A stretch of DNA of 64,000 bases from NCBI RefSeq assembly GCF_003387475.1, contig NZ_QUNO01000003.1, forward strand, positions 372,001 through 436,000. Reading direction: 5' to 3'. This stretch comes from Kutzneria buriramensis (GTDB lineage Bacteria > Actinomycetota > Actinomycetes > Mycobacteriales > Pseudonocardiaceae). The notes under the pieces were generated by a model. That model saw only the letters and a list, made by a program, of their open reading frames with translations. It had not been told where the DNA came from and did not search any database. Both the position numbers and the translations under genes were made by a program. Positions 1 through 64,000 of this stretch are shown here, piece by piece; positions within the stretch are counted from its first letter, which is position 1; the number at the start of each line of letters is the position of its first letter.

Positions 1-1025
1 ACCGGCAGGCTCTCCACCGCCCGCGCGAGCCGGGTGAAGTGCCACTCCACCTGCTCCACCGGCACCGCCAGCCGCACCTCGGGAAAGTCCACCAGCAGCA
101 ACTCCAGCACGGTCTCGGCGATCAGCCGCCCGAGCAGCGTGCCGATCCGGTACTGCATGCCGTGCCCGACCGTGCCGGCCTCCCGCCGCTCGGACGGGCA
201 GTCGGTACCGGCGAGCATCACCACCTCGCCGGCCGGAATCACCGTGCCACCCAACCGAACCGCCGCAGTGGTGTACCGGAAAGCCCCTACGTGCAAGGGA
301 TCGCTGCCGCCGACGAGATCGGCCACCAGGTCCGGCACCATCGCCGGCTCGCGGCGGGCCAGCGCCACCTGGCCGGAATTCTCCAGCAGCGCCGACATGG
401 CGTTGGCCAACTGCCCGCCGGCGACGTCAACGCCGCCGATCACCAGCATCGACACCAGGTTCAGCACCTCGTCGGCGGTCGCGTCGGCGGCCAGCGCCGC
501 GACCAGGTCGCTGTCGGCGACGGATTTCACGTACGCCGGCAGGGAAATACCCGCCCGACCGTGCACAGCGAGCAGAATCTCCGGCCACGACCGGAGTTTG
601 TCCTCCACCGGCAACCCCAACAGCCCGCACAGCAACAACGCCGGCAGCGGCCGGGCGACCTCGGCGACGAGGTCCACCGACCGCTGCCGGCGCAGCGGCG
701 CGAGCAGCCCGGCGGCCAGCTCGGTCACCCGCGGCCGCAGGGCCTCCACCCGTTCGGCGGTGAACACGGCGGCCGCGCGCCGCCGCAGCCGATCGGCGGA
801 TTCGTTGCTCAGCAACGAATCCGCCAACTCCATCGGCAGCTCGCGCAGCGCCTGGCCGTCCAGGTCGCCGCCGTCGATCAGGTGGCCCGCCGGACGGGTG
901 TCCCGGCTCAGCCGTGGATCGGAAAGTCCGGCGCGCACGTCCTGATATCCGGTGACCAGCCACACTTTTCCGTCGTGTGGCGTGCTGACCGGGACCACCC
1001 TGCCCGGTGTCGGCCGTTCACACAT
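1..1025 (-). CDS. P450-like protein lacking the haem cysteine; probable glycosyltransferase partner (3' end cut by window edge)
   Basis: I read 341 uninterrupted codons from an ATG at 1025 to the window edge. The fold is that of a bacterial cytochrome P450: WLVTGYQDVRAGLSDPRLSR (about residues 22-41) is the classic first strand and helix B region, and the end (RLARAVESLPV) matches the family's C-terminus, so only a few residues should be missing. The catalytic hallmarks are gone. The haem loop reads VGHGMQYRIG, with Arg293 where Cys belongs; the ExxR motif of helix K is lost; the loop before the haem site is shortened; helix I has IGGVDVAG. The N-terminus is about 40 residues short. Cysteine-less P450 homologues (EryCII, DesVIII, TylM3) are known activators of macrolide-type glycosyltransferases, and this gene lies 63 bp downstream of one. 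Activator is an inference; a decaying P450 is the alternative. Confidence 0.75.
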   Translation of the reverse strand, partial: MCERPTPGRVVPVSTPHDGKVWLVTGYQDVRAGLSDPRLSRDTRPAGHLIDGGDLDGQALRELPMELADSLLSNESADRLRRRAAAVFTAERVEALRPRVTELAAGLLAPLRRQRSVDLVAEVARPLPALLLCGLLGLPVEDKLRSWPEILLAVHGRAGISLPAYVKSVADSDLVAALAADATADEVLNLVSMLVIGGVDVAGGQLANAMSALLENSGQVALARREPAMVPDLVADLVGGSDPLHVGAFRYTTAAVRLGGTVIPAGEVVMLAGTDCPSERREAGTVGHGMQYRIGTLLGRLIAETVLELLLVDFPEVRLAVPVEQVEWHFTRLARAVESLP

Positions 1026-1088
1026 GTCCCGCGCACCCCCGTGCCGTTGGGTCAAGTGCCGGTGACACGAGCGCCGCGGGCGTTCGGT

Positions 1089-2219
1089 TCAACCCCGAAC
1101 GAACTTCTCCACCTGAGCGGCCACGTCCACCGGCGACGGCATGGCCGCGATCTCGGCGGCGACCTCGGCCGCGTTGGTGCGGAACTTGTCCTCCTCCAGC
1201 ACCTGTCGGATCACCCTCGCGTCCAGCTCCTCCTCCTCGACCTGGAGGCCGACGCCGCGGTTGTGCACCGCGCCGGCGTTGACGTAGCGGTCCGCGCCGC
1301 TCGGCGCGACCAGCTGCGGCACGCCCATCGCCAGCGGCGTCATCGCGGTGCCGGCGCCGCCGTGGTGGATCAGCAGCGAACTGGTCGCCAGCAACGAGTT
1401 CAGCGGGATCCAGCCGGCCACGTGGACGTTGGACGGCAGGGTGCCCAGGCCGCTGACGTCGACCTTGTCGCCGAGCGCCACCACGAAGTCGGCGTCGACG
1501 TCCGGGGCCGCCTCGATGACCCGCTCCACCGGGCCGAGGCCGTTCATCTGCGGCGCCACCGTGCCGAGCGTGACCGCGACACGCGGCCGGTCGCCGACCT
1601 CGCCCAGCCACTCCGGCTCGACGCCGCCGCCGTTGTACGGGACGTAGCGCATGGACCAGCCCTCGGGCTCGCCGGCGAGCATGCTCGGCGGGGCCACGTC
1701 GACGTACGCGCGGCGCTCCGGCAGCTCGACGCCGTGCTCCTCGAACTCGGCGGCCATGTGCTCGCGGAACGCCTCCGGCACGCCGTCGCCGCGGATCATG
1801 CCGAAGCCGTGGCCGACCCACGGGGTTCCCAGCTTGGCCGCGGCGATCAGGCCGACGCCGCCGAGCAGGCCCTGCACGATCACGTCCGGCCGGAACCGCT
1901 CGGCCACCGCCAGCACGCCCGGCAGCAGCGGCCGGCTCAGCACCGGCATGAACGCGCCCATCTCGCGGACGTCGGTGATGCGGCGGCTGAGAAGCTCCTG
2001 GAAGTAGGCCGGGTTCTCCTCCCTCATCTTCATCATCTGCTGCCGGATGTCCACACCCGGCAGCGCGTCGGTGACGGGCAGGCCGGCGTCGGCCACCGCC
2101 AGCGCGTCACTGGAGGTCGCGACCAGGACGTCGTGTCCGGACGCGCGTAAGGCCCAGGTCAGCGGGACCATCGGGAAGACATGGCCCACACCGGGGGCCG
2201 ACACTACGAGAACACGCAC
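1089..2219 (-). CDS. Activator-dependent-type family 1 glycosyltransferase
   Basis: This 376-residue protein has the layout of antibiotic-type GT1 (GT-B fold) transferases that move a nucleotide-activated sugar onto a small molecule. The N-terminal acceptor domain starts with MRVLVVSAPGVGHVFPMVPL, in which the GH dyad carries the usual catalytic-base histidine. The C-terminal donor domain carries the HHGGAGT nucleotide-sugar signature and a PQLVAPSGADRYVNA segment. Length is slightly below that of EryCIII or DesVII (about 420). The substrate cannot be read; no polyketide or deoxysugar genes are in view. The cysteine-less P450 homologue follows 63 bp downstream, the arrangement expected for a transferase with a protein activator. 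Expression is probably set by the divergent TetR gene through the operators at 2232-2299. Confidence 0.88.
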   Translation of the reverse strand: MRVLVVSAPGVGHVFPMVPLTWALRASGHDVLVATSSDALAVADAGLPVTDALPGVDIRQQMMKMREENPAYFQELLSRRITDVREMGAFMPVLSRPLLPGVLAVAERFRPDVIVQGLLGGVGLIAAAKLGTPWVGHGFGMIRGDGVPEAFREHMAAEFEEHGVELPERRAYVDVAPPSMLAGEPEGWSMRYVPYNGGGVEPEWLGEVGDRPRVAVTLGTVAPQMNGLGPVERVIEAAPDVDADFVVALGDKVDVSGLGTLPSNVHVAGWIPLNSLLATSSLLIHHGGAGTAMTPLAMGVPQLVAPSGADRYVNAGAVHNRGVGLQVEEEELDARVIRQVLEEDKFRTNAAEVAAEIAAMPSPVDVAAQVEKFVRG

Positions 2220-2231
2220 GAGAACTCCCCC

Positions 2232-2254
2232 ATAGAGAACGAAGCGTTTTCTAT
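2232..2254. promoter_or_regulatory. TetR-type operator, copy 1
   Basis: Near-perfect palindrome: ten-base arms ATAGAGAACG and CGTTTTCTAT around AAG, with one mismatch. It lies 13 bp upstream of the glycosyltransferase start, where a bound repressor would block transcription. The left half-site TAGAGAACG recurs exactly in copy 2. Confidence 0.65.
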
Positions 2255-2272
2255 ATCGACGGTAGTCTCGGG

Positions 2273-2299
2273 CGTTAGAGAACGCAACGGACTCTAACG
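2273..2299. promoter_or_regulatory. TetR-type operator, copy 2
   Basis: Inverted repeat CGTTAGAG / CTCTAACG with an 11-base centre. Inside it, TAGAGAACG-CAA-CGGACTCTA repeats the geometry of copy 1 (9+3+9). The two centres are 43 bp apart, about four helical turns, so bound dimers would face the same side. It ends 6 bp before the TetR start, which suggests autoregulation. Confidence 0.65.
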
Positions 2300-2305
2300 A
2301 GACGG

Positions 2306-2899
2306 ATGGGTGGCGTGGATCACCGCAAGGGGCCGCGACGGCGCGGCGACGAGCTCAACCGCGCGATCTTCGAGGCCGCGCTGGACGAGCTGGTCGAGGT
2401 CGGCTACCAGCGGCTGACCATGGAACGGATCGCCGAGCGGGCCCGCACCAGCAAGGCGTCGCTGTACCGGCGCTGGCCCGGCCGGGCCGAGCTCATGCTC
2501 GACGCCGTCGTGAACGTCTTCCCCAGCGTCGAGGACCTCGCCGACACCGGCGAGCTGCGCGGCGACCTGCTCGCCGCGCTCACCTCCATGGCCCACGCCC
2601 TGAACAGCCCGGTCGGCGCCGCCGCCCGGTCCATGCTGGCCGACCTCGACGTCCAGCGGGAGACGATGAAGATGCACCGGGACCGCTTCATCGAGCACCG
2701 CAACCAGCTGATGCTGGCGCTCATCCGCCGCGCCGTCGCCCGCGGCGAGGCGCGGACCACCGCCCTGACGCCGCGCATCGCCTCCGTCGGGCCGGCCCTC
2801 ATGCGGGACCACTTCCTCAGCTGCGGCGCCCCCATCGGCGACGAGGTCATCGCCGAGATCGTCGATCAGGTGCTGGTCCCGCTGATCAAGGCGGTGTGA
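2306..2899 (+). CDS. TetR family transcriptional regulator
   Basis: A 197-residue regulator with the TetR N-terminal helix-turn-helix at about residues 12-58: FEAALDELVEVGYQRLTMER is followed by the recognition segment RTSKASLYRRWPGRAEL. The C-terminal helical domain contains the ligand pocket and dimer face, as in TetR_C_11-like members with YRRWPGR. It is divergent from the glycosyltransferase, and the 86-bp gap holds two matched palindromes, so it most likely represses that gene and itself. The ligand is unknown. The ATG at 2306 is used; a GTG nine bases later is also possible. It overlaps the convergent gene at 2886-3743 by 14 bp. Confidence 0.9.
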   Translation: MGGVDHRKGPRRRGDELNRAIFEAALDELVEVGYQRLTMERIAERARTSKASLYRRWPGRAELMLDAVVNVFPSVEDLADTGELRGDLLAALTSMAHALNSPVGAAARSMLADLDVQRETMKMHRDRFIEHRNQLMLALIRRAVARGEARTTALTPRIASVGPALMRDHFLSCGAPIGDEVIAEIVDQVLVPLIKAV

Positions 2900-3743
2900 C
2901 TCCGGCGCCGTAGCCGTGGCGCATGCGGAACTTCATCGGCTTGCTCCCGGACGCCTCGACGTGCGCGACGAGCCGGGACCGCAGCGGTTCGGGGATCTCG
3001 TGCTTCCACGCCAGATCGGTGAACAGCTCCGCCGCCCCGTCGAGGTGGGCCGCGGTCGGCGGCTCGGCGGCCAGCGCAGCGAAGATCGACTCGACGGGCT
3101 CGGCCAGCAGCATCCGCTGCGGCGCGAGTTCGTGCCACGGCCTGCCGCTGTCGCCCTGCCGAGGCGGGAAGCCGGCCCACGCCAACAACATCCGGATGCG
3201 CTCGACCGGTTCCGGGTACAGCCGGGCGACCAGCGCGACGAGCCGCTCCTCCGCGCCGAACTCCCGTCGCGACGTGAGGTCAGCGGCCCACAACAGCTTC
3301 TTCGGCCCGGCCGCCAGCCACCTGGCCCGACGAGCCTCGCGTTCCGCCTCCTGCTCGGCCAGCAGCCGCGCGACCTCGCGTGACCCGGTCAGGCCGCGCT
3401 CGGCCAGCCACTCGGTGAGCGCCGGGCCGTCACGCAACTCGGCGTCGCACGACCCCAGCCCGCCCAGATTCTGCTGGTGGTGCAGGGCCCACTGGGCGAT
3501 CCGGCTCCCGTCCGCACCGTTGACCAGGATCGTCGGCCAGCCGAGGCAGCGGCATCGGTCGCCGATGCCGCCGTCCACGACGGCCAGCACCCGCGCCAGG
3601 TCGGCGATTTCCGCGCCGGACACGACCAGCCGCGCGGCCTCGGGCCGGTCGAGCGAGTCCGGCCCCGCCTCGACGATCACCACTTCCGCGGCGCGGGCCA
3701 GGATCCGTTCCAGCCGCGCGGTTGTCGGCGCGTCCCCCTGCAC
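2886..3743 (-). CDS. Protein of unknown function
   Basis: I do not recognise this 285-residue protein. It has no signal peptide or membrane segment. The first third is alpha/beta-like, with the pattern VVIVEAGPDSL, LVVSGAEIADLARVLAVVDG and a cysteine pair in DRCRCLGWPTILVNG. A central charged helix (EQEAEREARRARWLAAGPKK, about residues 128-147) is followed by a helical C-terminal half. Codon use is typical of the neighbourhood and the frame is open throughout. It converges on the TetR gene with a 14-bp overlap, and its 5' side is free (about 200 bp carrying a dispersed hairpin), so it appears to be transcribed alone. Confidence 0.7.
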   Translation of the reverse strand: MQGDAPTTARLERILARAAEVVIVEAGPDSLDRPEAARLVVSGAEIADLARVLAVVDGGIGDRCRCLGWPTILVNGADGSRIAQWALHHQQNLGGLGSCDAELRDGPALTEWLAERGLTGSREVARLLAEQEAEREARRARWLAAGPKKLLWAADLTSRREFGAEERLVALVARLYPEPVERIRMLLAWAGFPPRQGDSGRPWHELAPQRMLLAEPVESIFAALAAEPPTAAHLDGAAELFTDLAWKHEIPEPLRSRLVAHVEASGSKPMKFRMRHGYGAGVTPP

Positions 3744-3769
3744 ACGATCAGGCTAGCCGTTTCCGGTGC

Positions 3770-3807
3770 GGGGAAGGACGCCTTCAGCGGGTAAGGCGTC
3801 CTTCCCC
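3770..3807. repeat. Dispersed palindrome, copy 1
   Basis: Perfect 15-bp inverted repeat GGGGAAGGACGCCTT / AAGGCGTCCTTCCCC around an 8-base loop, in the gap between two leftward genes. The same stem, in a longer form, recurs at 51200-51256. It may act as a terminator for the HAD gene side or as a mobile palindromic repeat. Confidence 0.8.
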
Positions 3808-3940
3808 GGACAAACCGGCTCGGCCGCCGACAGGCTCCCTCCATCCCGTCGGCACCGACGCCGCCACGGCTCCGAACCCCCCTGACCGGAACCGCGTGTG
3901 GTGACGGATCCAACGGTAGGCGGGAGCGATTACATCTCGT

Positions 3941-4612
3941 CTACAGCCGCGTGAGCAGGGACGGAAGGTCGCGGACGGACTCCAGGACGTGGGTGGCGCC
4001 GACGGCCTCGAAGTCGGCGGCGACGCCCGCGCCGGTGAGCACGCCGGCGGCGACGGACGCGCCCGCGCGCAGGCCGCTGACCACGTCCGACGGCGTGTCG
4101 CCGACGACCGCCACCTCGCGCACGTCGTCGACGCCGAGGCGCAGCACGGCCGTGAGCACCATGTCCGGGAACGGCCGGCCGCGACCGGCGTCGGCCGGGG
4201 TCAGGGCGATGTCGGCGAGGTCCTGCCAGCCCAGCGCGGCGATGATGGCGTCCTGGGTGGGCCGGGCGAAGCCGGTGGTCAGCGCGACCTTGACGCCGGC
4301 CGCGCGCAGGTCCTTGATCGCCTGCTCGGCGCCGGGGACCGGCTCGCAGTGGCCGGCCTTCACCAGCCGCCCGTACGCCGCCTCGAAGGCGGCATTGGCC
4401 TGCCGCGCCTCGGCTTCCGGCAGCAGGGCCCGGAACACGACGATCTTGGACTGGCCCATGGTGCGGCGCACGTGGTCCAGCATCGCCGGGAACCGGTCGT
4501 CCCGCTCTGACACGCCGACCGCACCGATGGCGTCGGTGAACGCGCGCTCCACCAGACCGTCGTCGGCCACCGTGGTGCCGGCCATGTCCAGCACTGCCAA
4601 CGTGATCGTCAC
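3941..4612 (-). CDS. HAD superfamily phosphonatase-like hydrolase
   Basis: A 223-residue HAD hydrolase. The nucleophile motif is LDMAGTTV, with Asp9 followed by Ala-Gly-Thr-Thr as in phosphonoacetaldehyde hydrolase (PhnX). MGQSKIVVFRALL (Lys56) aligns with the PhnX segment that carries the Schiff-base lysine, and GDTPSD near residue 171 supplies the Mg-binding acids. Cleavage of the C-P bond of phosphonoacetaldehyde or a close relative is therefore plausible. The GTG start at 4612 overlaps the stop of the FAD oxidoreductase by four bases (GTGA), indicating translational coupling. In the known phosphonatase-like/HpnW pair, the oxidoreductase is thought to make the aldehyde from an aminophosphonate and the hydrolase to remove phosphate. 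Substrate is inferred from family and context. Confidence 0.83.
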   Translation of the reverse strand: MTITLAVLDMAGTTVADDGLVERAFTDAIGAVGVSERDDRFPAMLDHVRRTMGQSKIVVFRALLPEAEARQANAAFEAAYGRLVKAGHCEPVPGAEQAIKDLRAAGVKVALTTGFARPTQDAIIAALGWQDLADIALTPADAGRGRPFPDMVLTAVLRLGVDDVREVAVVGDTPSDVVSGLRAGASVAAGVLTGAGVAADFEAVGATHVLESVRDLPSLLTRL

Positions 4613-5727
4613 AGTCCAGCCTCCGTCGCGGTGCGCTCGGCGATCGCCGGCGAGCAGGTCATGCCGCGGCCACCGGGTCCGGTGACCAGCCAGGCGTTGT
4701 CGGCGATCCGGTCGCGGTGCACGACCGCCGCCGGATCGGTGTGCTGGGCGTACACGCCGGCCCAGCGCCGCCGGATCGGCGGCAGCGGCCGCCCCAGCAG
4801 GGATTCCGCCACCTCGACGAGGTGCTCGTACGGCGCGGAGTCGACGTCGAAGGTGAAGGGCTCGTCGTACTCGTGGGTGTCGCCGATGGTGAGCGAGCCG
4901 TCGAGCCGCTGCACCATCAGCAGCTGCATCTTGTGCTCGGCCGCCACGGCCGGCTGCGGCTGGTTCCGGTTGAGCGCGTCGAGGGCGTCGCCGCGGTAGG
5001 CCGGGTAGTAGCGGAAGCTGTCGCCGTCGGCGACGGACGTCGTCAGCCGCTCCGCCAACGGATCGGTCTGCATCATCTGCAACCGCACCCGTCGCACGGG
5101 CACCTCGCCCGCGACCTCGCGCACCAGGCCGCCCAGCGCGGCACCAGTGCACAACAGCACCAGATCCGCCTCGTGCACGTCGCCGTGGTCATCCCGTACG
5201 CCATGAGGCAGCAACGTCCGCACCTCCCGCCCGGGCAGCCAGGTGTAGCGGCCGGTGGCGAGAAGGTGTTGCCGCAACGCGGGTTGTGCCACGCGCGGCT
5301 CCACGGCGGCGTCGCGCTCGCAGTGCAGCGCCGCAACCATCGCCCCGCTCAGAGCGGGGTTCACGGCGCGCACCTCGTCGGGCGTGAGGAACTTGAGGCC
5401 ACGGTCGGCCGCGTCGGGCCGCGCGACGACCTCCTCGGCGACGGCCACCTCCGCCGGCGTACGCAGCGCAGTGAGGGAACCGTTGGCACGGAAGCCGATG
5501 CCGCCGACCTGCCGTCCGATCTCCTCCCACAGCTCGCGCGCCCGCCGCGCAGTCGCCAACTCCTCGCCCGGGGCGCGGCCGCCCACCCAGACCAACCCGA
5601 AGTTCCGCACGGACGCGCCCCTGGCCTGCTGTTCCCGCTCGACCTGGACCACGTCGTGGCCGCGTGACACGGCCTGCCATGCGTGCATCGTCCCGAGCAC
5701 GCCTCCGCCTACGACCAGCACTCGCAC
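4609..5727 (-). CDS. FAD-dependent oxidoreductase of the phosphonate-associated (TIGR03364/HpnW-like) type
   Basis: A 372-residue DAO-type flavoprotein. The N-terminal Rossmann motif [18 protein letters not shown] binds the FAD ADP moiety, followed by the acidic strand end VQVER. The C-terminus [20 protein letters not shown] closes the flavin site. The [14 protein letters not shown] segment is typical of the HpnW-like group that sits beside phosphonatase-like HAD genes. The likely reaction is oxidation of an amino- or N-methylaminoethylphosphonate to phosphonoacetaldehyde, the substrate expected for the coupled downstream hydrolase. No phosphonate transporter, C-P lyase or aminotransferase is visible, so this would be a minimal two-gene route. 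Confidence 0.82.
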
Positions 5728-5755
5728 GACCCGACCGTACCATGGACTAGAGCAG

Positions 5756-5773
5756 TTATCAGTTCGTTATCAA
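5756..5773. promoter_or_regulatory. Direct repeat in a divergent promoter region
   Basis: GTTATCA occurs twice, starting at 5756 and 5767. The 11-bp spacing is one helical turn. It lies in the 94-bp gap between the divergent phosphonate-type pair and tex, so it may be a regulator site or promoter element for either. The regulator is unknown. Confidence 0.35.
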
Positions 5774-5821
5774 AGGCCGCCGCACAGGCGACCACACCAA
5801 GGCGGCAGAATCGTCGTCGTG

Positions 5822-8161
5822 ATGTCCATTGAGCAGAGGATCGCCGACGAGCTCGGCGTGCGGGACGGGCAGGTGACCGCGGCCGTCGGCCTGCTCGACG
5901 GCGGTGCGACGGTGCCGTTCGTCGCCCGCTACCGCAAGGAAGCAACCGACGGACTGGACGACGCCCAGCTGCGCACGCTGGAGGAGCGGCTGCGCTACCT
6001 GCGCGAGCTGGAGGAGCGCCGGACCGCCATCCTCGAGTCCATCGCCGAGCAGGGCAAGCTCGACGACGCCCTGCGCGAGCAGATCATGGCCGCCGACTCC
6101 AAGGCGCGGCTCGAGGACATCTACCTGCCGTACAAGCCGAAGCGGCGCACCAAGGCGCAGATCGCCCGCGAGGCCGGCCTCGAGCCGCTGGCCGACGGCC
6201 TGCTCGCCGACCCGACGCTGGACCCGCAGGCCACCGCCGCCGGCTACGTGGACGCCGAGAAGGGCGTCGCCGACGCGGCCGCCGCGCTGGAGGGCGCGCG
6301 GGCCATCCTGGTCGAGCGCTTCGGCGAGGACGCCGACCTGATCGGCGCGCTGCGCGAACAGATGTGGACCCGCGGCAGCCTGGTCGCCAAGGTCCGCGAC
6401 GGCCAGCAGGAAGCCGGCGCCAAGTTCAGCGACTACTTCGACTTCGCCGAGCCGTTCACCAAGCTCCCCTCGCACCGCATCCTGGCCATGTTCCGCGGCG
6501 AGAAGGAAGAGGTGCTGGACCTGACCCTCGAGCCGGAGGAGCCGGTCGAGGGCCAGCCGTCCGACTACGAGGTGCGCATCGCCTCCCGGTTCGGCATCGA
6601 CAACCAGGGCCGCCCGGCCGACAAGTGGCTGGCCGACACCGTGCGCTGGGCCTGGCGCACCCGCATCCTCGTGCACCTCGGCGTGGACCTGCGGGCCCGG
6701 CTGCGCGCCGACGCCGAGGACGAGGCCGTGCGCGTGTTCGCGGCCAACCTGCGCGACCTGCTGCTGGCCGCGCCCGCCGGCACCCGCGCCACCATGGGCC
6801 TGGACCCGGGCTTCCGCACCGGCGTCAAGGTCGCGGTCGTGGACGCCACCGGCAAGGTCGTCGCCACCACCGCGATCTACCCGCACCAGCCGGCCAACCG
6901 CTGGGACGAGTCGCTGGCGACGCTGGGCAAGCTGTGCGCCGAGCACAACGTCGAGCTGATCTCCATCGGCAACGGCACCGCGTCCCGCGAGACCGACAAG
7001 CTGGCCGCCGACCTGATCAAGCTGCGGCCCGAGCTCAAGCTCACCAAGATCGTCGTCTCCGAGGCCGGCGCGTCGGTGTACTCCGCCTCCGCGTTCGCCT
7101 CGGCCGAGCTGCCCGACATGGACGTGTCGCTGCGCGGCGCGGTCTCCATCGCGCGGCGGCTCCAGGACCCGCTGGCCGAGCTCGTCAAGATCGACCCGAA
7201 GTCCATCGGCGTCGGCCAGTACCAGCACGACCTGGCCGAGACCAAGCTGTCGCGGTCGCTGGACGCGGTGGTCGAGGACTGCGTGAACGCGGTCGGCGTC
7301 GACCTGAACACCGCCTCCGCCCCGCTGCTGACCCGGGTCTCCGGCATCGGCGCCGGCCTGGCCGAGAACATCGTGCAGCACCGCGAGGCCAACGGCCCGT
7401 TCCGCAGCCGCGAGGCGCTCAAGGGCGTGCCGCGCCTGGGGCCCAAGGCGTTCGAGCAGTGCGCGGGCTTCCTGCGCATCCCCGGCGGCGACGACCCGCT
7501 CGACTCCTCCAGCGTGCACCCCGAGGCCTACCCGGTGGTGCGGCGCATCCTGACCGCCAACCAGCTGGCGCTGACCGAGCTCATCGGCAACTCGGCCAAG
7601 CTGAAGGCGATCAGGCCGGCGGAGTTCGTGGACGACAAGTTCGGCCTGCCGACCGTCACGGACATCCTCAAGGAGCTGGAGAAGCCGGGCCGGGACCCGC
7701 GACCGGCGTTCAAGACGGCGACCTTCGCCGACGGCGTCGAGAAGATCGCCGACCTGAAGCCGGGCATGGTGCTGGAGGGCGTCGTCACCAACGTGGCGGC
7801 GTTCGGCGCGTTCATCGACGTCGGCGTGCACCAGGACGGCCTCGTGCACGTCTCGGCGATGTCGCGAACCTTCGTCAAGGACCCGCGGGACGTGGTGAAG
7901 TCCGGCGACGTGGTGCGGGTGAAGGTGCTGGACGTCGACATCCCGCGCAAGCGGATCTCGCTGACGCTGCGTCTGGAGGATGAGCCGGAGCGCGGCGGCG
8001 GCGCCCAGGCCAAGGGTGGCCAGCAGGGCGGCGGTCAGCGCCGGCAGGACCAGAACCGTGGTGGCGGCAAGCGCGGCGGCGGTGGCGGTCAGCGGCGCGA
8101 GGAGCGCCCGGCCAGCGGTTCGATGGCGGACGCGCTGCGTCGCGCCGGCTTCGGCAAGTAG
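5822..8161 (+). CDS. tex: Transcription accessory protein Tex (S1 RNA-binding)
   Basis: A 779-residue protein matching Tex throughout. The helical N-terminal domain includes [20 protein letters not shown]; the YqgF/RNase H-like domain includes [16 protein letters not shown]; tandem helix-hairpin-helix segments include [20 protein letters not shown]; and the C-terminal S1 domain reads [20 protein letters not shown]. Tex binds nucleic acid and influences transcription and stress survival in several bacteria. After the S1 domain there is a Gly/Gln/Arg-rich tail of about 60 residues ([14 protein letters not shown]...), disordered and probably RNA-binding, as in other actinobacterial Tex proteins. 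The ATG at 5822 follows a GTG at 5819 in the same frame. A strong hairpin follows the stop. Confidence 0.95.
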
Positions 8162-8170
8162 TTTCCTCGG

Positions 8171-8205
8171 CTCGGCCCCGCTGTCACATCGGCAGCGGGG
8201 CCGAG
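8171..8205. terminator. Bidirectional terminator hairpin after tex
   Basis: Perfect 13-bp stem CTCGGCCCCGCTG / CAGCGGGGCCGAG with a 9-base loop. It sits between the tex stop and the convergent SnoaL-like gene and covers that gene's stop codon (8184-8186), so it can terminate both. Confidence 0.8.
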
Positions 8206-8564
8206 TTGTGCTCGTGGGTGATCACCCAGTCGCCGTCGCGCCGCTCGAAGCACACGGTCGCCCTGGTCCACATGTCGACGATGCCGCCGCTGTGCAGCGT
8301 GCCGGCGAGGTGCACCAGGTAGTGCGCGAACGCCACGTCGTCGCCGGAGACCACGCGCAGATCCGTGATCTCGTAGTCGATCGGGCCGTCGTAGCCGCCG
8401 AGCCAGGACCGGACGCGCTCGTCCTCGGCGTCGTTTCCCTTGGCGTGCAACGGACCCAGCACGTCGAACAGCACGACGTCTTCGGCGTGCGGCGCGGCCA
8501 GGGCCTGCGCGTCCTTCTCGGTGACGGCCCGCACCCGGTCCTTGATGATCTCCTCGGGCGTCAT
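8184..8564 (-). CDS. SnoaL-like / NTF2-fold protein
   Basis: A 126-residue protein of the SnoaL-like (NTF2) fold: an N-terminal helix (IIKDRVRAVTEKDAQALAA), the turn HAEDVVLFDVLGPLH, and curved strands ending in DGDWVITHEHNS. Members range from polyketide cyclases to small-molecule isomerases and binding proteins, so the reaction cannot be fixed. It is the last gene of a three-gene operon. Its ATG at 8564 overlaps the stop of the SRPBCC gene as ATGA, so it is translationally coupled. A role beside the SRPBCC protein under ArsR control is likely. Confidence 0.85.
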   Translation of the reverse strand: MTPEEIIKDRVRAVTEKDAQALAAPHAEDVVLFDVLGPLHAKGNDAEDERVRSWLGGYDGPIDYEITDLRVVSGDDVAFAHYLVHLAGTLHSGGIVDMWTRATVCFERRDGDWVITHEHNSAPLPM

Positions 8565-8980
8565 GACAGCACCTCCGCCAGCGTGTCGAGCTGGCTGTTC
8601 GTGCCCTGCTCGCGCCACTGCGGCTGCTCCATGTCGTCCAGGTACGCACCCTGCTCGGTGAGCACCAGCCGGGTCCCGTCGCCGTCGGCGACGAACTCCA
8701 CGGTCGTCTGCGAGACCGTCGACAGCTTGTCGCCGTCGTGCAGGGTCGCGCAGTAGACGATCCGCTCGCCGGGCACGATGTCCCGGTACGTCGCCTCGAA
8801 CCGCAACTGTCCGCCGCTGGCGACTTCCTTGCCGCCGACCCGGAAATCCAGCTCGTGGTGATGGCCGGGGGCCGTCAGCCAGCGGGCCTTCATCGCCGGG
8901 TCGGCGAAGGCCGCGAACACCTTGCCGGGCGGCTGCGGGTAGTTCCGGTCGATGGTGAACGTCGAGTGCTTCGTGGTCAT
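8561..8980 (-). CDS. SRPBCC (AHSA1-like) domain protein
   Basis: A 139-residue START/Bet v1-like protein of the activator-of-Hsp90 homologue (AHSA1-like) group. The signature is the N-terminal IDRNYPQPPGKVFAAFADPA followed by the tryptophan turn ARWLTAPG, then VEFVADGDGTRLVLTEQGAY. The hydrophobic cavity of this fold binds lipids or other small molecules; no enzyme activity can be assigned. The pairing of an ArsR regulator with an AHSA1-like protein is a very common actinobacterial two-gene unit. Its ATG overlaps the arsR stop (ATGA, 8977-8980), and its stop overlaps the next gene in the same way. Confidence 0.88.
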   Translation of the reverse strand: MTTKHSTFTIDRNYPQPPGKVFAAFADPAMKARWLTAPGHHHELDFRVGGKEVASGGQLRFEATYRDIVPGERIVYCATLHDGDKLSTVSQTTVEFVADGDGTRLVLTEQGAYLDDMEQPQWREQGTNSQLDTLAEVLS

Positions 8981-9303
8981 GTCGTTCCCTCCTCGTCCAG
9001 TACCTCGGCGAGCCGGTCCAGCCATCGCTCCCAGGCCGTGCGGCGCTCGTGCAGCCACTGCTCCGCCGCCCGCAGCCCCGCCGGGTCGACCTGGCAGGAG
9101 CGGACGCGGCCGACCTTCTCCGTGCGGACCAGTCCACACGCCTCCAGCACCTGGAGGTGCTGCACGACCGCCGCGAGCGTGATCGGCAGCGGCGCCGCCA
9201 GCTCGCTCACCGTCGCCGGGCCGCGGGTCAGCCGGTCGACCAGCCCGCGCCGGGTCGGGTCGGCCAGCGCCTGGAACACCCGATCCAGCTCATCGTTAAG
9301 CAC
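8977..9303 (-). CDS. ArsR family transcriptional regulator
   Basis: A 108-residue winged-helix ArsR/SmtB-type repressor. The N-terminus DRVFQALADPTRRGLVDRL and the recognition helix region AAVVQHLQVLEACGLVRTEK are diagnostic. It has no metal-binding cysteine box (the ELCVCDL-type motif is absent), so a metal ligand is unlikely. The C-terminal WLHERRTAWERWLDRL belongs to the subgroup paired with AHSA1-like SRPBCC proteins. The promoter immediately upstream carries an inverted repeat overlapping the -10 and -35 elements, so autoregulation of the operon is expected. Confidence 0.92.
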   Translation of the reverse strand: MLNDELDRVFQALADPTRRGLVDRLTRGPATVSELAAPLPITLAAVVQHLQVLEACGLVRTEKVGRVRSCQVDPAGLRAAEQWLHERRTAWERWLDRLAEVLDEEGTT

Positions 9304-9337
9304 ACACTTGAGTATTCACCCACCCAACACTCAAGTC
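9304..9337 (-). promoter_or_regulatory. ArsR operon promoter with overlapping operator
   Basis: Reading leftward, a -35 TTGACT (9332-9337), a 17-bp spacer and a -10 AATACT (9309-9314) precede the arsR start at 9303. The inverted repeat ACTTGAGT (9304-9311) / ACTCAAGT (9327-9334) overlaps both elements, a natural position for ArsR repression. The gap between flanking genes is only 39 bp. Confidence 0.65.
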
Positions 9338-9342
9338 AAGGC

Positions 9343-9873
9343 TTAAGTATTGGGCAGCCACCTCGACAGCTCCGCGGTGATCCGCCGGACGATGACGACC
9401 GCGAGGACCGCCGCCACCGCTTCGGCCACCGCACAGAGCAGCACCGGCCAGCGCACCGGCAGATTCCACAGCACCGCCGGGCCGAGGACGAACGAGAACA
9501 GGAACGTCGCCCACCACCAGCGCACGATCGTCGGCCGGCCGAACCCGGCCGCCTGCCACACGTCCGCGACGAGCTGGTACGGCCATACCAGGTTGATCCC
9601 CGGCACCAGCCAGGCGCCGAACGCCCACGCCAAGGCCCGCCGATGCCGACCGTGCCCGGCCGACCGTCTCCGAGCGGACCACAGCCACGCCATGAAGGTC
9701 ACGGCGGCCATGCCCGCCCACACCACACGGTTGTGCCAAGGCGAGGGGCTGTCCGGCACCGTGGCGTACTGGATCTCGTACAGCACATCCGGCAGGGCGG
9801 TCAGCCCGATGAACACCTGCGTGGTGATGGCCACGAAGGGCGGCTGCTGCCACCCGGGAATCGGTATGCCCAT
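9343..9873 (-). CDS. DUF4328 family membrane protein, copy A
   Basis: A 176-residue membrane protein of the DUF4328 type. The diagnostic stretch is WLWSARRRSA, then AFGAWLVPGINLVWPYQLVA and the tryptophan run VRWWWATF. About four to five hydrophobic segments are seen. It is the shortest and most diverged of three tandem paralogues (9343, 9926, 10603), lacking part of the N-terminal segment and the usual asparagine-rich cytoplasmic loop. Function unknown; the family is common next to kinases and regulators in actinomycetes. It ends 39 bp before the arsR start. Confidence 0.8.
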   Translation of the reverse strand: MGIPIPGWQQPPFVAITTQVFIGLTALPDVLYEIQYATVPDSPSPWHNRVVWAGMAAVTFMAWLWSARRRSAGHGRHRRALAWAFGAWLVPGINLVWPYQLVADVWQAAGFGRPTIVRWWWATFLFSFVLGPAVLWNLPVRWPVLLCAVAEAVAAVLAVVIVRRITAELSRWLPNT

Positions 9874-9925
9874 GGGAGCCCCTCCCCTGTGCCGATGGGA
9901 CGGGCACAGGGGAGGAACGGTTCCG

Positions 9926-10552
9926 TCAAGCGGCGGCCCGCGTCTGCCATTCGGTGATCCGGCGGATCACCAGCACCGCGAACACCGCGGCGGCGACGAG
10001 CAGCAAACCGGCCGCGATGGCCGCCACGCTGTCGGTGTCGCTCCGCCGGAACTGGCCGACGACGCCGGCGGCCAGGAACGTCAGCCACCAGGCCAGCACC
10101 AGACCGTCGCCGGAGCCGTCGCTCGGCTTGCTGGCCCGCCACACGTCCACGACGTACTGGTACGGGAACCAGAAGTTGACGATCGGGCACACCCAGCAGC
10201 CGATGGCCCACCCCTTGCCCAGCCGCTGTGTCTGCGGACCGGCGATCGCCTCCACGTTCGACCGCACCCGCCACAGCCACACGATGAACACCACACCCGC
10301 GGCGAGCAGCGTGGACAGGAAACCCGCCGACAACAGCACCGACTGTCGGACGGCCCCTTCCAGGGCAGCGATCAACTCCAGCAGGGTGAACAAGGCCGCG
10401 AGACCCACCAGCACGGACGCCGCGATCGCCAGTCCGCCGACCGGCCGCGGGCGCATGTCGCCGTAATACCGGTACTCGCCCGGCATCGGCACGCCGAGCG
10501 GCGGCATGCCACGGTTCTGCTCCATCTGCACTTCCCCCTTCGGGTGACACAC
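9926..10552 (-). CDS. DUF4328 family membrane protein, copy B
   Basis: A 208-residue paralogue with a short proline-rich cytoplasmic N-terminus (MEQNRGMPPLGVPMPGEYRY) and then the DUF4328 core: WLWRVRSNVEAI, GWAIGCWVCPIVNFWFPYQY, VVDVWRASKP, and a last membrane helix before the shared ending VIRRITEWQ. The C-terminal motif (V/I)RRIT recurs in all three copies. It is followed after 52 bp by copy A and preceded by copy C (50-bp gap), so the three probably form one transcription unit. No enzymatic motif is visible. Confidence 0.85.
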   Translation of the reverse strand: MCHPKGEVQMEQNRGMPPLGVPMPGEYRYYGDMRPRPVGGLAIAASVLVGLAALFTLLELIAALEGAVRQSVLLSAGFLSTLLAAGVVFIVWLWRVRSNVEAIAGPQTQRLGKGWAIGCWVCPIVNFWFPYQYVVDVWRASKPSDGSGDGLVLAWWLTFLAAGVVGQFRRSDTDSVAAIAAGLLLVAAAVFAVLVIRRITEWQTRAAA

Positions 10553-10602
10553 CCCGACCCGGAGCGGGACAGTACAGACGAACAGTCACGTTCTCACCCG
10601 GG

Positions 10603-11193
10603 TTACCGAGCCGAGACCTCGAGCGCCTGCCAGTCGGTGATGCGGCGGACGACCAGCAGCGCGAGCACGCCGGCGGCGAGGTTGAGCACACAGGCGGCGA
10701 TCAGCGGCGTCGGGTCGACGATGCCTGCGAACGAGATGAACCGGGTGAACACCCAGGACAGCGCGAAGGTCGTCCACCACCACACGACCACGCCCTCGCG
10801 GCCGTCCCGGCCGTGCGCGCTGGCCCGCCACACGTCGACCACGACCTGGTACGGGAACCAGAAGTTGACCACCGGGCAGAACCAGGCGCCGATCACCCAC
10901 TCCCGGGTGAGCCGCTGCCCGTGCGGGCCGACCAGCAGCTCGGCGTTGGCCCGGGCCCGCCACAGCCACACGATGAACGCGACGGCGGCGGCCACCAGCG
11001 CGCCGGCGTTGACCCACAGCACCACGTCGTCGAGCGCGGTCATGCCGTTCACGTCGGCGACGGTCTCGACGATGTCGGTGACGAGCACGAGCGCGATCAG
11101 CGCGGAGGCCACGATCGCGCGAGTACCGACCGGTTTCCAGTTCTTCGGCCGCCGCGGCGCGCGCGCCGGCGCGGTTGTCCTCGTTCTGCTCAC
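10603..11193 (-). CDS. DUF4328 family membrane protein, copy C
   Basis: A 196-residue paralogue with a basic N-terminus (RTRTTAPARAPRRPKNWKP) before the first membrane segment. The core WLWRARANAEL, EWVIGAWFCPVVNFWFPYQV, VDVWRAS and VVWWWTTF is close to copy B, and the end reads VVRRITDWQ. It is the first gene of the triplet; upstream there are only 44 bp to the stop of the DasR-like gene, so transcription may read in from that unit. Local tandem duplication is the simplest origin. Confidence 0.85.
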   Translation of the reverse strand: MSRTRTTAPARAPRRPKNWKPVGTRAIVASALIALVLVTDIVETVADVNGMTALDDVVLWVNAGALVAAAVAFIVWLWRARANAELLVGPHGQRLTREWVIGAWFCPVVNFWFPYQVVVDVWRASAHGRDGREGVVVWWWTTFALSWVFTRFISFAGIVDPTPLIAACVLNLAAGVLALLVVRRITDWQALEVSAR

Positions 11194-11237
11194 AATGCTC
11201 CCCTGACGGTCTTTCCAACCACCTTAGGGAAACAACG

Positions 11238-11996
11238 TCACAGATTGAGCTGTGTTACGAAGCTGAAACGGTCACCACGATAGAGAGAACGGACGCGTTC
11301 GACCGGCACGCCGGCATCGTCCCTGGTCACACGGTGCAGCAACAGCATCGGCACCGCGGGATTGGTGCCGATGAGCAGCGCTTCCCGCGGGGTGGCGAGC
11401 ACCGTCTCCACCCGTTCCTCGGCGTGCGCGAGCACGATACCCAGCTGCCGTGTCAAATACGCGTACAACGACGTGGCCGGATCGAAGACGGACAACAGAT
11501 CGGGAAAACGACGAGCCGACAGATAGGTCGATTCCAGCCCGATCCGCTCCGAATCGGCCAGCAGCACCCGCTCGATGTGCAGCACCGGGTCGGCCGGCGC
11601 GATGCCGAGGTCGGCGGCCAGCCGGTCGTCGGCGGCGAGGTGCTCGCCGGTGATCAGGTACCGGCTCGGCTCCACGCCCTGGCTGCGCATGCCCTCCGTG
11701 TAGCTGACCAGCGCCAGCGGCTGCACCAGCTTCGGCGGGGCGACGAACGTGCCGGCCCCCTGCCGGCGCACCAGCCGCCCCTCCAGCACGAGCTCGCTGA
11801 CCGCCTGCCGGAACGTCACACGGGACACCTCGAACCGTTCCGCCAGCTCACGTTCGGACGGCAGCGCGACGCCATCGCCGAGTTCCTCGATCAGCGTCAG
11901 CAGCCGCGCCTTGACGGCGTAGTACCGCGGCACCCGGCCGTGCTCCGGAATCCCCGCACGGACCGGTTCCCCCGCGCGGTGTGGCGGCGTGGACAC
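11238..11996 (-). CDS. DasR-like GntR/HutC family regulator
   Basis: A 252-residue regulator with a winged-helix domain (about residues 24-92; ALPSERELAERFEVSRVTFR, then EGRLVRRQGAGTFVAPP) and a UTRA effector domain. It resembles Streptomyces DasR along its whole length: RVPRYYAVK, LVSYTEGMRSQG, ADDRLA, ESTYLSARRFP, ATPREALL and the ending RSLYRGDRFSFV all have close counterparts. DasR senses amino-sugar phosphates and controls chitin use, PTS genes and antibiotics. A dre-like site precedes the GH16/GH18 operon at 49.9 kb, a plausible target. The GTG start lies 13 bp after the stop of the acetyltransferase gene, so it is probably cotranscribed with acuC and that gene. Orthology to DasR rather than a paralogue is likely but unproven. 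Confidence 0.82.
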   Translation of the reverse strand: MSTPPHRAGEPVRAGIPEHGRVPRYYAVKARLLTLIEELGDGVALPSERELAERFEVSRVTFRQAVSELVLEGRLVRRQGAGTFVAPPKLVQPLALVSYTEGMRSQGVEPSRYLITGEHLAADDRLAADLGIAPADPVLHIERVLLADSERIGLESTYLSARRFPDLLSVFDPATSLYAYLTRQLGIVLAHAEERVETVLATPREALLIGTNPAVPMLLLHRVTRDDAGVPVERVRSLYRGDRFSFVTQLNL

Positions 11997-12009
11997 GGTT
12001 CGAGCTTAG

Positions 12010-14616
12010 TCAGTCCGTGGCGAGCGGCCGCAGCCGGCGCGGTCCGGCGTCCGGTTGCGACGGTGGCTCGCCGACCGTGATCCGCGCGGAGCTCACGAAC
12101 GCCCCCGCCGCCGAGGCCAGCACCGGTTCCAGCACCAACCGCCGCACCTCGGGCAGATCCTCGGCGAGCGCGGACAGCCGCAGCGCCAGGTCTTCCAGCG
12201 CGGACAGGTCGGCGGGATGCCCGCCGCGGTAGCCGGCCAGCAGCGGCGCCGCCTTCGGCGCCCGCACCAACGCCGCCGCGTCCTGGTCGGTCATCGGCAC
12301 GGACCGGTACGCGCGGTCGCCGAGCAGGTCGCTGACCACGCCGCCGAGGCCGAAGCTCACCAGCGTGCCGAACGACGGGTCGTCCTGGAGCCCCAGCTGG
12401 CACGACACGCCCTTGGGGGCCATCTGCTGCACGTACATCTCGCTGGACCCGGAGACTTCCAGCAGATCGCGGTACGCGGAGCGCACCGCCTCCTCGCTGC
12501 CCAGATCCAGCCGTACGCCAAGGAAATCCGTACGGTGCCGCAGCTGCTCGCTGGTCGACTTCAGCACCACCGGGTAGCCCAGCTCCGCACACGCCGACAC
12601 CGCGTCGTCCACAGTGGACACAGTTCGGAACGGCACCACCTCGATGCCGTAGCAGGCCAACAGCGCAACGACGTCCTCGTCGCTGGACGTCTTCAGCACC
12701 AGCTCGCGCGCCCGCTCGCCGTCGATGCCCTCGGGCCGTACGAACTCGCCGCGCGGCCGTGACCGCCACTGCGCGTACCGGGTCGCCCGTGCCAACGCGG
12801 AGACCGCACGCTCCGGGCTCGGGTACGACGGCACGGAACCGCGCTGCGGCGACCCGTCCGGGCCCGGCACCGCCAGCTCGTCCGGCACGCCCTCGACGGC
12901 GAGAAACGTTGACACCATCGGCTTCTCGACGCCGGCCTCGCGCAGCGCGGAGGCGTAGGCGCCGGCCGGCACGGCGATCGGCGGCACGAACACGACCACC
13001 AGCGCGTCGACGTCCTCGCACTGCGCCGTCGACCGGACCGCCTCGGCGAACACCTCCGGACCGGCGTGGGCCCCGACGTCCACCGGCTCGCGCGCGAGCT
13101 CCAATCCCTGCGCCAGCAAGGCATCCGCGGCCAGCAGACCGATCGCCGTCGAGTTGCCGACGACCGCCACCCGCGGCCCCGTCGGCAGCGGCTGGTGCGC
13201 CAGCAGCAGCGCCGTGTCGAACAACTGCCCCAGCGTCTCGACGCGGATCACGCCCGTCTGCTCGAACAGCTGCTGCACGCTGGCCTCGTCGACCTGCACC
13301 GACACCGCCAGCCCCGGATTCACCGCGTGCCGCCCGGTCTTCACGGCCACGATCGGCTTGCTGCGCCCCAACCGCCGCGCCAGCCGCGCGAACTTGCGCG
13401 GGTTGCCGAAGGATTCCAGGTACAGCAACACAACGTCGGTCGCCGGGTCGTCCGCCCAGTACTGCAACAGGTCGTTTCCGGAGACGTCGGCGCGGTTGCC
13501 CGCCGACACGAACGTCGACAACCCGAGGCCACGCGCCGCCGCCGTGGCGAGAATCGCCGTGCCCAGGGCGCCGGACTGGCAGAAGAAGCCCGTACGGCCA
13601 CGGCCCGGCAGCTTCGGCGCGAGCGTCGCGTTCAACCGGACCTCGGGATCGGTGTTGACGACGCCGAGCGCGTTCGGCCCCACCACCCGCATGCCGTGCG
13701 CGCGGGCCTCCGCCACGAGTCGGCGCTCGCTGTCGCGGCCCATGCCCGCCGACACCACCACCAGCGTCTTCACGCCCTTGGCGAGGCACGCGTCCAGCAC
13801 CTCGTCGATGACCGCGGCAGGGATCGCCACGATGGCGAGATCCACGTCGTCGGGAATGTCCAGCACCGACGGGTACGCGCGCACGCCCCGCACCGACCGG
13901 TGCTCGGGGTTGACCGGGTACACCGGCCCCGCGAAGTCGGCCACCAGCAGGTTCGTCAGCACCGCGTGCCCGATCTTGGCGTGGTCGGTGGACGCCCCGA
14001 TCAGCGCCACCGACCGCGGCGTGAGCAGGTTGCGCACGCTGCGCGCCTCCGCCGCCTGCTCACGGGCGCGCGCCACCGCCACGGACTGCTCGGTCGGGTC
14101 GATGGCGAACTCCAGGTGCAGCGTCCCCTCGTCGAACGAGCGCGCGATCTGGTAGCCGGCGTCCCGGAACACGCGCACCATCTGGCTGTTCTCCGCCAGT
14201 ACCTCGGCGACGAACCGCGTCAGGCCGCTCTCCCGCGCCGCCGCGGCCAGGTGCTCCAGCAGGATCGAGCCCAGCCCGCGGCCCTGGTGCGCGTCGGCCA
14301 CCACGAACGCGACCTCCGCCGAGTCGCCCTCGCCCAGCCGGTCGTAGCGGCCCACGGCGACGATGTCGTGGCCCAGCAGCGCCACGAACGCCACGCGGTC
14401 GCAGTGGTCGACCGTGGTGAACCGCTCCAGGTCGCGCTGGGGCATCCGCGGATACGGCCCGAAGTAGCGGAAGTAGCGCGTGCGCTCGGACAGCCGGCCG
14501 TGGAACGCCACCAGCCGATCCGCGTCGTCCGGCGTGATCGGTCTCAGGTGGACGGTGCCGCCGTCGGACAGCACCACGTCGGCTTCCCAGTGCCCGGGGT
14601 AGTCGTACGGGTCCAT
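12010..14616 (-). CDS. GNAT acetyltransferase / ADP-forming acyl-CoA ligase-like protein (Pat-type lysine acetyltransferase)
   Basis: An 868-residue fusion. The N-terminal GNAT domain (about residues 18-175) has the acetyl-CoA loop DAHQGRGLGSILLEHL. The rest matches the ADP-forming acetyl-CoA synthetase fold: a CoA-binding Rossmann part (RSVALIGASTDHAKIGHAVL), succinyl-CoA-ligase-like domains (GFFCQSGALGTAI) and an ATP-grasp-like C-terminus (LGYPVVLKSTSEQLRHRTDF). Pat-type enzymes of this architecture acetylate and switch off acetyl-CoA synthetase, and the ligase part usually only senses metabolites. The phospho-histidine region is not recognisable as active. AcuC, the matching deacetylase, ends 3 bp upstream, so writer and eraser are cotranscribed. 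Confidence 0.87.
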   Translation of the reverse strand: MDPYDYPGHWEADVVLSDGGTVHLRPITPDDADRLVAFHGRLSERTRYFRYFGPYPRMPQRDLERFTTVDHCDRVAFVALLGHDIVAVGRYDRLGEGDSAEVAFVVADAHQGRGLGSILLEHLAAAARESGLTRFVAEVLAENSQMVRVFRDAGYQIARSFDEGTLHLEFAIDPTEQSVAVARAREQAAEARSVRNLLTPRSVALIGASTDHAKIGHAVLTNLLVADFAGPVYPVNPEHRSVRGVRAYPSVLDIPDDVDLAIVAIPAAVIDEVLDACLAKGVKTLVVVSAGMGRDSERRLVAEARAHGMRVVGPNALGVVNTDPEVRLNATLAPKLPGRGRTGFFCQSGALGTAILATAAARGLGLSTFVSAGNRADVSGNDLLQYWADDPATDVVLLYLESFGNPRKFARLARRLGRSKPIVAVKTGRHAVNPGLAVSVQVDEASVQQLFEQTGVIRVETLGQLFDTALLLAHQPLPTGPRVAVVGNSTAIGLLAADALLAQGLELAREPVDVGAHAGPEVFAEAVRSTAQCEDVDALVVVFVPPIAVPAGAYASALREAGVEKPMVSTFLAVEGVPDELAVPGPDGSPQRGSVPSYPSPERAVSALARATRYAQWRSRPRGEFVRPEGIDGERARELVLKTSSDEDVVALLACYGIEVVPFRTVSTVDDAVSACAELGYPVVLKSTSEQLRHRTDFLGVRLDLGSEEAVRSAYRDLLEVSGSSEMYVQQMAPKGVSCQLGLQDDPSFGTLVSFGLGGVVSDLLGDRAYRSVPMTDQDAAALVRAPKAAPLLAGYRGGHPADLSALEDLALRLSALAEDLPEVRRLVLEPVLASAAGAFVSSARITVGEPPSQPDAGPRRLRPLATD

Positions 14617-14619
14617 CGT

Positions 14620-15768
14620 TCAGTCTCTCGGGTCATCGGGGTCGAGCCCGTGCAACGGGAACACAGCGCGGCGCGTGCCCAGCACCGCCATGTCGACGGG
14701 GTCGCCGCCACCGCCCGACCACGGCAGGAACGACGTGCCGCCGCCGTCGGTCATGTCCGGCACGCCGAGGCGCTGCGCCCAGTCGCTCGGCAGCTCCGTG
14801 CGTACGGGTATGTCGCGGTCCAGCGCCGTGGCGAGCAGGTGCGTCCACGAGCGCGGCACCACGCGCCGCAGCTGGTAGCCGCCACCGCCCACGGCCAGCC
14901 AGCGGCCGCCGTGCTCGACGGCGAGCTCACGCAGCGCCTGGTAGATCGCGCGGTGGCCGTCAACGGTCAACCCGAGGTGCGCCAGCGGGTCATCCCGGTG
15001 CGTGTCCACACCGCACTGTGTCACCAGCGCCTGCGGCTGGAAGGCGCGCAGCAGCGACGGCACCACGGCGTGGAACGCGCGCAGCCAGTGCTCATCGGTG
15101 GTGCCCGGGGGCAGCGGCAGGTTCACGGACGTGCCGTACGCGTCGCCGACGCCCAGCTCGCGGGCGTAACCGGTGCCGGGCCACAGCGTCGCCGGGTGTT
15201 GGTGCAGGGAAATCGTCAGCACCCGTGGGTCGTCGTAGAACGCCACCTGCACGCCGTCGCCGTGATGCACGTCCGTGTCGACGTAGGCCACGCGCTCCAC
15301 GCCACGGTCCAGCAGCCGGTCGATCGCCGCCACGCAGTCGTTGTACACGCAGAAGCCGGCTGCCTCGTCGCGCATCGCGTGATGCAGCCCGCCGCCGATG
15401 TTGACCACGCGGTCCGTCTCCCCGGCCAGCAGCAGCTCGGCCGCGGCCAGCGAGGAGCCCAGCACCAGGCTGGCCGCCTCGTGCATGTGCGGGAACACCG
15501 GGTTGTCCATGGTCCCTAGGCCGTGCCCGACGCCCAGCGGCGACTCCGGCGCCGCCTTCACCGCGGCGATGTACTCGGCCGAGTGAACCCGTAACACCTC
15601 CTGCTCGGTGGCCGGCGCCGGCCGGATCGGCTCGACCCCCTCCAGCACGCCCAGCGCCCGCGCCAGGCCCATGGTCAGGTCCAGGCGGACGGGGTTGAGC
15701 GGGTGGTCGGCCCCCATGTCGTAGCCCAGCAGCGTGTCGTCCCACACGACTCCGGCAAGCTTGCCCAT
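14620..15768 (-). CDS. acuC: AcuC-type lysine deacetylase
   Basis: A 382-residue class I-like histone deacetylase-fold protein. The zinc/charge-relay motifs are intact: NIGGGLHHAMRDEAAGFCVY, then DTDVHHGDGVQ with the paired histidines, the loop LHQHPATLWPGTG, QCGVDTHRDDPL and the tyrosine turn GGGGYQ. AcuC removes acetyl groups, classically from acetyl-CoA synthetase. The ATG at 15768 is taken as start because the conserved DDTLLGYDMGADHP follows at once. The protein is followed 3 bp later by the GNAT/ligase acetyltransferase and then by the DasR-like regulator. Confidence 0.93.
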   Translation of the reverse strand: MGKLAGVVWDDTLLGYDMGADHPLNPVRLDLTMGLARALGVLEGVEPIRPAPATEQEVLRVHSAEYIAAVKAAPESPLGVGHGLGTMDNPVFPHMHEAASLVLGSSLAAAELLLAGETDRVVNIGGGLHHAMRDEAAGFCVYNDCVAAIDRLLDRGVERVAYVDTDVHHGDGVQVAFYDDPRVLTISLHQHPATLWPGTGYARELGVGDAYGTSVNLPLPPGTTDEHWLRAFHAVVPSLLRAFQPQALVTQCGVDTHRDDPLAHLGLTVDGHRAIYQALRELAVEHGGRWLAVGGGGYQLRRVVPRSWTHLLATALDRDIPVRTELPSDWAQRLGVPDMTDGGGTSFLPWSGGGGDPVDMAVLGTRRAVFPLHGLDPDDPRD

Positions 15769-15834
15769 GACGACCAAGGTAGGCGCTGGACGCCGGGGTT
15801 GCCCGGGTGTGCCTGCCTGGTGGACTCTTGAGGG

Positions 15835-16173
15835 GTGAGTGAGGAACTGATCCGCCTGGATCTCGATGACTCCGGCGTCGGTGTCGACCTGCCCCGCCCG
15901 AATGATCAGAAGGACCAGGTGCAAGGGGTCCCCTACCGTCCCGTCGAGTTCCGGGACGACGATCTGCCAACCGCATTGGAACGGGCCGCGGCCTGGCTGC
16001 GGCAGGCGCAGGAGTGGCTCGGCGAGCCGATCGACGTGATCGCCATCCACCTGGACTACGACGACACGCCCAGCGCGCCGTACTACGACGTCAAGCTGCT
16101 CTGCAACGAGGAAGACCTGGCCGGCGCGCCGCTCGCCCTGCGTGAACGGTCACAGGAGCAGTCCGGCGACTAG
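15835..16173 (+). CDS. Small acidic protein of unknown function
   Basis: A 112-residue, strongly acidic soluble protein starting at a GTG (66 bp from the divergent acuC). The visible features are a central helix LERAAAWLRQAQEWLGEP, then the strand-turn VIAIHLDYDDTPSAPYYDVK and a C-terminal charged tail. There is no signal, membrane segment or metal motif. I do not recognise the family. Its length, start, and open frame with normal third-position GC support a real gene. Confidence 0.65.
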   Translation: MSEELIRLDLDDSGVGVDLPRPNDQKDQVQGVPYRPVEFRDDDLPTALERAAAWLRQAQEWLGEPIDVIAIHLDYDDTPSAPYYDVKLLCNEEDLAGAPLALRERSQEQSGD

Positions 16174-16215
16174 TCCGACGGCGCCGGCGGGCCCGCGCCC
16201 GCCGGCGCCACCCCC

Positions 16216-17250
16216 TCAGCGGTCGCCGTGCACCGCCCGGTGCACGGCGTCCCGCAGCGCGTTCGCACGGGCGTCGGTCAGCGTCCGCTCCAGGTCACGC
16301 AGCACCACCCGGAGCAGCACGTTCTTCTCCCCGGTGCGCAGGCCCAGCCGGTCCCGGGCGACCGGCGGCAGCAGCTCGCCCGCGGTCTCGGCCAGCACCT
16401 GGATCTCCTCTACGACGTGCGCGTCCGCGCCGAGCGCCTCCCGCACCGCCGCGCCGAGCTGCTCGGCGTCCATGTCGGCGGCCACCGCCACCGACAGGTC
16501 GCGGCGGATCGGCGGCTTCATCGACACCGGCCGATAGGGCTGGAGGTCCAGCAGCTGGCTCGCGATGCGCGGCTCGGCCGAGCGCAGCAGCCGGATGTCG
16601 TCGATTCCCTTGCGCAGCATGAGAAGCCGGTCCAGGCCGAGGCCCATCGCCAGCCCGTGGCAGAGGTCCGGCCTGGCCAGTCCGCACTCGCCGACCTCCA
16701 CGCCGTCGACGATGATTTCCTTGCCCCGCACCGTGTACGGATGCTCGGACGGCAGCAGGGTGGTGGTCGCGCCGGGCACGGCCGCTCGTGCGACTGTTTC
16801 GGCGAGCTCGCGCAAGTCGTTGTCGGACAAGCCTTCCCGGACGAGCCAGAGGTCGAGTTGGTGCGGTTGACCGACATGCTGGCGGTCGATGGCGTCCCGC
16901 CGGTAGCACAGGCCGGGACAGCTCAGCAGCGCGTCGCCGTCGAGGTTCTCGAGCAGCGGCGGGATCATCGCGGTCGTGTGCGCGCGGAGCATCAGATCCG
17001 GCCTGAGGTAACGGGAGTACCGCTCGTCACGGGCGGCGGCGTCGGCCGGGTAGCCGAGGCGGTCGTAGTTGTCGGCGACCGGCACCACGGGGTTCGCGCG
17101 GTGCCGGCGCACCGGCAGCCCGGCCCACTCCGACACGTGCTGCTCGATCTCGGCGAGCAGCAGCTGCATCGCGTGCGGGCCCTGGTGGGGGTCGGTGAGG
17201 TCGCGGACGGCCAGCGCCGCCCGCACCTGGTCGGCGGTCATGAGGTTCAT
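16216..17250 (-). CDS. Stand-alone PheS-like class II ligase with FDX-ACB domain
   Basis: This 344-residue protein combines a PheRS alpha-type catalytic core with a C-terminal ferredoxin-fold anticodon-binding domain. Class II motif 2 is seen in CPGLCYRRDAIDRQHVGQPH and motif 3 in GLGLDRLLMLRKGIDDIR; the FDX-ACB part begins at KPPIRRDLSVAVAA. The N-terminal coiled coil of bacterial PheS is missing and no pheT is nearby. The layout recalls monomeric mitochondrial PheRS and the stand-alone PheS-related ligases of some actinomycetes (for example SrmL), whose substrate is unsettled. The ATG at 17250 is preferred over a GTG at 17301 because AGGA lies nine bases upstream. A hairpin occupies the leader. 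Confidence 0.82.
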   Translation of the reverse strand: MNLMTADQVRAALAVRDLTDPHQGPHAMQLLLAEIEQHVSEWAGLPVRRHRANPVVPVADNYDRLGYPADAAARDERYSRYLRPDLMLRAHTTAMIPPLLENLDGDALLSCPGLCYRRDAIDRQHVGQPHQLDLWLVREGLSDNDLRELAETVARAAVPGATTTLLPSEHPYTVRGKEIIVDGVEVGECGLARPDLCHGLAMGLGLDRLLMLRKGIDDIRLLRSAEPRIASQLLDLQPYRPVSMKPPIRRDLSVAVAADMDAEQLGAAVREALGADAHVVEEIQVLAETAGELLPPVARDRLGLRTGEKNVLLRVVLRDLERTLTDARANALRDAVHRAVHGDR

Positions 17251-17322
17251 GGCTTCGGGTCCTGACGTGAGCTGGGAGGTGGCCGCGAGCCCCCTCGGCA
17301 CCCCGTCAGAACGCGCGACTCA

Positions 17323-17347
17323 ACGCCCCCGGGTCACCGAGGGGCGT
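17323..17347 (-). promoter_or_regulatory. Leader hairpin upstream of the PheS-like gene
   Basis: Perfect 7-bp stem ACGCCCC / GGGGCGT with an 11-base loop, 73-97 bases upstream of the PheS-like start. It could be an attenuator or the end of an upstream transcript; no T-box motif was seen. Confidence 0.4.
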
Positions 17348-17406
17348 CGAAATCGCTTGTAGCCGCTCACACCCTCATAGTGCGGAGGTGGTCAACCGGT
17401 TTCGGT

Positions 17407-17533
17407 GCGAGGTCGCGCCGGTGCTTCGCACGGTTGCTGGATTTCGAGCGCCGCCACCCGACGCACCGACCACCGAGCCGATGCGGCGCTCGAAATCCAG
17501 CAAGGGCGAGGCACCGGATCAGAGCGACCTCGC
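17407..17533. repeat. 127-base imperfect hairpin in intergenic DNA
   Basis: Three nested stems share one axis. The outer is GCGAGGTCGC (17407-17416) with GCGACCTCGC (17524-17533). The middle is CCGGTGC (17418-17424) with GCACCGG (17511-17517). The inner is a perfect 21-bp stem (17434-17454 with 17483-17503) closing a 28-base loop. It fills most of the 323-bp gap between the PheS-like gene and the rhodanese stop, and could end the rhodanese transcript. It is far longer than an ordinary terminator and may be a mobile palindromic element. Confidence 0.7.
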
Positions 17534-17573
17534 CCCGCGCGGAACGCGCGGCAAAGGCACGGCAAAGGCACTA

Positions 17574-18389
17574 TCAACCAGTTTCCACGGGGCGCTCCGG
17601 GTCCGTGCACCAGTGCGACCAGGAGCCTGCGTACAGCGGCGCCTGACCGAGACCCGCCACCTCCAGCGCCAGCACCACCGACGACGCCGTCACGCCCGAC
17701 CCGCAGTACGCGCCGACCTTGCCGGCCTCCACGCCCAGGTCGGCGAACCGCTTCGCCAGCTCCTCCGGCGTGCGCCAGCGGCCGTCCGGTCCGATGTGAT
17801 CCGTGAACGGGGCGTTGACCGCGCCCGGGATGTGCCCGGCCCGCGGATCGACCGGCTCCACGTCGCCGCGGTACCGCTCCGGCGCGCGGGCGTCCAGCAG
17901 CACGCCGGCGCGGGCCAACTCCGCCGCCTCGTCGGCGTCCAGCACGGACATGTGCCCCGGCACGACCTCGATGTCGCCCGGCTCCGGCGTCGGGACCTCG
18001 GTGCTGACCGGCCGGCCCTCCGCCGTCCACGCCGCGTAGCCGCCGTCGAGCACCGCCACCTGATCGTGGCCGACCCAGCGCAGCAGCCACCACGCCCGGG
18101 CCGCGACCGAGCCGTCGCCGGCGTCGTACACCACGACCGGGTGATTTCGCCGCACGCCGGCGGCCCGCAGCGCCGCCCGCAGGCTCTCCGGCGTCGGCAG
18201 CGGGTGCCGGCCGCCGGCGCCCGGCTCGGCCGCCAGGTCGCGGTCCAGGTCCACGAACACGGCGCCGGGCAGGTGCCCGGCCCGGTAGTCCTCGACGCCG
18301 GGCGGCCCGACCAGCCGCCAGCGCACGTCCAGCAGCACGGGCGTCTCGGCGAGGCCGGCCAGCTCGGTGGGGGTGATCAAGGCGCGCAC
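17574..18389 (-). CDS. Thiosulfate/3-mercaptopyruvate sulfurtransferase (tandem rhodanese)
   Basis: A 271-residue protein made of two rhodanese domains. The first, inactive domain contains [13 protein letters not shown] and VVVYDAGDG, with Asp-Ala-Gly in place of the active loop. The second carries the catalytic loop CGSGVTAS, whose cysteine accepts the sulfane sulfur. The end [16 protein letters not shown] is typical of CysA-type sulfurtransferases. It transfers sulfur from thiosulfate or mercaptopyruvate to cyanide or thiol acceptors. The GTG at 18389 is chosen because AGGA lies seven bases upstream and conservation begins there. It is transcribed away from ideR and ends at the long hairpin. 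Confidence 0.88.
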
Positions 18390-18713
18390 CCCGCCATCCT
18401 GCCCGGTCGCGGTGCGCCACGGCCAGGTCACGCGCCGGATACGCCACCGATGTTGTCAGTGCTACCTACTAACATTGGTTACAAACGTGCGGGAACGGCT
18501 GTGGCGCACTCGCGACCCCGGACGACGGGGGCGCGCCCACGCCCGACAAGCGGACAGGAGGCGGCAGATGACCAGGCCCGACCGCCGCCCCACCGCGCGA
18601 CCCGAGCACACCCGATGCAGCCACCGACAGTCCCGGCCGTGCCCGCGGCCAGTTACCATCGGATCGGCTCCTGCCCGGCCTGCAGGCCGCAGCCTCCGCC
18701 GATTGGAGTCTTG
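18390..18713. other. Divergent intergenic region (rhodanese / ideR)
   Basis: These 324 bp separate the divergent rhodanese and ideR genes. It is GC-rich apart from the stretch around 18468-18490 (CTACTAACATTGGTTACAAA), the most promoter-like sequence here. I found no iron box and no convincing small gene. Confidence 0.5.
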
Positions 18714-19412
18714 GTGAACGACCTCATCGACACCACCGAGATGTACCTGCGCACCATCTACGAACTCGAGGAAGAGGGCGTGGTCCCGCTGCGGGCCCGC
18801 ATCGCCGAGCGGCTCGCGCAGAGCGGCCCCACCGTGAGCCAGACCGTGGCCCGCATGGAGCGCGACGGCCTGCTCGTCGTCGCCGGCGACCGCCACCTCG
18901 AGCTCACCGACGCCGGCCGCGAGCTGGCCATCGCCGTGATGCGCAAGCACCGGCTGGCCGAGCGCCTGCTGGTGGACGTGATCGGCCTGGAGTGGGAACA
19001 GGTGCACGCCGAGGCGTGCCGCTGGGAGCACGTGATGAGCGAGGCCGTCGAACGCAAGCTGGTGGCGCTGCTCGGCCACCCCACGACCTCCCCCTACGGC
19101 AACCCCATCCCGGGGCTGGACAAGCTGGGCGAGGGCGGCAAGCCCGCGCCGTCACCCGAGCCCGGACTGGTCCGGGTGGACGAGGTGGCCCGGCGCGGCG
19201 GCGGCTCGGTCGAGGTCCGCCGCATCGCCGAGCACGTGCAGATCGACGAGGAGCTGATGGCGGAGTTGAAGACGGTCGGCCTGATCCCGGGCAACACCGT
19301 GCAGGTGCAGGGCGGCCCCGCCGCCGCCGCGGTCATCGAGGTGCACGGCCTCGGCGCCGTGGCCAAGATCGACGCCGCCGTCGCCCACGCCGTCCTGGTC
19401 ACCGCGCGGTGA
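18714..19412 (+). CDS. ideR: Iron-dependent repressor IdeR/DtxR
   Basis: A 232-residue DtxR-family metalloregulator almost colinear with mycobacterial IdeR. The helix-turn-helix contains [20 protein letters not shown], the dimer and metal region contains [20 protein letters not shown] and [14 protein letters not shown] (with the conserved Cys, Glu and His ligands), and the C-terminal SH3-like domain follows a proline-rich linker. With Fe(II) bound it represses iron uptake genes and controls iron storage. The GTG at 18714 matches the N-terminus of IdeR ([20 protein letters not shown]). It overlaps galK by four bases (GTGA). Co-location of dtxR and galE is known in corynebacteria, so this is an old linkage with galK added. 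Confidence 0.95.
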
Positions 19413-20581
19413 CGCCGGTCGAAAAAGCTGAGAAGGCGTTCACCGAGCTGCACGGCCAGGCCCCCAAGGCGATCTGGTCGGCGCCCGGCCGGGTCAACCT
19501 GATCGGCGAGCACACCGACTACAACAACGGCTTCGTCGCGCCCTTCGCGCTGCCGCACCGGGCCGCGGTCGCCGCGTCCCCGCGCACCGACGGCGTGCTG
19601 ACGGTGTCCACCCTCGGCGACGACGGCCAGCTCCAGACCGCCGACCCGGTGGTCATCGCCGAGCTGACACCCGGCCGGATCAGCGGCTGGGCCGCCTACC
19701 CCGCCGGCGTCGCCTGGGCGCTGCAGGAGCACGGCGTCGAGCTGTCCGGCGCGGACCTGGTCGTCTCCGGCAACGTGCCGACCGGCGCCGGCCTGTCCTC
19801 GTCGCACGCGCTGGAGTGCGCCACCGCGCTGGCGCTGCTGGGCCTGGCCGGCCGCGAGGTCGACCAGCCCGGGTCGCCGACCCGGCCGGAGATCGCCCGG
19901 CTGGTCCAGCGCACCGAGAACGAGTTCGTCGGCGCCATGACCGGTCTGCTGGACCAGACCGCGTCGCTGTGCTGCGTCGCCGGCCACGTGCTGTTCCTGG
20001 ACGTGCGCTCCGGCGAGTCCGAGCAGGTGCCGTTCAACGCCGATGCCGCCGGCCTGGAGGTCCTGGTCATCGACACCCGGGCCAAGCACTCGCTGGTCGA
20101 GTCCGGCTACGGCGACCGCCGCCGCGGCTGCGAGCGGGCCGCCGAGCTGCTCGGCCTGGAGTCCCTGCGGGACGTCGAGGACCTGGACGGCTCGCTGGCC
20201 CGGCTGCCCGAGGAGCTGCGGCCGCTGGTGCGGCACGTCGTCACCGAGAACGCCCGGGTGCTGTCCGTGGTGGCCAAGCTCAAGGCCGGTCGGCTGGACG
20301 AGATCGGCCCCGAACTGACCGCCTCGCACGTCAGCCTGCGCGACGACTACCAGGTGTCGTGCCTGGAGCTCGACGTCGCCGTGGACGCCGCGCTCGCCGC
20401 CGGCGCACTGGGCGCCCGGATGATCGGCGGCGGCTTCGGCGGCTCGGCGATCGCCCTGGTCCGCGCCGGCGACCGCGCCGCCGTCGAGCAGGCGGCGCTG
20501 GACGCCTACGCCGCGCGGTCGCTGACCCCGCCCCGGCTGTTCGTCGGCGTGCCGTCGCCGGGCGCCGGCCGGGACGAGTAG
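19409..20581 (+). CDS. galK: Galactokinase
   Basis: A 390-residue GHMP kinase that phosphorylates galactose at C1 in the Leloir pathway. The galactokinase signature [16 protein letters not shown] is near residue 27, the ATP loop [15 protein letters not shown] near residue 124, and the third motif [13 protein letters not shown] near the end. The GTG start overlaps the ideR stop (GTGA), so translation is probably coupled to that of the iron repressor. galE follows after 47 bp. No galT is in the window, so conversion of galactose-1-phosphate must rely on a gene elsewhere. Confidence 0.95.
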
Positions 20582-20628
20582 ATCCCCAACCCGTAGTAGT
20601 ACAACCACACATCGAGAGGCTGAGACGC

Positions 20629-21591
20629 GTGAAGCTGGTCGTCACCGGCGGAGCTGGCTATGTCGGAAGTGTGAGCGCCGCGCGGCTGGTGGAGGCCGGC
20701 CACGAGGTGGTCGTGGTGGACGACCTGTCCACCGGGCACGCCGACGCCGTCCCGGAGGGAGTGCGCTTCGTCGAGGGCGACATCGCCGAGGTGGCCGGGC
20801 CGCTGCTGGCCGAGGGCTTCGACGGCGTGCTGCACTGCGCGGCCAAGTCGCTGGTCGGCGAATCCATGCAGGACCCCGCCAAGTACTGGCAGGGCAACGT
20901 GGTCACCTCGCTGCGGCTGCTGGAGGCCATGCGGGACAACGGCACCCAGCGGTTGGTGTTCTCCTCCACCGCCGCCACCTACGGCGAGCCCGAGCAGGTG
21001 CCGATCGTCGAGACCGCGCCGACCCGGCCCACCAACACCTACGGCGCCAGCAAGCTCGCCATCGACTACGCCATCACGTCGTTCGCCACCGCGCACGGTC
21101 TGGCCGGCGTGAGCCTGCGCTACTTCAACGTGGCCGGGGCGTACGGGAAGTTCGGCGAGCGGCACACCGTCGAGACGCACCTGATCCCGATCGTGCTCCA
21201 GGTCGCCCTGGGCCAGCGCGAGAAGGTGCAGATGTTCGGCGACGACTGGCCGACCGAGGACGGCACCTGCGTCCGCGACTACATCCACGTGCTGGACCTG
21301 GCCGAGGCGCACCTGCTTGCCATGGAGAACGCCAAGCCCGGCCGGCACGCCATCTACAACCTGGGCAGTGGCTTCGGCTTCTCCGTCAAGCAGGTCATCG
21401 ACACCTGCCGGCAGGTCACCGGGCACGAGATCCCGGCCGAGGTCGCGCCGCGGCGCGCCGGCGACCCGGCCGTGCTGGTCGCGTCCAGCGAGCGGGCCCG
21501 GCAGGAGCTGGGCTGGCAGCCCAAGCGCGAGGACCTGACGTCGATCGTCGGCGACGCGTGGGCGTTCGCCACCGCGGGCCGGGGGGACTGA
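20629..21591 (+). CDS. galE: UDP-glucose 4-epimerase
   Basis: A 320-residue extended short-chain dehydrogenase. The NAD motif is GGAGYVGS at the N-terminus, the catalytic serine lies in [10 protein letters not shown], and the YGASK pair supplies tyrosine and lysine. [18 protein letters not shown] and [15 protein letters not shown] are standard GalE segments. It interconverts UDP-glucose and UDP-galactose for galactose use and for cell-wall sugars. The GTG at 20629 has GAGAGG a few bases upstream. It is third in the ideR-galK-galE order, and the S9 peptidase starts 3 bp after its stop, so the operon continues. Confidence 0.95.
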
Positions 21592-21594
21592 ACC

Positions 21595-23616
21595 ATGACC
21601 GACTTCACCGACCTGGACGCGGTGGCCAAGCTGCCGCGGATCGGCTCGCTCGCGCTGTCCCCGGACGGCACGCGCCTGGTCGCCACCGTCTCCGAGCTCG
21701 CGCCCGACGGCAAGAGCTGGCAGTCCGCGCTGTGGGAGATCGACCCCGCCGGCTCGCGGGCCGCGCGGCGGCTCACCCGGGCCGCCAAGGGCGAGTCCGC
21801 GCCCGTGTTCACGCCCGACGGCTCCGTGCTGTTCGTGACCACGCGGGCCAACGCCGAGTCCAAGCCCGGCGACGACAAGGAGACCGCCGCGCTGTGGCTG
21901 CTGCCGCCCAGCGGCGAGGCGCGGCAGGTCTACGCCCCGCCCGGTGGCGTCGCCGGCGTGTCCGTCGCCCGCGACGCCGGCACCCTCGTCGTCACCACCA
22001 GTGCCCTGTACGGCGCGGCCGTCGGCGACGAGGACAAGGAGCGCCGCAAGGCCCGTGAGGACGCCGGCGTGACCGCGATCCTGCACGAGGCCTACCCCGT
22101 CCGGTACTGGGACCACGACCTGGGGCCCGACCGGCCCCGGCTGGTGTCCGCGCCAGCGGTGACCGGCGAGCAGCGGGTCACCGACGTCGTCGAGCTCACC
22201 CGCGACCTGCCGTACCCGGTCGGCGGCGCCGCCGTCAGCCCCGACGGCCAGTGGGTCGTCTACGGCGCCGACGTGGAGCTCGCCCCGTCGTACGGGGAAC
22301 GCGAGACCCTGCGCGTCGTGCGCACCGACGGCACCGGCGACCGCGAGCTGGCCGCCGACCGCACCCTCGACGCCGGCCACAGCTACTCGCACGCCGTGTT
22401 CCTGCCCGACTCCTCCGGCGTCGTGGCCGTTCGCGGCACCGAGTCCACCGAGCAGGACTGCCCGCACGTCGAGCTCGTGCTGATCTCCCTCGCCGACGGC
22501 GCCGTGCGGGAGATCCTGCCCGGCTTCCCCGACTGGCCCGAGGAGTTCGTCGTCGCGCCCGACGGCTCCGCCGTCTACTTCCTCTCCAACCGCTCCGGCC
22601 GACGCCCCGTGTGGCGGCTCGACCTGGCGTCGGGCGAGGTCACCCGGCTCACCGGCGAGGGGCACTACAGCGACCTGTCCGTCGCCGCCGACGGCTCCGC
22701 GCTGTACGCCCTTCGGGATTCCATCGCCCACCCGCCGCAGCCCGTCCGGCTCGACCCCGTTGCCGCCGAGCAGGACCCCGTCGCCCTGCCCGCCCCCGGC
22801 GTCATCGAGTCGCTGCCCGGCACCCTCGCCGAGGTTTCCACCACCGTCGCCGACGGCCGCACCGTCCGCGCCTGGCTCGCCCTGCCCGCCGGCGCTTCCG
22901 CCGACTCCCCCGCGCCGCTGCTGCTGTGGGTCCACGGCGGTCCCATGATGAGCTGGAACGGCTGGTCCTGGCGGTGGAACCCGTGGGTCATGGTCGCCCG
23001 CGGCTACGCCGTCCTGCTCCCCGACCCGGCGCTGTCCACCGGCTACGGCCGGGACATGATCCAGGTCGGCTGGGGCTCGTGGGGCAATGCGCCGTACACC
23101 GACCTCATGGCCATCACCGACGTCACCGTCGAACGCCCCGACATCGACGAGGGCCGCACCGCCGCCATGGGTGGTTCCTTCGGCGGCTACATGGCCAACT
23201 GGATCGCCACCCAGACCGAGCGGTTCGACGCCATCGTCACCCACGCTTCGCTGTGGAACCTGGATGCCTTCACCGGCACCACCGACGCGTCGTACTACTG
23301 GATGCGGGAGATGACCGACCCGCTCAAGTCCACCCAGCGCATCCTCGACAACTCACCCCACCTGCGCGTCGCCGACATCCGGACGCCCATGCTCGTCATC
23401 CACGGCGACAAGGACTACCGCGTCCCCATCGGCGAGGGCATCCGCCTGTACTTCGACTTGGTCCGCCACGGCGTGCCCGCGAAGTTCCTGTACTACCCCA
23501 CCGAGAACCACTGGATCCTCACCCCCGGCAATTCCAAGGTCTGGTACGAGACCGTCCTCGCCTTCCTCGCCGAACACGTCCTCGGCGAGAAGTGGGAGCG
23601 CCCCGCGATGATCTGA
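21595..23616 (+). CDS. S9 family prolyl-oligopeptidase-type serine peptidase
   Basis: A 673-residue cytoplasmic peptidase (no signal peptide). The N-terminal two thirds form a beta-propeller, with repeated S/T-P-D-G turns such as ALSPDGTRLVA and VFTPDGSVLFV. The C-terminal alpha/beta-hydrolase domain (from about residue 420) carries the nucleophile in GGSFGGYM, the acid in HGDKDYRVP and the base in ENHWI. The group is usually annotated as acylaminoacyl-peptidase or dipeptidyl-peptidase-like, acting on short peptides. It begins 3 bp after galE, so it is translated from the same message although no metabolic link is obvious. A strong terminator follows. Confidence 0.93.
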   Translation: MTDFTDLDAVAKLPRIGSLALSPDGTRLVATVSELAPDGKSWQSALWEIDPAGSRAARRLTRAAKGESAPVFTPDGSVLFVTTRANAESKPGDDKETAALWLLPPSGEARQVYAPPGGVAGVSVARDAGTLVVTTSALYGAAVGDEDKERRKAREDAGVTAILHEAYPVRYWDHDLGPDRPRLVSAPAVTGEQRVTDVVELTRDLPYPVGGAAVSPDGQWVVYGADVELAPSYGERETLRVVRTDGTGDRELAADRTLDAGHSYSHAVFLPDSSGVVAVRGTESTEQDCPHVELVLISLADGAVREILPGFPDWPEEFVVAPDGSAVYFLSNRSGRRPVWRLDLASGEVTRLTGEGHYSDLSVAADGSALYALRDSIAHPPQPVRLDPVAAEQDPVALPAPGVIESLPGTLAEVSTTVADGRTVRAWLALPAGASADSPAPLLLWVHGGPMMSWNGWSWRWNPWVMVARGYAVLLPDPALSTGYGRDMIQVGWGSWGNAPYTDLMAITDVTVERPDIDEGRTAAMGGSFGGYMANWIATQTERFDAIVTHASLWNLDAFTGTTDASYYWMREMTDPLKSTQRILDNSPHLRVADIRTPMLVIHGDKDYRVPIGEGIRLYFDLVRHGVPAKFLYYPTENHWILTPGNSKVWYETVLAFLAEHVLGEKWERPAMI

Positions 23617-23628
23617 GCCCAGCTCACC

Positions 23629-23664
23629 GATGGGGCCGCCGGCATGTTCGCCAGCGGCCCCATC
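23629..23664 (+). terminator. Terminator after the S9 peptidase
   Basis: Perfect 11-bp stem GATGGGGCCGC / GCGGCCCCATC with a 14-base loop, 13 bp after the stop codon and followed by GCTTTC. Confidence 0.8.
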
Positions 23665-23720
23665 GCTTTCCAGGCTCCCGCATGCCGGTCTCCCCGCCAC
23701 ACCCGCACTGGCCTCCGGGC

Positions 23721-24077
23721 CCAATGCCTTCCCGACGGTGCGCCCCACACACCTTCCGACCCAACGCCTTCCCGACGGTGCGCCCCACACACCTTCCGAC
23801 CCAACGCCTTCCCGACGGGCGTGTCCGGTCACCCTCCAGCCGTCACTCCTTGCGCATTTCGGCACCCCAGACACCCTCGGCCCAACGCCTGGCCGCCTGC
23901 GCATCCCACACAGCATCCGGCCCAACGCCTCTCACCGGTGCGGCCCACACCTCGCGGCGCAACGCCTTCCGCCAGTGCGCCTCACGAATCTTCGGGCCTA
24001 ATGCCTTCCGACCAGTGCGCCCCGCGCACGTTCCGGCACAACGCCTTCCCGCCGGCGTGCCTGGTCACCTTCCGGCC
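23721..24077. repeat. Degenerate 40-bp tandem repeat array downstream of padR
   Basis: Units beginning CCAACGCCTT (or close variants) start at 23721, 23761, 23801, 23882, 23922, 23959, 23998 and 24038, mostly 37-40 bp apart. The first two units differ by one base. The 81-bp step after 23801 holds a near copy of the padR 3' end: read leftward, 23869-23843 encodes WGAEMRKE-stop, against WGAEMREE-stop in padR. It lies between convergent genes. Open frames cross it, but I see no gene. Confidence 0.85.
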
Positions 24078-24078
24078 C

Positions 24079-24651
24079 TCACTCCTCGCGCATCTCCGCA
24101 CCCCACCGGGCCCGAATCAGGTCGGCGCTGCGCCGGCACCAGTCCAGGTTCTCCTCCTCGAACCGCTTGCCGCGCAGGCACGTCAGGTAGGGGCCGATGC
24201 GCTCGGCGGTCGCCAGGAACGTCTCCTCGTCGAGGTCGCCGCGCAGGTTTCGCAGCGTTTCGTCGAACAACTCGGCCTTGGCCGCGGCCTGCACCGCCCG
24301 CTCCTCGATCCGCGCCACCACGGCCCGGGCCCTGGACGGATCCACCGCGTGCACCTTGACCAACAGGTCGTCCCGGATGACCGCCGGCTTGGCGTCCGCC
24401 GCCGCGAACCGGTCGAGCTCCGCCACCCCGTCCTCGGTGACGGTGTACACACGCTTGTTGGGCCGGTTCACCTGGATCACCAGCCGACCGTCGACCAACC
24501 CGGCCTGCTCCAGCTTGGTCAGCTCGGTGTACAGCTGCTGCGGCGACGCGAACCAGAAGTTGGACACCCCGGTGTCGAACACCTTGGCCAGCTGATAGCC
24601 GCTCAGCTCACCACCGAGCAGCACCGCCAGCACCGCGTGCCGCAACGCCAT
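24079..24651 (-). CDS. PadR family transcriptional regulator
   Basis: A 190-residue regulator. The PadR winged helix covers residues 1-90: ALRHAVLAVLLGGELSGYQL, then the recognition and wing segments QQLYTELTKLEQAGLV and RPNKRVYTVTEDGVAELDRF. A C-terminal helical dimerisation domain follows (VARIEERAVQAAAKAELF), so it is a subfamily 1 member. The ATG at 24651 has GGGAGG upstream. The gene is bracketed by tandem repeats: a 40-bp array containing a copy of its own 3' end downstream, and 19-bp and 7-bp arrays upstream. The probable target is the palindrome at 25047-25064 and the genes that follow, but that is inference from position. Confidence 0.9.
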   Translation of the reverse strand: MALRHAVLAVLLGGELSGYQLAKVFDTGVSNFWFASPQQLYTELTKLEQAGLVDGRLVIQVNRPNKRVYTVTEDGVAELDRFAAADAKPAVIRDDLLVKVHAVDPSRARAVVARIEERAVQAAAKAELFDETLRNLRGDLDEETFLATAERIGPYLTCLRGKRFEEENLDWCRRSADLIRARWGAEMREE

Positions 24652-24691
24652 CCGCCGCCTCCCAACCCTCGACCCAACCGCACTCACCGCC

Positions 24692-24843
24692 CAGTTCGCT
24701 GGCGACCGCCTAGCCGGCCGACAACCGCCCAGCCCGCCGACAACCGCCCAGCCCGCCGGCGACAGCCCAGCCCACCGGCGGGTGCCTAGCCCGTCGGCGA
24801 CCGTCTAGCCCGCTGACGGGTGCGCAGCCCGCTGGCCGCCGCG
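24692..24843. repeat. Degenerate 19-bp tandem repeat, eight units
   Basis: Eight successive 19-bp units of the type CAGCCCGCCGACAACCGCC start at 24692, 24711, 24730, 24749, 24768, 24787, 24806 and 24825, each differing by a few bases. They begin 40 bp upstream of padR and so occupy its promoter region. Confidence 0.85.
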
Positions 24844-24901
24844 TCGCCACTGGCCACCGGCTCACCTGCGCCCAAACCGCCTCGCCCGCTGGCCGTTCCC
24901 G

Positions 24902-24999
24902 GCCACCGGCCACCAGCCACCAGCCACCAGCCACCAGCCACCAGCCACCAGCCACCAGCCACCAGCCACCAGCCACCAGCCACCAGCCACCAGCCACCA
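24902..24999. repeat. 7-bp microsatellite, GCCACCA x13
   Basis: One GCCACCG unit (24902-24908) is followed by thirteen perfect GCCACCA units (24909-24999). Such an array is likely to change length by slippage. It lies in the gap between padR and the divergent NTF2-fold gene, about 250 bp upstream of padR and 107 bp upstream of the NTF2 gene. It could be coding only in shadow frames, and I call no gene here. Confidence 0.95.
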
Positions 25000-25046
25000 G
25001 CCAAGACATCCTTGACCGCGGCCCCCACCCTAGGCAAGACTGCGAT

Positions 25047-25064
25047 TAGTCAATTTTATGACTA
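25047..25064. promoter_or_regulatory. AT-rich palindromic operator
   Basis: TAGTCA and TGACTA flank a six-base AT centre, 42 bp upstream of the NTF2-fold gene. It is the only AT-rich segment in the region. PadR-like proteins bind short palindromes of this kind, so the neighbouring PadR is a candidate. Confidence 0.5.
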
Positions 25065-25105
25065 GCCAGTTTTTTGGCCAGGCAAGGTCGCCATGGAGGC
25101 CCACC

Positions 25106-25591
25106 GTGTCCACCACCTCAGAAGCGGTCGAGACGCACGACGACAGCCCGGCGGCACGGACCGTCGCCCGCTTGCACGACGCCGTCCTACAGCGGGACCA
25201 CGCGGCGATCGTCGGCCTGTTCCGCGACGACATCGTGTTCCACAGCCCGGTGAAGTTCCGCCCGTTCGAGGGCATCGCGACGGTAGGCGCGCTGTTCGCG
25301 GTGCTGCTGCGCACGTTCGAGGACTTCAGCTACGTCGGCAACCTGTCCGGCGACGTCGAGGGCGACGCCGGCTCGCGCGTGCTGGTGTTCCGCGCCCGGG
25401 TCGGCGACAAGCAGATCCACGGCATCGACATGCTCCAGTTCGACGACGAGGGCCGCATCGCCACCTTCACGGTCATGGTGCGACCGCAGTCCGCGGCGGC
25501 CGCGCTCAGCGAGGCCGTGTTCGCGGGCCTGGTCGCCGACGGCGTCGTGCCGGCTCCGGGCGCCGACGCCCCGGCGGGAGGTCAGCGATGA
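25106..25591 (+). CDS. SnoaL/NTF2-like protein
   Basis: A 161-residue NTF2-fold protein. The N-terminal helix ARTVARLHDAVLQRDHAAIV leads into the strand pair LFRDDIVFHSPVKFRPFEG; later strands include VLVFRARVGDKQIHGIDMLQ and IATFTVMVRP. The fold binds small molecules in a pocket; a reaction cannot be given. The GTG at 25106 is used because GGAGG lies six bases upstream; an ATG at 25058 lies inside the palindrome and has no site. It overlaps the F420-type oxidoreductase gene by ATGA, so the two are coupled and probably act together. Confidence 0.83.
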   Translation: MSTTSEAVETHDDSPAARTVARLHDAVLQRDHAAIVGLFRDDIVFHSPVKFRPFEGIATVGALFAVLLRTFEDFSYVGNLSGDVEGDAGSRVLVFRARVGDKQIHGIDMLQFDDEGRIATFTVMVRPQSAAAALSEAVFAGLVADGVVPAPGADAPAGGQR

Positions 25592-26610
25592 AGCTCGGGT
25601 ATCACACCGGCTACTGGTCGTCGGGGCCGCCGGCCGGCGTCGCCGAGGCCGTTATCGAGGCGGACCGCCTCGGCTTCGACTCGGTGTGGACCGCCGAGGC
25701 CTACGGCTCCGACGCGCTCACCCCGCTGGCCTGGTGGGGGGCCGCGACCAGCCAGATCAAGCTGGCCACCAACATCATGCAGATGTCGGCCCGCACCCCG
25801 GCCGCGGCCGGCATGGCCGCGCTCACCCTGGACCACCTGTCCGGCGGGCGGTTCGTGCTCGGCCTCGGCGCGTCCGGACCGCAGGTGGTGGAGGGCTGGT
25901 ACGGCCAGCCCTACCCGCGCCCGCTGGCGCGCACCCGCGAGTACATCGACATCGTCCGCAAGGTCGTCGCCCGCGAGACCGTCGAGCACCAGGGCGAGTT
26001 CTTCCAGCTGCCCTATCCCGGCGGCGCCGGCCTCGGCAAGCCGCTCAAGTCGACCGTGCACCCGCTGCGCGCCGAGATCCCGATCTTCCTCGCCGCCGAG
26101 GGCCCGAAGAACGTGGCCCTGGCCGCCGAGATCGCCGACGGCTGGCTGCCGCTGTTCTACTCGCCCAAGGTGGACGGCTTCTTCCGGGCCGCCCTCGCCG
26201 AGGGCTTCGCCCGCCCCGGCGCCCGCCACACCCTCGACGACTTCGAGGTCGCCGCCAGCGTGCCGGTGCTGGTGCACGACGACGTCGAGCAGGCCGCGGA
26301 CTTCATCCGCCCCATGCTCGCCCTCTACATCGGCGGCATGGGTGCGAAGGGCGCCAACTTCCACCGGGACGCCATCGCCCGGCTCGGCTACGAGGCCGAG
26401 TGCGACCGGATCCAGGACCTCTACCTGGCCGGCGACAAGAAGTCGGCGATCGCCGCCGTGCCCACCAGGATGGTCGAGGACCTGGCGCTGATCGGCCCCG
26501 CGGCCAAGATCCGTGACGAACTGCCGGCCTGGGAGGAGACCGTGATCACGACCTTGCTGGTGCAGGGCAACGCGACCGCCTTGCGCAAGGTCGCCGAGCT
26601 GTTCTCCTGA
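25588..26610 (+). CDS. LLM class F420-dependent oxidoreductase
   Basis: A 340-residue luciferase-like monooxygenase-fold protein (TIM barrel). The N-terminus MKLGYHTGYW with AVIEADRLGFDSVWTAEAYG, the conserved TLDHLSGGRFVLGLGASGPQ loop and the LAAEGPKNVALAAEIADGWL segment mark the group that uses deazaflavin F420, abundant in actinomycetes. It is close to the Rv3520c-like family by pattern. The substrate is unknown. Translation is coupled to the preceding NTF2-fold gene (ATGA). A terminator hairpin and then the array of structured modules follow. Confidence 0.9.
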   Translation: MKLGYHTGYWSSGPPAGVAEAVIEADRLGFDSVWTAEAYGSDALTPLAWWGAATSQIKLATNIMQMSARTPAAAGMAALTLDHLSGGRFVLGLGASGPQVVEGWYGQPYPRPLARTREYIDIVRKVVARETVEHQGEFFQLPYPGGAGLGKPLKSTVHPLRAEIPIFLAAEGPKNVALAAEIADGWLPLFYSPKVDGFFRAALAEGFARPGARHTLDDFEVAASVPVLVHDDVEQAADFIRPMLALYIGGMGAKGANFHRDAIARLGYEAECDRIQDLYLAGDKKSAIAAVPTRMVEDLALIGPAAKIRDELPAWEETVITTLLVQGNATALRKVAELFS

Positions 26611-26641
26611 CGCACCACCACCTTTGCTTCGAGGTACCTGC

Positions 26642-26672
26642 CCGGGGCCCGTCCACGTCGGACGGCCCCCGG
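26642..26672 (+). terminator. Terminator after the F420-type oxidoreductase
   Basis: Thirteen-base arms CCGGGGCCCGTCC and GGACGGCCCCCGG with one mismatch and a five-base loop, 31 bp after the stop. Confidence 0.7.
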
Positions 26673-26705
26673 CTCGTCTCCACCCGGGGAAAGCGGTGGC
26701 GACAC

Positions 26706-26763
26706 CCGGCCGGGCGGCCGGTCCCGGATTCCGTGGTCGACACACGGGCCCGGTGGTCAGGTG
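26706..26763. repeat. Partial structured module (module 0)
   Basis: Two stems equivalent to the last two of the modules that follow: CCGGCC / GGCCGG (26706-26711 with 26716-26721) and CCGTG / CACGG (26731-26735 with 26743-26747). The first two stems are absent, so this may be a decayed copy. Confidence 0.5.
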
Positions 26764-26922
26764 GTGGGGATCCCGGCCCACTGATTCCCGGGATCCCCAC
26801 CGGCTCCGAACCGCATCGCCGGCAGGGGGTCACCGGCGACCCGCGGGCTCGGAGCGCTTCTGCCGGTGGAGCAAACCGGCAGAAGCCGTTGTGGGCGGCC
26901 GAATTTCGGCACGAGGTGAGAT
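26764..26922. repeat. Multi-hairpin module 1 of a tandem array
   Basis: Ordered stems: A, GTGGGGATCCCGG (26764-26776) with CCGGGATCCCCAC (26788-26800); B, GCTCCGA (26803-26809) with TCGGAGC (26849-26855), enclosing CGCCGG / CCGGCG; C, a perfect 12-bp stem GCTTCTGCCGGT / ACCGGCAGAAGC (26856-26867 with 26875-26886); D, GCCGAA / TTCGGC (26898-26903 with 26905-26910). The same order recurs in modules 2 and 3. Confidence 0.8.
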
Positions 26923-27093
26923 GGCGGGGATCCCGTGCCCCACCGAGTGACGGGATCCCCGCCCGCCCCGATGCCCTGACGCGCCGGCGAAGGGGTTAGC
27001 CGGCGGTCACGGACTCGGGGCCGCATCTGCCGGTTCGCCGATCCGGCAGAGTGGCATTCACGGGTGAGCACCGCTCACCGTTGGTCGCTGTGG
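26923..27093. repeat. Multi-hairpin module 2 of a tandem array
   Basis: Stem A, GGCGGGGATCCCGT (26923-26936) with ACGGGATCCCCGCC (26950-26963). Stem B, GCCCCGA (26965-26971) with TCGGGGC (27015-27021), enclosing CGCCGGC / GCCGGCG (26982-26988 with 26999-27005). Stem C, TCTGCCGG / CCGGCAGA (27026-27033 with 27043-27050). Stem D, GGTGAGC / GCTCACC (27063-27069 with 27073-27079). Several positions change on both arms relative to module 1, keeping the pairing. Confidence 0.8.
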
Positions 27094-27233
27094 GGCCGGG
27101 ACCCGCGCGGCGGGTGGGCGGGTCCCGGCCTGCCCCGGGCCGTTCGCGGCGACGGCTGGGAGTCGCGGCGTACGCGGTTCGGGGCGGCGCCTGCCGGTGC
27201 GCGCGGCCGGCAGGAGGCGTACAGGATCAGGCG
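27094..27233. repeat. Multi-hairpin module 3 of a tandem array
   Basis: Stem A, GGCCGGGACCCGC (27094-27106) with GCGGGTCCCGGCC (27118-27130). Stem B, GCCCCG / CGGGGC (27132-27137 with 27180-27185), enclosing GCGAC / GTCGC (27149-27153 with 27162-27166). Stem C, CCTGCCGG / CCGGCAGG (27190-27197 with 27207-27214). No clear stem D. The module runs up to the stop of the DUF4192 gene. Confidence 0.75.
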
Positions 27234-28253
27234 TCAGCCGGGCATCTTGGTCTCCTCCTCGATCTCGATGCGGGCGTCGGCCGCGGCGTCGGCGAGGACC
27301 TGCCGAATCTGATCCCGCGGCAGTCCGTAGTCCAGGGCGCCGCGCAACATGCCGGCGAGGTTGTGCACGGGCAGCGCGACCTGTGCGTGCTCCAGGGCGA
27401 CATTGGCCATGGCGCCGTCGCCGTGGACATACCTCGACACGGCAAGCAGAACGGCGGCCTCGGCACGTTCGGGCGGGGGCAGGCAACGGGTGAGTTCGAG
27501 CCACAGCTTCTCCGCGACGGCAGAGAGTTGGCGGTCGAGGACGAAGGCGAGGCAGGCGTCGCGAACCCGGTAGTCGGCCAGGGCCATGGCGAGCCGGACC
27601 AGCTCTTCGTCGGTGGTGGGCAACGCGCCGGCGGTGACGGCGGCGGACATGGTGGCGAGGTGCTCCGACGCGGGCGTTTCGTCGCAGCGGATGGCGGCGT
27701 CGAGCAGGCCGCTGAGCCGGATCATGCGCTGGGTGTCGACGGGTTCCAGCATGCGGACCAGATCGTCGCGGCTGCCGTAGGTGACGGCGCCGGCGTAGGT
27801 CATCACCGCGGCGAGTTCGGTGGCCGACTGCTCGGGCACCTCGCCCGCGCAGTCCTCGTGCAGGAAGCAGTGCCAGGGCACGCCGCCGGCGGTCGATGGC
27901 GTCCACAGGGCGTGCACGATCGACAGGCCCACGCCCTCCAGAGCGGCGACGGTCCGCAGTGCCAGGTCCTTGTGCTCCGGTTTGGCCTCGGCGCACACGA
28001 CCACGGGCACGGCGGCGACCGCCTCGACCTGCTGCATGGGTCTGACCAGGCGGCCGACGAGCGCGGCGTGCAACGGGGGCGGTCCCAGGTCGGACCGGGT
28101 GGTGAGGCCGATCAGGCCACTGCTCTTGATCGCCAACACGACGAGCGAGTCGACCGGGTGGAAGCCCATCAGCGACGGGATCGCGGCGATGAGCGCGCCG
28201 GCGTCGTTGAGCTTGACCGTCCGGTGCGGGGTGGGGTGTGCGGCGGTGTCCAT
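27234..28253 (-). CDS. DUF4192 domain protein
   Basis: A 339-residue soluble protein of the actinobacterial DUF4192 family, recognisable from the N-terminal pattern LIAAIPSLMGFHPVDSLVVL, then MTYAGAVTYGSRDDLVRMLE and a helical C-terminal half ending ADARIEIEEETKMPG. The function of the family is not known. There is no catalytic motif I can name. The gene converges on the F420-type oxidoreductase across the structured repeat array. Its upstream region carries two inverted DnaA-box-like 9-mers 53-78 bp from the start, which may link expression to DnaA or another regulator using that site. Confidence 0.85.
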   Translation of the reverse strand: MDTAAHPTPHRTVKLNDAGALIAAIPSLMGFHPVDSLVVLAIKSSGLIGLTTRSDLGPPPLHAALVGRLVRPMQQVEAVAAVPVVVCAEAKPEHKDLALRTVAALEGVGLSIVHALWTPSTAGGVPWHCFLHEDCAGEVPEQSATELAAVMTYAGAVTYGSRDDLVRMLEPVDTQRMIRLSGLLDAAIRCDETPASEHLATMSAAVTAGALPTTDEELVRLAMALADYRVRDACLAFVLDRQLSAVAEKLWLELTRCLPPPERAEAAVLLAVSRYVHGDGAMANVALEHAQVALPVHNLAGMLRGALDYGLPRDQIRQVLADAAADARIEIEEETKMPG

Positions 28254-28305
28254 GCGGCCACACTGCTCGCGTGCCGGGGTGCGGCGGGGGCGGCGAAGAT
28301 CGAGA

Positions 28306-28331
28306 TGTGGACAACTCGGATTTTGTCCACA
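28306..28331. promoter_or_regulatory. Inverted pair of DnaA-box-like 9-mers
   Basis: TGTGGACAA (28306-28314) and TTGTCCACA (28323-28331) form a perfect palindrome with an 8-bp centre. TTGTCCACA is the strong DnaA box of high-GC actinobacteria. The site lies upstream of the DUF4192 gene. It could be a DnaA-binding control site or the operator of an unrelated regulator with a similar half-site. Confidence 0.6.
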
Positions 28332-28379
28332 GGGCGGGGCGGACGGGGCTTTTCGGACCGGTTGTGTCGGGGGTGTGTG

Positions 28380-28829
28380 CTACCGGCCGAGGTGGCCGGT
28401 GGCCGGGCGGGATCGGTGCAGCTCGAGGCCCGTGTCGACGAGGTCGACGCGGGCCAGCGAGGCCACCTCCGGCAGCGGGATCCAGGCCGCTTTGTCGGTC
28501 GAGCCGTCGATCTCGTCGCGCAGCTCGCCGCCGACGATCCGGGCCTCGTAGACGATGCGCAGCGCGTGGAAATCGGTCTCGCCGCCGAACCGGCGGGCGT
28601 ACCGGCGGCGCATGGTGTGCACGCCGAGCAGGCTCTGCACGTCCGCCCGGTAGCCGGTCTCCTCCTCGACCTCGCGCCGCACCGCGTCGAACGGGTCCTC
28701 GCCGTGGTCGATGCCGCCGCCGGGCAGCGTCCACAGCTTGCCCTCCGGCCCCACCCACCGGGCCAGCAGCACCGCGCCGTCCCGCACGCAGACCGCGTAC
28801 GCGGCCACCCTCAACCGCTCGTTCGCCAT
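28380..28829 (-). CDS. Nudix hydrolase
   Basis: A 149-residue Nudix protein. The Nudix box is complete from GGGIDHGEDPFDAVRREVEE to ETGY (consensus GX5EX7REUXEEXGU), so the metal-binding glutamates are present. It should hydrolyse a nucleoside diphosphate linked to another moiety; the substrate is not readable. The beta strands VAAYAVCVRDGAVLLARWV and the later FHALRIVYEARIVGG fit the fold. The ATG at 28829 is selected because GGAGGAGGG-like sequence lies upstream; a GTG/ATG 13 codons earlier would give a basic extension. It is a leftward single gene upstream of the DUF4192 gene. Confidence 0.9.
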   Translation of the reverse strand: MANERLRVAAYAVCVRDGAVLLARWVGPEGKLWTLPGGGIDHGEDPFDAVRREVEEETGYRADVQSLLGVHTMRRRYARRFGGETDFHALRIVYEARIVGGELRDEIDGSTDKAAWIPLPEVASLARVDLVDTGLELHRSRPATGHLGR

Positions 28830-28968
28830 CCGCGCCCTCCTCCGTCCACCCACGGGTTGATACCGCATTCAACCCGGCTCCCACCTGGGGACCGACGAAA
28901 TCCGCGCCACCGGAGACGAGTCTTTGAGCTGTGCCGGAGCGGCACCCGGAGATCGAGGAGAGAGTGCA

Positions 28969-29457
28969 ATGTCCACGCTGGTGTTGATCCTGGTCGGTGC
29001 GCTGGTGGTGCTGCGGGTGCTCGGCAAGCAGCTCACGGGGTCGATGGTCACCGCGAGGTCGCTGGTGCTCATGCCGGCGATCCTGATCGTCATCGGGCTC
29101 GGCTCCGCGGCGACCGCGGTGAGCATCGCCCGCCCGGGCGAGATCCTGTTCTTCCTGCTCGACGCGGTGGTCGTGGTGGCGCTGGGCCTGGCCCGCGGCG
29201 CGAGCACCCGGCTGAGCCTGCGCGACGGCGGCCTGTTCCAGAAGGGCACCGCGCTGACGCTGGTGCTGTGGCTGACCACGATCGCGGTGCGCGTCGGCGC
29301 CGGCTTCCTCGGCCACACGCTCGGCGTGGACGGCACGCTGACCACGGCGTCGGCGGTGCTGCTGTTCGGCCTCACCATCGCCGCCCAGAACGTAGTGATC
29401 TACCTGCGGTCGCAGCAGCAGCGGCTGCCGCTCGCGATGGCCGCGCCGCGCCGCTAG
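28969..29457 (+). CDS. Small integral membrane protein
   Basis: A 162-residue protein with four or five hydrophobic segments (STLVLILVGALVVLRVLG, then LVLMPAILIVIGLGSA, ILFFLLDAVVVVALGL, TALTLVLWLTTIAVRV and a last helix near residue 130). The pattern is close to the CcdC/DUF1453-like membrane family, which lacks a firm function. The ATG at 28969 has GGAGAG upstream. The histidine kinase gene starts seven bases after its stop, so it is the first gene of the two-component operon and may be its sensor partner or target. That is inference from spacing. Confidence 0.75.
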   Translation: MSTLVLILVGALVVLRVLGKQLTGSMVTARSLVLMPAILIVIGLGSAATAVSIARPGEILFFLLDAVVVVALGLARGASTRLSLRDGGLFQKGTALTLVLWLTTIAVRVGAGFLGHTLGVDGTLTTASAVLLFGLTIAAQNVVIYLRSQQQRLPLAMAAPRR

Positions 29458-29464
29458 ACCTGCG

Positions 29465-30652
29465 ATGATGACGACCATGTTCGACGATCAGGGCTTCGTA
29501 CCCCGGGACCGGCGGTACGGGGCCCTGTCGGCGTTCCGGATGCTGCCGGCGGTCCTGGCGCTGACGCTGTTCCTGCCCCAGCGTCTCTTCCTGGGCGGTC
29601 AGCAGATCCCTGCGGACCTGCGGCCGTGGCTGGGTGCGCTGGCGCTGGTCGTCGTCGCGGGCAACCTGATGCTGCTGCCGTGGCCTTGGCCGGAGCGGCG
29701 GGCAGCGCTGCTGTCGCAGATCGGCCTCCTGGTCATCACGGTGACCACCGGCGTGATCCTGGTCCTGCACCCGGACGGCGTCGTCTACGGCCTGCCGTTC
29801 TGGACGGCGCGGCTGGCGGTCCGCTATCGCCGTCCGAACCTGCTGAGCTACGTCGTGATCGCGTTGTCCGTGATCGGCGCGGGGCTGCCGCAGCTGTTCA
29901 GGGACTTCAACTGGCTGGCCGCGTTGGGCATCGGGCTCGGCGTGCTGCTGGTGGCGCTGCTGACGCTCAATCGGCAGGGCCGCGAGGAACGCCTGGAGCA
30001 GGCGGAGCTGCTGCTCGCTCGCCGGCAGCAGGTCGTCGAGGAACATGCCCGCGCGGCGGCGCTGGCGGAGCGGGCGCGGATCGCACGCGAGGTGCACGAC
30101 GTGCTGGCGCACTCGCTCGCCGGCCTGTCCCTGACGTTGCAGGGCACGCGCCTGATGCTGCAACGGGACAACGCATCGCAGGAAGTCATCGACCAGGTGA
30201 GCAAGGCTCAGAAGTTGGCCGCGGACGGCCTCGCCGAGGCACGGCGGGCGGTCGCGGCGCTGCGTGACGACAAGGTGCCGGACGCACGGGCCATCGCCGA
30301 TCTGGTGACGGCCTTCCGGCTGGAGTCCGGCGCCCCGGCGGAACTGACCGTCAACGGCGAGCCGCGTGACCTGCCGGCGGAGGCAGCGACGGCGCTGTAC
30401 CGCACGGCGCAGGAGGCGCTCACCAACGCGCGCAAACACGCGCCCGGCGCGCCGGTGGACGCGGTGCTGGACTTCGAGGACGGGCGCACGGTGCTGACCG
30501 TCATCGACCATCCGGGAAAGCCGCCCGCGCACGCCACCAGCGGCGGCTACGGTCTCCTGGGGATGCGGGAACGAGCCGAGCTGATCGGCGGAGAACTGGA
30601 GACGGGACCGATGGAGGACGGGTGGCGGGTACGCCTGGTGGTGCCGGCGTGA
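29465..30652 (+). CDS. NarL-type sensor histidine kinase
   Basis: A 395-residue kinase. The N-terminal half has about five membrane helices and no large extracellular loop, so it may sense membrane state or a partner protein. A linker helix rich in Glu/Arg follows (REERLEQAELLLARRQQVVE), then the HisKA_3 phosphoacceptor box ERARIAREVHDVLAHSLAGL with the histidine near residue 213. The ATPase domain starts at ALYRTAQEALTNARKHAPGA and ends with the GYGLLGMRERAELIGG segment. The phosphoryl group should pass to the response regulator encoded 70 bp downstream. Confidence 0.93.
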   Translation: MMTTMFDDQGFVPRDRRYGALSAFRMLPAVLALTLFLPQRLFLGGQQIPADLRPWLGALALVVVAGNLMLLPWPWPERRAALLSQIGLLVITVTTGVILVLHPDGVVYGLPFWTARLAVRYRRPNLLSYVVIALSVIGAGLPQLFRDFNWLAALGIGLGVLLVALLTLNRQGREERLEQAELLLARRQQVVEEHARAAALAERARIAREVHDVLAHSLAGLSLTLQGTRLMLQRDNASQEVIDQVSKAQKLAADGLAEARRAVAALRDDKVPDARAIADLVTAFRLESGAPAELTVNGEPRDLPAEAATALYRTAQEALTNARKHAPGAPVDAVLDFEDGRTVLTVIDHPGKPPAHATSGGYGLLGMRERAELIGGELETGPMEDGWRVRLVVPA

Positions 30653-30722
30653 ACGGGCTTGCGAGTCCACCATTGAACACAGCGAGCCTCGCGGTCGCGC
30701 CGAGCGCCAGCGAGGTGTGGCT

Positions 30723-31379
30723 GTGAACGATCTGCGGGTGGTGCTCGCCGATGACCAGACGGTGGTCCGCGAGGGCCTGGTGACGCTGCTGAAGCTGCTG
30801 CCTGGTGTGGAGGTCGTGGGCGCGGCGGCGGACGGCGAGCAGGCGGTGGCGCTGGTCGCGGAGATGCGACCTGATGTGCTGCTGGTGGACCTGCGGATGC
30901 CCCGCTGCGACGGCGTGGAGGCAACCCGACGCGTGCGCAGCGAATACCCGGAGACCGAGGTCGTGGTGCTCACGACGTACACCGACGACGAGAGCGTGTT
31001 GTCGGCGTTGCGGGCGGGCGCACGGGGCTTCCTCACCAAGGACGCCGACGCCGAGGCGATCGCCCGCGCATTGCACGCGGCGGCGGCCGGGCAGTCCACC
31101 TTGGACGGTGAGGTCCAGCGGCGTCTGGTGGCGGCCGCGGCCGGCGGCGGCGCCCCGATCAAGGCGACGGCGGAGCCGGCCGACGGGTTGACCCCGCGCG
31201 AGATCGACGTGCTGCGGCTGATCGCCGCGGGCATGTCGAACACGGAGATCGCCCGCAAGCTGGTGGTCAGCGAGGCGACGGTGAAAACGCACGTGAACCA
31301 CCTGTTCGCCAAGGCCAATCTCCGGGACCGCGCGCAGGCGGTGGCGTACGCGTACAAGACGGGCCTGGTGACGGACTGA
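30723..31379 (+). CDS. LuxR/NarL-type response regulator
   Basis: A 218-residue regulator with a receiver domain (RVVLADDQTVVREGLVTLLK; phosphoacceptor Asp in VLLVDLRMPRCDG; switch residues in VVVLTTYTDDESV and LTKDA) and a C-terminal GerE helix-turn-helix (LTPREIDVLRLIAAGMSNTE followed by VSEATVKTHVNHLFAK). The GTG at 30723 is favoured by GAGG seven bases upstream over the GTG at 30717. It is the cognate partner of the kinase. The adenosine deaminase ATG directly abuts its stop codon (no spacer), so the two are translationally linked. Confidence 0.93.
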   Translation: MNDLRVVLADDQTVVREGLVTLLKLLPGVEVVGAAADGEQAVALVAEMRPDVLLVDLRMPRCDGVEATRRVRSEYPETEVVVLTTYTDDESVLSALRAGARGFLTKDADAEAIARALHAAAAGQSTLDGEVQRRLVAAAAGGGAPIKATAEPADGLTPREIDVLRLIAAGMSNTEIARKLVVSEATVKTHVNHLFAKANLRDRAQAVAYAYKTGLVTD

Positions 31380-32396
31380 ATGGACGTCAGGGAGTTCATC
31401 GCCGCCCTGCCGAAGGCCGAACTGCACGTCCACCTGGTCGGCGCGGCCTCCGTGGACACGGTGCTGGAGCTGGCCCGCCGCCATCCAGGCCGGGTGCCGA
31501 CGGACCGTGCCGAGCTCGCGCGGTACTACGAGTTCACCGACTTCCCGCACTTCATCAACGTCTACAGCGCCGTGAACAAGCTGGTCACCACGCCCGAGGA
31601 CGTGCAGACACTCCTGCTCGGCCTCGCCCGTGACCTCGCGGCGAACAATGTGCGCTACGCCGAGGTGACCGTGTCGGCGGTCGCGCATTTCGCGCGCATC
31701 TCCCCCGACGGCCTGTCCGCAGCGCTGGTGGCAGGCCGGCGGCAAGCGCTTGCGGAGTACGACGTCGAGCTGGCGTGGATCTTCGATGTGCCGCTGCCGT
31801 CAGACGAGCCGGACGGCCGCGGCACCCTCGACTACGCGCTCAACCAGCGGCCAGAGGGCACGGTCGGCTTCGGGCTGGCCGGCCTCGAGGCGCCCTACCG
31901 GCGAGCGGACTTCCGGCCGGTGTTCCAGGAGGCCATCGCCGCCGGCCTGCGCAGCGTGCCGCACGCGGGCGAGACCACCGGGCCGGAAGAGATCTGGGCG
32001 GCGCTGCGGGACCTCGACGCCGAGCGGATCGGGCACGGCGTCAGCGCGGTGCGCGACGAGAAGCTCGTGAACCACCTGGTGGAGACCGGGACCCCGCTGG
32101 AGGTGTCGCTGACGTCGAACATCTGCACCAAGGCGGTGCCATCGCTGGCCGAGCACCCGCTGCCGCGGCTCCTGGATGCCGGCGTCACTCTCACGCTGAA
32201 CACCGACGACCCGGGCATGTTCGGCACCGACCTCAACCGCGAGTACCTGTTGTGCCACGAGGTGTTCGGGCTCGGCCGGAGCGAACTGGCGGAGCTGGCC
32301 CGCAACGCGGCGCGGGCGGCGTTCTGCGGCGCGCAGACCAGGTCACGCCTGCTCGAGGGCATCGATGCGGTCGAGCGCGCGGCGGCTGAGCAGTAG
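31380..32396 (+). CDS. Adenosine deaminase family protein
   Basis: A 338-residue metal-dependent amidohydrolase. The zinc ligands are in AELHVHLVGA near residue 15; the catalytic residues lie in VPHAGETTG (His and Glu), ERIGHG and TLNTDDPGMFGT (Asp pair). It should deaminate adenosine or a related nucleoside; aminodeoxyfutalosine deaminases have the same motifs and cannot be excluded. It directly abuts the response regulator. Its last 54 bp run antisense to the end of the dedA-like gene, so both share coding DNA. Confidence 0.88.
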   Translation: MDVREFIAALPKAELHVHLVGAASVDTVLELARRHPGRVPTDRAELARYYEFTDFPHFINVYSAVNKLVTTPEDVQTLLLGLARDLAANNVRYAEVTVSAVAHFARISPDGLSAALVAGRRQALAEYDVELAWIFDVPLPSDEPDGRGTLDYALNQRPEGTVGFGLAGLEAPYRRADFRPVFQEAIAAGLRSVPHAGETTGPEEIWAALRDLDAERIGHGVSAVRDEKLVNHLVETGTPLEVSLTSNICTKAVPSLAEHPLPRLLDAGVTLTLNTDDPGMFGTDLNREYLLCHEVFGLGRSELAELARNAARAAFCGAQTRSRLLEGIDAVERAAAEQ

Positions 32397-32933
32397 CAGA
32401 ACGGCCACCAGCGCCACGGCGGCCACCGCGGCCAGCCAGGACCAGCGCTGGTACGCCTCGCTCGCGCCGTAGCCGACGACCACCCACACGACGCCCCAGA
32501 CCGCCGCGGACGGCAGGTTCCACGGCAGGAATCGTCGGTAGGACAACCCGGCCGCGGCGGCGAATCGAGGCGTGAGCGTCCGCCCGCCGACGACCCACTG
32601 GCCGACCAGCACGGCGGAACCGCCGAACCGGCTCAGCACCAATCGCGCCCGCCGCCCCTTGGCCCCGGTCAGCCATCGGCTGCTCAGGGCCCCGGGCCGG
32701 TAGCGGCCGGCGGCGAACGACAGGTTGCTGCCGACCAGTGCCGCGACCGTGCCGACGACGAGCGCCGCCGGCAGCGGCACCAGGCCGTTGTCCGAGAACA
32801 CGCCGAGCGTCAGCAGGGCGCTGGAACCGGGTAGCACCACGCCGATGACCAGGGCCGCCTCGGCGACCACGAACGCGGCGACGACCAGCACGAACAACGG
32901 TCCCGGCAGCCCGCCGAGCAGCTCAGCCAGCAT
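32343..32933 (-). CDS. DedA family membrane protein
   Basis: A 196-residue DedA/SNARE-associated (VTT) domain protein with re-entrant and transmembrane helices. The start AELLGGLPGPLFVLVVAAFV and the SNLSFAAGRYRPG and FLPWNLPSAAVWGVVWVVVG segments are typical. DedA proteins are proton-coupled phospholipid transporters or flippases. The usual acidic PGE triad reads VVLPGSSALL here, so a normally conserved glutamate is replaced by serine; the earlier EAALVIG glutamate remains. The gene overlaps the methyltransferase upstream by 11 bp and the convergent deaminase by 54 bp. Confidence 0.85.
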   Translation of the reverse strand: MLAELLGGLPGPLFVLVVAAFVVAEAALVIGVVLPGSSALLTLGVFSDNGLVPLPAALVVGTVAALVGSNLSFAAGRYRPGALSSRWLTGAKGRRARLVLSRFGGSAVLVGQWVVGGRTLTPRFAAAAGLSYRRFLPWNLPSAAVWGVVWVVVGYGASEAYQRWSWLAAVAAVALVAVLLLLSRRALDRIDALEQA

Positions 32934-33543
32934 CGTCGGCCATGATCGGCCGGCGGCAGACGTAGCTGATCGCGGGCGGCACGTTCGCCCACACCACCCG
33001 GGACACGATGACCTCGTCGAAGCTGCGGTCCAGCTGCGCGCGGAACTGCCGCGCCTGCTTCATGCCGAGCGCGTGCACGTACGCGAACGTGGTGAACGCG
33101 CCCGCCGGCGTGAGCACCGTGCCCACCTGGCGGAGGATGGCCCGTTGCAGGTCCTGCGGGAACAGCGCCCAGGGCAGGCCACTGATCACCGCGTCGACCT
33201 GCTCGACGCCGCGGTCGGCGAGCAGCTTGCCCAGTTCGGCGGCGTCCCCGTGCACCACGTCCAGCCGCGGGTAGGTGGTCCGCAGGTGCTCCACCAGCGT
33301 GCCGTCGAGTTCCACGGCCAGGTGCCGGCCGCCGGCCGGGATCCGGCGCTGCACGGCGCGCGTCGCCGACCCGGTGCCGGGCCCCAGTTCGACCACGGTC
33401 GGCGCGCCGGTGCTGGGCACCACGGTGGCCAACAGGCCGGCCAGCGCCGGTCCGCTGGGGGCGATCGCGCCGACGGCGGACGGCTGGCGGCGGACGGCCC
33501 CGAGGAAGACCCGAAGGTCGTGGAACGTGGTCATGCCGCCCAT
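32923..33543 (-). CDS. Class I SAM methyltransferase (phospholipid N-methyltransferase-like)
   Basis: A 206-residue SAM-dependent methyltransferase. Motif I is VVELGPGTGSATRAVQRRIP, the acidic residue binding the ribose is in LAVELDG, and LDVVHGDAAEL and VDAVISGLPWALFP follow. The SGLPW segment and length suit PmtA-like phosphatidylethanolamine N-methyltransferases, although rRNA dimethylases share motif I. The gene overlaps dedA by 11 bp, which supports a joint role in membrane lipid handling. An in-frame ATG at 33534 (MTTFHDL) is an equally good start, as neither has a strong ribosome site. Confidence 0.82.
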   Translation of the reverse strand: MGGMTTFHDLRVFLGAVRRQPSAVGAIAPSGPALAGLLATVVPSTGAPTVVELGPGTGSATRAVQRRIPAGGRHLAVELDGTLVEHLRTTYPRLDVVHGDAAELGKLLADRGVEQVDAVISGLPWALFPQDLQRAILRQVGTVLTPAGAFTTFAYVHALGMKQARQFRAQLDRSFDEVIVSRVVWANVPPAISYVCRRPIMADDAG

Positions 33544-33669
33544 GGTGCCCGGTCCGGCGCTGGGCTCGCGTCAAACCCCGGTCTCGCGTCGGCCCGGCTG
33601 AGATCATCCTCAGGTCGGACCCGCGAAAAACCGGTCGCCCGCACCGTCCGCATGATCGAGAGTGGCCGG

Positions 33670-34425
33670 ATGAGCGAACGCGGAGTGGCGTTGGTGACCG
33701 GCGTCGGCCGGACGATCGGGATCGGCGCGGCAGTGGCCCTTGACCTGGCCGAAGCCGGCTGGGACGTCGCGATCAGCCACTGGCGGCCCTACGACGAGAA
33801 GATGCCGTGGGGCGCCGACGCCGACGCGCAGCGACAACTGACCGACCGGATGACGGCCTTCGGCGCACGGTCGGCGGCGATCGAGGCCGACCTGAGCGAT
33901 CCGGCCACCCCGGCTCGGCTGTTCGACGCGGCCGAACGCGAGCTGGGGGCCGTCACCGCACTGGTGATGTGCCACGCCGAGAGCGTCGACTCGGGGCTGC
34001 TCGACAGTTCAGTTGTGAGTTTCGACCTCCATTTCGCGGTCAACGCCAGGGCGAGCTGGCTGCTGATCAAGGAATTCGGGCAGCGTTTCCACGGCCCGCA
34101 CGGCGCCGGCCGGATCATGGCGTTCACCAGCGACCACACCGCCGGCAACATGCCCTACGGATCCAGCAAGGCAGCGCTGGACCGGATCACCCTGGCCGCC
34201 GCCCGGGAGCTGGCGCACCTGGGCGTCACGGCCAACGTGATCAACCCCGGCCCCGTGGACACCGGCTGGATGACACCGGAGCTGCTGAACGACGTCGAGC
34301 GGGACACCCCGCTCGGCCGGGTCGGCACCCCGCAGGACTGCGCCAACCTGGTGACATTCCTGTGCTCGCCGCAGGGCGGCTGGATCAACGGCCAGCTGCT
34401 CCACAGCAACGGCGGTATCAAATAG
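33670..34425 (+). CDS. Short-chain dehydrogenase/reductase
   Basis: A 251-residue classical SDR. The cofactor motif is VTGVGRTIGIGAAVALDLAE, the catalytic serine lies in MAFTSDHTAG, and the active tyrosine-lysine pair is in PYGSSKAALDR. NPGPVDTGWM and the C-terminal WINGQLLHSNGGIK are usual for 3-oxoacyl-ACP-reductase-like members. The NNAG segment is changed to MCHAES, so specificity is likely to differ from FabG. ATG 33670 is selected because conservation begins there; ATG 33652 in frame is possible. The stop overlaps the convergent hydrolase by 8 bp. Confidence 0.9.
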   Translation: MSERGVALVTGVGRTIGIGAAVALDLAEAGWDVAISHWRPYDEKMPWGADADAQRQLTDRMTAFGARSAAIEADLSDPATPARLFDAAERELGAVTALVMCHAESVDSGLLDSSVVSFDLHFAVNARASWLLIKEFGQRFHGPHGAGRIMAFTSDHTAGNMPYGSSKAALDRITLAAARELAHLGVTANVINPGPVDTGWMTPELLNDVERDTPLGRVGTPQDCANLVTFLCSPQGGWINGQLLHSNGGIK

Positions 34426-35206
34426 CCAGATGTCGGCGGAACCAGTCGCCGAACGCCTCGTCCACGCGACGGGCGTCGTCGTTCTGCGGCGCCGGCTCGG
34501 TGCCCGGCTCCGCGGCTAAGGCGTGTTCCATGCCCGGGACGTCGAGCAACCGGGCGTCCAGCGCCCGTGCCAGCTGCCCGATGGGTTCACGGAACGCCTC
34601 CTCGTCCTGCTCGCCGCGTATGAGCAGTAAGGGAAGGTCCGGCCGCCGTTTGCGGATCTCGTCGGCACGGGCGACGAAGTCCATCCGCGCGGCGACGGCC
34701 CGCGACTCGTTGCTCCACCGATACGGGGAGCCGAACCACTCCGACACGCTGTCGACGACGGGTTCCAGTCGCGCCACCGGGTTCACCAGGGCCGCGGCTG
34801 TCACGTCGACGTCCTGCTCGGTGAGGATCTGCAAAGCCACCGCGCCGCCGGCCGAGCCGCCGAACAGGCCCAGTGGACCGTCGGTCCCCAGCGTCGAACG
34901 GAGGGTGTGCAGCGCCGCCGGGAAGTCGCGCGAAGCGGTGCTGACGATCGGGTCTATCAGTCTGAGGACGTAGTCCTCGGCCGCCCGACGGGTCAGCTCG
35001 CGCTGATCGCCGTACTCGGGCAGTCCCAAGTAGACACGCCAGGCCGGCACGCCGGCCATCGGCACGGCCGCGGCCATCGCCGCCGCGGTGCGCGGCGGAT
35101 CCATCAAGTGCCAGCCGACCAACAACGGAGCGGTGGCCGTCCGCCGTTCCGGCGGCCGGGCCAGGAAGGGCACCCCGGCGGCGGTGCCTCGGATGATGTC
35201 GTCCAT
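34418..35206 (-). CDS. Alpha/beta hydrolase
   Basis: A 262-residue alpha/beta-hydrolase-fold protein. The nucleophile elbow is GLFGGSAGGAVALQ (Ser near residue 119), the acid is likely in LLLIRGEQDEEAF and the base in VPGMEHALA. There is no signal peptide, so it is cytoplasmic. The pattern is that of dienelactone-hydrolase or acyl-peptidase-like enzymes; no substrate can be given. It converges on the SDR with an 8-bp overlap, and its 5' side faces the secreted serine hydrolase gene. Confidence 0.85.
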   Translation of the reverse strand: MDDIIRGTAAGVPFLARPPERRTATAPLLVGWHLMDPPRTAAAMAAAVPMAGVPAWRVYLGLPEYGDQRELTRRAAEDYVLRLIDPIVSTASRDFPAALHTLRSTLGTDGPLGLFGGSAGGAVALQILTEQDVDVTAAALVNPVARLEPVVDSVSEWFGSPYRWSNESRAVAARMDFVARADEIRKRRPDLPLLLIRGEQDEEAFREPIGQLARALDARLLDVPGMEHALAAEPGTEPAPQNDDARRVDEAFGDWFRRHLAI

Positions 35207-35352
35207 GGCCCCACCCTTGCAGAGGGGTCTGACAATTCCGGACCGGTAGCCGTTCAGTCACCGCCCGGCGCGCTTCCTAAGAGCATCGTGAAATGACTCT
35301 GTCGGTTTCCGGAAGACGGGGATTTCCCGCGCCGGCATGCGTTTGACCAGGC

Positions 35353-36270
35353 ATGAGGCGACTTCCGGTCACACTGGCCCTGCTCGCGGCTTCGGTCGCG
35401 GTGGTGAGCGTGCTGCTGTCGGCGACGCCGGCCACGGCCAAGTTGGCCGCGGAGCGCTCGACCGTCACCACGCCCACCCCGACGACGACAACCACGACGC
35501 CGCCGACCACCACGACGACAACGCCGCCCCCGCCGGCGGTGGACCCCGTGAACATGGGCCAGATCGTCGACAAGGCCGCCAACGCCGTCGTGCCGGGCAC
35601 CGAGGTCGGCGTCATGGCGGTCGACACCGACACCGGGCAGGCCGTCGCGAGCTACGGCGCGGGCACGCCGATGTACACGGCGTCCGTGGTGAAGCTGCTG
35701 ATCGCCATCGACCTGCTGCGCAGCCAGAACTGGGCGCCGGACGCCGGGACCTCGGCGGAGCTGGAGCGGATGATCTCGTACAGCGACGACGACATCGCCG
35801 ACGACCTGTGGGACGAGGACGGCGGGAACTCGATCATCACCCGGATGGTGTCGCTGATCGGGCTCACCGGCACGCAGGCGCCGGACGACGAGGCGCAGTG
35901 GGGCGAGGCTCTGATGTCCGCGCAGGACGTCGTCACCACGTACGAGTTCATCCGCGACGACATCCCGACGGCGGCGCAGGACGTGCTGATGACCGGCATG
36001 ACGCAGGCCGCCTCCACCGCAGCCGACGGCTTCCAGCAGTACTTCGGCATCCCGACCGGCCTGGCCGGCTCGTCGTGGGCGATCAAGCAGGGCTGGATGC
36101 TGCTGATGTCCACGACGGTGCTGGACACCACCGGCATGGTCGGCCTCGGCCCGACGATGCCCTACGCGGTCGCGATCATGACCGAACTGCCGGCGGGAAC
36201 GTCATGGGAGAGCGGTATGAATGCGGTATCCGCTGCCGCTGGTGCACTGAAAGCCGCATTCACGGCCTGA
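35353..36270 (+). CDS. Secreted serine hydrolase of the class A beta-lactamase / PBP fold
   Basis: A 305-residue exported protein with signal peptide residues 1-29 (LPVTLALLAASVAVVSVLLS, cleavage near ATAK) and a Thr/Pro-rich linker of about 25 residues. The catalytic domain has the SxxK motif in TASVVKLLIAID, a YSDDD segment where SDN is expected, and IKQGW where the KTG triad is usual. It is likely a beta-lactamase-related carboxypeptidase or a weak lactamase acting at the cell wall; the changed KTG makes true beta-lactamase activity doubtful. The gene stands alone and overlaps the convergent ABC gene by 11 bp. Confidence 0.85.
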   Translation: MRRLPVTLALLAASVAVVSVLLSATPATAKLAAERSTVTTPTPTTTTTTPPTTTTTTPPPPAVDPVNMGQIVDKAANAVVPGTEVGVMAVDTDTGQAVASYGAGTPMYTASVVKLLIAIDLLRSQNWAPDAGTSAELERMISYSDDDIADDLWDEDGGNSIITRMVSLIGLTGTQAPDDEAQWGEALMSAQDVVTTYEFIRDDIPTAAQDVLMTGMTQAASTAADGFQQYFGIPTGLAGSSWAIKQGWMLLMSTTVLDTTGMVGLGPTMPYAVAIMTELPAGTSWESGMNAVSAAAGALKAAFTA

Positions 36271-37072
36271 TCAGATCCTCTGCCGTCACTCCGGACAGGG
36301 CGCCGCGCAGCGTCGGGATCGCCTGCACCAACTGCCGCGTGTACGGATGCTCCGGCGAGCGGTAGACCCTTTCCACGTCACCGATCTCGACCAGCTCGCC
36401 GGCCCGCAGCACGGCCACGGTGTCGCAGACGTGGCGGACGACGGACAGGTCGTGGGAGACGAAGACCAGCGTCAGCGCGAACTGGTCGACCAGGTCCGCC
36501 AGCAGGTTCAGGATCTGCGCCCGCACCGACACGTCCAGCGCGCTGACAGGTTCGTCGGCGACCAGGACGCGGGGCTTCGGTGCGAGCGCACGGGCCAGGG
36601 AGATGCGCTGCCGCTGACCGCCGGAGAACTGGTGCGGGAACCGGCGGCCGGCGTCGGCCGTGAGTCCGACGGCCTCCAGCAGCTCGGCGACCCGACCCTC
36701 CTGGCCGGGAATCCGTTGGGCCACCAGTGGTTCGGCGATGATGTCCCGCACCCGCATCCGCGGGTCGAGCGATCCCATCGGGTCCTGGAAGACGACCTGG
36801 AGGTCGCGTCGGAGGAAAGACAGCTGCCGCTCGGACCGGCCGTTCACGCGCTGACCGTCGAAGGTGACGGTGCCGGCGGTCGGCTGGTCGAGGCCGGCGA
36901 TCAGTCGCACCAATGTGGACTTGCCGGAGCCGGACTCGCCGACGATGCCGAACCGCCGGCCCTGCTCGATCTCGAACGACACGTCCCGCAGTGCGTGCAC
37001 CTCGGCGCGCGGCCCGAACGCCGACGTCCGGGACCGGCGGTAGACCCGACTCACGCTCTCGAGCTTGATCAT
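36260..37072 (-). CDS. Peptide-type ABC transporter ATP-binding protein (DppF/OppF-like)
   Basis: A 270-residue ATPase. The Walker A motif is VGESGSGKST, the Q-loop is VVFQDPMGSLDP, the signature FSGGQRQRISLARAL and Walker B VLVADEPVSALD. The C-terminal YRSPEHPYTRQLVQAIP is characteristic of the oligopeptide/nickel branch. It pairs with the upstream ATPase to drive import. The ATG at 37072 overlaps that gene's stop (ATGA). It is the last gene of a five-gene importer operon read leftward from 41249. Confidence 0.92.
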   Translation of the reverse strand: MIKLESVSRVYRRSRTSAFGPRAEVHALRDVSFEIEQGRRFGIVGESGSGKSTLVRLIAGLDQPTAGTVTFDGQRVNGRSERQLSFLRRDLQVVFQDPMGSLDPRMRVRDIIAEPLVAQRIPGQEGRVAELLEAVGLTADAGRRFPHQFSGGQRQRISLARALAPKPRVLVADEPVSALDVSVRAQILNLLADLVDQFALTLVFVSHDLSVVRHVCDTVAVLRAGELVEIGDVERVYRSPEHPYTRQLVQAIPTLRGALSGVTAEDLIRP

Positions 37073-38025
37073 GCGTCGCCTCCGACCGGATGCCAGCACG
37101 CGTGGCCGTGCGCCGGTTCGCCGAACCAGGGCGGCGACACCTCACACTGCTCGTCGGCGCGCGGGCAGCGGTTGCGGAACACGCAGCCGCTGGGAAACTT
37201 GCCGGCGGCCGGAACGGCGCCCGCGATGGCGTGCAAGCGGCCGCCTTCGTCAACAGTCTCCAGGTCGGAGGCGTCGAGCAAGCCTTTGGTGTAGCGGTGT
37301 TCCGGGGCGGTCAGCACCTCGGCGACCGGTCCGGACTCGACGATCCGACCGCCGTACATCACCAGCACGCGCTCGCAAACCGTTGCCACGACGGCGAGAT
37401 CGTGCGTGATGAACAACAGCGCCGCCGTCCTTTCCTTTGCTCCCTTGACAATCAGGTCGAGCAGCTGCGCCTGGACCGTGACGTCGAGCGCGGTGGTAGG
37501 CTCGTCGCAGATCAGCACATCCGGGTCATTGGCGAGAGCGATGGCCAACAGCACACGTTGCCGTTGCCCGCCGGAAAGTTGGTGTGGATAGGCCCTTCCC
37601 AGTTCAGCGACATCCCGCAGGCGCACCTGTTCCAGCAGCCGCAAGGCATCCCGGTGCGCGGCGGCGCGATCGCCCACCGTGCGATGGATCAGCCGGGCCT
37701 CGGCGACCTGGTCGACGATCCGCATCGAGGGATTCAGCGCCGTCATCGGCTCCTGGAACACCATCGCCAGTCGAGAACCCCGCAGGCTCGACAGCAGGTT
37801 TTCCGAGGCCCCGACCAGATTCTCGTCGACGCCCTCGAGCCGCACCGAGCCGGCGGCCGACACGTCGTCGGACAGCAGCCCGAACACCGCCGACGCGGTC
37901 AACGACTTGCCGGAGCCGGACTCGCCGATCAGGCCGACCCGTTCGCCCCCAGCCACCGTGAAGGAGACATCACTGACCAACGGCAGTTCACCGGCCGCGA
38001 TGTTCAAGCCGTCAACCTTGAGCAC
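37069..38025 (-). CDS. Peptide-type ABC transporter ATP-binding protein (DppD/OppD-like)
   Basis: A 318-residue ATPase with Walker A IGESGSGKSL, Q-loop MVFQEPMTALNP, signature LSGGQRQRVLLAIAL and Walker B VLICDEPTTALD. The C-terminal cysteine cluster CVFRNRCPRADEQCE matches the extension that binds an iron-sulfur cluster in DppD-type proteins. The GTG at 38025 is chosen because GGAGG lies six bases upstream; a GTG at 38058 would overlap the permease gene by 47 bp. It overlaps the permease gene by 14 bp and the second ATPase by ATGA. Confidence 0.92.
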   Translation of the reverse strand: MLKVDGLNIAAGELPLVSDVSFTVAGGERVGLIGESGSGKSLTASAVFGLLSDDVSAAGSVRLEGVDENLVGASENLLSSLRGSRLAMVFQEPMTALNPSMRIVDQVAEARLIHRTVGDRAAAHRDALRLLEQVRLRDVAELGRAYPHQLSGGQRQRVLLAIALANDPDVLICDEPTTALDVTVQAQLLDLIVKGAKERTAALLFITHDLAVVATVCERVLVMYGGRIVESGPVAEVLTAPEHRYTKGLLDASDLETVDEGGRLHAIAGAVPAAGKFPSGCVFRNRCPRADEQCEVSPPWFGEPAHGHACWHPVGGDA

Positions 38026-38827
38026 GGGCACCCTCCAGCCTGGGGTCGAACCGGTCACGTAGGCCGTCGCCCAGCAGCGTGAAACCGAGCACCGCCAGGG
38101 CGATCGCGACGCCCGGCACGATCAGCAGCCTCGGTTGCACGGCCAGGAGTTCCTGCGACTCCTGCAACATGCGACCCCAGGACGGCGTCGGCGGCTGCGT
38201 GCCGAGGCCGAGGTATGACAGCGCGGCCTCGGCCAGCACGGCGATGCCGAACGACACCGAGCACTGCACGATGATCAGTCCGGCGATGTTCGGCAGCACG
38301 TGCCGGACGGAGATCGCCGGCCCGGTCCGGCCGGCGGATCGCGCCGCCAGCACGTACTCCGTGCTCAGCACCTGGAGCGCGGAGGCGCGAGCGAGGCGGG
38401 CGAACGACGGCACGGTGGCGACGCCGATGGCGATCATGGCGGTCAGCGTGCTGGCCCCGAACGCGGCGCCGAACATTATCGCCAGCAGTAGCGCGGGGAA
38501 GGCGAGCACGAGGTCGTTGGCCCGCAACACGATCTCGCCGAGCCAGCGCGGGCCGGCGGCCGCGAACACGCCCAGCGGCGTGCCGACGAGCGCGGCCACG
38601 CCGACCGCGACGATGCCGACGTAGAGCGTGGTCCGCGCACCGACCATGAGCTGGCTGACCAGGTCGCGGCCGAACCGGTCCGTGCCCAGCCAGTGCGCGC
38701 CGCTCGGGCCCTGCAACCGCAGCGCCGCGTCGACCTGCGTGGGGTCGAACGGCGTCCACAGAAAGGAGATGAGAGCCGCGAGCACGATCAGCCCGACCAG
38801 CACGGCCCCGATGACGAGGTTCCTCAC
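38012..38827 (-). CDS. Peptide-type ABC transporter permease (DppC-like)
   Basis: A 271-residue inner-membrane permease. The DppC signatures are HWLGTDRFGRDLVSQLMVGA after the first helix and the EAALSYLGLGTQPPTPSWGR loop near the end. The EAA-type coupling helix EYVLAARSAGRTGPAISVRH contacts the ATPases. Five to six membrane helices are visible. The GTG at 38827 overlaps the stop of the DppB-like gene (GTGA). Confidence 0.92.
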   Translation of the reverse strand: MRNLVIGAVLVGLIVLAALISFLWTPFDPTQVDAALRLQGPSGAHWLGTDRFGRDLVSQLMVGARTTLYVGIVAVGVAALVGTPLGVFAAAGPRWLGEIVLRANDLVLAFPALLLAIMFGAAFGASTLTAMIAIGVATVPSFARLARASALQVLSTEYVLAARSAGRTGPAISVRHVLPNIAGLIIVQCSVSFGIAVLAEAALSYLGLGTQPPTPSWGRMLQESQELLAVQPRLLIVPGVAIALAVLGFTLLGDGLRDRFDPRLEGARAQG

Positions 38828-39765
38828 CGCGCCCTCCGCAGCCTCGGGTCGACGACCGTGTACAGCACGTCGACGAGGAGGTTGATGACCAACACCGCCG
38901 CCACCAGCACCATCACCACGTCCTGCACCACGATCAGGTCGCGGCTGCCGACGGCGTCCAGCAGCATGCTGCCCAGGCCTGGGATCACGAACACCCGCTC
39001 CACCACGACCGCGCCGATGAGCAGCGTCGCCAGTTGCAGGCCGAGCACCGTCATGACGGGCACGGCGGCGTTGCGCAGCCCGTGCCGGACCAGGGCCTGC
39101 GCCGGCTTGAGGCCCTTGGCGCGGGCCGTGCGGAGGTAGTCCTCGCGCAGCACGTCCAGGACGGCCGACCGGACGTACCGGGTGAGCACCGCCGCCTGCA
39201 CGAGCCCGAGCGAGAGTGCCGGCAGCACAAGGCCTTTCAGGAACGCGACCGGATCGGCGTCCGGTGGCGTCCACCCGCCCGAGGGGAGGATTCTCAGCGA
39301 CACCGCGAAGATCTCGACGAGCACGATGCCGGCCAGGAAGGCGGGGATCGCCGCGCCGAGCTGGCTCAGGCCGGACACGACCGTGCCGGACGCCTTGCGG
39401 TGCCTGGCCGCGGCGAGCGTGCCGAGCGGCACGGCGACGATCACCGCCACCACCGTGGCCGCGCCGACCAGCCAGAGTGTGACCTCGAACCGGTCGACCA
39501 ACTGCGGGCCGATGGCGTCGCCGGTGATGTAGGAGCGGCCGAAGTTCCCGGTGAGCAGGCCGCCGACCCAGTCGGTGTACTGCGCCGGCAGCGGTCGGTC
39601 GATGCCGAACGCGTGCCGGGTCTGGGCGAGCAGCTCCGGCGTGGCGTTGACGCCCAGCGCGACCTGCGCCGGGTCGCCCGGCAGCACGGCCATGAACGCG
39701 AACACGAGAACGGAGGCGATCGCCAATGTGAGCAGGAAGATGCCGGCCTTGCGCAGCAGCGCCAT
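38824..39765 (-). CDS. Peptide-type ABC transporter permease (DppB-like)
   Basis: A 313-residue permease with six membrane helices. DppB features are the first helix (LLRKAGIFLLTLAIASVLVF), the periplasmic segment LPGDPAQVALG, GNFGRSYITGD and the coupling helix EDYLRTARAKGLKPAQALVR. The C-terminal VERVFVIPGLGSMLLDAVGS is conserved. The ATG at 39765 overlaps the stop of the binding-protein gene by one base (TGATG), so translation restarts there. Confidence 0.92.
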   Translation of the reverse strand: MALLRKAGIFLLTLAIASVLVFAFMAVLPGDPAQVALGVNATPELLAQTRHAFGIDRPLPAQYTDWVGGLLTGNFGRSYITGDAIGPQLVDRFEVTLWLVGAATVVAVIVAVPLGTLAAARHRKASGTVVSGLSQLGAAIPAFLAGIVLVEIFAVSLRILPSGGWTPPDADPVAFLKGLVLPALSLGLVQAAVLTRYVRSAVLDVLREDYLRTARAKGLKPAQALVRHGLRNAAVPVMTVLGLQLATLLIGAVVVERVFVIPGLGSMLLDAVGSRDLIVVQDVVMVLVAAVLVINLLVDVLYTVVDPRLRRAR

Positions 39766-41249
39766 CACGACCTCCCCAGCGCCGACAGGTCGAAGGCCTC
39801 GCCGACCTGGTTCGGCGGCAGCCCGGTGATGCCCTTCTTGGCGACGATCAGGTTGGGCAGCAGGAACAGCCAGTCCGCCGCGGCGTCGGCGTTGATCGTC
39901 CGCGCGACCTTCTTCATGTCGGCGATCTGCTGCTCGGGCGTACCGGCGTCGGCGTCGGCGAGCAGTTGGGTGACGGCCGGATTGTCGTAGCCCCAGTAAT
40001 ACTTGGGATTGCCGAAGGTCGCGATGTCGCGGGCCTCGACGTGGGCGACGATGGACATGTCGAAGTCGTGGCCGGCGAAGACCTGTTTCAGCCACACCGC
40101 AGGGAAGGCCAGCTCCTCGATGGTCGCGGTGACGCCGATCTCGGCCAGCTGGGAGCGGATCACCTGCGCGGAGTCGACCGCGTAGGGCAGGTTCGGGATG
40201 CGCAGCCGGAGGGTGAGGTGCTGCTGGCCGGCGTCGGCCAGGAGCTGCTTGGCCTTGGCCGGGTCGTACGGGTAGACGGCGGAGAGGTCCTCGTACCAGG
40301 GGTCCGAGGGCGGGACCATGCTGCCGATCAGCAGGCCCTTGCCGGCCCATGCCGTGTCCAGCAACGCCTTCCGGTCGATGCCGTACGTCAGCGCCTGGCG
40401 CACCCGCCTGTCGTCGAGCGGCGCCTTGGCGTTGTTGAAGGAGAGCACGACCTCGGCCGTGGTCGTGCCCTGGATCGTGGTGAACCGCTCGTCGCTGGCG
40501 AACTGGGCGAGCGAGTCGGGGGCCTGCACCGAGCTGATCACGTCGATCCCGTTGCTCAGCAGGGCGTTGTTCAGGGCCGTCGGGTCCTGGAAGTACTTCA
40601 GCACGACGCGTCCGTAGGCCGGCCTCGGGCCCCAGTAGCCGGGATTGGCCTTCAGCACGATCGAATCGCCGCGATTGAACCGGTCGAGCTCGTAGGGTCC
40701 GGTGCCGATCGGCGTAGTGGGGAGGTTCTTGACACCGTTGGGGGCGAACATCGCGCCGACCCGGCTGGCCATGGTGAACAGCCAGCCGTTGCTGGGCTGC
40801 TTCAGCACCACGCGGGCGTGCGTCGGGTTCACCGCCTCGACGTGGTCCACCACGTCCATCGCGGATTTGAGCGAGATGGTCCAGTCGGTGTGGACGCGGT
40901 CGATGCTGAACTTGACCGTGTCGGCGGTGAACGGCTCGCCGTCGGTGAAGGTGACGTTCGGCCGGAGCTGGAAGTCGTAGGTGCGGCGGTCCGGGCTGAC
41001 CGTCCAGGACGTCGCCAGCTGCGGCACGACGGCGCCGTTCGCGTCCAGGCGCACCAGCCCCTGGTAGACGTTGTCGAGCAGGGCCTGCGGGATCGCCGCG
41101 CCGTCCGTCCGGGTGAAGTCGAGGTTCGCGGGCGGGGCCGTGAAGCCGATGGTGATCGCGTCGGCGCTCGGCGACGAGTAGGCGGTCGAGCCCGCCGAGC
41201 AGCCGGCGAGGGCGGCGACCAGCATGATGGCGAGCAGCGCACGGACCAC
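39765..41249 (-). CDS. Peptide-type ABC transporter substrate-binding lipoprotein
   Basis: A 494-residue SBP family 5 lipoprotein. The signal peptide VRALLAIMLVAALAGC ends with the lipobox LAGC (Cys17). LATSWTVSPDRRTYDFQLRP with FTDGEPFTADTVKFSIDRV is the family signature. It captures the substrate (oligopeptide, nickel or another amphipathic ligand; not decidable) for the DppBCDF-like system downstream. The first gene of the operon starts with GTG at 41249 and has a -10 hexamer six bases upstream, so the message is probably leaderless. Confidence 0.92.
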   Translation of the reverse strand: MVRALLAIMLVAALAGCSAGSTAYSSPSADAITIGFTAPPANLDFTRTDGAAIPQALLDNVYQGLVRLDANGAVVPQLATSWTVSPDRRTYDFQLRPNVTFTDGEPFTADTVKFSIDRVHTDWTISLKSAMDVVDHVEAVNPTHARVVLKQPSNGWLFTMASRVGAMFAPNGVKNLPTTPIGTGPYELDRFNRGDSIVLKANPGYWGPRPAYGRVVLKYFQDPTALNNALLSNGIDVISSVQAPDSLAQFASDERFTTIQGTTTAEVVLSFNNAKAPLDDRRVRQALTYGIDRKALLDTAWAGKGLLIGSMVPPSDPWYEDLSAVYPYDPAKAKQLLADAGQQHLTLRLRIPNLPYAVDSAQVIRSQLAEIGVTATIEELAFPAVWLKQVFAGHDFDMSIVAHVEARDIATFGNPKYYWGYDNPAVTQLLADADAGTPEQQIADMKKVARTINADAAADWLFLLPNLIVAKKGITGLPPNQVGEAFDLSALGRS

Positions 41250-41253
41250 GTGA

Positions 41254-41271
41254 TCACCCTAGCCAGGGTGA
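41254..41271 (-). promoter_or_regulatory. Leaderless promoter and palindrome of the ABC importer operon
   Basis: Read leftward, TAGGGT (41256-41261) is a -10 hexamer six bases before the GTG start, the spacing of leaderless actinobacterial messages. It lies inside the palindrome TCACCCT-AGCC-AGGGTGA, which could be an operator. Confidence 0.45.
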
Positions 41272-41345
41272 CGTGCGGTGTCCTGGTGTGCTCGTCACAT
41301 TCGCGCGGGCGCCCGAGACCTACGTTCGATGTGCCTGGCCGTGTT

Positions 41346-42368
41346 TCATTCCTGGGCGAGCCCGCGGAGGTGGGTGCTTTCGCGGACGAGGAGGGTGTGG
41401 CGGGCGGTGACCGATCGGGGTGGGGTGGCCAGGCCGTTGACGCGTTCCAGCAGCATGGTCACGGCCGCTTCGGCGATCTGGGTCTTGTCGGGGGCGATGG
41501 TGGTGAGGGTGGGGGTGCTGAACCGGCCGTCCTCGATGTCGTCGACGCCGACGATGGCGACGTCCGCCGGCACCCGCAGTCCGGCGGCGAGCAGGGTGCG
41601 CAGAGCGCCCAATGCGAGCAGGTCGTTGAAACAGAGCACGGCATCCGGCGGGTCGGCCAGGGACAGCAGCAGTCGCATGGCTGCCGCGCCATCGGGGCGG
41701 TGGTAGGACTCGGCGGGCACCACCAGTTCGGGGTCGTACTCGACGCCGGCGGCGGCGAGCGCCTCTCGGTAGCCCTGGAGGCGCAGAGTGGCAGTGCCGC
41801 CGGGTGACACCCGCTGGTCGCCAATGGCCGCGACCCGCCGCCGGCCCAGGCCCAGCAGGTGCTCGGTGGCCTCCCGGGCGGCGGTGACGTTGTCGATGGC
41901 GACCAGGTCGGCGGTGCCGGGGCCCACCTGCTCGCCCAGCAGCACGAGCGGCAGGTCGGCGCGCAGCCCGGCGAGGTACTCGGCGTCCAGCGTGAGCGGG
42001 CTGATGATCAGGCCGTCGATGGTGCGGGACCGGGCGCCGGACGAGGTGAGCCGCTCGCGGTCGCCCCGGCCGTCGGTCTGGTCGATCAGCACGGACCAGG
42101 ACTCCCGCTCGGCGGCCCCGATGATCTCCTCGGCCAGCTCGGCGAAGTACGGGATGCCCAGCTCGGGCAGGGCCAGCCCGATGATGCCGGACCGGCCGTA
42201 GCGCAGGTGCCGGGCGGTCAGGTTGGGCCGGTAGCCGAGCTGGTCGATGGCCTCCTGGACGCGGCTGCGGGTCGCCTCGCTGACGTGCTGGTACTCGTTG
42301 ACCACGTTCGACACGGTCTTGACCGAGACCCCAGCCAGTCTGGCCACGTCCTTCAGGCTGGCGCCCAC
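41346..42368 (-). CDS. LacI family transcriptional regulator
   Basis: A 340-residue LacI-type repressor. The helix-turn-helix is SLKDVARLAGVSVKTVSNVV, followed by the hinge RHLRYGRSGIIGLALPELGI. The periplasmic-binding-protein-like domain contains VAIDNVTAAREATEHLLGLG and PPDAVLCFNDLLALGALRTL. The GTG start has AGGAGGAGC upstream. The gene is divergent from the sugar importer and GH51 genes, and a LacI-type palindrome lies between them, so it should repress that operon until an arabinose-type sugar binds. The ligand is inferred from the GH51 gene. Confidence 0.93.
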   Translation of the reverse strand: MGASLKDVARLAGVSVKTVSNVVNEYQHVSEATRSRVQEAIDQLGYRPNLTARHLRYGRSGIIGLALPELGIPYFAELAEEIIGAAERESWSVLIDQTDGRGDRERLTSSGARSRTIDGLIISPLTLDAEYLAGLRADLPLVLLGEQVGPGTADLVAIDNVTAAREATEHLLGLGRRRVAAIGDQRVSPGGTATLRLQGYREALAAAGVEYDPELVVPAESYHRPDGAAAMRLLLSLADPPDAVLCFNDLLALGALRTLLAAGLRVPADVAIVGVDDIEDGRFSTPTLTTIAPDKTQIAEAAVTMLLERVNGLATPPRSVTARHTLLVRESTHLRGLAQE

Positions 42369-42438
42369 CCCGCTCCTCCTCCTGCCGCCGCCATCTTCCC
42401 CGGTACCCGACAGTACGGCTACTCTCGCCACGAGTCGG

Positions 42439-42454
42439 TTTACAACGTTGCAAA
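42439..42454. promoter_or_regulatory. LacI-type operator
   Basis: TTTACAACGTTGCAAA is a 16-bp palindrome with one mismatched pair and the central CG typical of LacI family operators. It lies 15 bp before the importer operon start and 71 bp from the divergent LacI gene. Confidence 0.75.
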
Positions 42455-42468
42455 AGAGGAGGCCGCCG

Positions 42469-43665
42469 GTGAACCGTCGCACGTTCCTGCTGGCCGGGGC
42501 GGCCTTGGCCGCGACGACCGGCTCGGCCTGCTCGGGATCGGCGGGCCTGGAGTACTGGAACCTGTTCGGCGGCGGCGACGGCAGCCGGATGACGGAGATG
42601 GTCGGCGCGATCGGCACCCGCTTGGACGCGGTGACGCTGGCCTGGGGCACGCCGTACTACACCAAGCTGGCGATGGCGGCGGCCGGCGGCCGCGCGCCCG
42701 ACCTGGCGATCTTGCACCTGTCGCGGATGCCGGGCTTCGCGCCGCTGGGCCTGCTCGACCCGTTCGACGGCGACCTGCTCGCCGCGCACGGCCTGACCTC
42801 GGACCGATTCCCGGAGGCGGTCTGGAGCCGGGCGCGCCACAACGGCCGCACCTACGCGGTGCCGCTGGACACGCATCCGCTGGTCCTCTTCTACAACACG
42901 GAACTGTGCGGCAAGGCCGGCCTTCTCGAGAACGGCCGGTTGAAACCGATCCGCGGCCCCGAACAACTGCTCGACGCGTTCGGTAAGGCGGGACTCGCGC
43001 TCGCAGCGGCGCGGGACGTCAATCCGTGGCGGCTGTTCTGGACGCTCTACCGCCAACAGAACGGCGAAGGCCCGCTCGACGACGCCAAGGCACTGACCGC
43101 CCTGCGGTTGCTCGCGAAAGTCGGCGCCACAACCAGATTCACCGACAACAACGCGGCGGTGGCGCTGTTCGGCAGCGGTCAGGCCGGCTTCTTCTGGAAT
43201 GGCGAATGGGAGCTGCCGACGTTCCAGGAGCAGCACATGCCGTTCGACGTGGCCCCGTTCCCTCAGGTCTACGAACGGCCGGCGGTGCACGCCGACTCGC
43301 ACGCGTTTGTCCTGCCGCACCAGCGAAATCGCGACCCCCAACGGACCGAGCGGACCGTGGCAGCCATCGCCGAACTCATCGAGAACAGCCTCACCTGGGC
43401 CCGCGGCGGGCACATCCCGGCCTACCAACCCGTGGCGACCTCGCCGGCGTACCTGAAGCTGTTGCCGCAGGCGAACTACCGGTCCGAGGCGGCGGAGGTG
43501 GAGCTGGATCCGGCGGTGTGGTTCGCGGGGGCGGCGTCCGATCTCCAGAGCGCGGCGGGTGCCACGATCGGGTCCGTGCTGGGCGGCACCATGTCGCCAG
43601 AAGGTGCGCTGGACGCACTGAAAGCGACATTGGTACGCCTCCAGAACACACCGAGGCCGTCATGA
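42469..43665 (+). CDS. Sugar ABC transporter substrate-binding lipoprotein
   Basis: A 398-residue family 1 extracellular solute-binding protein. The N-terminus NRRTFLLAGAALAATTGSAC has a twin-arginine motif (RRTFL) and a Cys in a lipobox-like GSAC, so export as a Tat lipoprotein is likely. EYWNLFGGGDGSRM and APLGLLDPFDGDLLAAHGLT fit sugar-binding proteins of the CUT1 group. It should capture an arabino-oligosaccharide, given the GH51 gene in the same operon. GAGGAGG lies upstream of the GTG, and its stop overlaps the first permease (ATGA). Confidence 0.9.
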   Translation: MNRRTFLLAGAALAATTGSACSGSAGLEYWNLFGGGDGSRMTEMVGAIGTRLDAVTLAWGTPYYTKLAMAAAGGRAPDLAILHLSRMPGFAPLGLLDPFDGDLLAAHGLTSDRFPEAVWSRARHNGRTYAVPLDTHPLVLFYNTELCGKAGLLENGRLKPIRGPEQLLDAFGKAGLALAAARDVNPWRLFWTLYRQQNGEGPLDDAKALTALRLLAKVGATTRFTDNNAAVALFGSGQAGFFWNGEWELPTFQEQHMPFDVAPFPQVYERPAVHADSHAFVLPHQRNRDPQRTERTVAAIAELIENSLTWARGGHIPAYQPVATSPAYLKLLPQANYRSEAAEVELDPAVWFAGAASDLQSAAGATIGSVLGGTMSPEGALDALKATLVRLQNTPRPS

Positions 43666-44504
43666 AACGGTCGGGGTTCTGGTTCGTCGCGCCGTTCCTG
43701 GTGCTCTACGTGGCGTTCCTGATCGTGCCGATGGTCATCGGCCTGGGCGCGAGCGTCACCGACGATGGCATCACCGGCCACGCGAGGTTCGTCGGCGCGG
43801 CCAACTACGTCGAACTGTTCGGCGATCCCGCCGTCTGGAGCTCGCTGTGGCACACGCTGATCTTCACGGTGACCAGCACGCCGGTGATCGTGCTGGTCGG
43901 CCTGGGCATGGCGCTGCTGGCCAACCGCATGGCGCCGGAGCGGTGGCTGTACCGGCTGGCGTTCTTCGCGCCGTACCTGCTGCCGGTTTCCGTGGTGGTG
44001 CTGATCTGGAACTGGCTCTACCAGCCGGGATTCGGCCTGATCAACGATGCCCTCACCCGGCTGGGGCTGCACGAGGTCGGCTGGCTGTCCACCGACGGCA
44101 TGGCGATGACGTCGATCGTGATCACCACCGTGTGGTGGACCGCCGGTTTCGGCTTCCTGCTCTATCTGGCGGCATTGCAGGAGATCCCCCGCCAGCTCTA
44201 TGAGGCCTCAGCCCTCGACGGGGCGACACCGTTCCAGCAGTTGCGCCGGATCACGCTGCCGCTGCTGTCCCGCACGCACCAACTGGTGATCGTGTTGCAG
44301 GTCCTCGCCTCGCTCAAGGTGTTCGACCAGATCTACCTGCTGAGCGGCCAGGGCGGCATCCCGGGCGTGCGCAGCATCGTCCAGTACATCTACGAAAGCG
44401 GCTTCACCCGGTTCCGTATCGGCTACGCCTCGGCGATCTCCTACGTGTTCTTCGCACTGATCGCCGTGGTCGCCCTGGTGCACTTCCGGCTGGTGAAACG
44501 ATGA
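43662..44504 (+). CDS. Sugar ABC transporter permease (MalF-type)
   Basis: A 280-residue CUT1-type permease with six membrane helices: FWFVAPFLVLYVAFLIVPMV at the N-terminus and the family coupling loop EIPRQLYEASALDGATPFQQ near residue 187. FVGAANYVELFGDP is typical of the first subunit. It pairs with the next gene. No ATPase gene is in the operon; in actinomycetes a shared MsiK-type ATPase encoded elsewhere often energises such importers. Confidence 0.92.
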   Translation: MKRSGFWFVAPFLVLYVAFLIVPMVIGLGASVTDDGITGHARFVGAANYVELFGDPAVWSSLWHTLIFTVTSTPVIVLVGLGMALLANRMAPERWLYRLAFFAPYLLPVSVVVLIWNWLYQPGFGLINDALTRLGLHEVGWLSTDGMAMTSIVITTVWWTAGFGFLLYLAALQEIPRQLYEASALDGATPFQQLRRITLPLLSRTHQLVIVLQVLASLKVFDQIYLLSGQGGIPGVRSIVQYIYESGFTRFRIGYASAISYVFFALIAVVALVHFRLVKR

Positions 44505-45280
44505 GGGCGCTGGCCGTCGTGCTGGCGGCGATCTGGCTGATCCCGCTGGCCTGGGCGCTGGACACGGCGCTGAAACCGGAGTCGGAGACAACCCGGATCC
44601 CGGTGAGCTGGTTTGCCGACGGCATGAGCCTGGACGCGTTCGGTCGGGTCTTCGCCGACGGAGACGTCCTGGCCTGGCTGGGAAACAGCCTGCTGGTCGG
44701 CATCGCCGTCACGGCGCTGACGGTCGCCGTGACCAGCCTGGCCGCCTACGGCCTGTCCCGGACCTGGTTCCGCGGCCGGTCGGTCGTGCTGGCGCTGCTG
44801 ATCGCCGGCATCCTGGTGCCGCCGCAGGTGCTGATCGTGCCGCTGTTCGCCGAGATGGTCGGGCTGGGCCTCGCCGACACGTACTGGGCGCTGATCCTCC
44901 CGCAGGTGGTCCTGCCCGCGATGGTGTACGTGTTGAAGAAGTTCTTCGACGGCGTGCCCAGGGAACTGGAGGAGGCGGCGGTGGTCGACGGGGCCGGGCG
45001 GCTGCGGGTGTACTGGAGCCTGATGCTGCCGCTGGCCCGCCCCGCGCTGGCCGCCGTCGCCATCTTCACGTTTGTCACCACGTGGAACAACTTCCTGTGG
45101 CCGTTCGTGGCCGTCAGCGACCCGCACCTGATGACGTTCCCGGTGGGGCTGGCGACCGTGCAGAGTTCCTACGGAGTCCGGTACGCCCAGGTTCTGGCCG
45201 CCGCACTGCTGGGCGGGCTGCCGCTGGTGGCCCTGTTCCTGGCGTTCCAGCGGCAGCTGGTGACCGCGATCAAAGGATGA
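44501..45280 (+). CDS. Sugar ABC transporter permease (MalG-type)
   Basis: A 259-residue second permease. The coupling loop VPRELEEAAVVDGAGRLRVY and the segment VTTWNNFLWPFVAVSD are hallmarks of the MalG branch. The N-terminus LAVVLAAIWLIPLAWALDTA is the first membrane helix; the usual cytoplasmic leader is short. ATG overlaps the preceding stop (ATGA). The GH51 gene follows seven bases after its stop. Confidence 0.92.
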   Translation: MRALAVVLAAIWLIPLAWALDTALKPESETTRIPVSWFADGMSLDAFGRVFADGDVLAWLGNSLLVGIAVTALTVAVTSLAAYGLSRTWFRGRSVVLALLIAGILVPPQVLIVPLFAEMVGLGLADTYWALILPQVVLPAMVYVLKKFFDGVPRELEEAAVVDGAGRLRVYWSLMLPLARPALAAVAIFTFVTTWNNFLWPFVAVSDPHLMTFPVGLATVQSSYGVRYAQVLAAALLGGLPLVALFLAFQRQLVTAIKG

Positions 45281-45287
45281 GAACACG

Positions 45288-46787
45288 GTGCGACAGGCAC
45301 GACTGACGCTCGACCCCGGCTTCGCCGTCGGCGACGTGGACCCCCGGCTGTTCGGCTCGTTCGTGGAGCACATGGGGCGCTGCGTGTACACCGGCGTCTT
45401 CGAGCCGGGGCACCCGACCGCCGACGAGGACGGCTTCCGCGGCGACGTGCTGGATCTGGTGCGGGAACTGGGCGTGACGACGGTCCGGTATCCCGGCGGC
45501 AACTTCGTCTCGGGCTACCGCTGGGAGGACGGCGTCGGGCCGCGGGGCGAGCGGCCGAGCCGGTTCGACCTGGCGTGGCGGCAGATCGAGTCGAACGAGT
45601 TCGGGCTCAACGAGTTCATGCGGTGGTCGCGCAAGGCCGGCGTGACGCCGATGATGGCCGTCAACCTGGGGACGCGCGGCGTGCGGGAGGCCGCGGATCT
45701 GGTGGAGTACTGCAACTTTCCCGGCGGCACGGCGCTTTCCGACCTGCGGGCCAAGCACGGTCACCCCGAGCCGCACGGGATTTCGTTGTGGTGCCTGGGG
45801 AACGAGATGGACGGCCCGTGGCAGATGGGGCACAAGACGGCGGACGAGTACGGTCGGCTGGCCAACGAGACGGCCAAGGCCATGCGCATTGTCGATCCCG
45901 GCATCGAGCTGGTGGCGTGCGGGAGTTCGAACAGCGGCATGTCCACGTTCGGGGCGTGGGAGGCAACCGTCCTCGAGCACACTTACGAGAACGTGGACTA
46001 CGTGTCGCTGCACGCCTACTACGAGGAGCGGGACGGCGATCTCGGCAGCTTCCTGGCCAGCTCGGTGGACATGGACCAGTTCATCAGCGCCGTGGTGGCG
46101 ACGTGTGATCACGTCGGCGCGAAGCTGCGCAACCGCAAGCGGATCCGGCTGTCGTTCGACGAGTGGAACGTCTGGTACATGAGCCGGTTCGTCGGCGAGC
46201 GGAACCTGGCGGCCGAGCGGGTGCCGCGCCTGATCGAGGACAACTACCACGTCGCCGACGCCGTGGTAGTCGGCTCGCTGCTGATCACTCTGCTGCGGCA
46301 CGCCGATCGCGTTTCCGTTGCGTGCCAGGCACAGCTGGCCAACGTGATCGCGCCGATCCTGACCGAGCCGGGCGGCGGCTCCTGCCGTCAGACGATCTTC
46401 TTCCCGTTCGCCGACGCCGCGCGGTACGCCCGGGGGCGGGTGCTGCGGGTGGAGCCGGACTCGCCGCGCTACGAGACGGCGCGGTTCGGCGATGTGCCGC
46501 TGCTGGAGGCCGTGGCGACCCAGGACGGCGACGAGGTGGTGCTGTTCGCCGTGAACCGGTCGGTGGAGGAATCGCTGGGGTTGACCGCGAATCTCCGCGC
46601 CCTGCCGGGGTTGCGGGTGGTCGAGCACGTCGTGCTGGCCGAGGACGACCGGTCGCTGACCAACACGGTGGCGGAGCCCGATCGGGTCCGGCCGCGCCAG
46701 GTCAGCGGCTCGTCCATTGAAGACGGCGAGTTGACGGCCGAGCTGCCGGCGCTGTCGTGGAACATGATCAGGATGAGCAGCGTGTGA
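45288..46787 (+). CDS. Alpha-L-arabinofuranosidase, GH51
   Basis: A 499-residue intracellular glycoside hydrolase (no signal peptide). The start LTLDPGFAVGDVDPRLFGSF, the segment RYPGGNFVSGYRWEDGVGP, the acid/base glutamate in CLGNEMDGPWQ and the nucleophile in SFDEWNVWYMS are diagnostic for GH51 clan A barrels; a C-terminal beta-sandwich follows. It releases arabinofuranose from arabino-oligosaccharides brought in by the coupled importer. Translation starts at GTG 45288 seven bases after the permease stop. A 15-bp hairpin ends the operon. Confidence 0.95.
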   Translation: MRQARLTLDPGFAVGDVDPRLFGSFVEHMGRCVYTGVFEPGHPTADEDGFRGDVLDLVRELGVTTVRYPGGNFVSGYRWEDGVGPRGERPSRFDLAWRQIESNEFGLNEFMRWSRKAGVTPMMAVNLGTRGVREAADLVEYCNFPGGTALSDLRAKHGHPEPHGISLWCLGNEMDGPWQMGHKTADEYGRLANETAKAMRIVDPGIELVACGSSNSGMSTFGAWEATVLEHTYENVDYVSLHAYYEERDGDLGSFLASSVDMDQFISAVVATCDHVGAKLRNRKRIRLSFDEWNVWYMSRFVGERNLAAERVPRLIEDNYHVADAVVVGSLLITLLRHADRVSVACQAQLANVIAPILTEPGGGSCRQTIFFPFADAARYARGRVLRVEPDSPRYETARFGDVPLLEAVATQDGDEVVLFAVNRSVEESLGLTANLRALPGLRVVEHVVLAEDDRSLTNTVAEPDRVRPRQVSGSSIEDGELTAELPALSWNMIRMSSV

Positions 46788-46803
46788 CACACGGCCGTGT
46801 ACA

Positions 46804-46840
46804 GGATGCGATCGGCGATACGTTGTCGCCGATCGCATCC
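46804..46840 (+). terminator. Terminator of the arabinoside operon
   Basis: Perfect 15-bp stem GGATGCGATCGGCGA / TCGCCGATCGCATCC with a 7-base loop, 17 bp after the GH51 stop. Confidence 0.85.
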
Positions 46841-46943
46841 GAGGGGAGGAACGCCCGGACGCCCGGACGCCCGGCCCGCCGCCGCCCCGAAATCGGTCGT
46901 TGATGATCGAAATGAGCAGCCCCCGAATCAATCCTAGTGGGGA

Positions 46944-47005
46944 GGGCTGACAATTCGGGGTGGCCGGCCGGTGCAGGACCGGCGGCCACCCCGAATTGTC
47001 AGCCC
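46944..47005. repeat. Long hairpin between convergent operons
   Basis: Arms of 29 and 28 bases (GGGCTGACAATTCGGGGTGG... and its complement ending GAATTGTCAGCCC) pair almost completely, with one bulged G and a five-base loop. It lies between the GH51 operon and the chitinase operon and could terminate the latter. The stem is longer than needed and has an AT-rich base. Confidence 0.75.
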
Positions 47006-47061
47006 CCTGTGGTTGGATTACTGCGTTGAATTCTCGAGGGGGAGGCTGCTTCGAACGGCCG

Positions 47062-47997
47062 TCACTTGAACTCGTCGGCGAAGGCCAGAGGGCTCTGGTT
47101 CACGCCGCTGCACGTGGGCGACGCCTGCGGCGCGAAGGCCGAGCACGACTGGTCCCGGTTGATGGACCAGAAGGCCAGCCGGCCGATGCCGTTGGAGTCG
47201 GCCCAGCTCTTGACGGTCTTGGCGTCGTCCAAGGTGAACGTGGAGTTGTCGTCGTTGGTGCCGATCATCGGGGTGATGCCGACGTTGCCGTAGCCGTAGC
47301 TGCCGTCCACGCCCTGCATCTGGGACAGGGTGTGCTGCGCGGCCTGGATCGCGGCCTGGCCCATGTCCTGGGTGCCGTCGTAGTAGTCCATGGCCATGAT
47401 GTTGACGTTGTCGATCTTGACGCCGGCGTCGTGGGCGGCCTTGACCACGTTGACGCCATCCTGGGTGAGCCCGCTCGGCAGCACGGCCAGCGTGACCGAG
47501 AAGGTGAGCCCAGGGTTCTTGGCCTTGAGGTCCTTCATCGCGGCCATCTGCCGCGCGGCCGCGGCGGTGTCGGCGACGGCGGCGCCCTCGACGTCGAAGT
47601 CCAGCGAGGTCACGCCGTAGGAATCGATGATCTTCTGGTAGCCATTCTCGATCGCTCCTTGGTCGGTGCATGTCCAGGCCAGCGGCTCGCCCGCCGCGCC
47701 GCCGGAAGAGATGATCACGGAGGCGCCCTCGGACTTCGCCTTGCTTATGGCGGCATCGGTGTTCGGGTCGTTGCCCACGGGCAACGTGTCGCCCCAGATC
47801 TCGTCGCAGCCCTGGCCGATGACGAACGCGGCGGTGAACGCCTTGACGCCGTGCTGGCCGATCGCGGTGTCCAGCAACGACTCCGTCGAGTTCGACATGT
47901 CGGTGTACGGGGCGAAACCGTCGCCGGAAACGGCATGGGCGGGCGCGGCCAAGCCGATGAGCGCAACCGCGGTGACGGCGGGCAGCAGTCGCTTCAC
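47062..47997 (-). CDS. Secreted chitinase-like protein, GH18 (copy 2)
   Basis: A 311-residue secreted protein with a signal peptide (LLPAVTAVALIGLAAPAHA, cleavage after AHA). The GH18 catalytic strand is SLDFDVEGA, with the DxxDxDxE pattern complete, so the acid glutamate is present. VNIMAMDYYDGTQDMGQAAI supplies the other substrate-binding residues. No carbohydrate-binding module is attached. The overlap with the upstream paralogue (47994-47997, ATGA) and similarity between them point to tandem duplication. It ends the GH16-GH18-GH18 operon. Confidence 0.9.
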   Translation of the reverse strand: MKRLLPAVTAVALIGLAAPAHAVSGDGFAPYTDMSNSTESLLDTAIGQHGVKAFTAAFVIGQGCDEIWGDTLPVGNDPNTDAAISKAKSEGASVIISSGGAAGEPLAWTCTDQGAIENGYQKIIDSYGVTSLDFDVEGAAVADTAAAARQMAAMKDLKAKNPGLTFSVTLAVLPSGLTQDGVNVVKAAHDAGVKIDNVNIMAMDYYDGTQDMGQAAIQAAQHTLSQMQGVDGSYGYGNVGITPMIGTNDDNSTFTLDDAKTVKSWADSNGIGRLAFWSINRDQSCSAFAPQASPTCSGVNQSPLAFADEFK

Positions 47998-48935
47998 GCG
48001 GCACCCCCGGAGATCTTGTTGAAAATCGTCGAATACGCGTATCCGGTGGCCTTGTCGTAGCTGGCGACCTCCCAGAAGGCCAGCAGCTGCACGCCGTTCG
48101 AGGCGGCGAAGTCCTCCAACTGGGACGCGTCGTCCTGGCTGAAGGTCTCGTTGTCGTCGTTCTTGCCGGCGATCGGCGTGATACCGAGCCTGCCGTACGC
48201 CTCGGAACCGGAAATGCCGTACAGCCCGGCGAGCTGGCCGCTGGTCGCCTTCGCCGCCGAAAGCGCGTCGTTCAACGCGTTCTCGCCGTCGCCGAAGTCC
48301 ATGGCCATGATGTCCACGGCGCTCACGTTGACGCCCTTGGACTTGGCGTCCTGGAGCACGCCCATCTCCTGTCCGGGCAGGCCATCCGGGGCGACGGCCA
48401 GCGTGTAGTCCACCTGCACCGCGGGATTCTGCTGCTGCAACGCGGCCAGCGCCTGGTTGCGACGCTCGTTGGCGGCGGAGTCGCCGAGCGTGCCGCCCTC
48501 GATGTCGAAGTCCAGCCGGGTGATGCCGTACGTCGTGACGATGTTCGCGTAGGCGGCGGTCAGGTCCGACACCGACGTGCAGGTCTGGGCCAGCTCACCG
48601 CCCTCGGCCCCGCCGAAGGAGATGATCACGTCACCGCCCTTGGCCTGGAGATCCTTGATCTGTGACGAGTAGGAGCCGACCGGCGTGCCGCCGGACTCCC
48701 ACTTCGCGGTGCATCCGTTGTCCGGTATGAGAAACGCAAGCGTGTAGTGACTGGTGCCGCTGGCCTGCATGTCGTCGGCCATCAGGCCGGCGCTGGAATC
48801 GCTGAGTTCGAGGTACGGAGCGGCGAAGTGGGCCGGCAGCGCGGCGGACGCCGCGTGGGCCGGGGGCGCCGCGAGACCGGTGAGCGCGATGGCGAGCGCG
48901 CCGGTCAGCAGGGAGGTCTTCCGGGTGCAGGGCAA
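47994..48935 (-). CDS. Secreted chitinase-like protein, GH18 (copy 1)
   Basis: A 313-residue paralogue. The signal peptide KTSLLTGALAIALTGLAAPP ends near AHA. The catalytic strand reads TRLDFDIEGG, with the acid glutamate intact, and VDIMAMDFGDGENALNDALS follows. Both copies belong to the single-domain actinobacterial GH18 group acting on chitin or related polymers. It is 36 bp downstream of the GH16 gene and couples to copy 2 by ATGA. DasR-type control is likely through the site at 49895. Confidence 0.9.
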   Translation of the reverse strand: MPCTRKTSLLTGALAIALTGLAAPPAHAASAALPAHFAAPYLELSDSSAGLMADDMQASGTSHYTLAFLIPDNGCTAKWESGGTPVGSYSSQIKDLQAKGGDVIISFGGAEGGELAQTCTSVSDLTAAYANIVTTYGITRLDFDIEGGTLGDSAANERRNQALAALQQQNPAVQVDYTLAVAPDGLPGQEMGVLQDAKSKGVNVSAVDIMAMDFGDGENALNDALSAAKATSGQLAGLYGISGSEAYGRLGITPIAGKNDDNETFSQDDASQLEDFAASNGVQLLAFWEVASYDKATGYAYSTIFNKISGGAA

Positions 48936-48971
48936 TGTGCTCTCCGATAAGCGTTGGTGCAGGGGGATTTC

Positions 48972-49826
48972 TCAGCCGGTCGTCACGTGCACGTAGTCCA
49001 CGACGAGCTGCTGCGGGAACTGCGTGCTGCCGTCCGGGTCGCCGGGCCAGTCGCCGCCGACCGCGAGGTTGAGGATGATGTAGAAGGGGTGGTCGAACAC
49101 CCACTGGTTGCCGTTGACGTCCGCCGGCGTGCGGGTTTCGTACACGGCGCCGTCGACCGACCAGCTGATCTGGTTCGGCGACCAGTCCACCGCGTAGGTG
49201 TGGAAGTCGTCGGCGAAGACCGGCCCGTTGTCCGCCGCGCCGACCCCGTTCGAACCGGAGTAGCCGGGGCCGTGGATGGTGCCGTGCACGGTGTTCGGCT
49301 CGTTGCCGACGTTCTCCATGATGTCGATCTCGCCGCACTGCGGCCAGCCGGCCGAGCCGATGTTGTCGCCGAGCAGCCAGAACGCCGGCCACATGCCACG
49401 TCCGCGCGGGATCTTCATGCGGGCCTCGAAGTGCCCGTACGCCTGGGTGAACTGGCCCGCCGTGGACAGCCGGGCCGAGGTGTACTCACACGGCCCGTAC
49501 CAGCACTGGTAGTTGCCGGGATTCTCCTTCTTGGCGGTGATGACCAGATTGCCCTGGCCGTCGAGCGCGGCGTTGTCCGTGCCGGACGTGTACCACTCAC
49601 GCTCGTGGTTGTTGACGTTGTCGCCGGTCTCGAAGTGCCACTTGGACGTGTCGACACCCGCGCCGGCCGGACCGTCGAAGTCGTCGGTGAACGAGGCGCC
49701 GGCCGGGCTGGCCGACGCGGCGGTGACGGGCAGGATCGTCACGGCCAGCGCGGCCGCGACCAGGGCGGCGAGGCGGACTCGGATGCGGATTCGACGTGTG
49801 CGCCGCAGGGAAGGCGTCACAGTCAT
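48972..49826 (-). CDS. Secreted endo-beta-1,3-glucanase-like protein, GH16
   Basis: A 284-residue secreted GH16 enzyme. Signal peptide: an arginine-rich start (RRTRRIRIRVRLAAL) and a hydrophobic core, with cleavage near ASASP. The catalytic motif is CGEIDIMENVG (ExDxxE: nucleophile, assisting Asp and acid/base). WHFETGDNVNNHEREWYTSG and GRGMWPAFWLLGDNIGSAGW are typical of laminarinase-type members. It should cut beta-1,3-glucan of fungal walls, complementing the chitinases behind it. The ATG at 49826 has GAGAGG five bases upstream. A dre-like palindrome lies 70 bp upstream. Confidence 0.93.
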   Translation of the reverse strand: MTVTPSLRRTRRIRIRVRLAALVAAALAVTILPVTAASASPAGASFTDDFDGPAGAGVDTSKWHFETGDNVNNHEREWYTSGTDNAALDGQGNLVITAKKENPGNYQCWYGPCEYTSARLSTAGQFTQAYGHFEARMKIPRGRGMWPAFWLLGDNIGSAGWPQCGEIDIMENVGNEPNTVHGTIHGPGYSGSNGVGAADNGPVFADDFHTYAVDWSPNQISWSVDGAVYETRTPADVNGNQWVFDHPFYIILNLAVGGDWPGDPDGSTQFPQQLVVDYVHVTTG

Positions 49827-49894
49827 GATCACCTCTCAGTTCTTGTTTCCGATGCTCCCTCATGATCGGCGTGGCGGCGGTACCAGGGAGTATC

Positions 49895-49910
49895 CGAGGT
49901 CTAGACCATC
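49895..49910. promoter_or_regulatory. DasR-type (dre-like) operator
   Basis: A perfect palindromic core GGTCTAGACC (49898-49907) with a following A matches the centre of the dre consensus ACTGGTCTAGACCACT; the outer bases differ. It is 69-84 bp upstream of the GH16 start, at the head of an operon that encodes chitin- and glucan-degrading enzymes. Confidence 0.7.
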
Positions 49911-50280
49911 GAGGCAAGGGTTTCTCAGGGGCTTCGTGCAAGTCGCGCGGAAACTGCGGGGAGGGAGTACATTGCGCGCGGGGGCGACAGGAGAGGCGAC
50001 CGCAGGCAGGTGGTACGAGAGCCGAGCGGTCAGCGCTGAGCAAACGCGGACGGTGAAGCGGGAGCGGTCAGGTGGTCCACGCGCGGGCAAGCGCAGACAC
50101 GTGATGCGAAAGCCGGGCGCAGGCTGGTGATTGCGTAGGGGCGAGCGCGGGCGGTCATTGTGGAGGGCCGCCGCACCGACGGCCGGGCGGTGATTTTCGG
50201 GAGGGCCCGGTCCACCGAACGGCCGATCATGTCCCGTCCGGACATTGCCAAGCCGGCGGGCGGCTCATACCGTCGCGGGC
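49911..50280. other. Intergenic region, divergent GH16 / nitrilase
   Basis: This 370-bp stretch follows the dre-like site and precedes the nitrilase gene. Loose repeats of a GAGC/GGCGGTCA pattern recur at about 30-40 bp steps (near 50026-50156), too diverged to call a tandem array. I found no convincing gene or hairpin. Confidence 0.45.
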
Positions 50281-51195
50281 ATGGCTATCCTGACCGCCGC
50301 CGTCGTGCAGGCGTCCGCGCCCCTGTTCGACACGCCCGCGGCGTTATCCCGGGCCGAGGGGCTGATCCGCGAGGCGGCCAGGACCAACGGGGCCCAGGTC
50401 ATCGTGCTGCCGGAGGCGTTCCTCGGCGGCTACCCCAAGGGCCTGGACTTCGACATCACCGTGGGCCGGCGGACCGACGCGGGCCGCGAACTGTTCCGGC
50501 GGTACCACGCGGCGGCGATCGAGGTGCCGGGGCCGGAGGTGCAGGCCCTGGCGGCGGTGACCAGGGAACTGGGCGTGCACGCGGTGGTCGGCGCGGTCGA
50601 GCGCCAGGGCGGCACGCTGTACTGCGTGGCCCTGTTCTTCGGCCCGACCGGCTACCTCGGCCTGCACCGCAAGCTGATGCCGACGGCCGCGGAACGCTAC
50701 CTGTGGGGCCAGGGCGACGGCTCCACGCTCCCGGTGATCGACACCGGCGCGGTCCGCCTCGGCGCGGCGATCTGCTGGGAGAACTACATGCCGCTGTTCC
50801 GCACCACCATGTACGCCAAGGGCGTCGAGGTGTGGTGCGCGCCGACCGTGGACGATCGCGACCAGTGGCAGGCCAGCATGCGGCACATCGCGCTGGAGGG
50901 CCGCTGTTTCGTGTTGAGCGCCAACCAGTTCCTGCGCCGCGACGGCCTGCCCGCGGACCTTCGGACCGACGACATGGACCACGTGCTGATCGGCGGCGGC
51001 TCGATGATCGTCTCACCGCTCGGCCACGTCCTCGCCGGCCCGCTGCGGGAGTGCGAGGGCATTCTCGCCGCCGATCTCGACCTGGACGACATCGCCCGCG
51101 CCCGCTTCGACTTCGACGCCGTCGGGCACTACGCCCGCGCGGACGTCTTCTCGCTGAGCGTCGACGAGTCGCCCCGCGCCGCGGTCCGCTTCTGA
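50281..51195 (+). CDS. Nitrilase (carbon-nitrogen hydrolase)
   Basis: A 304-residue nitrilase superfamily enzyme. The catalytic residues are present: Glu in VIVLPEAFLGGYPKG, Lys in HRKLMPTAAERYLWGQGDG and Cys in AICWENYMPLFR. The CWENYMPL and GGYPKG segments are those of true nitrilases (nitrile to acid and ammonia) rather than amidases. The ATG at 50281 begins the first strand (AILTAAVVQASAPLFD). The gene stands alone and is followed 5 bp later by a strong hairpin. The natural substrate cannot be read. Confidence 0.9.
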   Translation: MAILTAAVVQASAPLFDTPAALSRAEGLIREAARTNGAQVIVLPEAFLGGYPKGLDFDITVGRRTDAGRELFRRYHAAAIEVPGPEVQALAAVTRELGVHAVVGAVERQGGTLYCVALFFGPTGYLGLHRKLMPTAAERYLWGQGDGSTLPVIDTGAVRLGAAICWENYMPLFRTTMYAKGVEVWCAPTVDDRDQWQASMRHIALEGRCFVLSANQFLRRDGLPADLRTDDMDHVLIGGGSMIVSPLGHVLAGPLRECEGILAADLDLDDIARARFDFDAVGHYARADVFSLSVDESPRAAVRF

Positions 51196-51199
51196 CCCG

Positions 51200-51256
51200 A
51201 TGCGGGGAAGGACGCCTTACCCGCGTTGAACGAGGGTAAGGCGTCCTTCCCTGCAT
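51200..51256. repeat. Dispersed palindrome, copy 2 (terminator position)
   Basis: Twenty-three-base arms (51200-51222 and 51234-51256) pair with one G-T wobble and an 11-base loop. The core GGGGAAGGACGCCTT with its complement is the same as in the copy at 3770-3807. It lies between the convergent nitrilase and methyltransferase genes, 5 bp from each stop, and probably ends both transcripts. Confidence 0.85.
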
Positions 51257-51261
51257 GAAGG

Positions 51262-52506
51262 TCAGGCCTGCGGCGGCTCCCAGTTGGGGCGCAGCGGCAT
51301 GTGCGAGGTGACGCCGTCCAGTTTCACACCGAGGATCTGGTGCAGCTGGATGTTGTTGACGTCGAAACCCCACTGGCTGGCGGCCAGGTAGAGCCGCCAG
51401 ATGCGGGCCTTGGGCAGCCCGACCTCCTCGACGGCCTCGTCCCAGTGCTCGTCGAGGTTCGCGCACCAGCCGTCGAGGGTCTTGGCGTAGTGCTCGCGGA
51501 TGTTCTCCGAGTGCCGGATCTCGAAGCCGGCATCGTTCATCCGGGACATCAGGTACCCGGGCCCCTCCAGTTCCCCGTCCGGGAAGATGTAGCGGGTGAT
51601 GAAGCCGCCCGCCTTGAACGGGAAGTCGTCGCTGGGCCGGGTGATGCAGTGGTTGAGCAGCCGGCCGCCGTCGCGCAGCTTCGAGTACAGCGCCGAGAAG
51701 TACGCCGGCAGGTTGGCGCCGCCGATGTGCTCGGTGAGGCCGATGGAGCTGACCGCGTCGAACCCGGTCTCGGGCACGTCGCGGTAGTCCATGAACCGGA
51801 CCTCGGCCAGGTCCTGCAACCCGCGCTCGACGATGGCCTTCTGCGCCCACTCGGCCTGCGACCGCGACAGCGTCACGCCCAGCGCCTTGACGCCGTAGTG
51901 CTCGGCGGCGTGCATGACCATGCCGCCCCAGCCGCAGCCGACGTCGAGCAGGCGCATGCCCTCGGTCAACCCGAGCTTGCGCGCGACCAGGTCGTGCTTG
52001 GTGAACTGGGCGGTCTCCAGCGAGGCGTCGTCGGTCGGGTAGACGGCGCAGGTGTAGGCCATGGACGGCCCGAGCACCCACTCGTAGAACCGGTTGGACA
52101 CGTCGTAGTGGTGCGAGATGGCCTGCGCGTCCCGGCTCTTGGAGTGCCGCCAGCCCTTGGGCCGCGCCTCCTGCGGCGGCGGGCTGACCGGCCACCAGAA
52201 CCGGTGCTTGGCCAGCAGCCCGGCCAGCTCCAGCTTGGTCTTGTTGTCCAGGCTGCCGAGCTCGATGTCGCCGAGCAGGTGGAACGTCCGGTGCAGGTCG
52301 CCGACCACCTCCAGGTGCCCGGTCACGTACGCCCGCGCCAGCCCCAGCTCGCCGGGCGCCGACGCCAGGTAGGACAGCGCGAACGGGGACCTGATCTCGA
52401 TGCGGACCTCGGCGTCGGCCGGGCCGCTCCGGCTGCCGTCGTAGCCGACGAACTGGATCCGTTCGTCCGCCTTCAGCGTCCGGCTGAACAGCTCCGCTAG
52501 CCGCAT
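51262..52506 (-). CDS. tmsB: Fatty acyl-phospholipid methyltransferase (cyclopropane synthase family, TmsB/BfaB-like)
   Basis: A 414-residue protein of the cyclopropane-fatty-acid synthase family. The SAM motif is LLDVGCGWGGMVMHAAEHYG, preceded by the family segment ISHHYDVSNRFYEWVLGPSM, and followed by SSIGLTEHIGG with the active-site residues. It methylates the double bond of a phospholipid acyl chain. With the FAD-dependent reductase 31 bp upstream, it forms the pair known in mycobacteria and other actinomycetes to make 10-methyl branched (tuberculostearic-type) acids: this protein makes the 10-methylene intermediate. The ATG at 52506 has GAGAGGGG six bases upstream. Cyclopropane synthesis alone is the alternative. 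Confidence 0.85.
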   Translation of the reverse strand: MRLAELFSRTLKADERIQFVGYDGSRSGPADAEVRIEIRSPFALSYLASAPGELGLARAYVTGHLEVVGDLHRTFHLLGDIELGSLDNKTKLELAGLLAKHRFWWPVSPPPQEARPKGWRHSKSRDAQAISHHYDVSNRFYEWVLGPSMAYTCAVYPTDDASLETAQFTKHDLVARKLGLTEGMRLLDVGCGWGGMVMHAAEHYGVKALGVTLSRSQAEWAQKAIVERGLQDLAEVRFMDYRDVPETGFDAVSSIGLTEHIGGANLPAYFSALYSKLRDGGRLLNHCITRPSDDFPFKAGGFITRYIFPDGELEGPGYLMSRMNDAGFEIRHSENIREHYAKTLDGWCANLDEHWDEAVEEVGLPKARIWRLYLAASQWGFDVNNIQLHQILGVKLDGVTSHMPLRPNWEPPQA

Positions 52507-52537
52507 GCGCGACCCCTCTCTTCCACGCCCCCGGGTG

Positions 52538-53923
52538 CTAGCGCCCTCGGACACACTTGTCGTACAGATCGGGCAGGCGGCTCGCGGGGTCGTAGTCCCG
52601 CTTGAGCCGCCGGTACGCGTCCCCGTTGTAGAACCGCCAGAACTCCTCCGGCGGGTAGTACGAGTCGGAGTACAGGGACTTGTGCCCGCCGAGCTCGGCG
52701 ACCACCCGCTCGATGCGCCGGTTGTAGACGCCCTCCTCCTCGCCGAACCCCAGCCGGACACCCGACCAGAAGCCCACGTTCACGTACAGGGTCTTCGGGT
52801 CCAGCGGGTACAGAGGCCACGGCCGGTCGTCGGTCACCTGGAGCGGGCACAGCCACACCGGGCTGATGCCGATCTCCTTGGCGAAGAAGTCGAGGAACTC
52901 CGGCAGCCGGTCCACCGGCACCTCGATGTCCTGGATCACCGGCTCGCTGGGATACCCGGTCAGCAGGGTCTCAACCCGCCGGCTCAGGCCGTAGCGGCGG
53001 TCCATGGCCACGATCCGGCGGTACACGTCGGAGCGCAGGTACTTGCGCGGCACCAGCCGCCGCACCCACGGGTCCTGCACGCCCAGCGCCTTGGAGCACC
53101 AGAACCAGTCGGTGTCCCACCGCCACAGGTAGTCCCGCACGGTGAGGTAGTCGACCTTCTTGAACGGGATCGACTTGTAGTAGATCTGCTGGCCGGTGTA
53201 GTCGCTGGTGTGCGGCGCGGTGTCGACGAAGTCGCCCAGGGTCAGGAACATCGCGCCGCGGCTGAACACGGTGCCGTCGATGAAGTCGACGGGCTCGCCG
53301 CCGTAGGAGCGGTCGGCGCAGATCTCGGCGATCGCGGCGGCGCAGTCGTGGGCGTTGCCGAAGCGGATGTGCCGCAGCCGCACGTACGGCTTGACCGGCT
53401 CCAGGTCGATCTCCAGCCGCAGCGAGTAGCCGAGCGTGCCGTAGGAGTTGGGGAAGCCGGAGAACAGTTCGGCGTGCTCGTTGTCGGCGCGGGCGACGAC
53501 CACGCGGCCGTCGCCGGTGAGGATCTCCATCTCGCGCACGGACTCGTGCGGCAGCCCGTTGCGGAACGAGGAGGACTCGATCCCCAGCCCGGACACCGCG
53601 CCACCGAGCGTGATGGTCTTCAGTTGCGGCACCACGTGCGGCATCAGTCCGTGACGGAGCGTCGCGTCGGCCAGGTCCTCGTACGTGGTCATGCCGCCGA
53701 CCTGCGCGGTCCGCGTGGCCGGGTCCACCCGCAGCACCCGGTTGAACCGGCTCACGTCCAGGCCGGGATGGGCGTTCGCGTCGCGGAAGCGGAACAGGTT
53801 GGAGGTCGGCTTGGCCAGCCGCACCGGGGTGCCCGGCGGCAACGCGGCGTACTGCGCCCGCAGCGCCGCCACCTCGGCCTCGTGCTCGTCGGAAACCGCC
53901 GTCCCACCTGCTTGGTTGCCCAC
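52538..53923 (-). CDS. tmsA: FAD-binding oxidoreductase (TmsA/BfaA-like, 10-methylene reductase)
   Basis: A 461-residue protein with an FAD-binding PCMH-type domain (VGGMTTYEDLADATLRHGLM, then TLGGAVSGLGIESSSFRNGL) and a DHCR24-like C-terminal domain (RKYLRSDVYRRIVAMDRRYG, PVIQDIEVPVDRLPEFLDFF, PLYPLDPKTLYVNVGFWSG). This group is related to sterol C24 reductases and includes the actinobacterial enzyme that reduces 10-methylene fatty acids to 10-methyl. The gene lies 31 bp upstream of the methyltransferase in the same direction. The GTG at 53923 is taken as start; no strong ribosome site is visible. Confidence 0.85.
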   Translation of the reverse strand: MGNQAGGTAVSDEHEAEVAALRAQYAALPPGTPVRLAKPTSNLFRFRDANAHPGLDVSRFNRVLRVDPATRTAQVGGMTTYEDLADATLRHGLMPHVVPQLKTITLGGAVSGLGIESSSFRNGLPHESVREMEILTGDGRVVVARADNEHAELFSGFPNSYGTLGYSLRLEIDLEPVKPYVRLRHIRFGNAHDCAAAIAEICADRSYGGEPVDFIDGTVFSRGAMFLTLGDFVDTAPHTSDYTGQQIYYKSIPFKKVDYLTVRDYLWRWDTDWFWCSKALGVQDPWVRRLVPRKYLRSDVYRRIVAMDRRYGLSRRVETLLTGYPSEPVIQDIEVPVDRLPEFLDFFAKEIGISPVWLCPLQVTDDRPWPLYPLDPKTLYVNVGFWSGVRLGFGEEEGVYNRRIERVVAELGGHKSLYSDSYYPPEEFWRFYNGDAYRRLKRDYDPASRLPDLYDKCVRGR

Positions 53924-54050
53924 GGCAACCGACTCTATTGGCCGGAGTGCCCGGCGTCACGTCGTAACCAACCGATCATTTGGGATCCTCGACACACGCT
54001 GCCCGTCCGGACGGCCCACGGCGGCTGCGCCAGCTGCGATACTCGTCGGC

Positions 54051-54533
54051 ATGCTTGCGCTCAGTGAGATCGCACCGGCATTCGTGGAGATGGCTCACCG
54101 GATCGTGTGGTGCACGGTGTCGACCGTGGACGGCTCCAACCGGCCCCGCTCCCGGGTGCTGCACCCGTACTGGGAATGGGACGGGAACCGGCTGACCGGC
54201 TGGATCGCCACCATGCAGACGGGCCCGAAGAAGGCTCACCTGACGCACAGCGCATTCACCGCGTGCAATTACTGGGCGCCGAACCATGACACCTGTCTGG
54301 CTGAATGTCGGGCCGAATGGGAACAGGACCCGGCGACCAAGGAACGCGTCTGGCACCTGTTCGCCGACGCCGCCGAACCGCTCGGCTACGACCCCGGAGG
54401 CATCGGCGTCCCGGGCTGGGACGGGCCTTCTTCGCCGGCGTTCTCCGTGCTACGCCTGGATCCGTGGCGGGTGCGGGTGCTGACGGGCGAGCAGCTGATG
54501 GGCGGCAAGAAGGCAGCCTCGTGGCGCGTGTGA
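54051..54533 (+). CDS. Pyridoxamine 5'-phosphate oxidase-fold protein
   Basis: A 160-residue protein of the PNPOx-like split-barrel fold, which binds FMN or F420. The first strand and turn are VWCTVSTVDGSNRPRSRVLH, followed by DGNRLTGWIATMQTGPKKAH. The family contains pyridoxine oxidases, F420-dependent reductases and flavin-binding proteins, and this member cannot be narrowed further. The ATG at 54051 starts at a short helix (LALSEIAPAFVEMAHRI). Its stop overlaps the start of the lipoprotein gene (GTGA at 54530-54533). Confidence 0.82.
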   Translation: MLALSEIAPAFVEMAHRIVWCTVSTVDGSNRPRSRVLHPYWEWDGNRLTGWIATMQTGPKKAHLTHSAFTACNYWAPNHDTCLAECRAEWEQDPATKERVWHLFADAAEPLGYDPGGIGVPGWDGPSSPAFSVLRLDPWRVRVLTGEQLMGGKKAASWRV

Positions 54534-54994
54534 AGGGCCTCCTGCTGTTCGGGCTAACCGCCCTTGCGCTGGCCGGCTGCTCTTCGACGTCGGCCGCGCC
54601 ACCACCGGTCAAGCTCGACGATCTGAACGTGCAGCCCTACATGGACAAGCCCTGCACCCTGCTCGACGCCGACCAGCGATCGAACCTCGGCATCACCGGG
54701 CCGGGCGTCGCCGAGCAGAGCGGCGACTTCGGGACCTGCGCCCTGCCGACGCCGACCGGCACGGTCCGGCTCACCGTGGCGGTCAAGCGGCCGAAATACC
54801 CGAGCACACCGATCAAGATCGCTGGCTATCCGGCTGAGGAGACCACCAGCGACATCGGCTGCGCCGTCGGAGTGCAGGTGGCGGGCACGCAGCAGATCGG
54901 CGTGGTCGCGGCCGGGCCGAACACGAACAGCTGCCATTTGGCGGAGAACGTTGCGACTTCGGCCATCGGGACGATCAAACGGAACAATCCGTGA
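54530..54994 (+). CDS. DUF3558-like lipoprotein
   Basis: A 154-residue lipoprotein. The signal peptide KGLLLFGLTALALAGC ends with the lipobox LAGC, leaving Cys17 as the lipid anchor. The mature part has the DUF3558 pattern: DKPCTLLDADQRSNLGI, GDFGTCALPTP and a last cysteine in TNSCHLAENVA, so two disulfides are possible. The family is abundant on the surface of Pseudonocardiaceae and streptomycetes and has no known function. The GTG at 54530 is coupled to the preceding stop; a GTG at 54521 is an alternative. Confidence 0.82.
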   Translation: MKGLLLFGLTALALAGCSSTSAAPPPVKLDDLNVQPYMDKPCTLLDADQRSNLGITGPGVAEQSGDFGTCALPTPTGTVRLTVAVKRPKYPSTPIKIAGYPAEETTSDIGCAVGVQVAGTQQIGVVAAGPNTNSCHLAENVATSAIGTIKRNNP

Positions 54995-55021
54995 CCGCGT
55001 CTGGGGGATGATGGGACCGCT

Positions 55022-55735
55022 GTGGAGCCTCGACCGGAAGACCTCAACACCTGGGTGAACGCGGGGTTCGCCCGGGGGGAGGCCGCCGTCTGGCGCCGCT
55101 GGGGGTTCACGGTCACCACCGCGCGGGCCTGGATCTCGGCCGGCGTCACGACCGGTCTGACCGCCGCGCAGTGGGCGATCGCCGGCGTCACGCCGAGCAC
55201 GGTGGCCGGCTGGCGGGACGCCGGCATCAGCCCGGCGGACGCGGTGCGCTGGCACGAGTTCGGCGTGGGTCTGCGGGCGGCGGCCGAGTTCCGCGCGCGG
55301 GGCGTCACGCCGGAGCAGGCGTGGTCACAGCGCACGCACGGCACCGACAGCCCGGCCGACCTCGAGGTGGTGCGGCGGTTCCGGGAGGCCGGGGTGGCGG
55401 GGCCGGTGCTCAGCTCGTACCTGCTGCGGCAGTGGCTGGACGAGCAGGCGCTGGAGTGGGCCCGGCAGGGCGTGGACGCGGCGGACGCGATGGGCTGGCG
55501 GGAGCTGGGCCTGACCGCGGCCGAGGGCGGCGAGCTGGCCCGGGCCGGCCGGCGGCCGGTGGCGGAGCTGCGCGAGTGGTGGCGGGTCGGCATCCCGTTC
55601 GAGGAGGTCGCCGACTGGCTGGGCGCGGGGCTGGGGCCGGACGAGGCGGCCGGCCACCGGGCCAACGGCGTGACCGTGGAGCAGGCGGCGCGGCTGCGGG
55701 ACCAGCGCCGGCGCCGCCGCGAACCGGAGACGTGA
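55022..55735 (+). CDS. Thirteen-residue helical-repeat protein of unknown function
   Basis: A 237-residue protein made almost wholly of a 13-residue repeat with the pattern WxxxG(V/I)xxxxAxx. Units start at about residues 11, 24, 37, 51, 64, 77, 90, then, after a degenerate stretch at 103-119, at 120, 133, 146, 159, 172, 186, 199 and 212. Typical units are WRDAGISPADAVR, WARQGVDAADAMG and WLGAGLGPDEAAG. Each should form one helix and a turn, giving a solenoid or a string of helix-turn-helix-like units. The C-terminus is arginine-rich (RDQRRRRREPET). There is no signal peptide. The split LanB genes start 112 bp downstream on the same strand, so a role in that system is possible. The GTG at 55022 has no strong ribosome site. 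Confidence 0.75.
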   Translation: MEPRPEDLNTWVNAGFARGEAAVWRRWGFTVTTARAWISAGVTTGLTAAQWAIAGVTPSTVAGWRDAGISPADAVRWHEFGVGLRAAAEFRARGVTPEQAWSQRTHGTDSPADLEVVRRFREAGVAGPVLSSYLLRQWLDEQALEWARQGVDAADAMGWRELGLTAAEGGELARAGRRPVAELREWWRVGIPFEEVADWLGAGLGPDEAAGHRANGVTVEQAARLRDQRRRRREPET

Positions 55736-55847
55736 CGGACCACGGGTCACCCTCTCCAGTGGGCGCCCGGCAACTCTTTCGACTGACGGAACGACCCCAT
55801 CCAGCGGACATCACTTACCGTCATCACGGGGTGACGAGAAAGGTGAT

Positions 55848-56783
55848 GTGCGGGTGGGGTCGATCGAACCCATGGTATCGGTGGCCGGCCGGCGCGTGCC
55901 GCTGGCCGAGTTCGTCGCCGACTGCCTCGATCCCGCCGGGGACGAGGAGCTGGTCGCGGCCCGGCTGACCTTCCTGGCCGGCGGGCTTGACGCGCTGCGC
56001 ACGGCGGGCGCGCCGCGCTGGACGCAGGTCGGCCTGGCCGGCCTCGCGCCGCGGCTGTACCCGGCGCTCCTCGACGCGGTGGAGCAGCTGCTCGCCGACG
56101 GCGAGATCACCGACTTCCTGTTCACGCACGGGTCGCCGGGCATGCGGGTGCGGTTCGCCGCCGCGCCGGGCCGGGCGACGCAGGTGCGGGCCGAGGTGCG
56201 CCGGCTGGCCGCGCGCTGGCGGCGGCGCGGGCTGGTGACCGAGGCGGTGCCCGGCGTGTACGAGCCGGAGGCGCACCTGTTCGGCGGCCCGGAATCCATG
56301 CGCCACGCCTATCAGCTGTTCACCGTCGACTCGGTGACGTGGCTGCGCCATCACAGTGCCAATTCCTGTGGGTCCCTCGGCGACAGCACACCGGCCTGGG
56401 TGGTGTCGCTGCGGATGCTGCGCGCCGTGTTCGAGGGACTTCAGGTCGCCGGCTGGGAGGACCGCGACGTGTGGGCGCGGGTGCGCGACATCGTCGGCGG
56501 CGAGCCGGGACCGGTTTCGGCGGAGCTGGCGGGCTGGTGGGACGGCGACGAGGAGCTCCTGGCCCGGTTGCCGGAGCCCACCCGCGAGCTGCTGGCGGAC
56601 CACGAGCGGCGGGTCGCGCCGGTGCTGACACGGTGGCGGACCGAGTACTTCGCGACGGATCTGGCCCGGGTCGGGCCGCGCGAGGCCGCCGCGTACCACG
56701 TCGTGCAGCACTGGAACCGAGCGAAGCTCGGACCCGCGCGGCAGGCGCGGATCCTGGACGCACTGGTCGGTCGCCGTGCCTGA
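55848..56783 (+). CDS. Thiopeptide/lanthipeptide-type elimination-domain protein (SpaB C-terminal-like)
   Basis: A 311-residue protein resembling the C-terminal elimination domain of class I lanthipeptide dehydratases, encoded as a separate gene as in thiopeptide pathways. Recognisable parts are WTQVGLAGLAPRLYPALLDA, ITDFLFTHGSPGMRVRFAAA, VPGVYEPEAHLFGGPESMRH, FTVDSVTWLRHHS and the end AAYHVVQHWNRAKLGPARQA. It should remove glutamate from glutamylated Ser/Thr to give dehydroamino acids. The GTG at 55848 follows AAAGGTG; an ATG 24 bases later is possible. The next gene overlaps its end by 8 bp and encodes the glutamylation part. Confidence 0.85.
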   Translation: MRVGSIEPMVSVAGRRVPLAEFVADCLDPAGDEELVAARLTFLAGGLDALRTAGAPRWTQVGLAGLAPRLYPALLDAVEQLLADGEITDFLFTHGSPGMRVRFAAAPGRATQVRAEVRRLAARWRRRGLVTEAVPGVYEPEAHLFGGPESMRHAYQLFTVDSVTWLRHHSANSCGSLGDSTPAWVVSLRMLRAVFEGLQVAGWEDRDVWARVRDIVGGEPGPVSAELAGWWDGDEELLARLPEPTRELLADHERRVAPVLTRWRTEYFATDLARVGPREAAAYHVVQHWNRAKLGPARQARILDALVGRRA

Positions 56784-59262
56784 CGACGCCCTCACCATCG
56801 GCGCCGGCGGCCTGCTGCGCGTCGCCGGCCTGCCGGCCCGGCTGTGGACCGCCGTCGGCAACCCCGAGCTGTTCACCCTGCTCCGGGAACGCACTTGCGA
56901 GCGGTCCTCGTACGCACGCTTCGCGGAAACTCTGGCCGAGCGGCTGGGCGCCGAGCTGGTGCCGCACCCGTACCTCGAACCGGAGGAGCGCGCGGAACTG
57001 CTGGCGCTGCGCCGTCTGCTGCACCGCGGGGAACCGGTTCCGGAGGAGGACTGCTACCGCGTGGCCGGCGCGGTCTCCGGCCTGAACGCCGAGCTGGCCG
57101 ACGACCTCACGCATGCCGGCGACTGGTCGACCGCGATGGTCGCCCGCCTGGCGCAGGCGGAAAGCGCCCTCCACGCAGAACGTGAGCGCCTCTCCGATCT
57201 TCCCTGGCGGCTGGTGAACTCGTCGGAGTTCGCGATGCGTGCGGTCACCGAGGCCGCCCCGGGCATGGTGGACGACATCAGGCGCCGGCTGTCGTTCGGC
57301 GAAACCTGGGACAGCAAACGGTTGCGGCACCGGTCCGACTACCTGCTGCGGGTGCTCGCCCGCGGCGCTGCGAAGCCGGCGCCCCGGGACTGGCTCGGTC
57401 ACGTGGCGCTGCTGGCCGTCGGCGAGCGGTCCGGCGCGTGGACGTCGGTCGGCGAGTCGGCGGCCAACCGGGTCGCGGCGACGCGGGGCGACCGCGCGCT
57501 GCCGGACCTCGTCGGCGCCACCGTGGCGATGACCGGACTCAACTGGATCGACCGCGACCACCTGTGCTGCTGGGTGGTCGACGCCGTCGACGGCGGCACC
57601 ATGCGGCGGCTGAAGATCCGCCGCACGCCGGCGTTGGACGCGATCCGACGGGCCCTCTCGACCGGCGCCTGCGAGGCGGACGAGTTGGTGATGCGGCTGT
57701 CGTCCGACGCCCCGGACGTATTGCGCGGCTACCTGCGGCACCTGGCCGGGCTCGGCGTGCTGACGGTGTCCGCGCCGCCGAGCAGCGAGCTCACCGGCTG
57801 GGGTCCGACCGCCGCCGCGCCGCCCAAGCCGGGCCTCGTCGACGTGTACCGCCGGGCGGGCGGCACCATGCCGACCGAGGCCGCCTCACGGCTTCAGAAC
57901 CTGCTGGCGCAGGCCGGCCGAGTCGGCGCGGTGCTGGCGGCCGCCGCCGCGCCCGCCCCCGAGCACCCGATCCTGGCGCTGGTCGGCCCGCAGCCACGGC
58001 CGGTGACCGAGGTGCTGGCCGAGTTCCTCGGCGCCCACGAGGACTCCCGCGAGCCGGCGCTGCACGAGTGGGACGGCGGCGTGCCGCGGCAGCGGCCCGG
58101 CTGGCCGGCCCCACCGTCCGATGTGGACACACCGTACGGCCGGCTGCTGGCGCTGCTGGACACCGACGCCGACCAGGTCACGTTGACGCCGCAACTGTTG
58201 GACGAGATCGGCGCGCCACCGGTGGCAACCCCCGCCTGGCCGGTGGACTGCCTGGTGCGGCCGATCGGCGTCGGTGGCGGTCACGGAGCAGTGCTGGAAG
58301 GCGCGGCGCCGGCTGGCGTGGTGGACGCCCGGTTCGTCGAAGCGCTTCGCCACCTGCACGGCGAACTGCCGCACGTGACCGCGTACCGGACGTTTCTGGA
58401 CGAGCTCGGCCGGCGCTGCGGTGCCGAGACCGTGGAGATCCTGGTGCCACCACAGGACCCGCAGGCCGTCGGCGCGGTCCGCCGGCCCCGCCTGTGTCCG
58501 ATGTGGACGGGTGAGGCCGATTCGTCCGCCTACCAGCCGGCCGGCGGGCGGCACCTGCCGCTGGACCGGATCACCGTGCGGCGGGTGGGCGACCGGATCG
58601 TGGCCGAGGACACCGACGCGCCCGATGGCCTTGCCCTGTGGCCGATGTACCACTCGGCGCGGGCCCCGCTGGCGCCGTGGGGCTTACTCGTGACGCTGCT
58701 GACGGCCGCTTCGCCGGTGCGGCGGCTGGCCGGCCCCCTGGTGCTGGGCAACCCGTTGGCGGCGCTGCCCGACCGCAATCGATTGCCACGCCTCGTTCTC
58801 GCCGGCGGGCTGGTGCTGTCCGGGGCGCAGTGGCGGATCCCCCGCGAGCAGCTGCCGGCGGCGGACTTGCCATCGGACGAACGGATCCGAGCGATCGCCG
58901 CGCTGCGCATCGGCACCGGCATCCCCCGCTGGGTGTTCGCCCGCTCACAGGGCGGCCACCAGCCGCGGCCGGTGGACCTGGACTGCCTGTCCGCGGTGCG
59001 GGCATTGGACAAACTCCTCGCCGACGACCCGGAATCCGGCCTGGTGTTCGAGGAGATGCTGCCGGATCCCCATCATCTGCCGCTGCGCGACGCCGACGGC
59101 GAGCCGGTGGCCGGGCAGCTGCTGGCGCGGCTGCCGGTGGACGCCACGCCGGGACGGCTGGCCGCGCGGGCGATGCTGGCGTGGAACGGGGTCGTCAATG
59201 CCGAGCAGGAACGGGCACTCCCCCGACAGCGTGACAACGCGGGCAGCGCGGTGCCGGTGTGA
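56776..59262 (+). CDS. Lantibiotic dehydratase glutamylation-domain protein (split LanB)
   Basis: An 828-residue protein of the LanB N-terminal type, which uses glutamyl-tRNA to activate Ser/Thr of a precursor peptide. The pattern includes the start LTIGAGGLLRVAGLPARLWT, PWRLVNSSEFAMRAVTEAAP, the central SDYLLRVLARGAAKP, the segment YQPAGGRHLPLDRITVRRVG and the late PRLVLAGGLVLSGAQWRIPR. Length equals the glutamylation domain alone, so together with the preceding gene it makes one functional dehydratase. No LanC cyclase, YcaO, radical SAM, protease, exporter or obvious Cys/Ser-rich precursor is within the window, so the substrate peptide is unknown. The GTG start overlaps the elimination gene. 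Confidence 0.88.
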   Translation: MPDDALTIGAGGLLRVAGLPARLWTAVGNPELFTLLRERTCERSSYARFAETLAERLGAELVPHPYLEPEERAELLALRRLLHRGEPVPEEDCYRVAGAVSGLNAELADDLTHAGDWSTAMVARLAQAESALHAERERLSDLPWRLVNSSEFAMRAVTEAAPGMVDDIRRRLSFGETWDSKRLRHRSDYLLRVLARGAAKPAPRDWLGHVALLAVGERSGAWTSVGESAANRVAATRGDRALPDLVGATVAMTGLNWIDRDHLCCWVVDAVDGGTMRRLKIRRTPALDAIRRALSTGACEADELVMRLSSDAPDVLRGYLRHLAGLGVLTVSAPPSSELTGWGPTAAAPPKPGLVDVYRRAGGTMPTEAASRLQNLLAQAGRVGAVLAAAAAPAPEHPILALVGPQPRPVTEVLAEFLGAHEDSREPALHEWDGGVPRQRPGWPAPPSDVDTPYGRLLALLDTDADQVTLTPQLLDEIGAPPVATPAWPVDCLVRPIGVGGGHGAVLEGAAPAGVVDARFVEALRHLHGELPHVTAYRTFLDELGRRCGAETVEILVPPQDPQAVGAVRRPRLCPMWTGEADSSAYQPAGGRHLPLDRITVRRVGDRIVAEDTDAPDGLALWPMYHSARAPLAPWGLLVTLLTAASPVRRLAGPLVLGNPLAALPDRNRLPRLVLAGGLVLSGAQWRIPREQLPAADLPSDERIRAIAALRIGTGIPRWVFARSQGGHQPRPVDLDCLSAVRALDKLLADDPESGLVFEEMLPDPHHLPLRDADGEPVAGQLLARLPVDATPGRLAARAMLAWNGVVNAEQERALPRQRDNAGSAVPV

Positions 59263-59306
59263 GGCCCGCGACGGACGTTCACATTCAACAGCCATCCGAG
59301 CGAAAC

Positions 59307-59405
59307 GTGACTCATACCGGGGCGGAATCGCCTGGTCAGAACGTGCGCGTGACGGACAACCCGCAACACTTTCGGCGGTTGGCCTTTCAGCCGGCGTCGA
59401 AGTAA
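59307..59405 (+). CDS. Possible small peptide ORF (32 codons)
   Basis: A GTG-initiated frame of 32 codons directly after the split LanB, ending NPQHFRRLAFQPASK before TAA. The ribosome site is weak (GAGCG) and the frame runs into the probable 6C RNA promoter, so it may be chance. It has three Ser/Thr near its ends and no cysteine, which is unlike a lanthipeptide core. Confidence 0.2.
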   Translation: MTHTGAESPGQNVRVTDNPQHFRRLAFQPASK

Positions 59406-59454
59406 CGTAGAGTCCGTAAACGGTGCGGTTCTAGTAACAACGATCTTGCACCGC

Positions 59455-59550
59455 AGGACAACCCGAAGAGCCCCCCGCTACTCCTCCCCCCGGTAGCGGG
59501 TTTAGCGAGACCCCCGTCCACCTCCCCCCTCTGGGACGGGGGTCTCGCCC
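59455..59550 (+). ncRNA. 6C small RNA
   Basis: Two consecutive hairpins each expose exactly six cytosines in the loop. Hairpin 1 has the stem CCCGCTAC / GTAGCGGG (59474-59481 with 59493-59500), with loop cytosines 59486-59491. Hairpin 2 is a perfect 15-bp stem GCGAGACCCCCGTCC / GGACGGGGGTCTCGC (59505-59519 with 59534-59548), with loop cytosines 59524-59529. That is the defining structure of the actinobacterial 6C RNA (B11 in mycobacteria), which pairs through the C-rich loops with ribosome-site-like G-rich mRNA. TAGAGT at 59408-59413 may be its -10. The exact 5' end is not known; hairpin 2 is likely the terminator. Confidence 0.88.
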
Positions 59551-59558
59551 TGTCTGCG

Positions 59559-60836
59559 TCACGCCGGTCGCCGCAACGGATCCGCGGCCAGGCACGTCCG
59601 GTTGCGGCCGCCGCGCTTGGCCGCGTACAGCGCGGTGTCGGCGGTGCGCAGCAGATCGTCCAGGTTCAGCGCGTGGTCCGGGAACATCGCCGCGCCGACC
59701 GACGCGGTCACGCCCACCACGGCCGGATCACCTCGGTCACCCGTGACCGCGACGGTCAGCCGCTCCAGCGTTCGCCGGATCCGTTCGCCCGTGTGCAGCA
59801 ACGAGGTCTGGCTGTGCACGCCCGGCACCAGGATGCTGAACTCCTCGCCGCCGAAGCGGGCCACGAAGTCGAAGTCCGGCACCTCCGCGCGCAGCGCGTC
59901 CGCCACCGCCCGCAGCACGTCGTCGCCGGCGAGGTGGCCGTAGCGGTCGTTGAGGTGCTTGAAGTGGTCCAAGTCGATGATCAGCAGCCCGACGCCGTCG
60001 TCGCGACGGGCGGCGGTGGCGAGTTCCTTGCGCGCGATCTGCCGCCAGTGCACGGTGTTGGCCAGCCCGGTCTTGGCGTCGCAGCGGGCGTCGTTCTCGA
60101 ACTGCCGCACCAGGATCGCGCGGTGCAGCACCACCGCCACCGGCACGCCGAACAGGATCACCAGCGGCGCGTGCGTCAACGCGATGGACACCAGCACGCC
60201 CAGGCACACCGTGGCCACGTCGATCGCGTTCAACTCCAGATCGCCCACCAGGTCCACGAGCCGCGCCCGCGGCGTGGTCAGGCCGATCGCGCCGCCCACC
60301 AGCACCAGCTGCGCCACCCAGTAGACGACGCTCGCGGCCGTCAGGACGGCGAGCTCGGCGAGGGAACCCGGCACGTCGGTCATCGGCGGCGGCCGGTGAC
60401 CGACCGCCACGAGCACCCCGCTCGCCGCGCACGCCGCACACGTGATCGACGCCGCCGAGAACCAGTTCCGGTGCGGCGGGCGATCGAAGGCGAGCCAGCG
60501 TTGACCCCGCGTCAACACGACCATGCCCAGCACCAGAAGTGGTGGCAGACAACACACTGCCGCCACGAGCCAGATCGACGTCAGGTCGACCTGGGGGCCG
60601 CCGGTCGTCACGCGGCGGACGCGCTCGATCCGCCGCGACGCCTGGAGGTGCACCACCGAGCACGCCGCCAGCACACCGAATGTGAGCAGGTCCTGGGAGT
60701 GCACCGGCGCGGCCGTCGCGATGGCCGCCGCCGCGGCGATCGCCGCCGTCTCCACCGTCAGGACGTACGCCACCGCCGGCGCCGGCAACTGCCACAGCGG
60801 CCACGATGGAACCCGCCACCAGCCGCCGTCGTCCAT
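59559..60836 (-). CDS. Membrane-bound diguanylate cyclase (GGDEF)
   Basis: A 425-residue protein. The N-terminal half has about seven to eight membrane helices. The C-terminal GGDEF domain has the metal site LLIIDLDHFKHLNDRYGHLA, the active half-site ARFGGEEFSILVPG and the later ASVGAAMFPDHALNLDDLLR with TADTALYAAKRGGRNR. It should make cyclic di-GMP. The residues before GGEEF read PDFDFVAR, so the arginine of the RxxD inhibitory site is replaced by proline and feedback inhibition is probably absent. It ends 9 bp from the 6C RNA terminator stem on the opposite strand. Confidence 0.93.
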   Translation of the reverse strand: MDDGGWWRVPSWPLWQLPAPAVAYVLTVETAAIAAAAAIATAAPVHSQDLLTFGVLAACSVVHLQASRRIERVRRVTTGGPQVDLTSIWLVAAVCCLPPLLVLGMVVLTRGQRWLAFDRPPHRNWFSAASITCAACAASGVLVAVGHRPPPMTDVPGSLAELAVLTAASVVYWVAQLVLVGGAIGLTTPRARLVDLVGDLELNAIDVATVCLGVLVSIALTHAPLVILFGVPVAVVLHRAILVRQFENDARCDAKTGLANTVHWRQIARKELATAARRDDGVGLLIIDLDHFKHLNDRYGHLAGDDVLRAVADALRAEVPDFDFVARFGGEEFSILVPGVHSQTSLLHTGERIRRTLERLTVAVTGDRGDPAVVGVTASVGAAMFPDHALNLDDLLRTADTALYAAKRGGRNRTCLAADPLRRPA

Positions 60837-60995
60837 CCCGCAACACCGCCCCCGGTCGTGGTCCGGCCCGCGGCCCCGACGCTAGCGGCGCCCGGCTGGC
60901 GCGGAACCAGATCTTGGAAGACGTGACCCTCCGTGCCCGCAACGCGGCCAGTTCGCGCAGGTTGGAAAACCAGACCCACAAGGTAGGCTCGGACC

Positions 60996-61433
60996 ATGGC
61001 CCGTGAGTGTTCGATCGCCAACGCCCTCGAGGTGATCGGCGAGCGCTGGACGCTGCTGGCGCTGCGCGAGGTGCTGCTGGGCAACCGGCGCTTCGACCAG
61101 ATCGTGCAGCAGACCGGCGCCAGCCGGGACATCCTCGCGACCCGGCTGCGCAAGCTGGTGGAGGTCGGCCTGTTGGAGCGCCGCCAGTACGAGATGCACC
61201 CGCCGCGCTACGAGTACCACCCCACCGAGGTCGGCCAGAGCCTGCACACGGTGCTGCTGACGCTGATGGCGTGGGGCAACGACCACGTGACCGCCGGCCC
61301 GCCGCCCACGGTGTGGGAACACAGCTGCGGTCACGAGCTGCGCCCCCAGGTCGTCTGCGCGCACTGCCGCCAGGAGGTAGAACTTGGGGACAGCCGGGCG
61401 GTGCGGCTCGGTGGACGACCCGTCGAGAGGTAG
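60996..61433 (+). CDS. HxlR family transcriptional regulator
   Basis: A 145-residue winged-helix regulator. The HxlR start CSIANALEVIGERWTLLALR carries the N-terminal cysteine used for redox or aldehyde sensing in the family, and RRFDQIVQQTGASRDILATR is the recognition region. The C-terminal extension contains CGHELRPQVVCAHCRQEV, three cysteines and a histidine that could bind zinc. The F420-type oxidoreductase starts 4 bases after its stop, so the regulator and enzyme form one operon and the enzyme is its likely target. Confidence 0.92.
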   Translation: MARECSIANALEVIGERWTLLALREVLLGNRRFDQIVQQTGASRDILATRLRKLVEVGLLERRQYEMHPPRYEYHPTEVGQSLHTVLLTLMAWGNDHVTAGPPPTVWEHSCGHELRPQVVCAHCRQEVELGDSRAVRLGGRPVER

Positions 61434-61436
61434 GCC

Positions 61437-62339
61437 ATGCGCTTCGCCGTCGCCATCCCGCAGTTCGCCGTCGACCCGCGCGAGGTGCGGCGCTTCCTGA
61501 CCCGCGCCGAGGAGCTCGGCTTCGACGGCGCGTGGACGCAGGAGCAGATCATCGGCAGCAAACCGGTGATCAGCCCGCTGGAGCTGCTCGCCTACGCCGC
61601 GGCCTGCACCGAGCGGATCCGGCTGGGCTGCGCGGTGTTCGTGACGCCGCTGCGCAACCCGGTGCACCTGGCCAAGTCCATCACCTCGCTCGATCAGCTC
61701 AGCGGCGGCCGGATCGACGTCGGCGTGGGCACCGGCGGCAAGTTCCGGCCGTTCGCGGCGTTCGACTCCGGCCCCGAACACCTGGTCACGCGCTTCACCG
61801 AGCACCTGGACCTGATGAAGCGGCTGTGGACCGAGGAGTCCGTGACCGTCGACGGGCAGTTCTGGCAGCTCAAGGACGCCCACATGGAGCCGAAGCCGGT
61901 GCAGTCGCCGCACCCGCCGATCTGGTTCGGCGCCAATCACCCCAAGGCGGTGCGCCGCGCCGTCAAGCTCGGCAATGGCTTCATCGGCGCCGGATCCTCG
62001 ACCACCGCCCGGTTCGTGGACCAGGTGAAGGTGGCCCGCGAGGCGATGGCCGAGTTCGACCGTCCCGACTTCAAGATCGCCAAGCGGGTGTACCTGGCCG
62101 TGGACGACGACGCCGCGCGGGCTCGGGACCGTATCGGCGAGGCCCTCGGCGCACTGTACGCGGGATTCCCGCTCGGCGACCTGACGTCCGTGGCGGTCTA
62201 CGGCACCCCCGACGACGTCGTGCGCGGGCTGCGCGAGGTCGCCGACGCGGGGGCGGAGACGATCCTGCTCAACCCGATGTTCGACGAGCACGAGCAGATG
62301 GAGCGGCTGGTCGCGGAGGTGCTCCCGCAGCTTAACTGA
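61437..62339 (+). CDS. LLM class F420-dependent oxidoreductase
   Basis: A 300-residue luciferase-like protein. The start RFAVAIPQFAVDPREVRRFL with AEELGFDGAWTQEQ, the segment TSLDQLSGGRIDVGVGTGGK and PPIWFGANHPKAVRRAVKLG identify the group. It lies in an operon with the HxlR regulator. The substrate is unknown. It is a different subgroup from the oxidoreductase at 25588. A convergent hairpin follows. Confidence 0.9.
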   Translation: MRFAVAIPQFAVDPREVRRFLTRAEELGFDGAWTQEQIIGSKPVISPLELLAYAAACTERIRLGCAVFVTPLRNPVHLAKSITSLDQLSGGRIDVGVGTGGKFRPFAAFDSGPEHLVTRFTEHLDLMKRLWTEESVTVDGQFWQLKDAHMEPKPVQSPHPPIWFGANHPKAVRRAVKLGNGFIGAGSSTTARFVDQVKVAREAMAEFDRPDFKIAKRVYLAVDDDAARARDRIGEALGALYAGFPLGDLTSVAVYGTPDDVVRGLREVADAGAETILLNPMFDEHEQMERLVAEVLPQLN

Positions 62340-62360
62340 GCCCCGGCCCGACGCCGCCCT

Positions 62361-62425
62361 CTTTTGCCACATGCGCTTCCTATTTGCGCCCTGGTGACAA
62401 GTAGGAAGCGCATGTGGCACAAAAG
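62361..62425. terminator. Bidirectional terminator
   Basis: Perfect 18-bp stem TGCCACATGCGCTTCCTA / TAGGAAGCGCATGTGGCA (62365-62382 with 62402-62419), extended by CTTTTG / CAAAAG at the base. Both sides therefore have T-runs in the right place. It separates the convergent oxidoreductase and CoA-transferase genes. Confidence 0.88.
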
Positions 62426-62434
62426 TGGCGGCGG

Positions 62435-63541
62435 TCAGCTGACGTCGTCTACCGTCAACCCCAACTCCCCCAACACTTCCGCCGTGTGCTCGCCGGAAAA
62501 CGCCGGCGGGCCGGGCGTTCCCGACGGGGTGCGGTCGAACCGTGGCGCGGGCGCGGGTTGCACGACGCCGGCCAGCTCCACGAAGTTCTCCCGCGCCTTG
62601 TTGTGGGGGTGGTCGGCGGCCTCGTCGGGGGCCAGCACCGGCGCGAGGCAGGCGTCGCTGCCGACCGACAGCGCCGCCCATTCGTCACGGGTGCGCCGCC
62701 GCACGGCCTCGGCGATGTGCGCGCGCAGCGCCGGCCAGTTGGCGGGATCGTGCCGATTGGCCGGCAGCGCAGCGGGATCGAGCTCCAGAAGCGTCACCAG
62801 TTCGGCGTAGAACTTCTCCTCCAGCGCGCCGATCGCCACGAACTTGTCGTCGGCCGTGACGTACGTGTCGTAGTACGGCGCGCCGCCGTCGAGGAGGTTT
62901 CCCCCGCGTGGCAACGACAGCGCGCCGGCAGCCTTGATGCCGTGCACGAAGGTCGCCACCAGCGCGGCGCCGTCGACCATCGCGGCGTCGATCACCTGGC
63001 CGCGTCCGGAGCGCTCGCGTTCGTACAGGGCGGCCAGGACGCCGGTGGCCATCAGCAGCCCGCCGCCGGCGAAGTCGCCCACGAGGTTGAGCGGTGGAAC
63101 CGGGCGACCCCCGTTCTGCCCAATGGGTTCCAGCGAACCGGCGACCGCGATGTAGTCGATGTCGTGCCCGGCGGAGTCGGCGAGCGGACCGTGCTGGCCC
63201 CAGCCCGTCATCCGCGCGTAGACCAGGCGGGGGTTGCGCGCGTGGCAGTCGGCCGGCCCGATGCCCAGCCGTTCCGTCACACCGGGCCGGAACCCTTCCA
63301 CCAGGACGTCGCTGCGTTCCACCAGTCGCAGCACGGCGTCGACGGCCGCCGGCTTCTTGAGGTCCAGCGACACCGAGCGACGGCCGCGGGTCAGCGGATC
63401 GTTCGGCACCGCCGGCGGCGCGCCCGGCCGGTCGATCCGGATCACCTCGGCCCCCATGTCCGCCAACACCATGCAGCCGAACGGGGCCGGCGCGAGCCCG
63501 GCGAGCTCGATGACCCGGAGGCCGGTGAGAGGGCCGCTCAC
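62435..63541 (-). CDS. CaiB/BaiF family CoA transferase (alpha-methylacyl-CoA racemase-like)
   Basis: A 368-residue class III CoA-transferase-fold protein. The start SGPLTGLRVIELAGLAPAPF with MVLADMGAEVIRIDRPG, the loop PLADSAGHDIDYIAVAGSLE and GQVIDAAMVDGAAL match alpha-methylacyl-CoA racemase, including the His-Asp pair in GHDIDY and the conserved Asp in QVIDAAMVDG. The likely role is epimerising 2-methylacyl-CoA before beta-oxidation of branched chains. The GTG at 63541 overlaps the acyl-CoA dehydrogenase stop (GTGA), so the two are coupled. Confidence 0.9.
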   Translation of the reverse strand: MSGPLTGLRVIELAGLAPAPFGCMVLADMGAEVIRIDRPGAPPAVPNDPLTRGRRSVSLDLKKPAAVDAVLRLVERSDVLVEGFRPGVTERLGIGPADCHARNPRLVYARMTGWGQHGPLADSAGHDIDYIAVAGSLEPIGQNGGRPVPPLNLVGDFAGGGLLMATGVLAALYERERSGRGQVIDAAMVDGAALVATFVHGIKAAGALSLPRGGNLLDGGAPYYDTYVTADDKFVAIGALEEKFYAELVTLLELDPAALPANRHDPANWPALRAHIAEAVRRRTRDEWAALSVGSDACLAPVLAPDEAADHPHNKARENFVELAGVVQPAPAPRFDRTPSGTPGPPAFSGEHTAEVLGELGLTVDDVS

Positions 63542-64000
63542 AACGACCGCCCGATGATTTCCTTCATGATCTCGTTCGTGCCGCCGTAGATCTTCTGCAC
63601 CCGCGCGTCCGCCCAGATCCGCGCGATCGGGTACTCCTTCATGTAGCCGTAGCCGCCGAACAGCTGGAGGCAGCGGTCGGCGACCCGGCAGAGCCGCTCG
63701 CTGGCCCACATCTTGGCCATCGCGGCGGTCGGCACGTCCAGCTTCCCCACCAGGTGCCGCTCGACGCACTGGTCGATGAACGCCCGCGCCACGGCCACCT
63801 CGGTGGCGCACTCGGCCAGCTCGAACTTGGTGTTCTGGAACTTGATCAGCTCCCGGCCGAAGGCCTGCCGCTGCTTGACGTAGTCGAGGGTGAGCTCGAG
63901 CGCCATCTCCATGCCGGCGACGGCCGCCACGGCGATGATCAGACGCTCCTGCGGCAGCTGCTGCATCAGCTGCACGAAGCCCTGCCCCTCCTGCCCGCCG
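63538..64000 (-). CDS. Acyl-CoA dehydrogenase (C-terminal part; 5' end beyond window)
   Basis: At least 153 C-terminal residues of an acyl-CoA dehydrogenase. The C-terminal helical domain shows LTLDYVKQRQAFGRELIKFQ, VARAFIDQCVERHLVGKL, the FAD/dimer motif LQLFGGYGYMKEYP and the end KIYGGTNEIMKEIIGRSL. The catalytic base is in the YGGTNE loop. It introduces the alpha-beta double bond in acyl-CoA. The 5' part lies outside the window. It is coupled to the racemase-like gene, suggesting joint branched acyl-CoA breakdown. Confidence 0.93.
   Translation of the reverse strand, partial: GGQEGQGFVQLMQQLPQERLIIAVAAVAGMEMALELTLDYVKQRQAFGRELIKFQNTKFELAECATEVAVARAFIDQCVERHLVGKLDVPTAAMAKMWASERLCRVADRCLQLFGGYGYMKEYPIARIWADARVQKIYGGTNEIMKEIIGRSL

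Follow-up and report, generated by a model that had tools for sequence, protein, structure and literature searches.

A tandem array of multi-hairpin modules downstream of a DUF4192 gene in Kutzneria: a candidate structured RNA

The window, a stretch of 64,000 nucleotides of the Kutzneria buriramensis genome (G000; positions are those of the window unless a contig is given), carries a luciferase-like gene and a convergent gene for a DUF4192 protein, and three multi-hairpin modules lie in tandem between them. The features of this locus are as follows.

25588..26610, plus strand: luciferase-like gene (Bac_luciferase; Pfam PF00296, E 4.6e-72), convergent with the DUF4192 gene
26641..26672, plus strand: hairpin CCCGGGGCCCGTCC / GGACGGCCCCCGG, directly after the luciferase-like gene and outside the modules
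26762..26920 (159 bp), minus strand: module 1 (m1 type), with the order 5' part, C', B', A' on the minus strand
26763..26801: stem A of module 1, GGTGGGGATCCCGG / CCGGGATCCCCACC
26803..26855: stem B of module 1, outer GCTCCGA / TCGGAGC, inner TCGCCGG / CCGGCGA at 26816-26839
26856..26886: stem C of module 1, GCTTCTGCCGGT / ACCGGCAGAAGC
26921..27079 (159 bp), minus strand: module 2, internal and adjoining the terminal module (model R3, 110.9 bits; tree)
26923..26963: stem A of module 2, GGCGGGGATCCCGT / ACGGGATCCCCGCC
26965..27021: stem B of module 2, outer GCCCCGA / TCGGGGC, inner CGCCGGC / GCCGGCG at 26982-27005
27026..27050: stem C of module 2, TCTGCCGG / CCGGCAGA
27063..27079: short hairpin GGTGAGC / GCTCACC, clear in module 2 only
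27089..27219 (131 bp): terminal module (mT), adjoining the DUF4192 stop, with stem A at about 27093-27131, stem B at about 27132-27185 and stem C at about 27190-27214
27234..28253, minus strand: DUF4192 protein gene (Pfam PF13830, E 2.7e-66), its 3' end abutting the terminal module

The plus-strand order of stems is the same in all three modules, namely a long stem A, a two-tier stem B and a stem C built on CTGCCGG/CCGGCAG. Stem A is a perfect inverted repeat of 14 bp in modules 1 and 2 and of 13 bp in the terminal module. The stem B loop, read on the minus strand, contains ACCCCC in module 1 and is UAACCCCUUC in module 2. Module 1 is matched by model R3 with 119.8 bits (G000:C3:398760-398926), and the distance from the DUF4192 stop to the CTGCCGG of stem C in the terminal module is 20 nt. 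A reading of the letters without database searches (the sequence-only reading) had described a tandem hairpin array with modules of about 159, 171 and 140 bp, a partial fourth module before them and a short stem D, unclear in the third module. The three consecutive modules with A, B enclosing an inner B, and C are present at 26762-26920, 26921-27079 and 27089-27219, with lengths of 159, 159 and 131 bp as cut here. The paired changes that it had pointed out are also present: GCTCCGA/TCGGAGC in module 1 corresponds to GCCCCGA/TCGGGGC in module 2, and CTTCTGCCGG/CCGGCAGAAG in module 1 to CCTGCCGG/CCGGCAGG in the terminal module. The partial fourth module, placed at 26706-26755, is not supported: the sole model match listed there runs over 26697-26804 on the reverse strand, is weak (28.6 bits, E 0.0013) and overlaps the palindrome of module 1. 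Stem D, the short hairpin of module 2, is not kept as a stem; at its position the relatives G001, G002, G005 and G006 carry a mostly unpaired sequence motif, which is absent from G000. Tandem Repeats Finder (score >=50) has no entry at the array, and a tandem repeat defined by sequence only is therefore rejected.

The array sits between convergent genes as the sequence-only reading had stated, but it does not fill the whole gap, since the first 150 bp or so past the luciferase-like gene consist of a conserved hairpin and a spacer outside the array. A perfect 13-14 bp version of this hairpin is found at the same position in G002, G005 and G006, and the hairpin at 26641..26672 is probably the luciferase-like gene's own terminator.

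An array at the same locus, flanked by convergent luciferase-like and DUF4192 genes, occurs in five of the seven Kutzneria genomes examined, and the number of modules differs among them. G002 has two intact internal modules and one degenerate internal module, G005 has four internal modules, G006 (Kutzneria sp. CA-103260) has one internal and one degenerate module, and G001 has one readable internal module, part of its array reading N; a terminal module follows in each. When degenerate copies are counted, the four fully readable arrays contain two to four internal modules. The array is absent from G003, a Kutzneria MAG in which the gap between the luciferase-like and DUF4192 genes is only 39 bp, and the gap of about 1.5 kb between both genes in G004 (K. 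viridogrisea DSM 43850) has no match to any model. A DNA search with the gap in 60 genomes, own genome included, gave matches at E <=1e-3 in 23 genomes, five of which are Kutzneria including the own genome. The strong matches are at the same locus in G001, G002, G005 and G006 (best E 1e-38 to 8e-28), and in the 18 genomes from other genera the matches do not go beyond short, weak stretches (E no better than 3.9e-6). Among the best 80 of 563 candidate related luciferase-like loci, the luciferase-like and DUF4192 genes are adjacent in three, all of them in Kutzneria.

The restriction to Kutzneria within the wider family is based on model R1, built on nine internal modules, and model R2, built on the terminal module. 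R1 matched six of 100 genomes, own genome included, namely the five array-bearing Kutzneria genomes and G063 at E 0.029, and R2 matched five of 297 family genomes, own genome included, all of them Kutzneria. No convincing module copy was found outside Kutzneria in the 100 genomes searched with R1 or the 297 searched with R2, where a diverged copy could be missed because the filters of both models were strict and only 34 and 11 candidates, respectively, were scored per genome. In the own genome, all four R1 matches lie at the array, and the R3 matches lie at the array except for one weak match on contig C4 (E 0.12), with 150 of 21267 and 150 of 36582 first-look candidates scored in the R1 and R3 searches, respectively. 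The stem A pattern GGGATCCC-N3..24-GGGATCCC occurs at three places in the 12 Mb own genome, two of which are inside the array. Further weak model matches are those at G003:C65 (L146), at G005:C1:8201248 (E 0.10), at G001:C1:11596726, where nothing module-like is seen by eye, and at G003:C143, which is a lone hairpin. The latter (L144, 256-290) is a stem-A-like hairpin, CAGGGATCCCGCCA / TGGCGGGATCCCTG, which appears to lie between genes in the Kutzneria MAG.

In agreement with the sequence-only reading, which recognised no matching named family, comparison with Rfam (4227 families) gave no match at gathering score across the window and none with E <=1 on the two strands of 26600-27260, so that a known RNA family is rejected. 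Phage or plasmid relatives are likewise rejected, since blastn against phage and plasmid collections gave no match at E <=1e-3. Among the matches listed in open-licence literature on Kutzneria, DUF4192, convergent-gene palindromes and tandem structured RNAs, the titles and abstract openings describe no such array.

On both strands, the 623-nt gap has a better fold than any of 20 dinucleotide shuffles (z -8.45 on plus and -15.38 on minus), and so has every one of the three window modules when compared with 100 shuffles of its own sequence. The mean fold z of the internal modules (n = 11) is -4.21 on the minus strand and -3.43 on the plus strand; these means include G006m1 and G001mx on both strands, G005m2 on the plus strand and, to a lesser degree, G006m2 on the plus strand, which are not clearly better than shuffles. 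In the minus-strand model alignment of ten internal modules, 93.6% of 359 cells are paired, and 12 of 37 pairs are changed on both sides, with 24 double-changed cells and a covariation score of 0.309. None of 500 shuffles reaches the paired percentage, the double-changed pairs, the double-changed cells or the covariation score, while the 32 further pair types are reached by 76 of 500 shuffles and so show no excess; slid structures pair only 34-49% of this alignment. These figures lean in favour of the structure because the alignment was fitted to it and the rows are related. In a plus-strand MAFFT alignment of nine modules, 82.1% of cells pair and the covariation score is 0.161, values reached by 1 and 0 of 500 shuffles, respectively. 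This alignment has nine double-changed pairs, 18 double-changed cells and 17 further pair types, numbers that 36, 1 and 301 of the 500 shuffles attain as well. The tree and alignments A2, A5 and A7 do not include G006m1, and A2 does not include G001mx either. Covarying pairs beyond shuffle chance are thus found among homologues, in ten related modules and a structure-fitted alignment, and selection on pairing, as proposed in the sequence-only reading, is supported by the congeneric genomes, where pairing is kept and double changes exceed those of shuffles. What the compared sequences show directly is the modules themselves, their retention at a single locus in five genomes and the preservation of pairing.

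Minimum-energy folds of the minus strand contain C', the two-tier B' and A' together in seven of the 11 internal modules (G000m1, G000m2, G002m1, G005m1, G005m3, G005m4 and G006m2). Departures from this fold are seen in places in G002m2, G005m2 and the degenerate G006m1, and one arm of A is missing from the readable sequence of G001mx. The inner loop of B' contains CCCC in nine of ten modules and CCCCYU in eight of ten, and its mean majority is 0.78, compared with 0.57-0.70 in other unpaired stretches; the host genome is G+C-rich, so that C-rich loops are not rare there. A conserved, mostly unpaired stretch, TCCTCGGATCGC, lies upstream of C' on the minus strand in G001, G002, G005 and G006 and is absent from the modules of G000. 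This stretch may possibly be a promoter or a protein site.

In a midpoint-rooted tree of 15 modules, the terminal modules stand apart from the others (support 100/99), with G006m2 as their neighbour (93/93). G002m2, G005m4 and G001mx form one group (87/92) with G000m2 nearby, and these modules adjoin the terminal module as far as the arrays are intact and readable. Another group contains G000m1, G002m1 and G005m1-3 (85/93). Two of the 12 inner branches have strong support and seven have weak support. Since the tree groups modules by kind and position, with extra copies in G005, the order of module kinds probably predates these species. Presumed internal orthologues are 59-76% identical. The terminal modules show a mean identity of 86.0% over ungapped columns (81.9% when gaps are counted), versus 73.1% for the DUF4192 coding sequence and 66.5% for its third positions, and the terminal module is more alike than the DUF4192 gene in all ten genome pairs. 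Stem C of the terminal module starts 13-20 nt past the DUF4192 stop in four of the five genomes; the exception is G006, in which the DUF4192 reading frame ends 253 nt before this stem. Even so, letters resembling a relative's C-terminal tail adjoin the terminal module in G006 (L029/L032).

An A.C cell on one strand corresponds to a G.U pair on the opposite strand, and the off-pair cells consequently bear on the strand of a putative RNA. The fixed columns of the plus-strand model in ten modules contain 299 Watson-Crick, 35 A.C, 4 G.T and 15 other cells. This count covers rows 1-9 and 11 of 23 model matches; the 13 left out are ten reverse-strand matches, the degenerate G006m1 (2 A.C, 0 G.T) and two terminal modules (1 G.T each). 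In terms of distinct off-pair changes, there are 20 A.C and 4 G.T. The A.C excess gives P = 5.5e-5 for cells and 0.015 for distinct changes against a null that allows for the A:T skew of unpaired columns, and P = 5.6e-4 for cells and a marginal 0.048 for distinct changes against a null of random re-pairing. The plus strand has more A than T, and random re-pairing alone leads to 66% A.C, the observed share being reached by 13 of 2000 random re-pairings; structures slid by +1 to +4 likewise show more A.C than G.T, and those slid the opposite way show fewer. The off-pair strand bias is therefore partly compositional. Hand-picked stems give 322 Watson-Crick, 23 A.C, 3 G.T and 1 other, and the fixed-column count is preferred because the hand-picking came after the trend had been noticed. 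All 11 internal modules have their lower minimum free energy on the minus strand, and in the fold test, which controls for composition, z is more negative on the minus strand in eight of the 11 (Wilcoxon P 0.042). The strand signals of the terminal module conflict with each other: its hand-picked stems have eight G.T and no A.C on the plus strand, and in five of five genomes the plus strand also gives it the lower free energy, whereas z is more negative on the minus strand in four of five.

The minus strand is thus supported but not proven, and it is likely that a putative RNA of the internal modules is read from this strand, in the direction of DUF4192. The sequence-only reading had offered a structured RNA, a BIME-like palindromic cluster and a cruciform protein site. 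Of these three, the structured RNA is favoured, because a one-strand lean of off-pair cells is unexpected for a cruciform or a double-stranded protein site, and the BIME/REP reading fails because the module is found at one place in its own genome. As judged from the compared sequences, the array is real, selected and locus-specific, and it is most likely an RNA of the DUF4192 strand. Its absence from two of the seven Kutzneria genomes counts against a reading as RNA, as does the scan of 26500-27400, in which neither a sigma-70-like promoter nor a U-tract terminator turned up.

These observations lead to a tentative proposal, to which we give somewhat less than an even chance, that the array consists of tandem structured RNA modules on the minus strand, which would belong to a 3' trailer of DUF4192 or be sibling small RNAs inside this trailer. 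The modules lie downstream of DUF4192 when read in the direction of the gene, and an internal module would fold into a 5' part, hairpin C', the two-tier B' with its C-rich loop and a long, near-perfect A'. Most likely, the DUF4192 transcript would carry the modules as a long, structured 3' trailer, in which the terminal module, placed right after the stop codon, may act as an mRNA 3' barrier or terminator. Further modules would be reached via read-through, or may be excised as sibling small RNAs, and the C-rich loops of such RNAs may pair with G-rich ribosome-binding sites. A structured 3' trailer is the simplest reading because the DUF4192 mRNA must enter the structure and the RNA-like signal lies on the same strand; sibling small RNAs cut from the trailer or started inside it would be the next reading. 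Transcription of the array, its action as trailer or small RNAs and the targets of such RNAs are what we infer from this arrangement. There is also some possibility, though a rather small one, that the modules constitute a Kutzneria-restricted RNA family with a slow anchor module at the DUF4192 3' end, followed by copy-variable, faster-evolving siblings with C-rich seed loops.

Several known systems share features with the array, which is best described as a candidate structured bacterial RNA, perhaps a set of sibling sRNAs, and not as a new kind of system. In Listeria, the copies of LhrC are arranged in tandem. According to PMC9973317, the LhrC family is the largest multicopy sRNA group known and has additive effects; several related units are the feature that the Kutzneria array has in common with the sibling sRNAs LhrC of Listeria and NgncR_162/163 of Neisseria, and several homologous structured units are indeed found at one locus here. 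A typical Kutzneria module differs from these in having three hairpins with long G+C-rich stems. The C-rich loop of the mycobacterial sRNA B11 is reported to pair with guanine tracts next to ribosome-binding sites (PMC12395582), which gives the loop of the Kutzneria modules a working precedent. A C-rich hairpin loop is common to the Kutzneria modules, 6C RNA and B11, while the Kutzneria modules differ in being tandem and in having no Rfam match (E <=1, both strands). The STAXI motif, as described in PMC2864571, is a pseudoknot-based structured unit that occurs near DNA-binding protein genes in two or, more usually, three tandem copies; tandem structured repetition is alike in the two, whereas the Kutzneria array has no Rfam match and lies beside other genes. 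The same source describes the L17 downstream element, which is structured, follows a gene and had its strand assigned by means of G-U pairs. It is associated with the ribosomal protein L17 gene, whereas the array has no Rfam match.

An alternative, possible but rather improbable, is that the internal modules are independent sibling small RNA genes, each with a promoter in its 5' part (TCCTCGGATCGC) and an end at A', like the members of tandem sibling sRNA loci, the DUF4192 mRNA ending separately in the terminal module. The whole unit recurs module after module with the conserved 5' motif in G001, G002, G005 and G006, the long hairpin A' lies at the 3' side on the minus strand, and the modules seem, with moderate support, to persist as separate orthologous lineages. 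However, the motif is absent from G000's own modules, it resembles no recognised promoter type, and its distance to the C stem varies. Neither a sigma-70-like promoter, the consensus of which may fit actinobacteria poorly, nor a U-tract was found in 26500-27400.

It is unlikely that the array is a transcription barrier, in which a run of strong hairpins stops or stalls transcription from either side and yields no specific RNA product. Such a barrier would agree with the location between convergent genes, with the perfect G+C-rich stems A and with the lone A-like hairpin in what seems to be an intergenic region of the related MAG, but a hairpin is already present after the stop of the luciferase-like gene, and a barrier needs neither a two-tier stem B with a conserved loop nor a constant order of stems. 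The terminal module, in addition, evolves more slowly than the adjacent gene. The hairpins are not followed by U-tracts as in an array of intrinsic terminators: a terminator scan of 26500-27400 gave no terminator-like site and no U-tract on either strand.

Less probable still is an element acting at the DNA level, in which the palindromes are bound by a protein or extruded as cruciforms, as in a BIME-like cluster or a topology or recombination site. The perfect inverted repeats of stems A and the tandem clustering are consistent with this, whereas the off-pair cells of the internal modules lean to one strand, which is unexpected for a double-stranded site, and the stem letters drift where a protein site would limit drift. 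A GTAG or CGTC tag at one end characterises REP units. REP and BIME units are described in PMC3733652 as palindromic intergenic units of 20-40 bp that often occur in clusters and downstream of coding regions. The array resembles them in being palindromic, intergenic and clustered, but it occupies one locus, instead of many dispersed genome copies, and its multi-hairpin unit is much longer, 128-170 bp as cut across modules and 242 bp in the degenerate G006m1. A dispersed REP/BIME repeat is accordingly rejected. A decaying repeat with no present function, its hairpins left from its origin, would explain the degenerate modules of G002 and G006 and the two genomes that lack the array, but is very improbable in view of the pair-keeping double changes and the high conservation of the terminal module.

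If the minus-strand modules are RNAs, as preferred here, they would represent a structured-RNA family not described before, from an actinobacterial genus that has received little study, and their differing copy numbers, conserved anchor and drifting siblings would provide a natural series for the way in which tandem regulatory RNAs might originate at a gene's 3' end. In the reading as a Kutzneria-restricted family with seed loops, a gene's 3' trailer would have been turned into a small factory of related regulatory RNAs. Even as a mere barrier between convergent genes, the array would still reflect selection on shape over letters in G+C-rich DNA.

Other repeats lie on the far side of the luciferase-like gene in the window. 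Two adjacent arrays of repeats of about 40 bp (2.5 copies at 98% and 3.5 copies at 71%) occupy 23720-24049, after a gene labelled peptidase-like from reading alone, and a tandem repeat of 19/38 bp with 77%/74% matches is located at 24686-24836. At 24902-25003, ahead of the open frame before the luciferase-like gene, there are 14.6 copies of the 7-bp unit GCCACCA with 98% matches.
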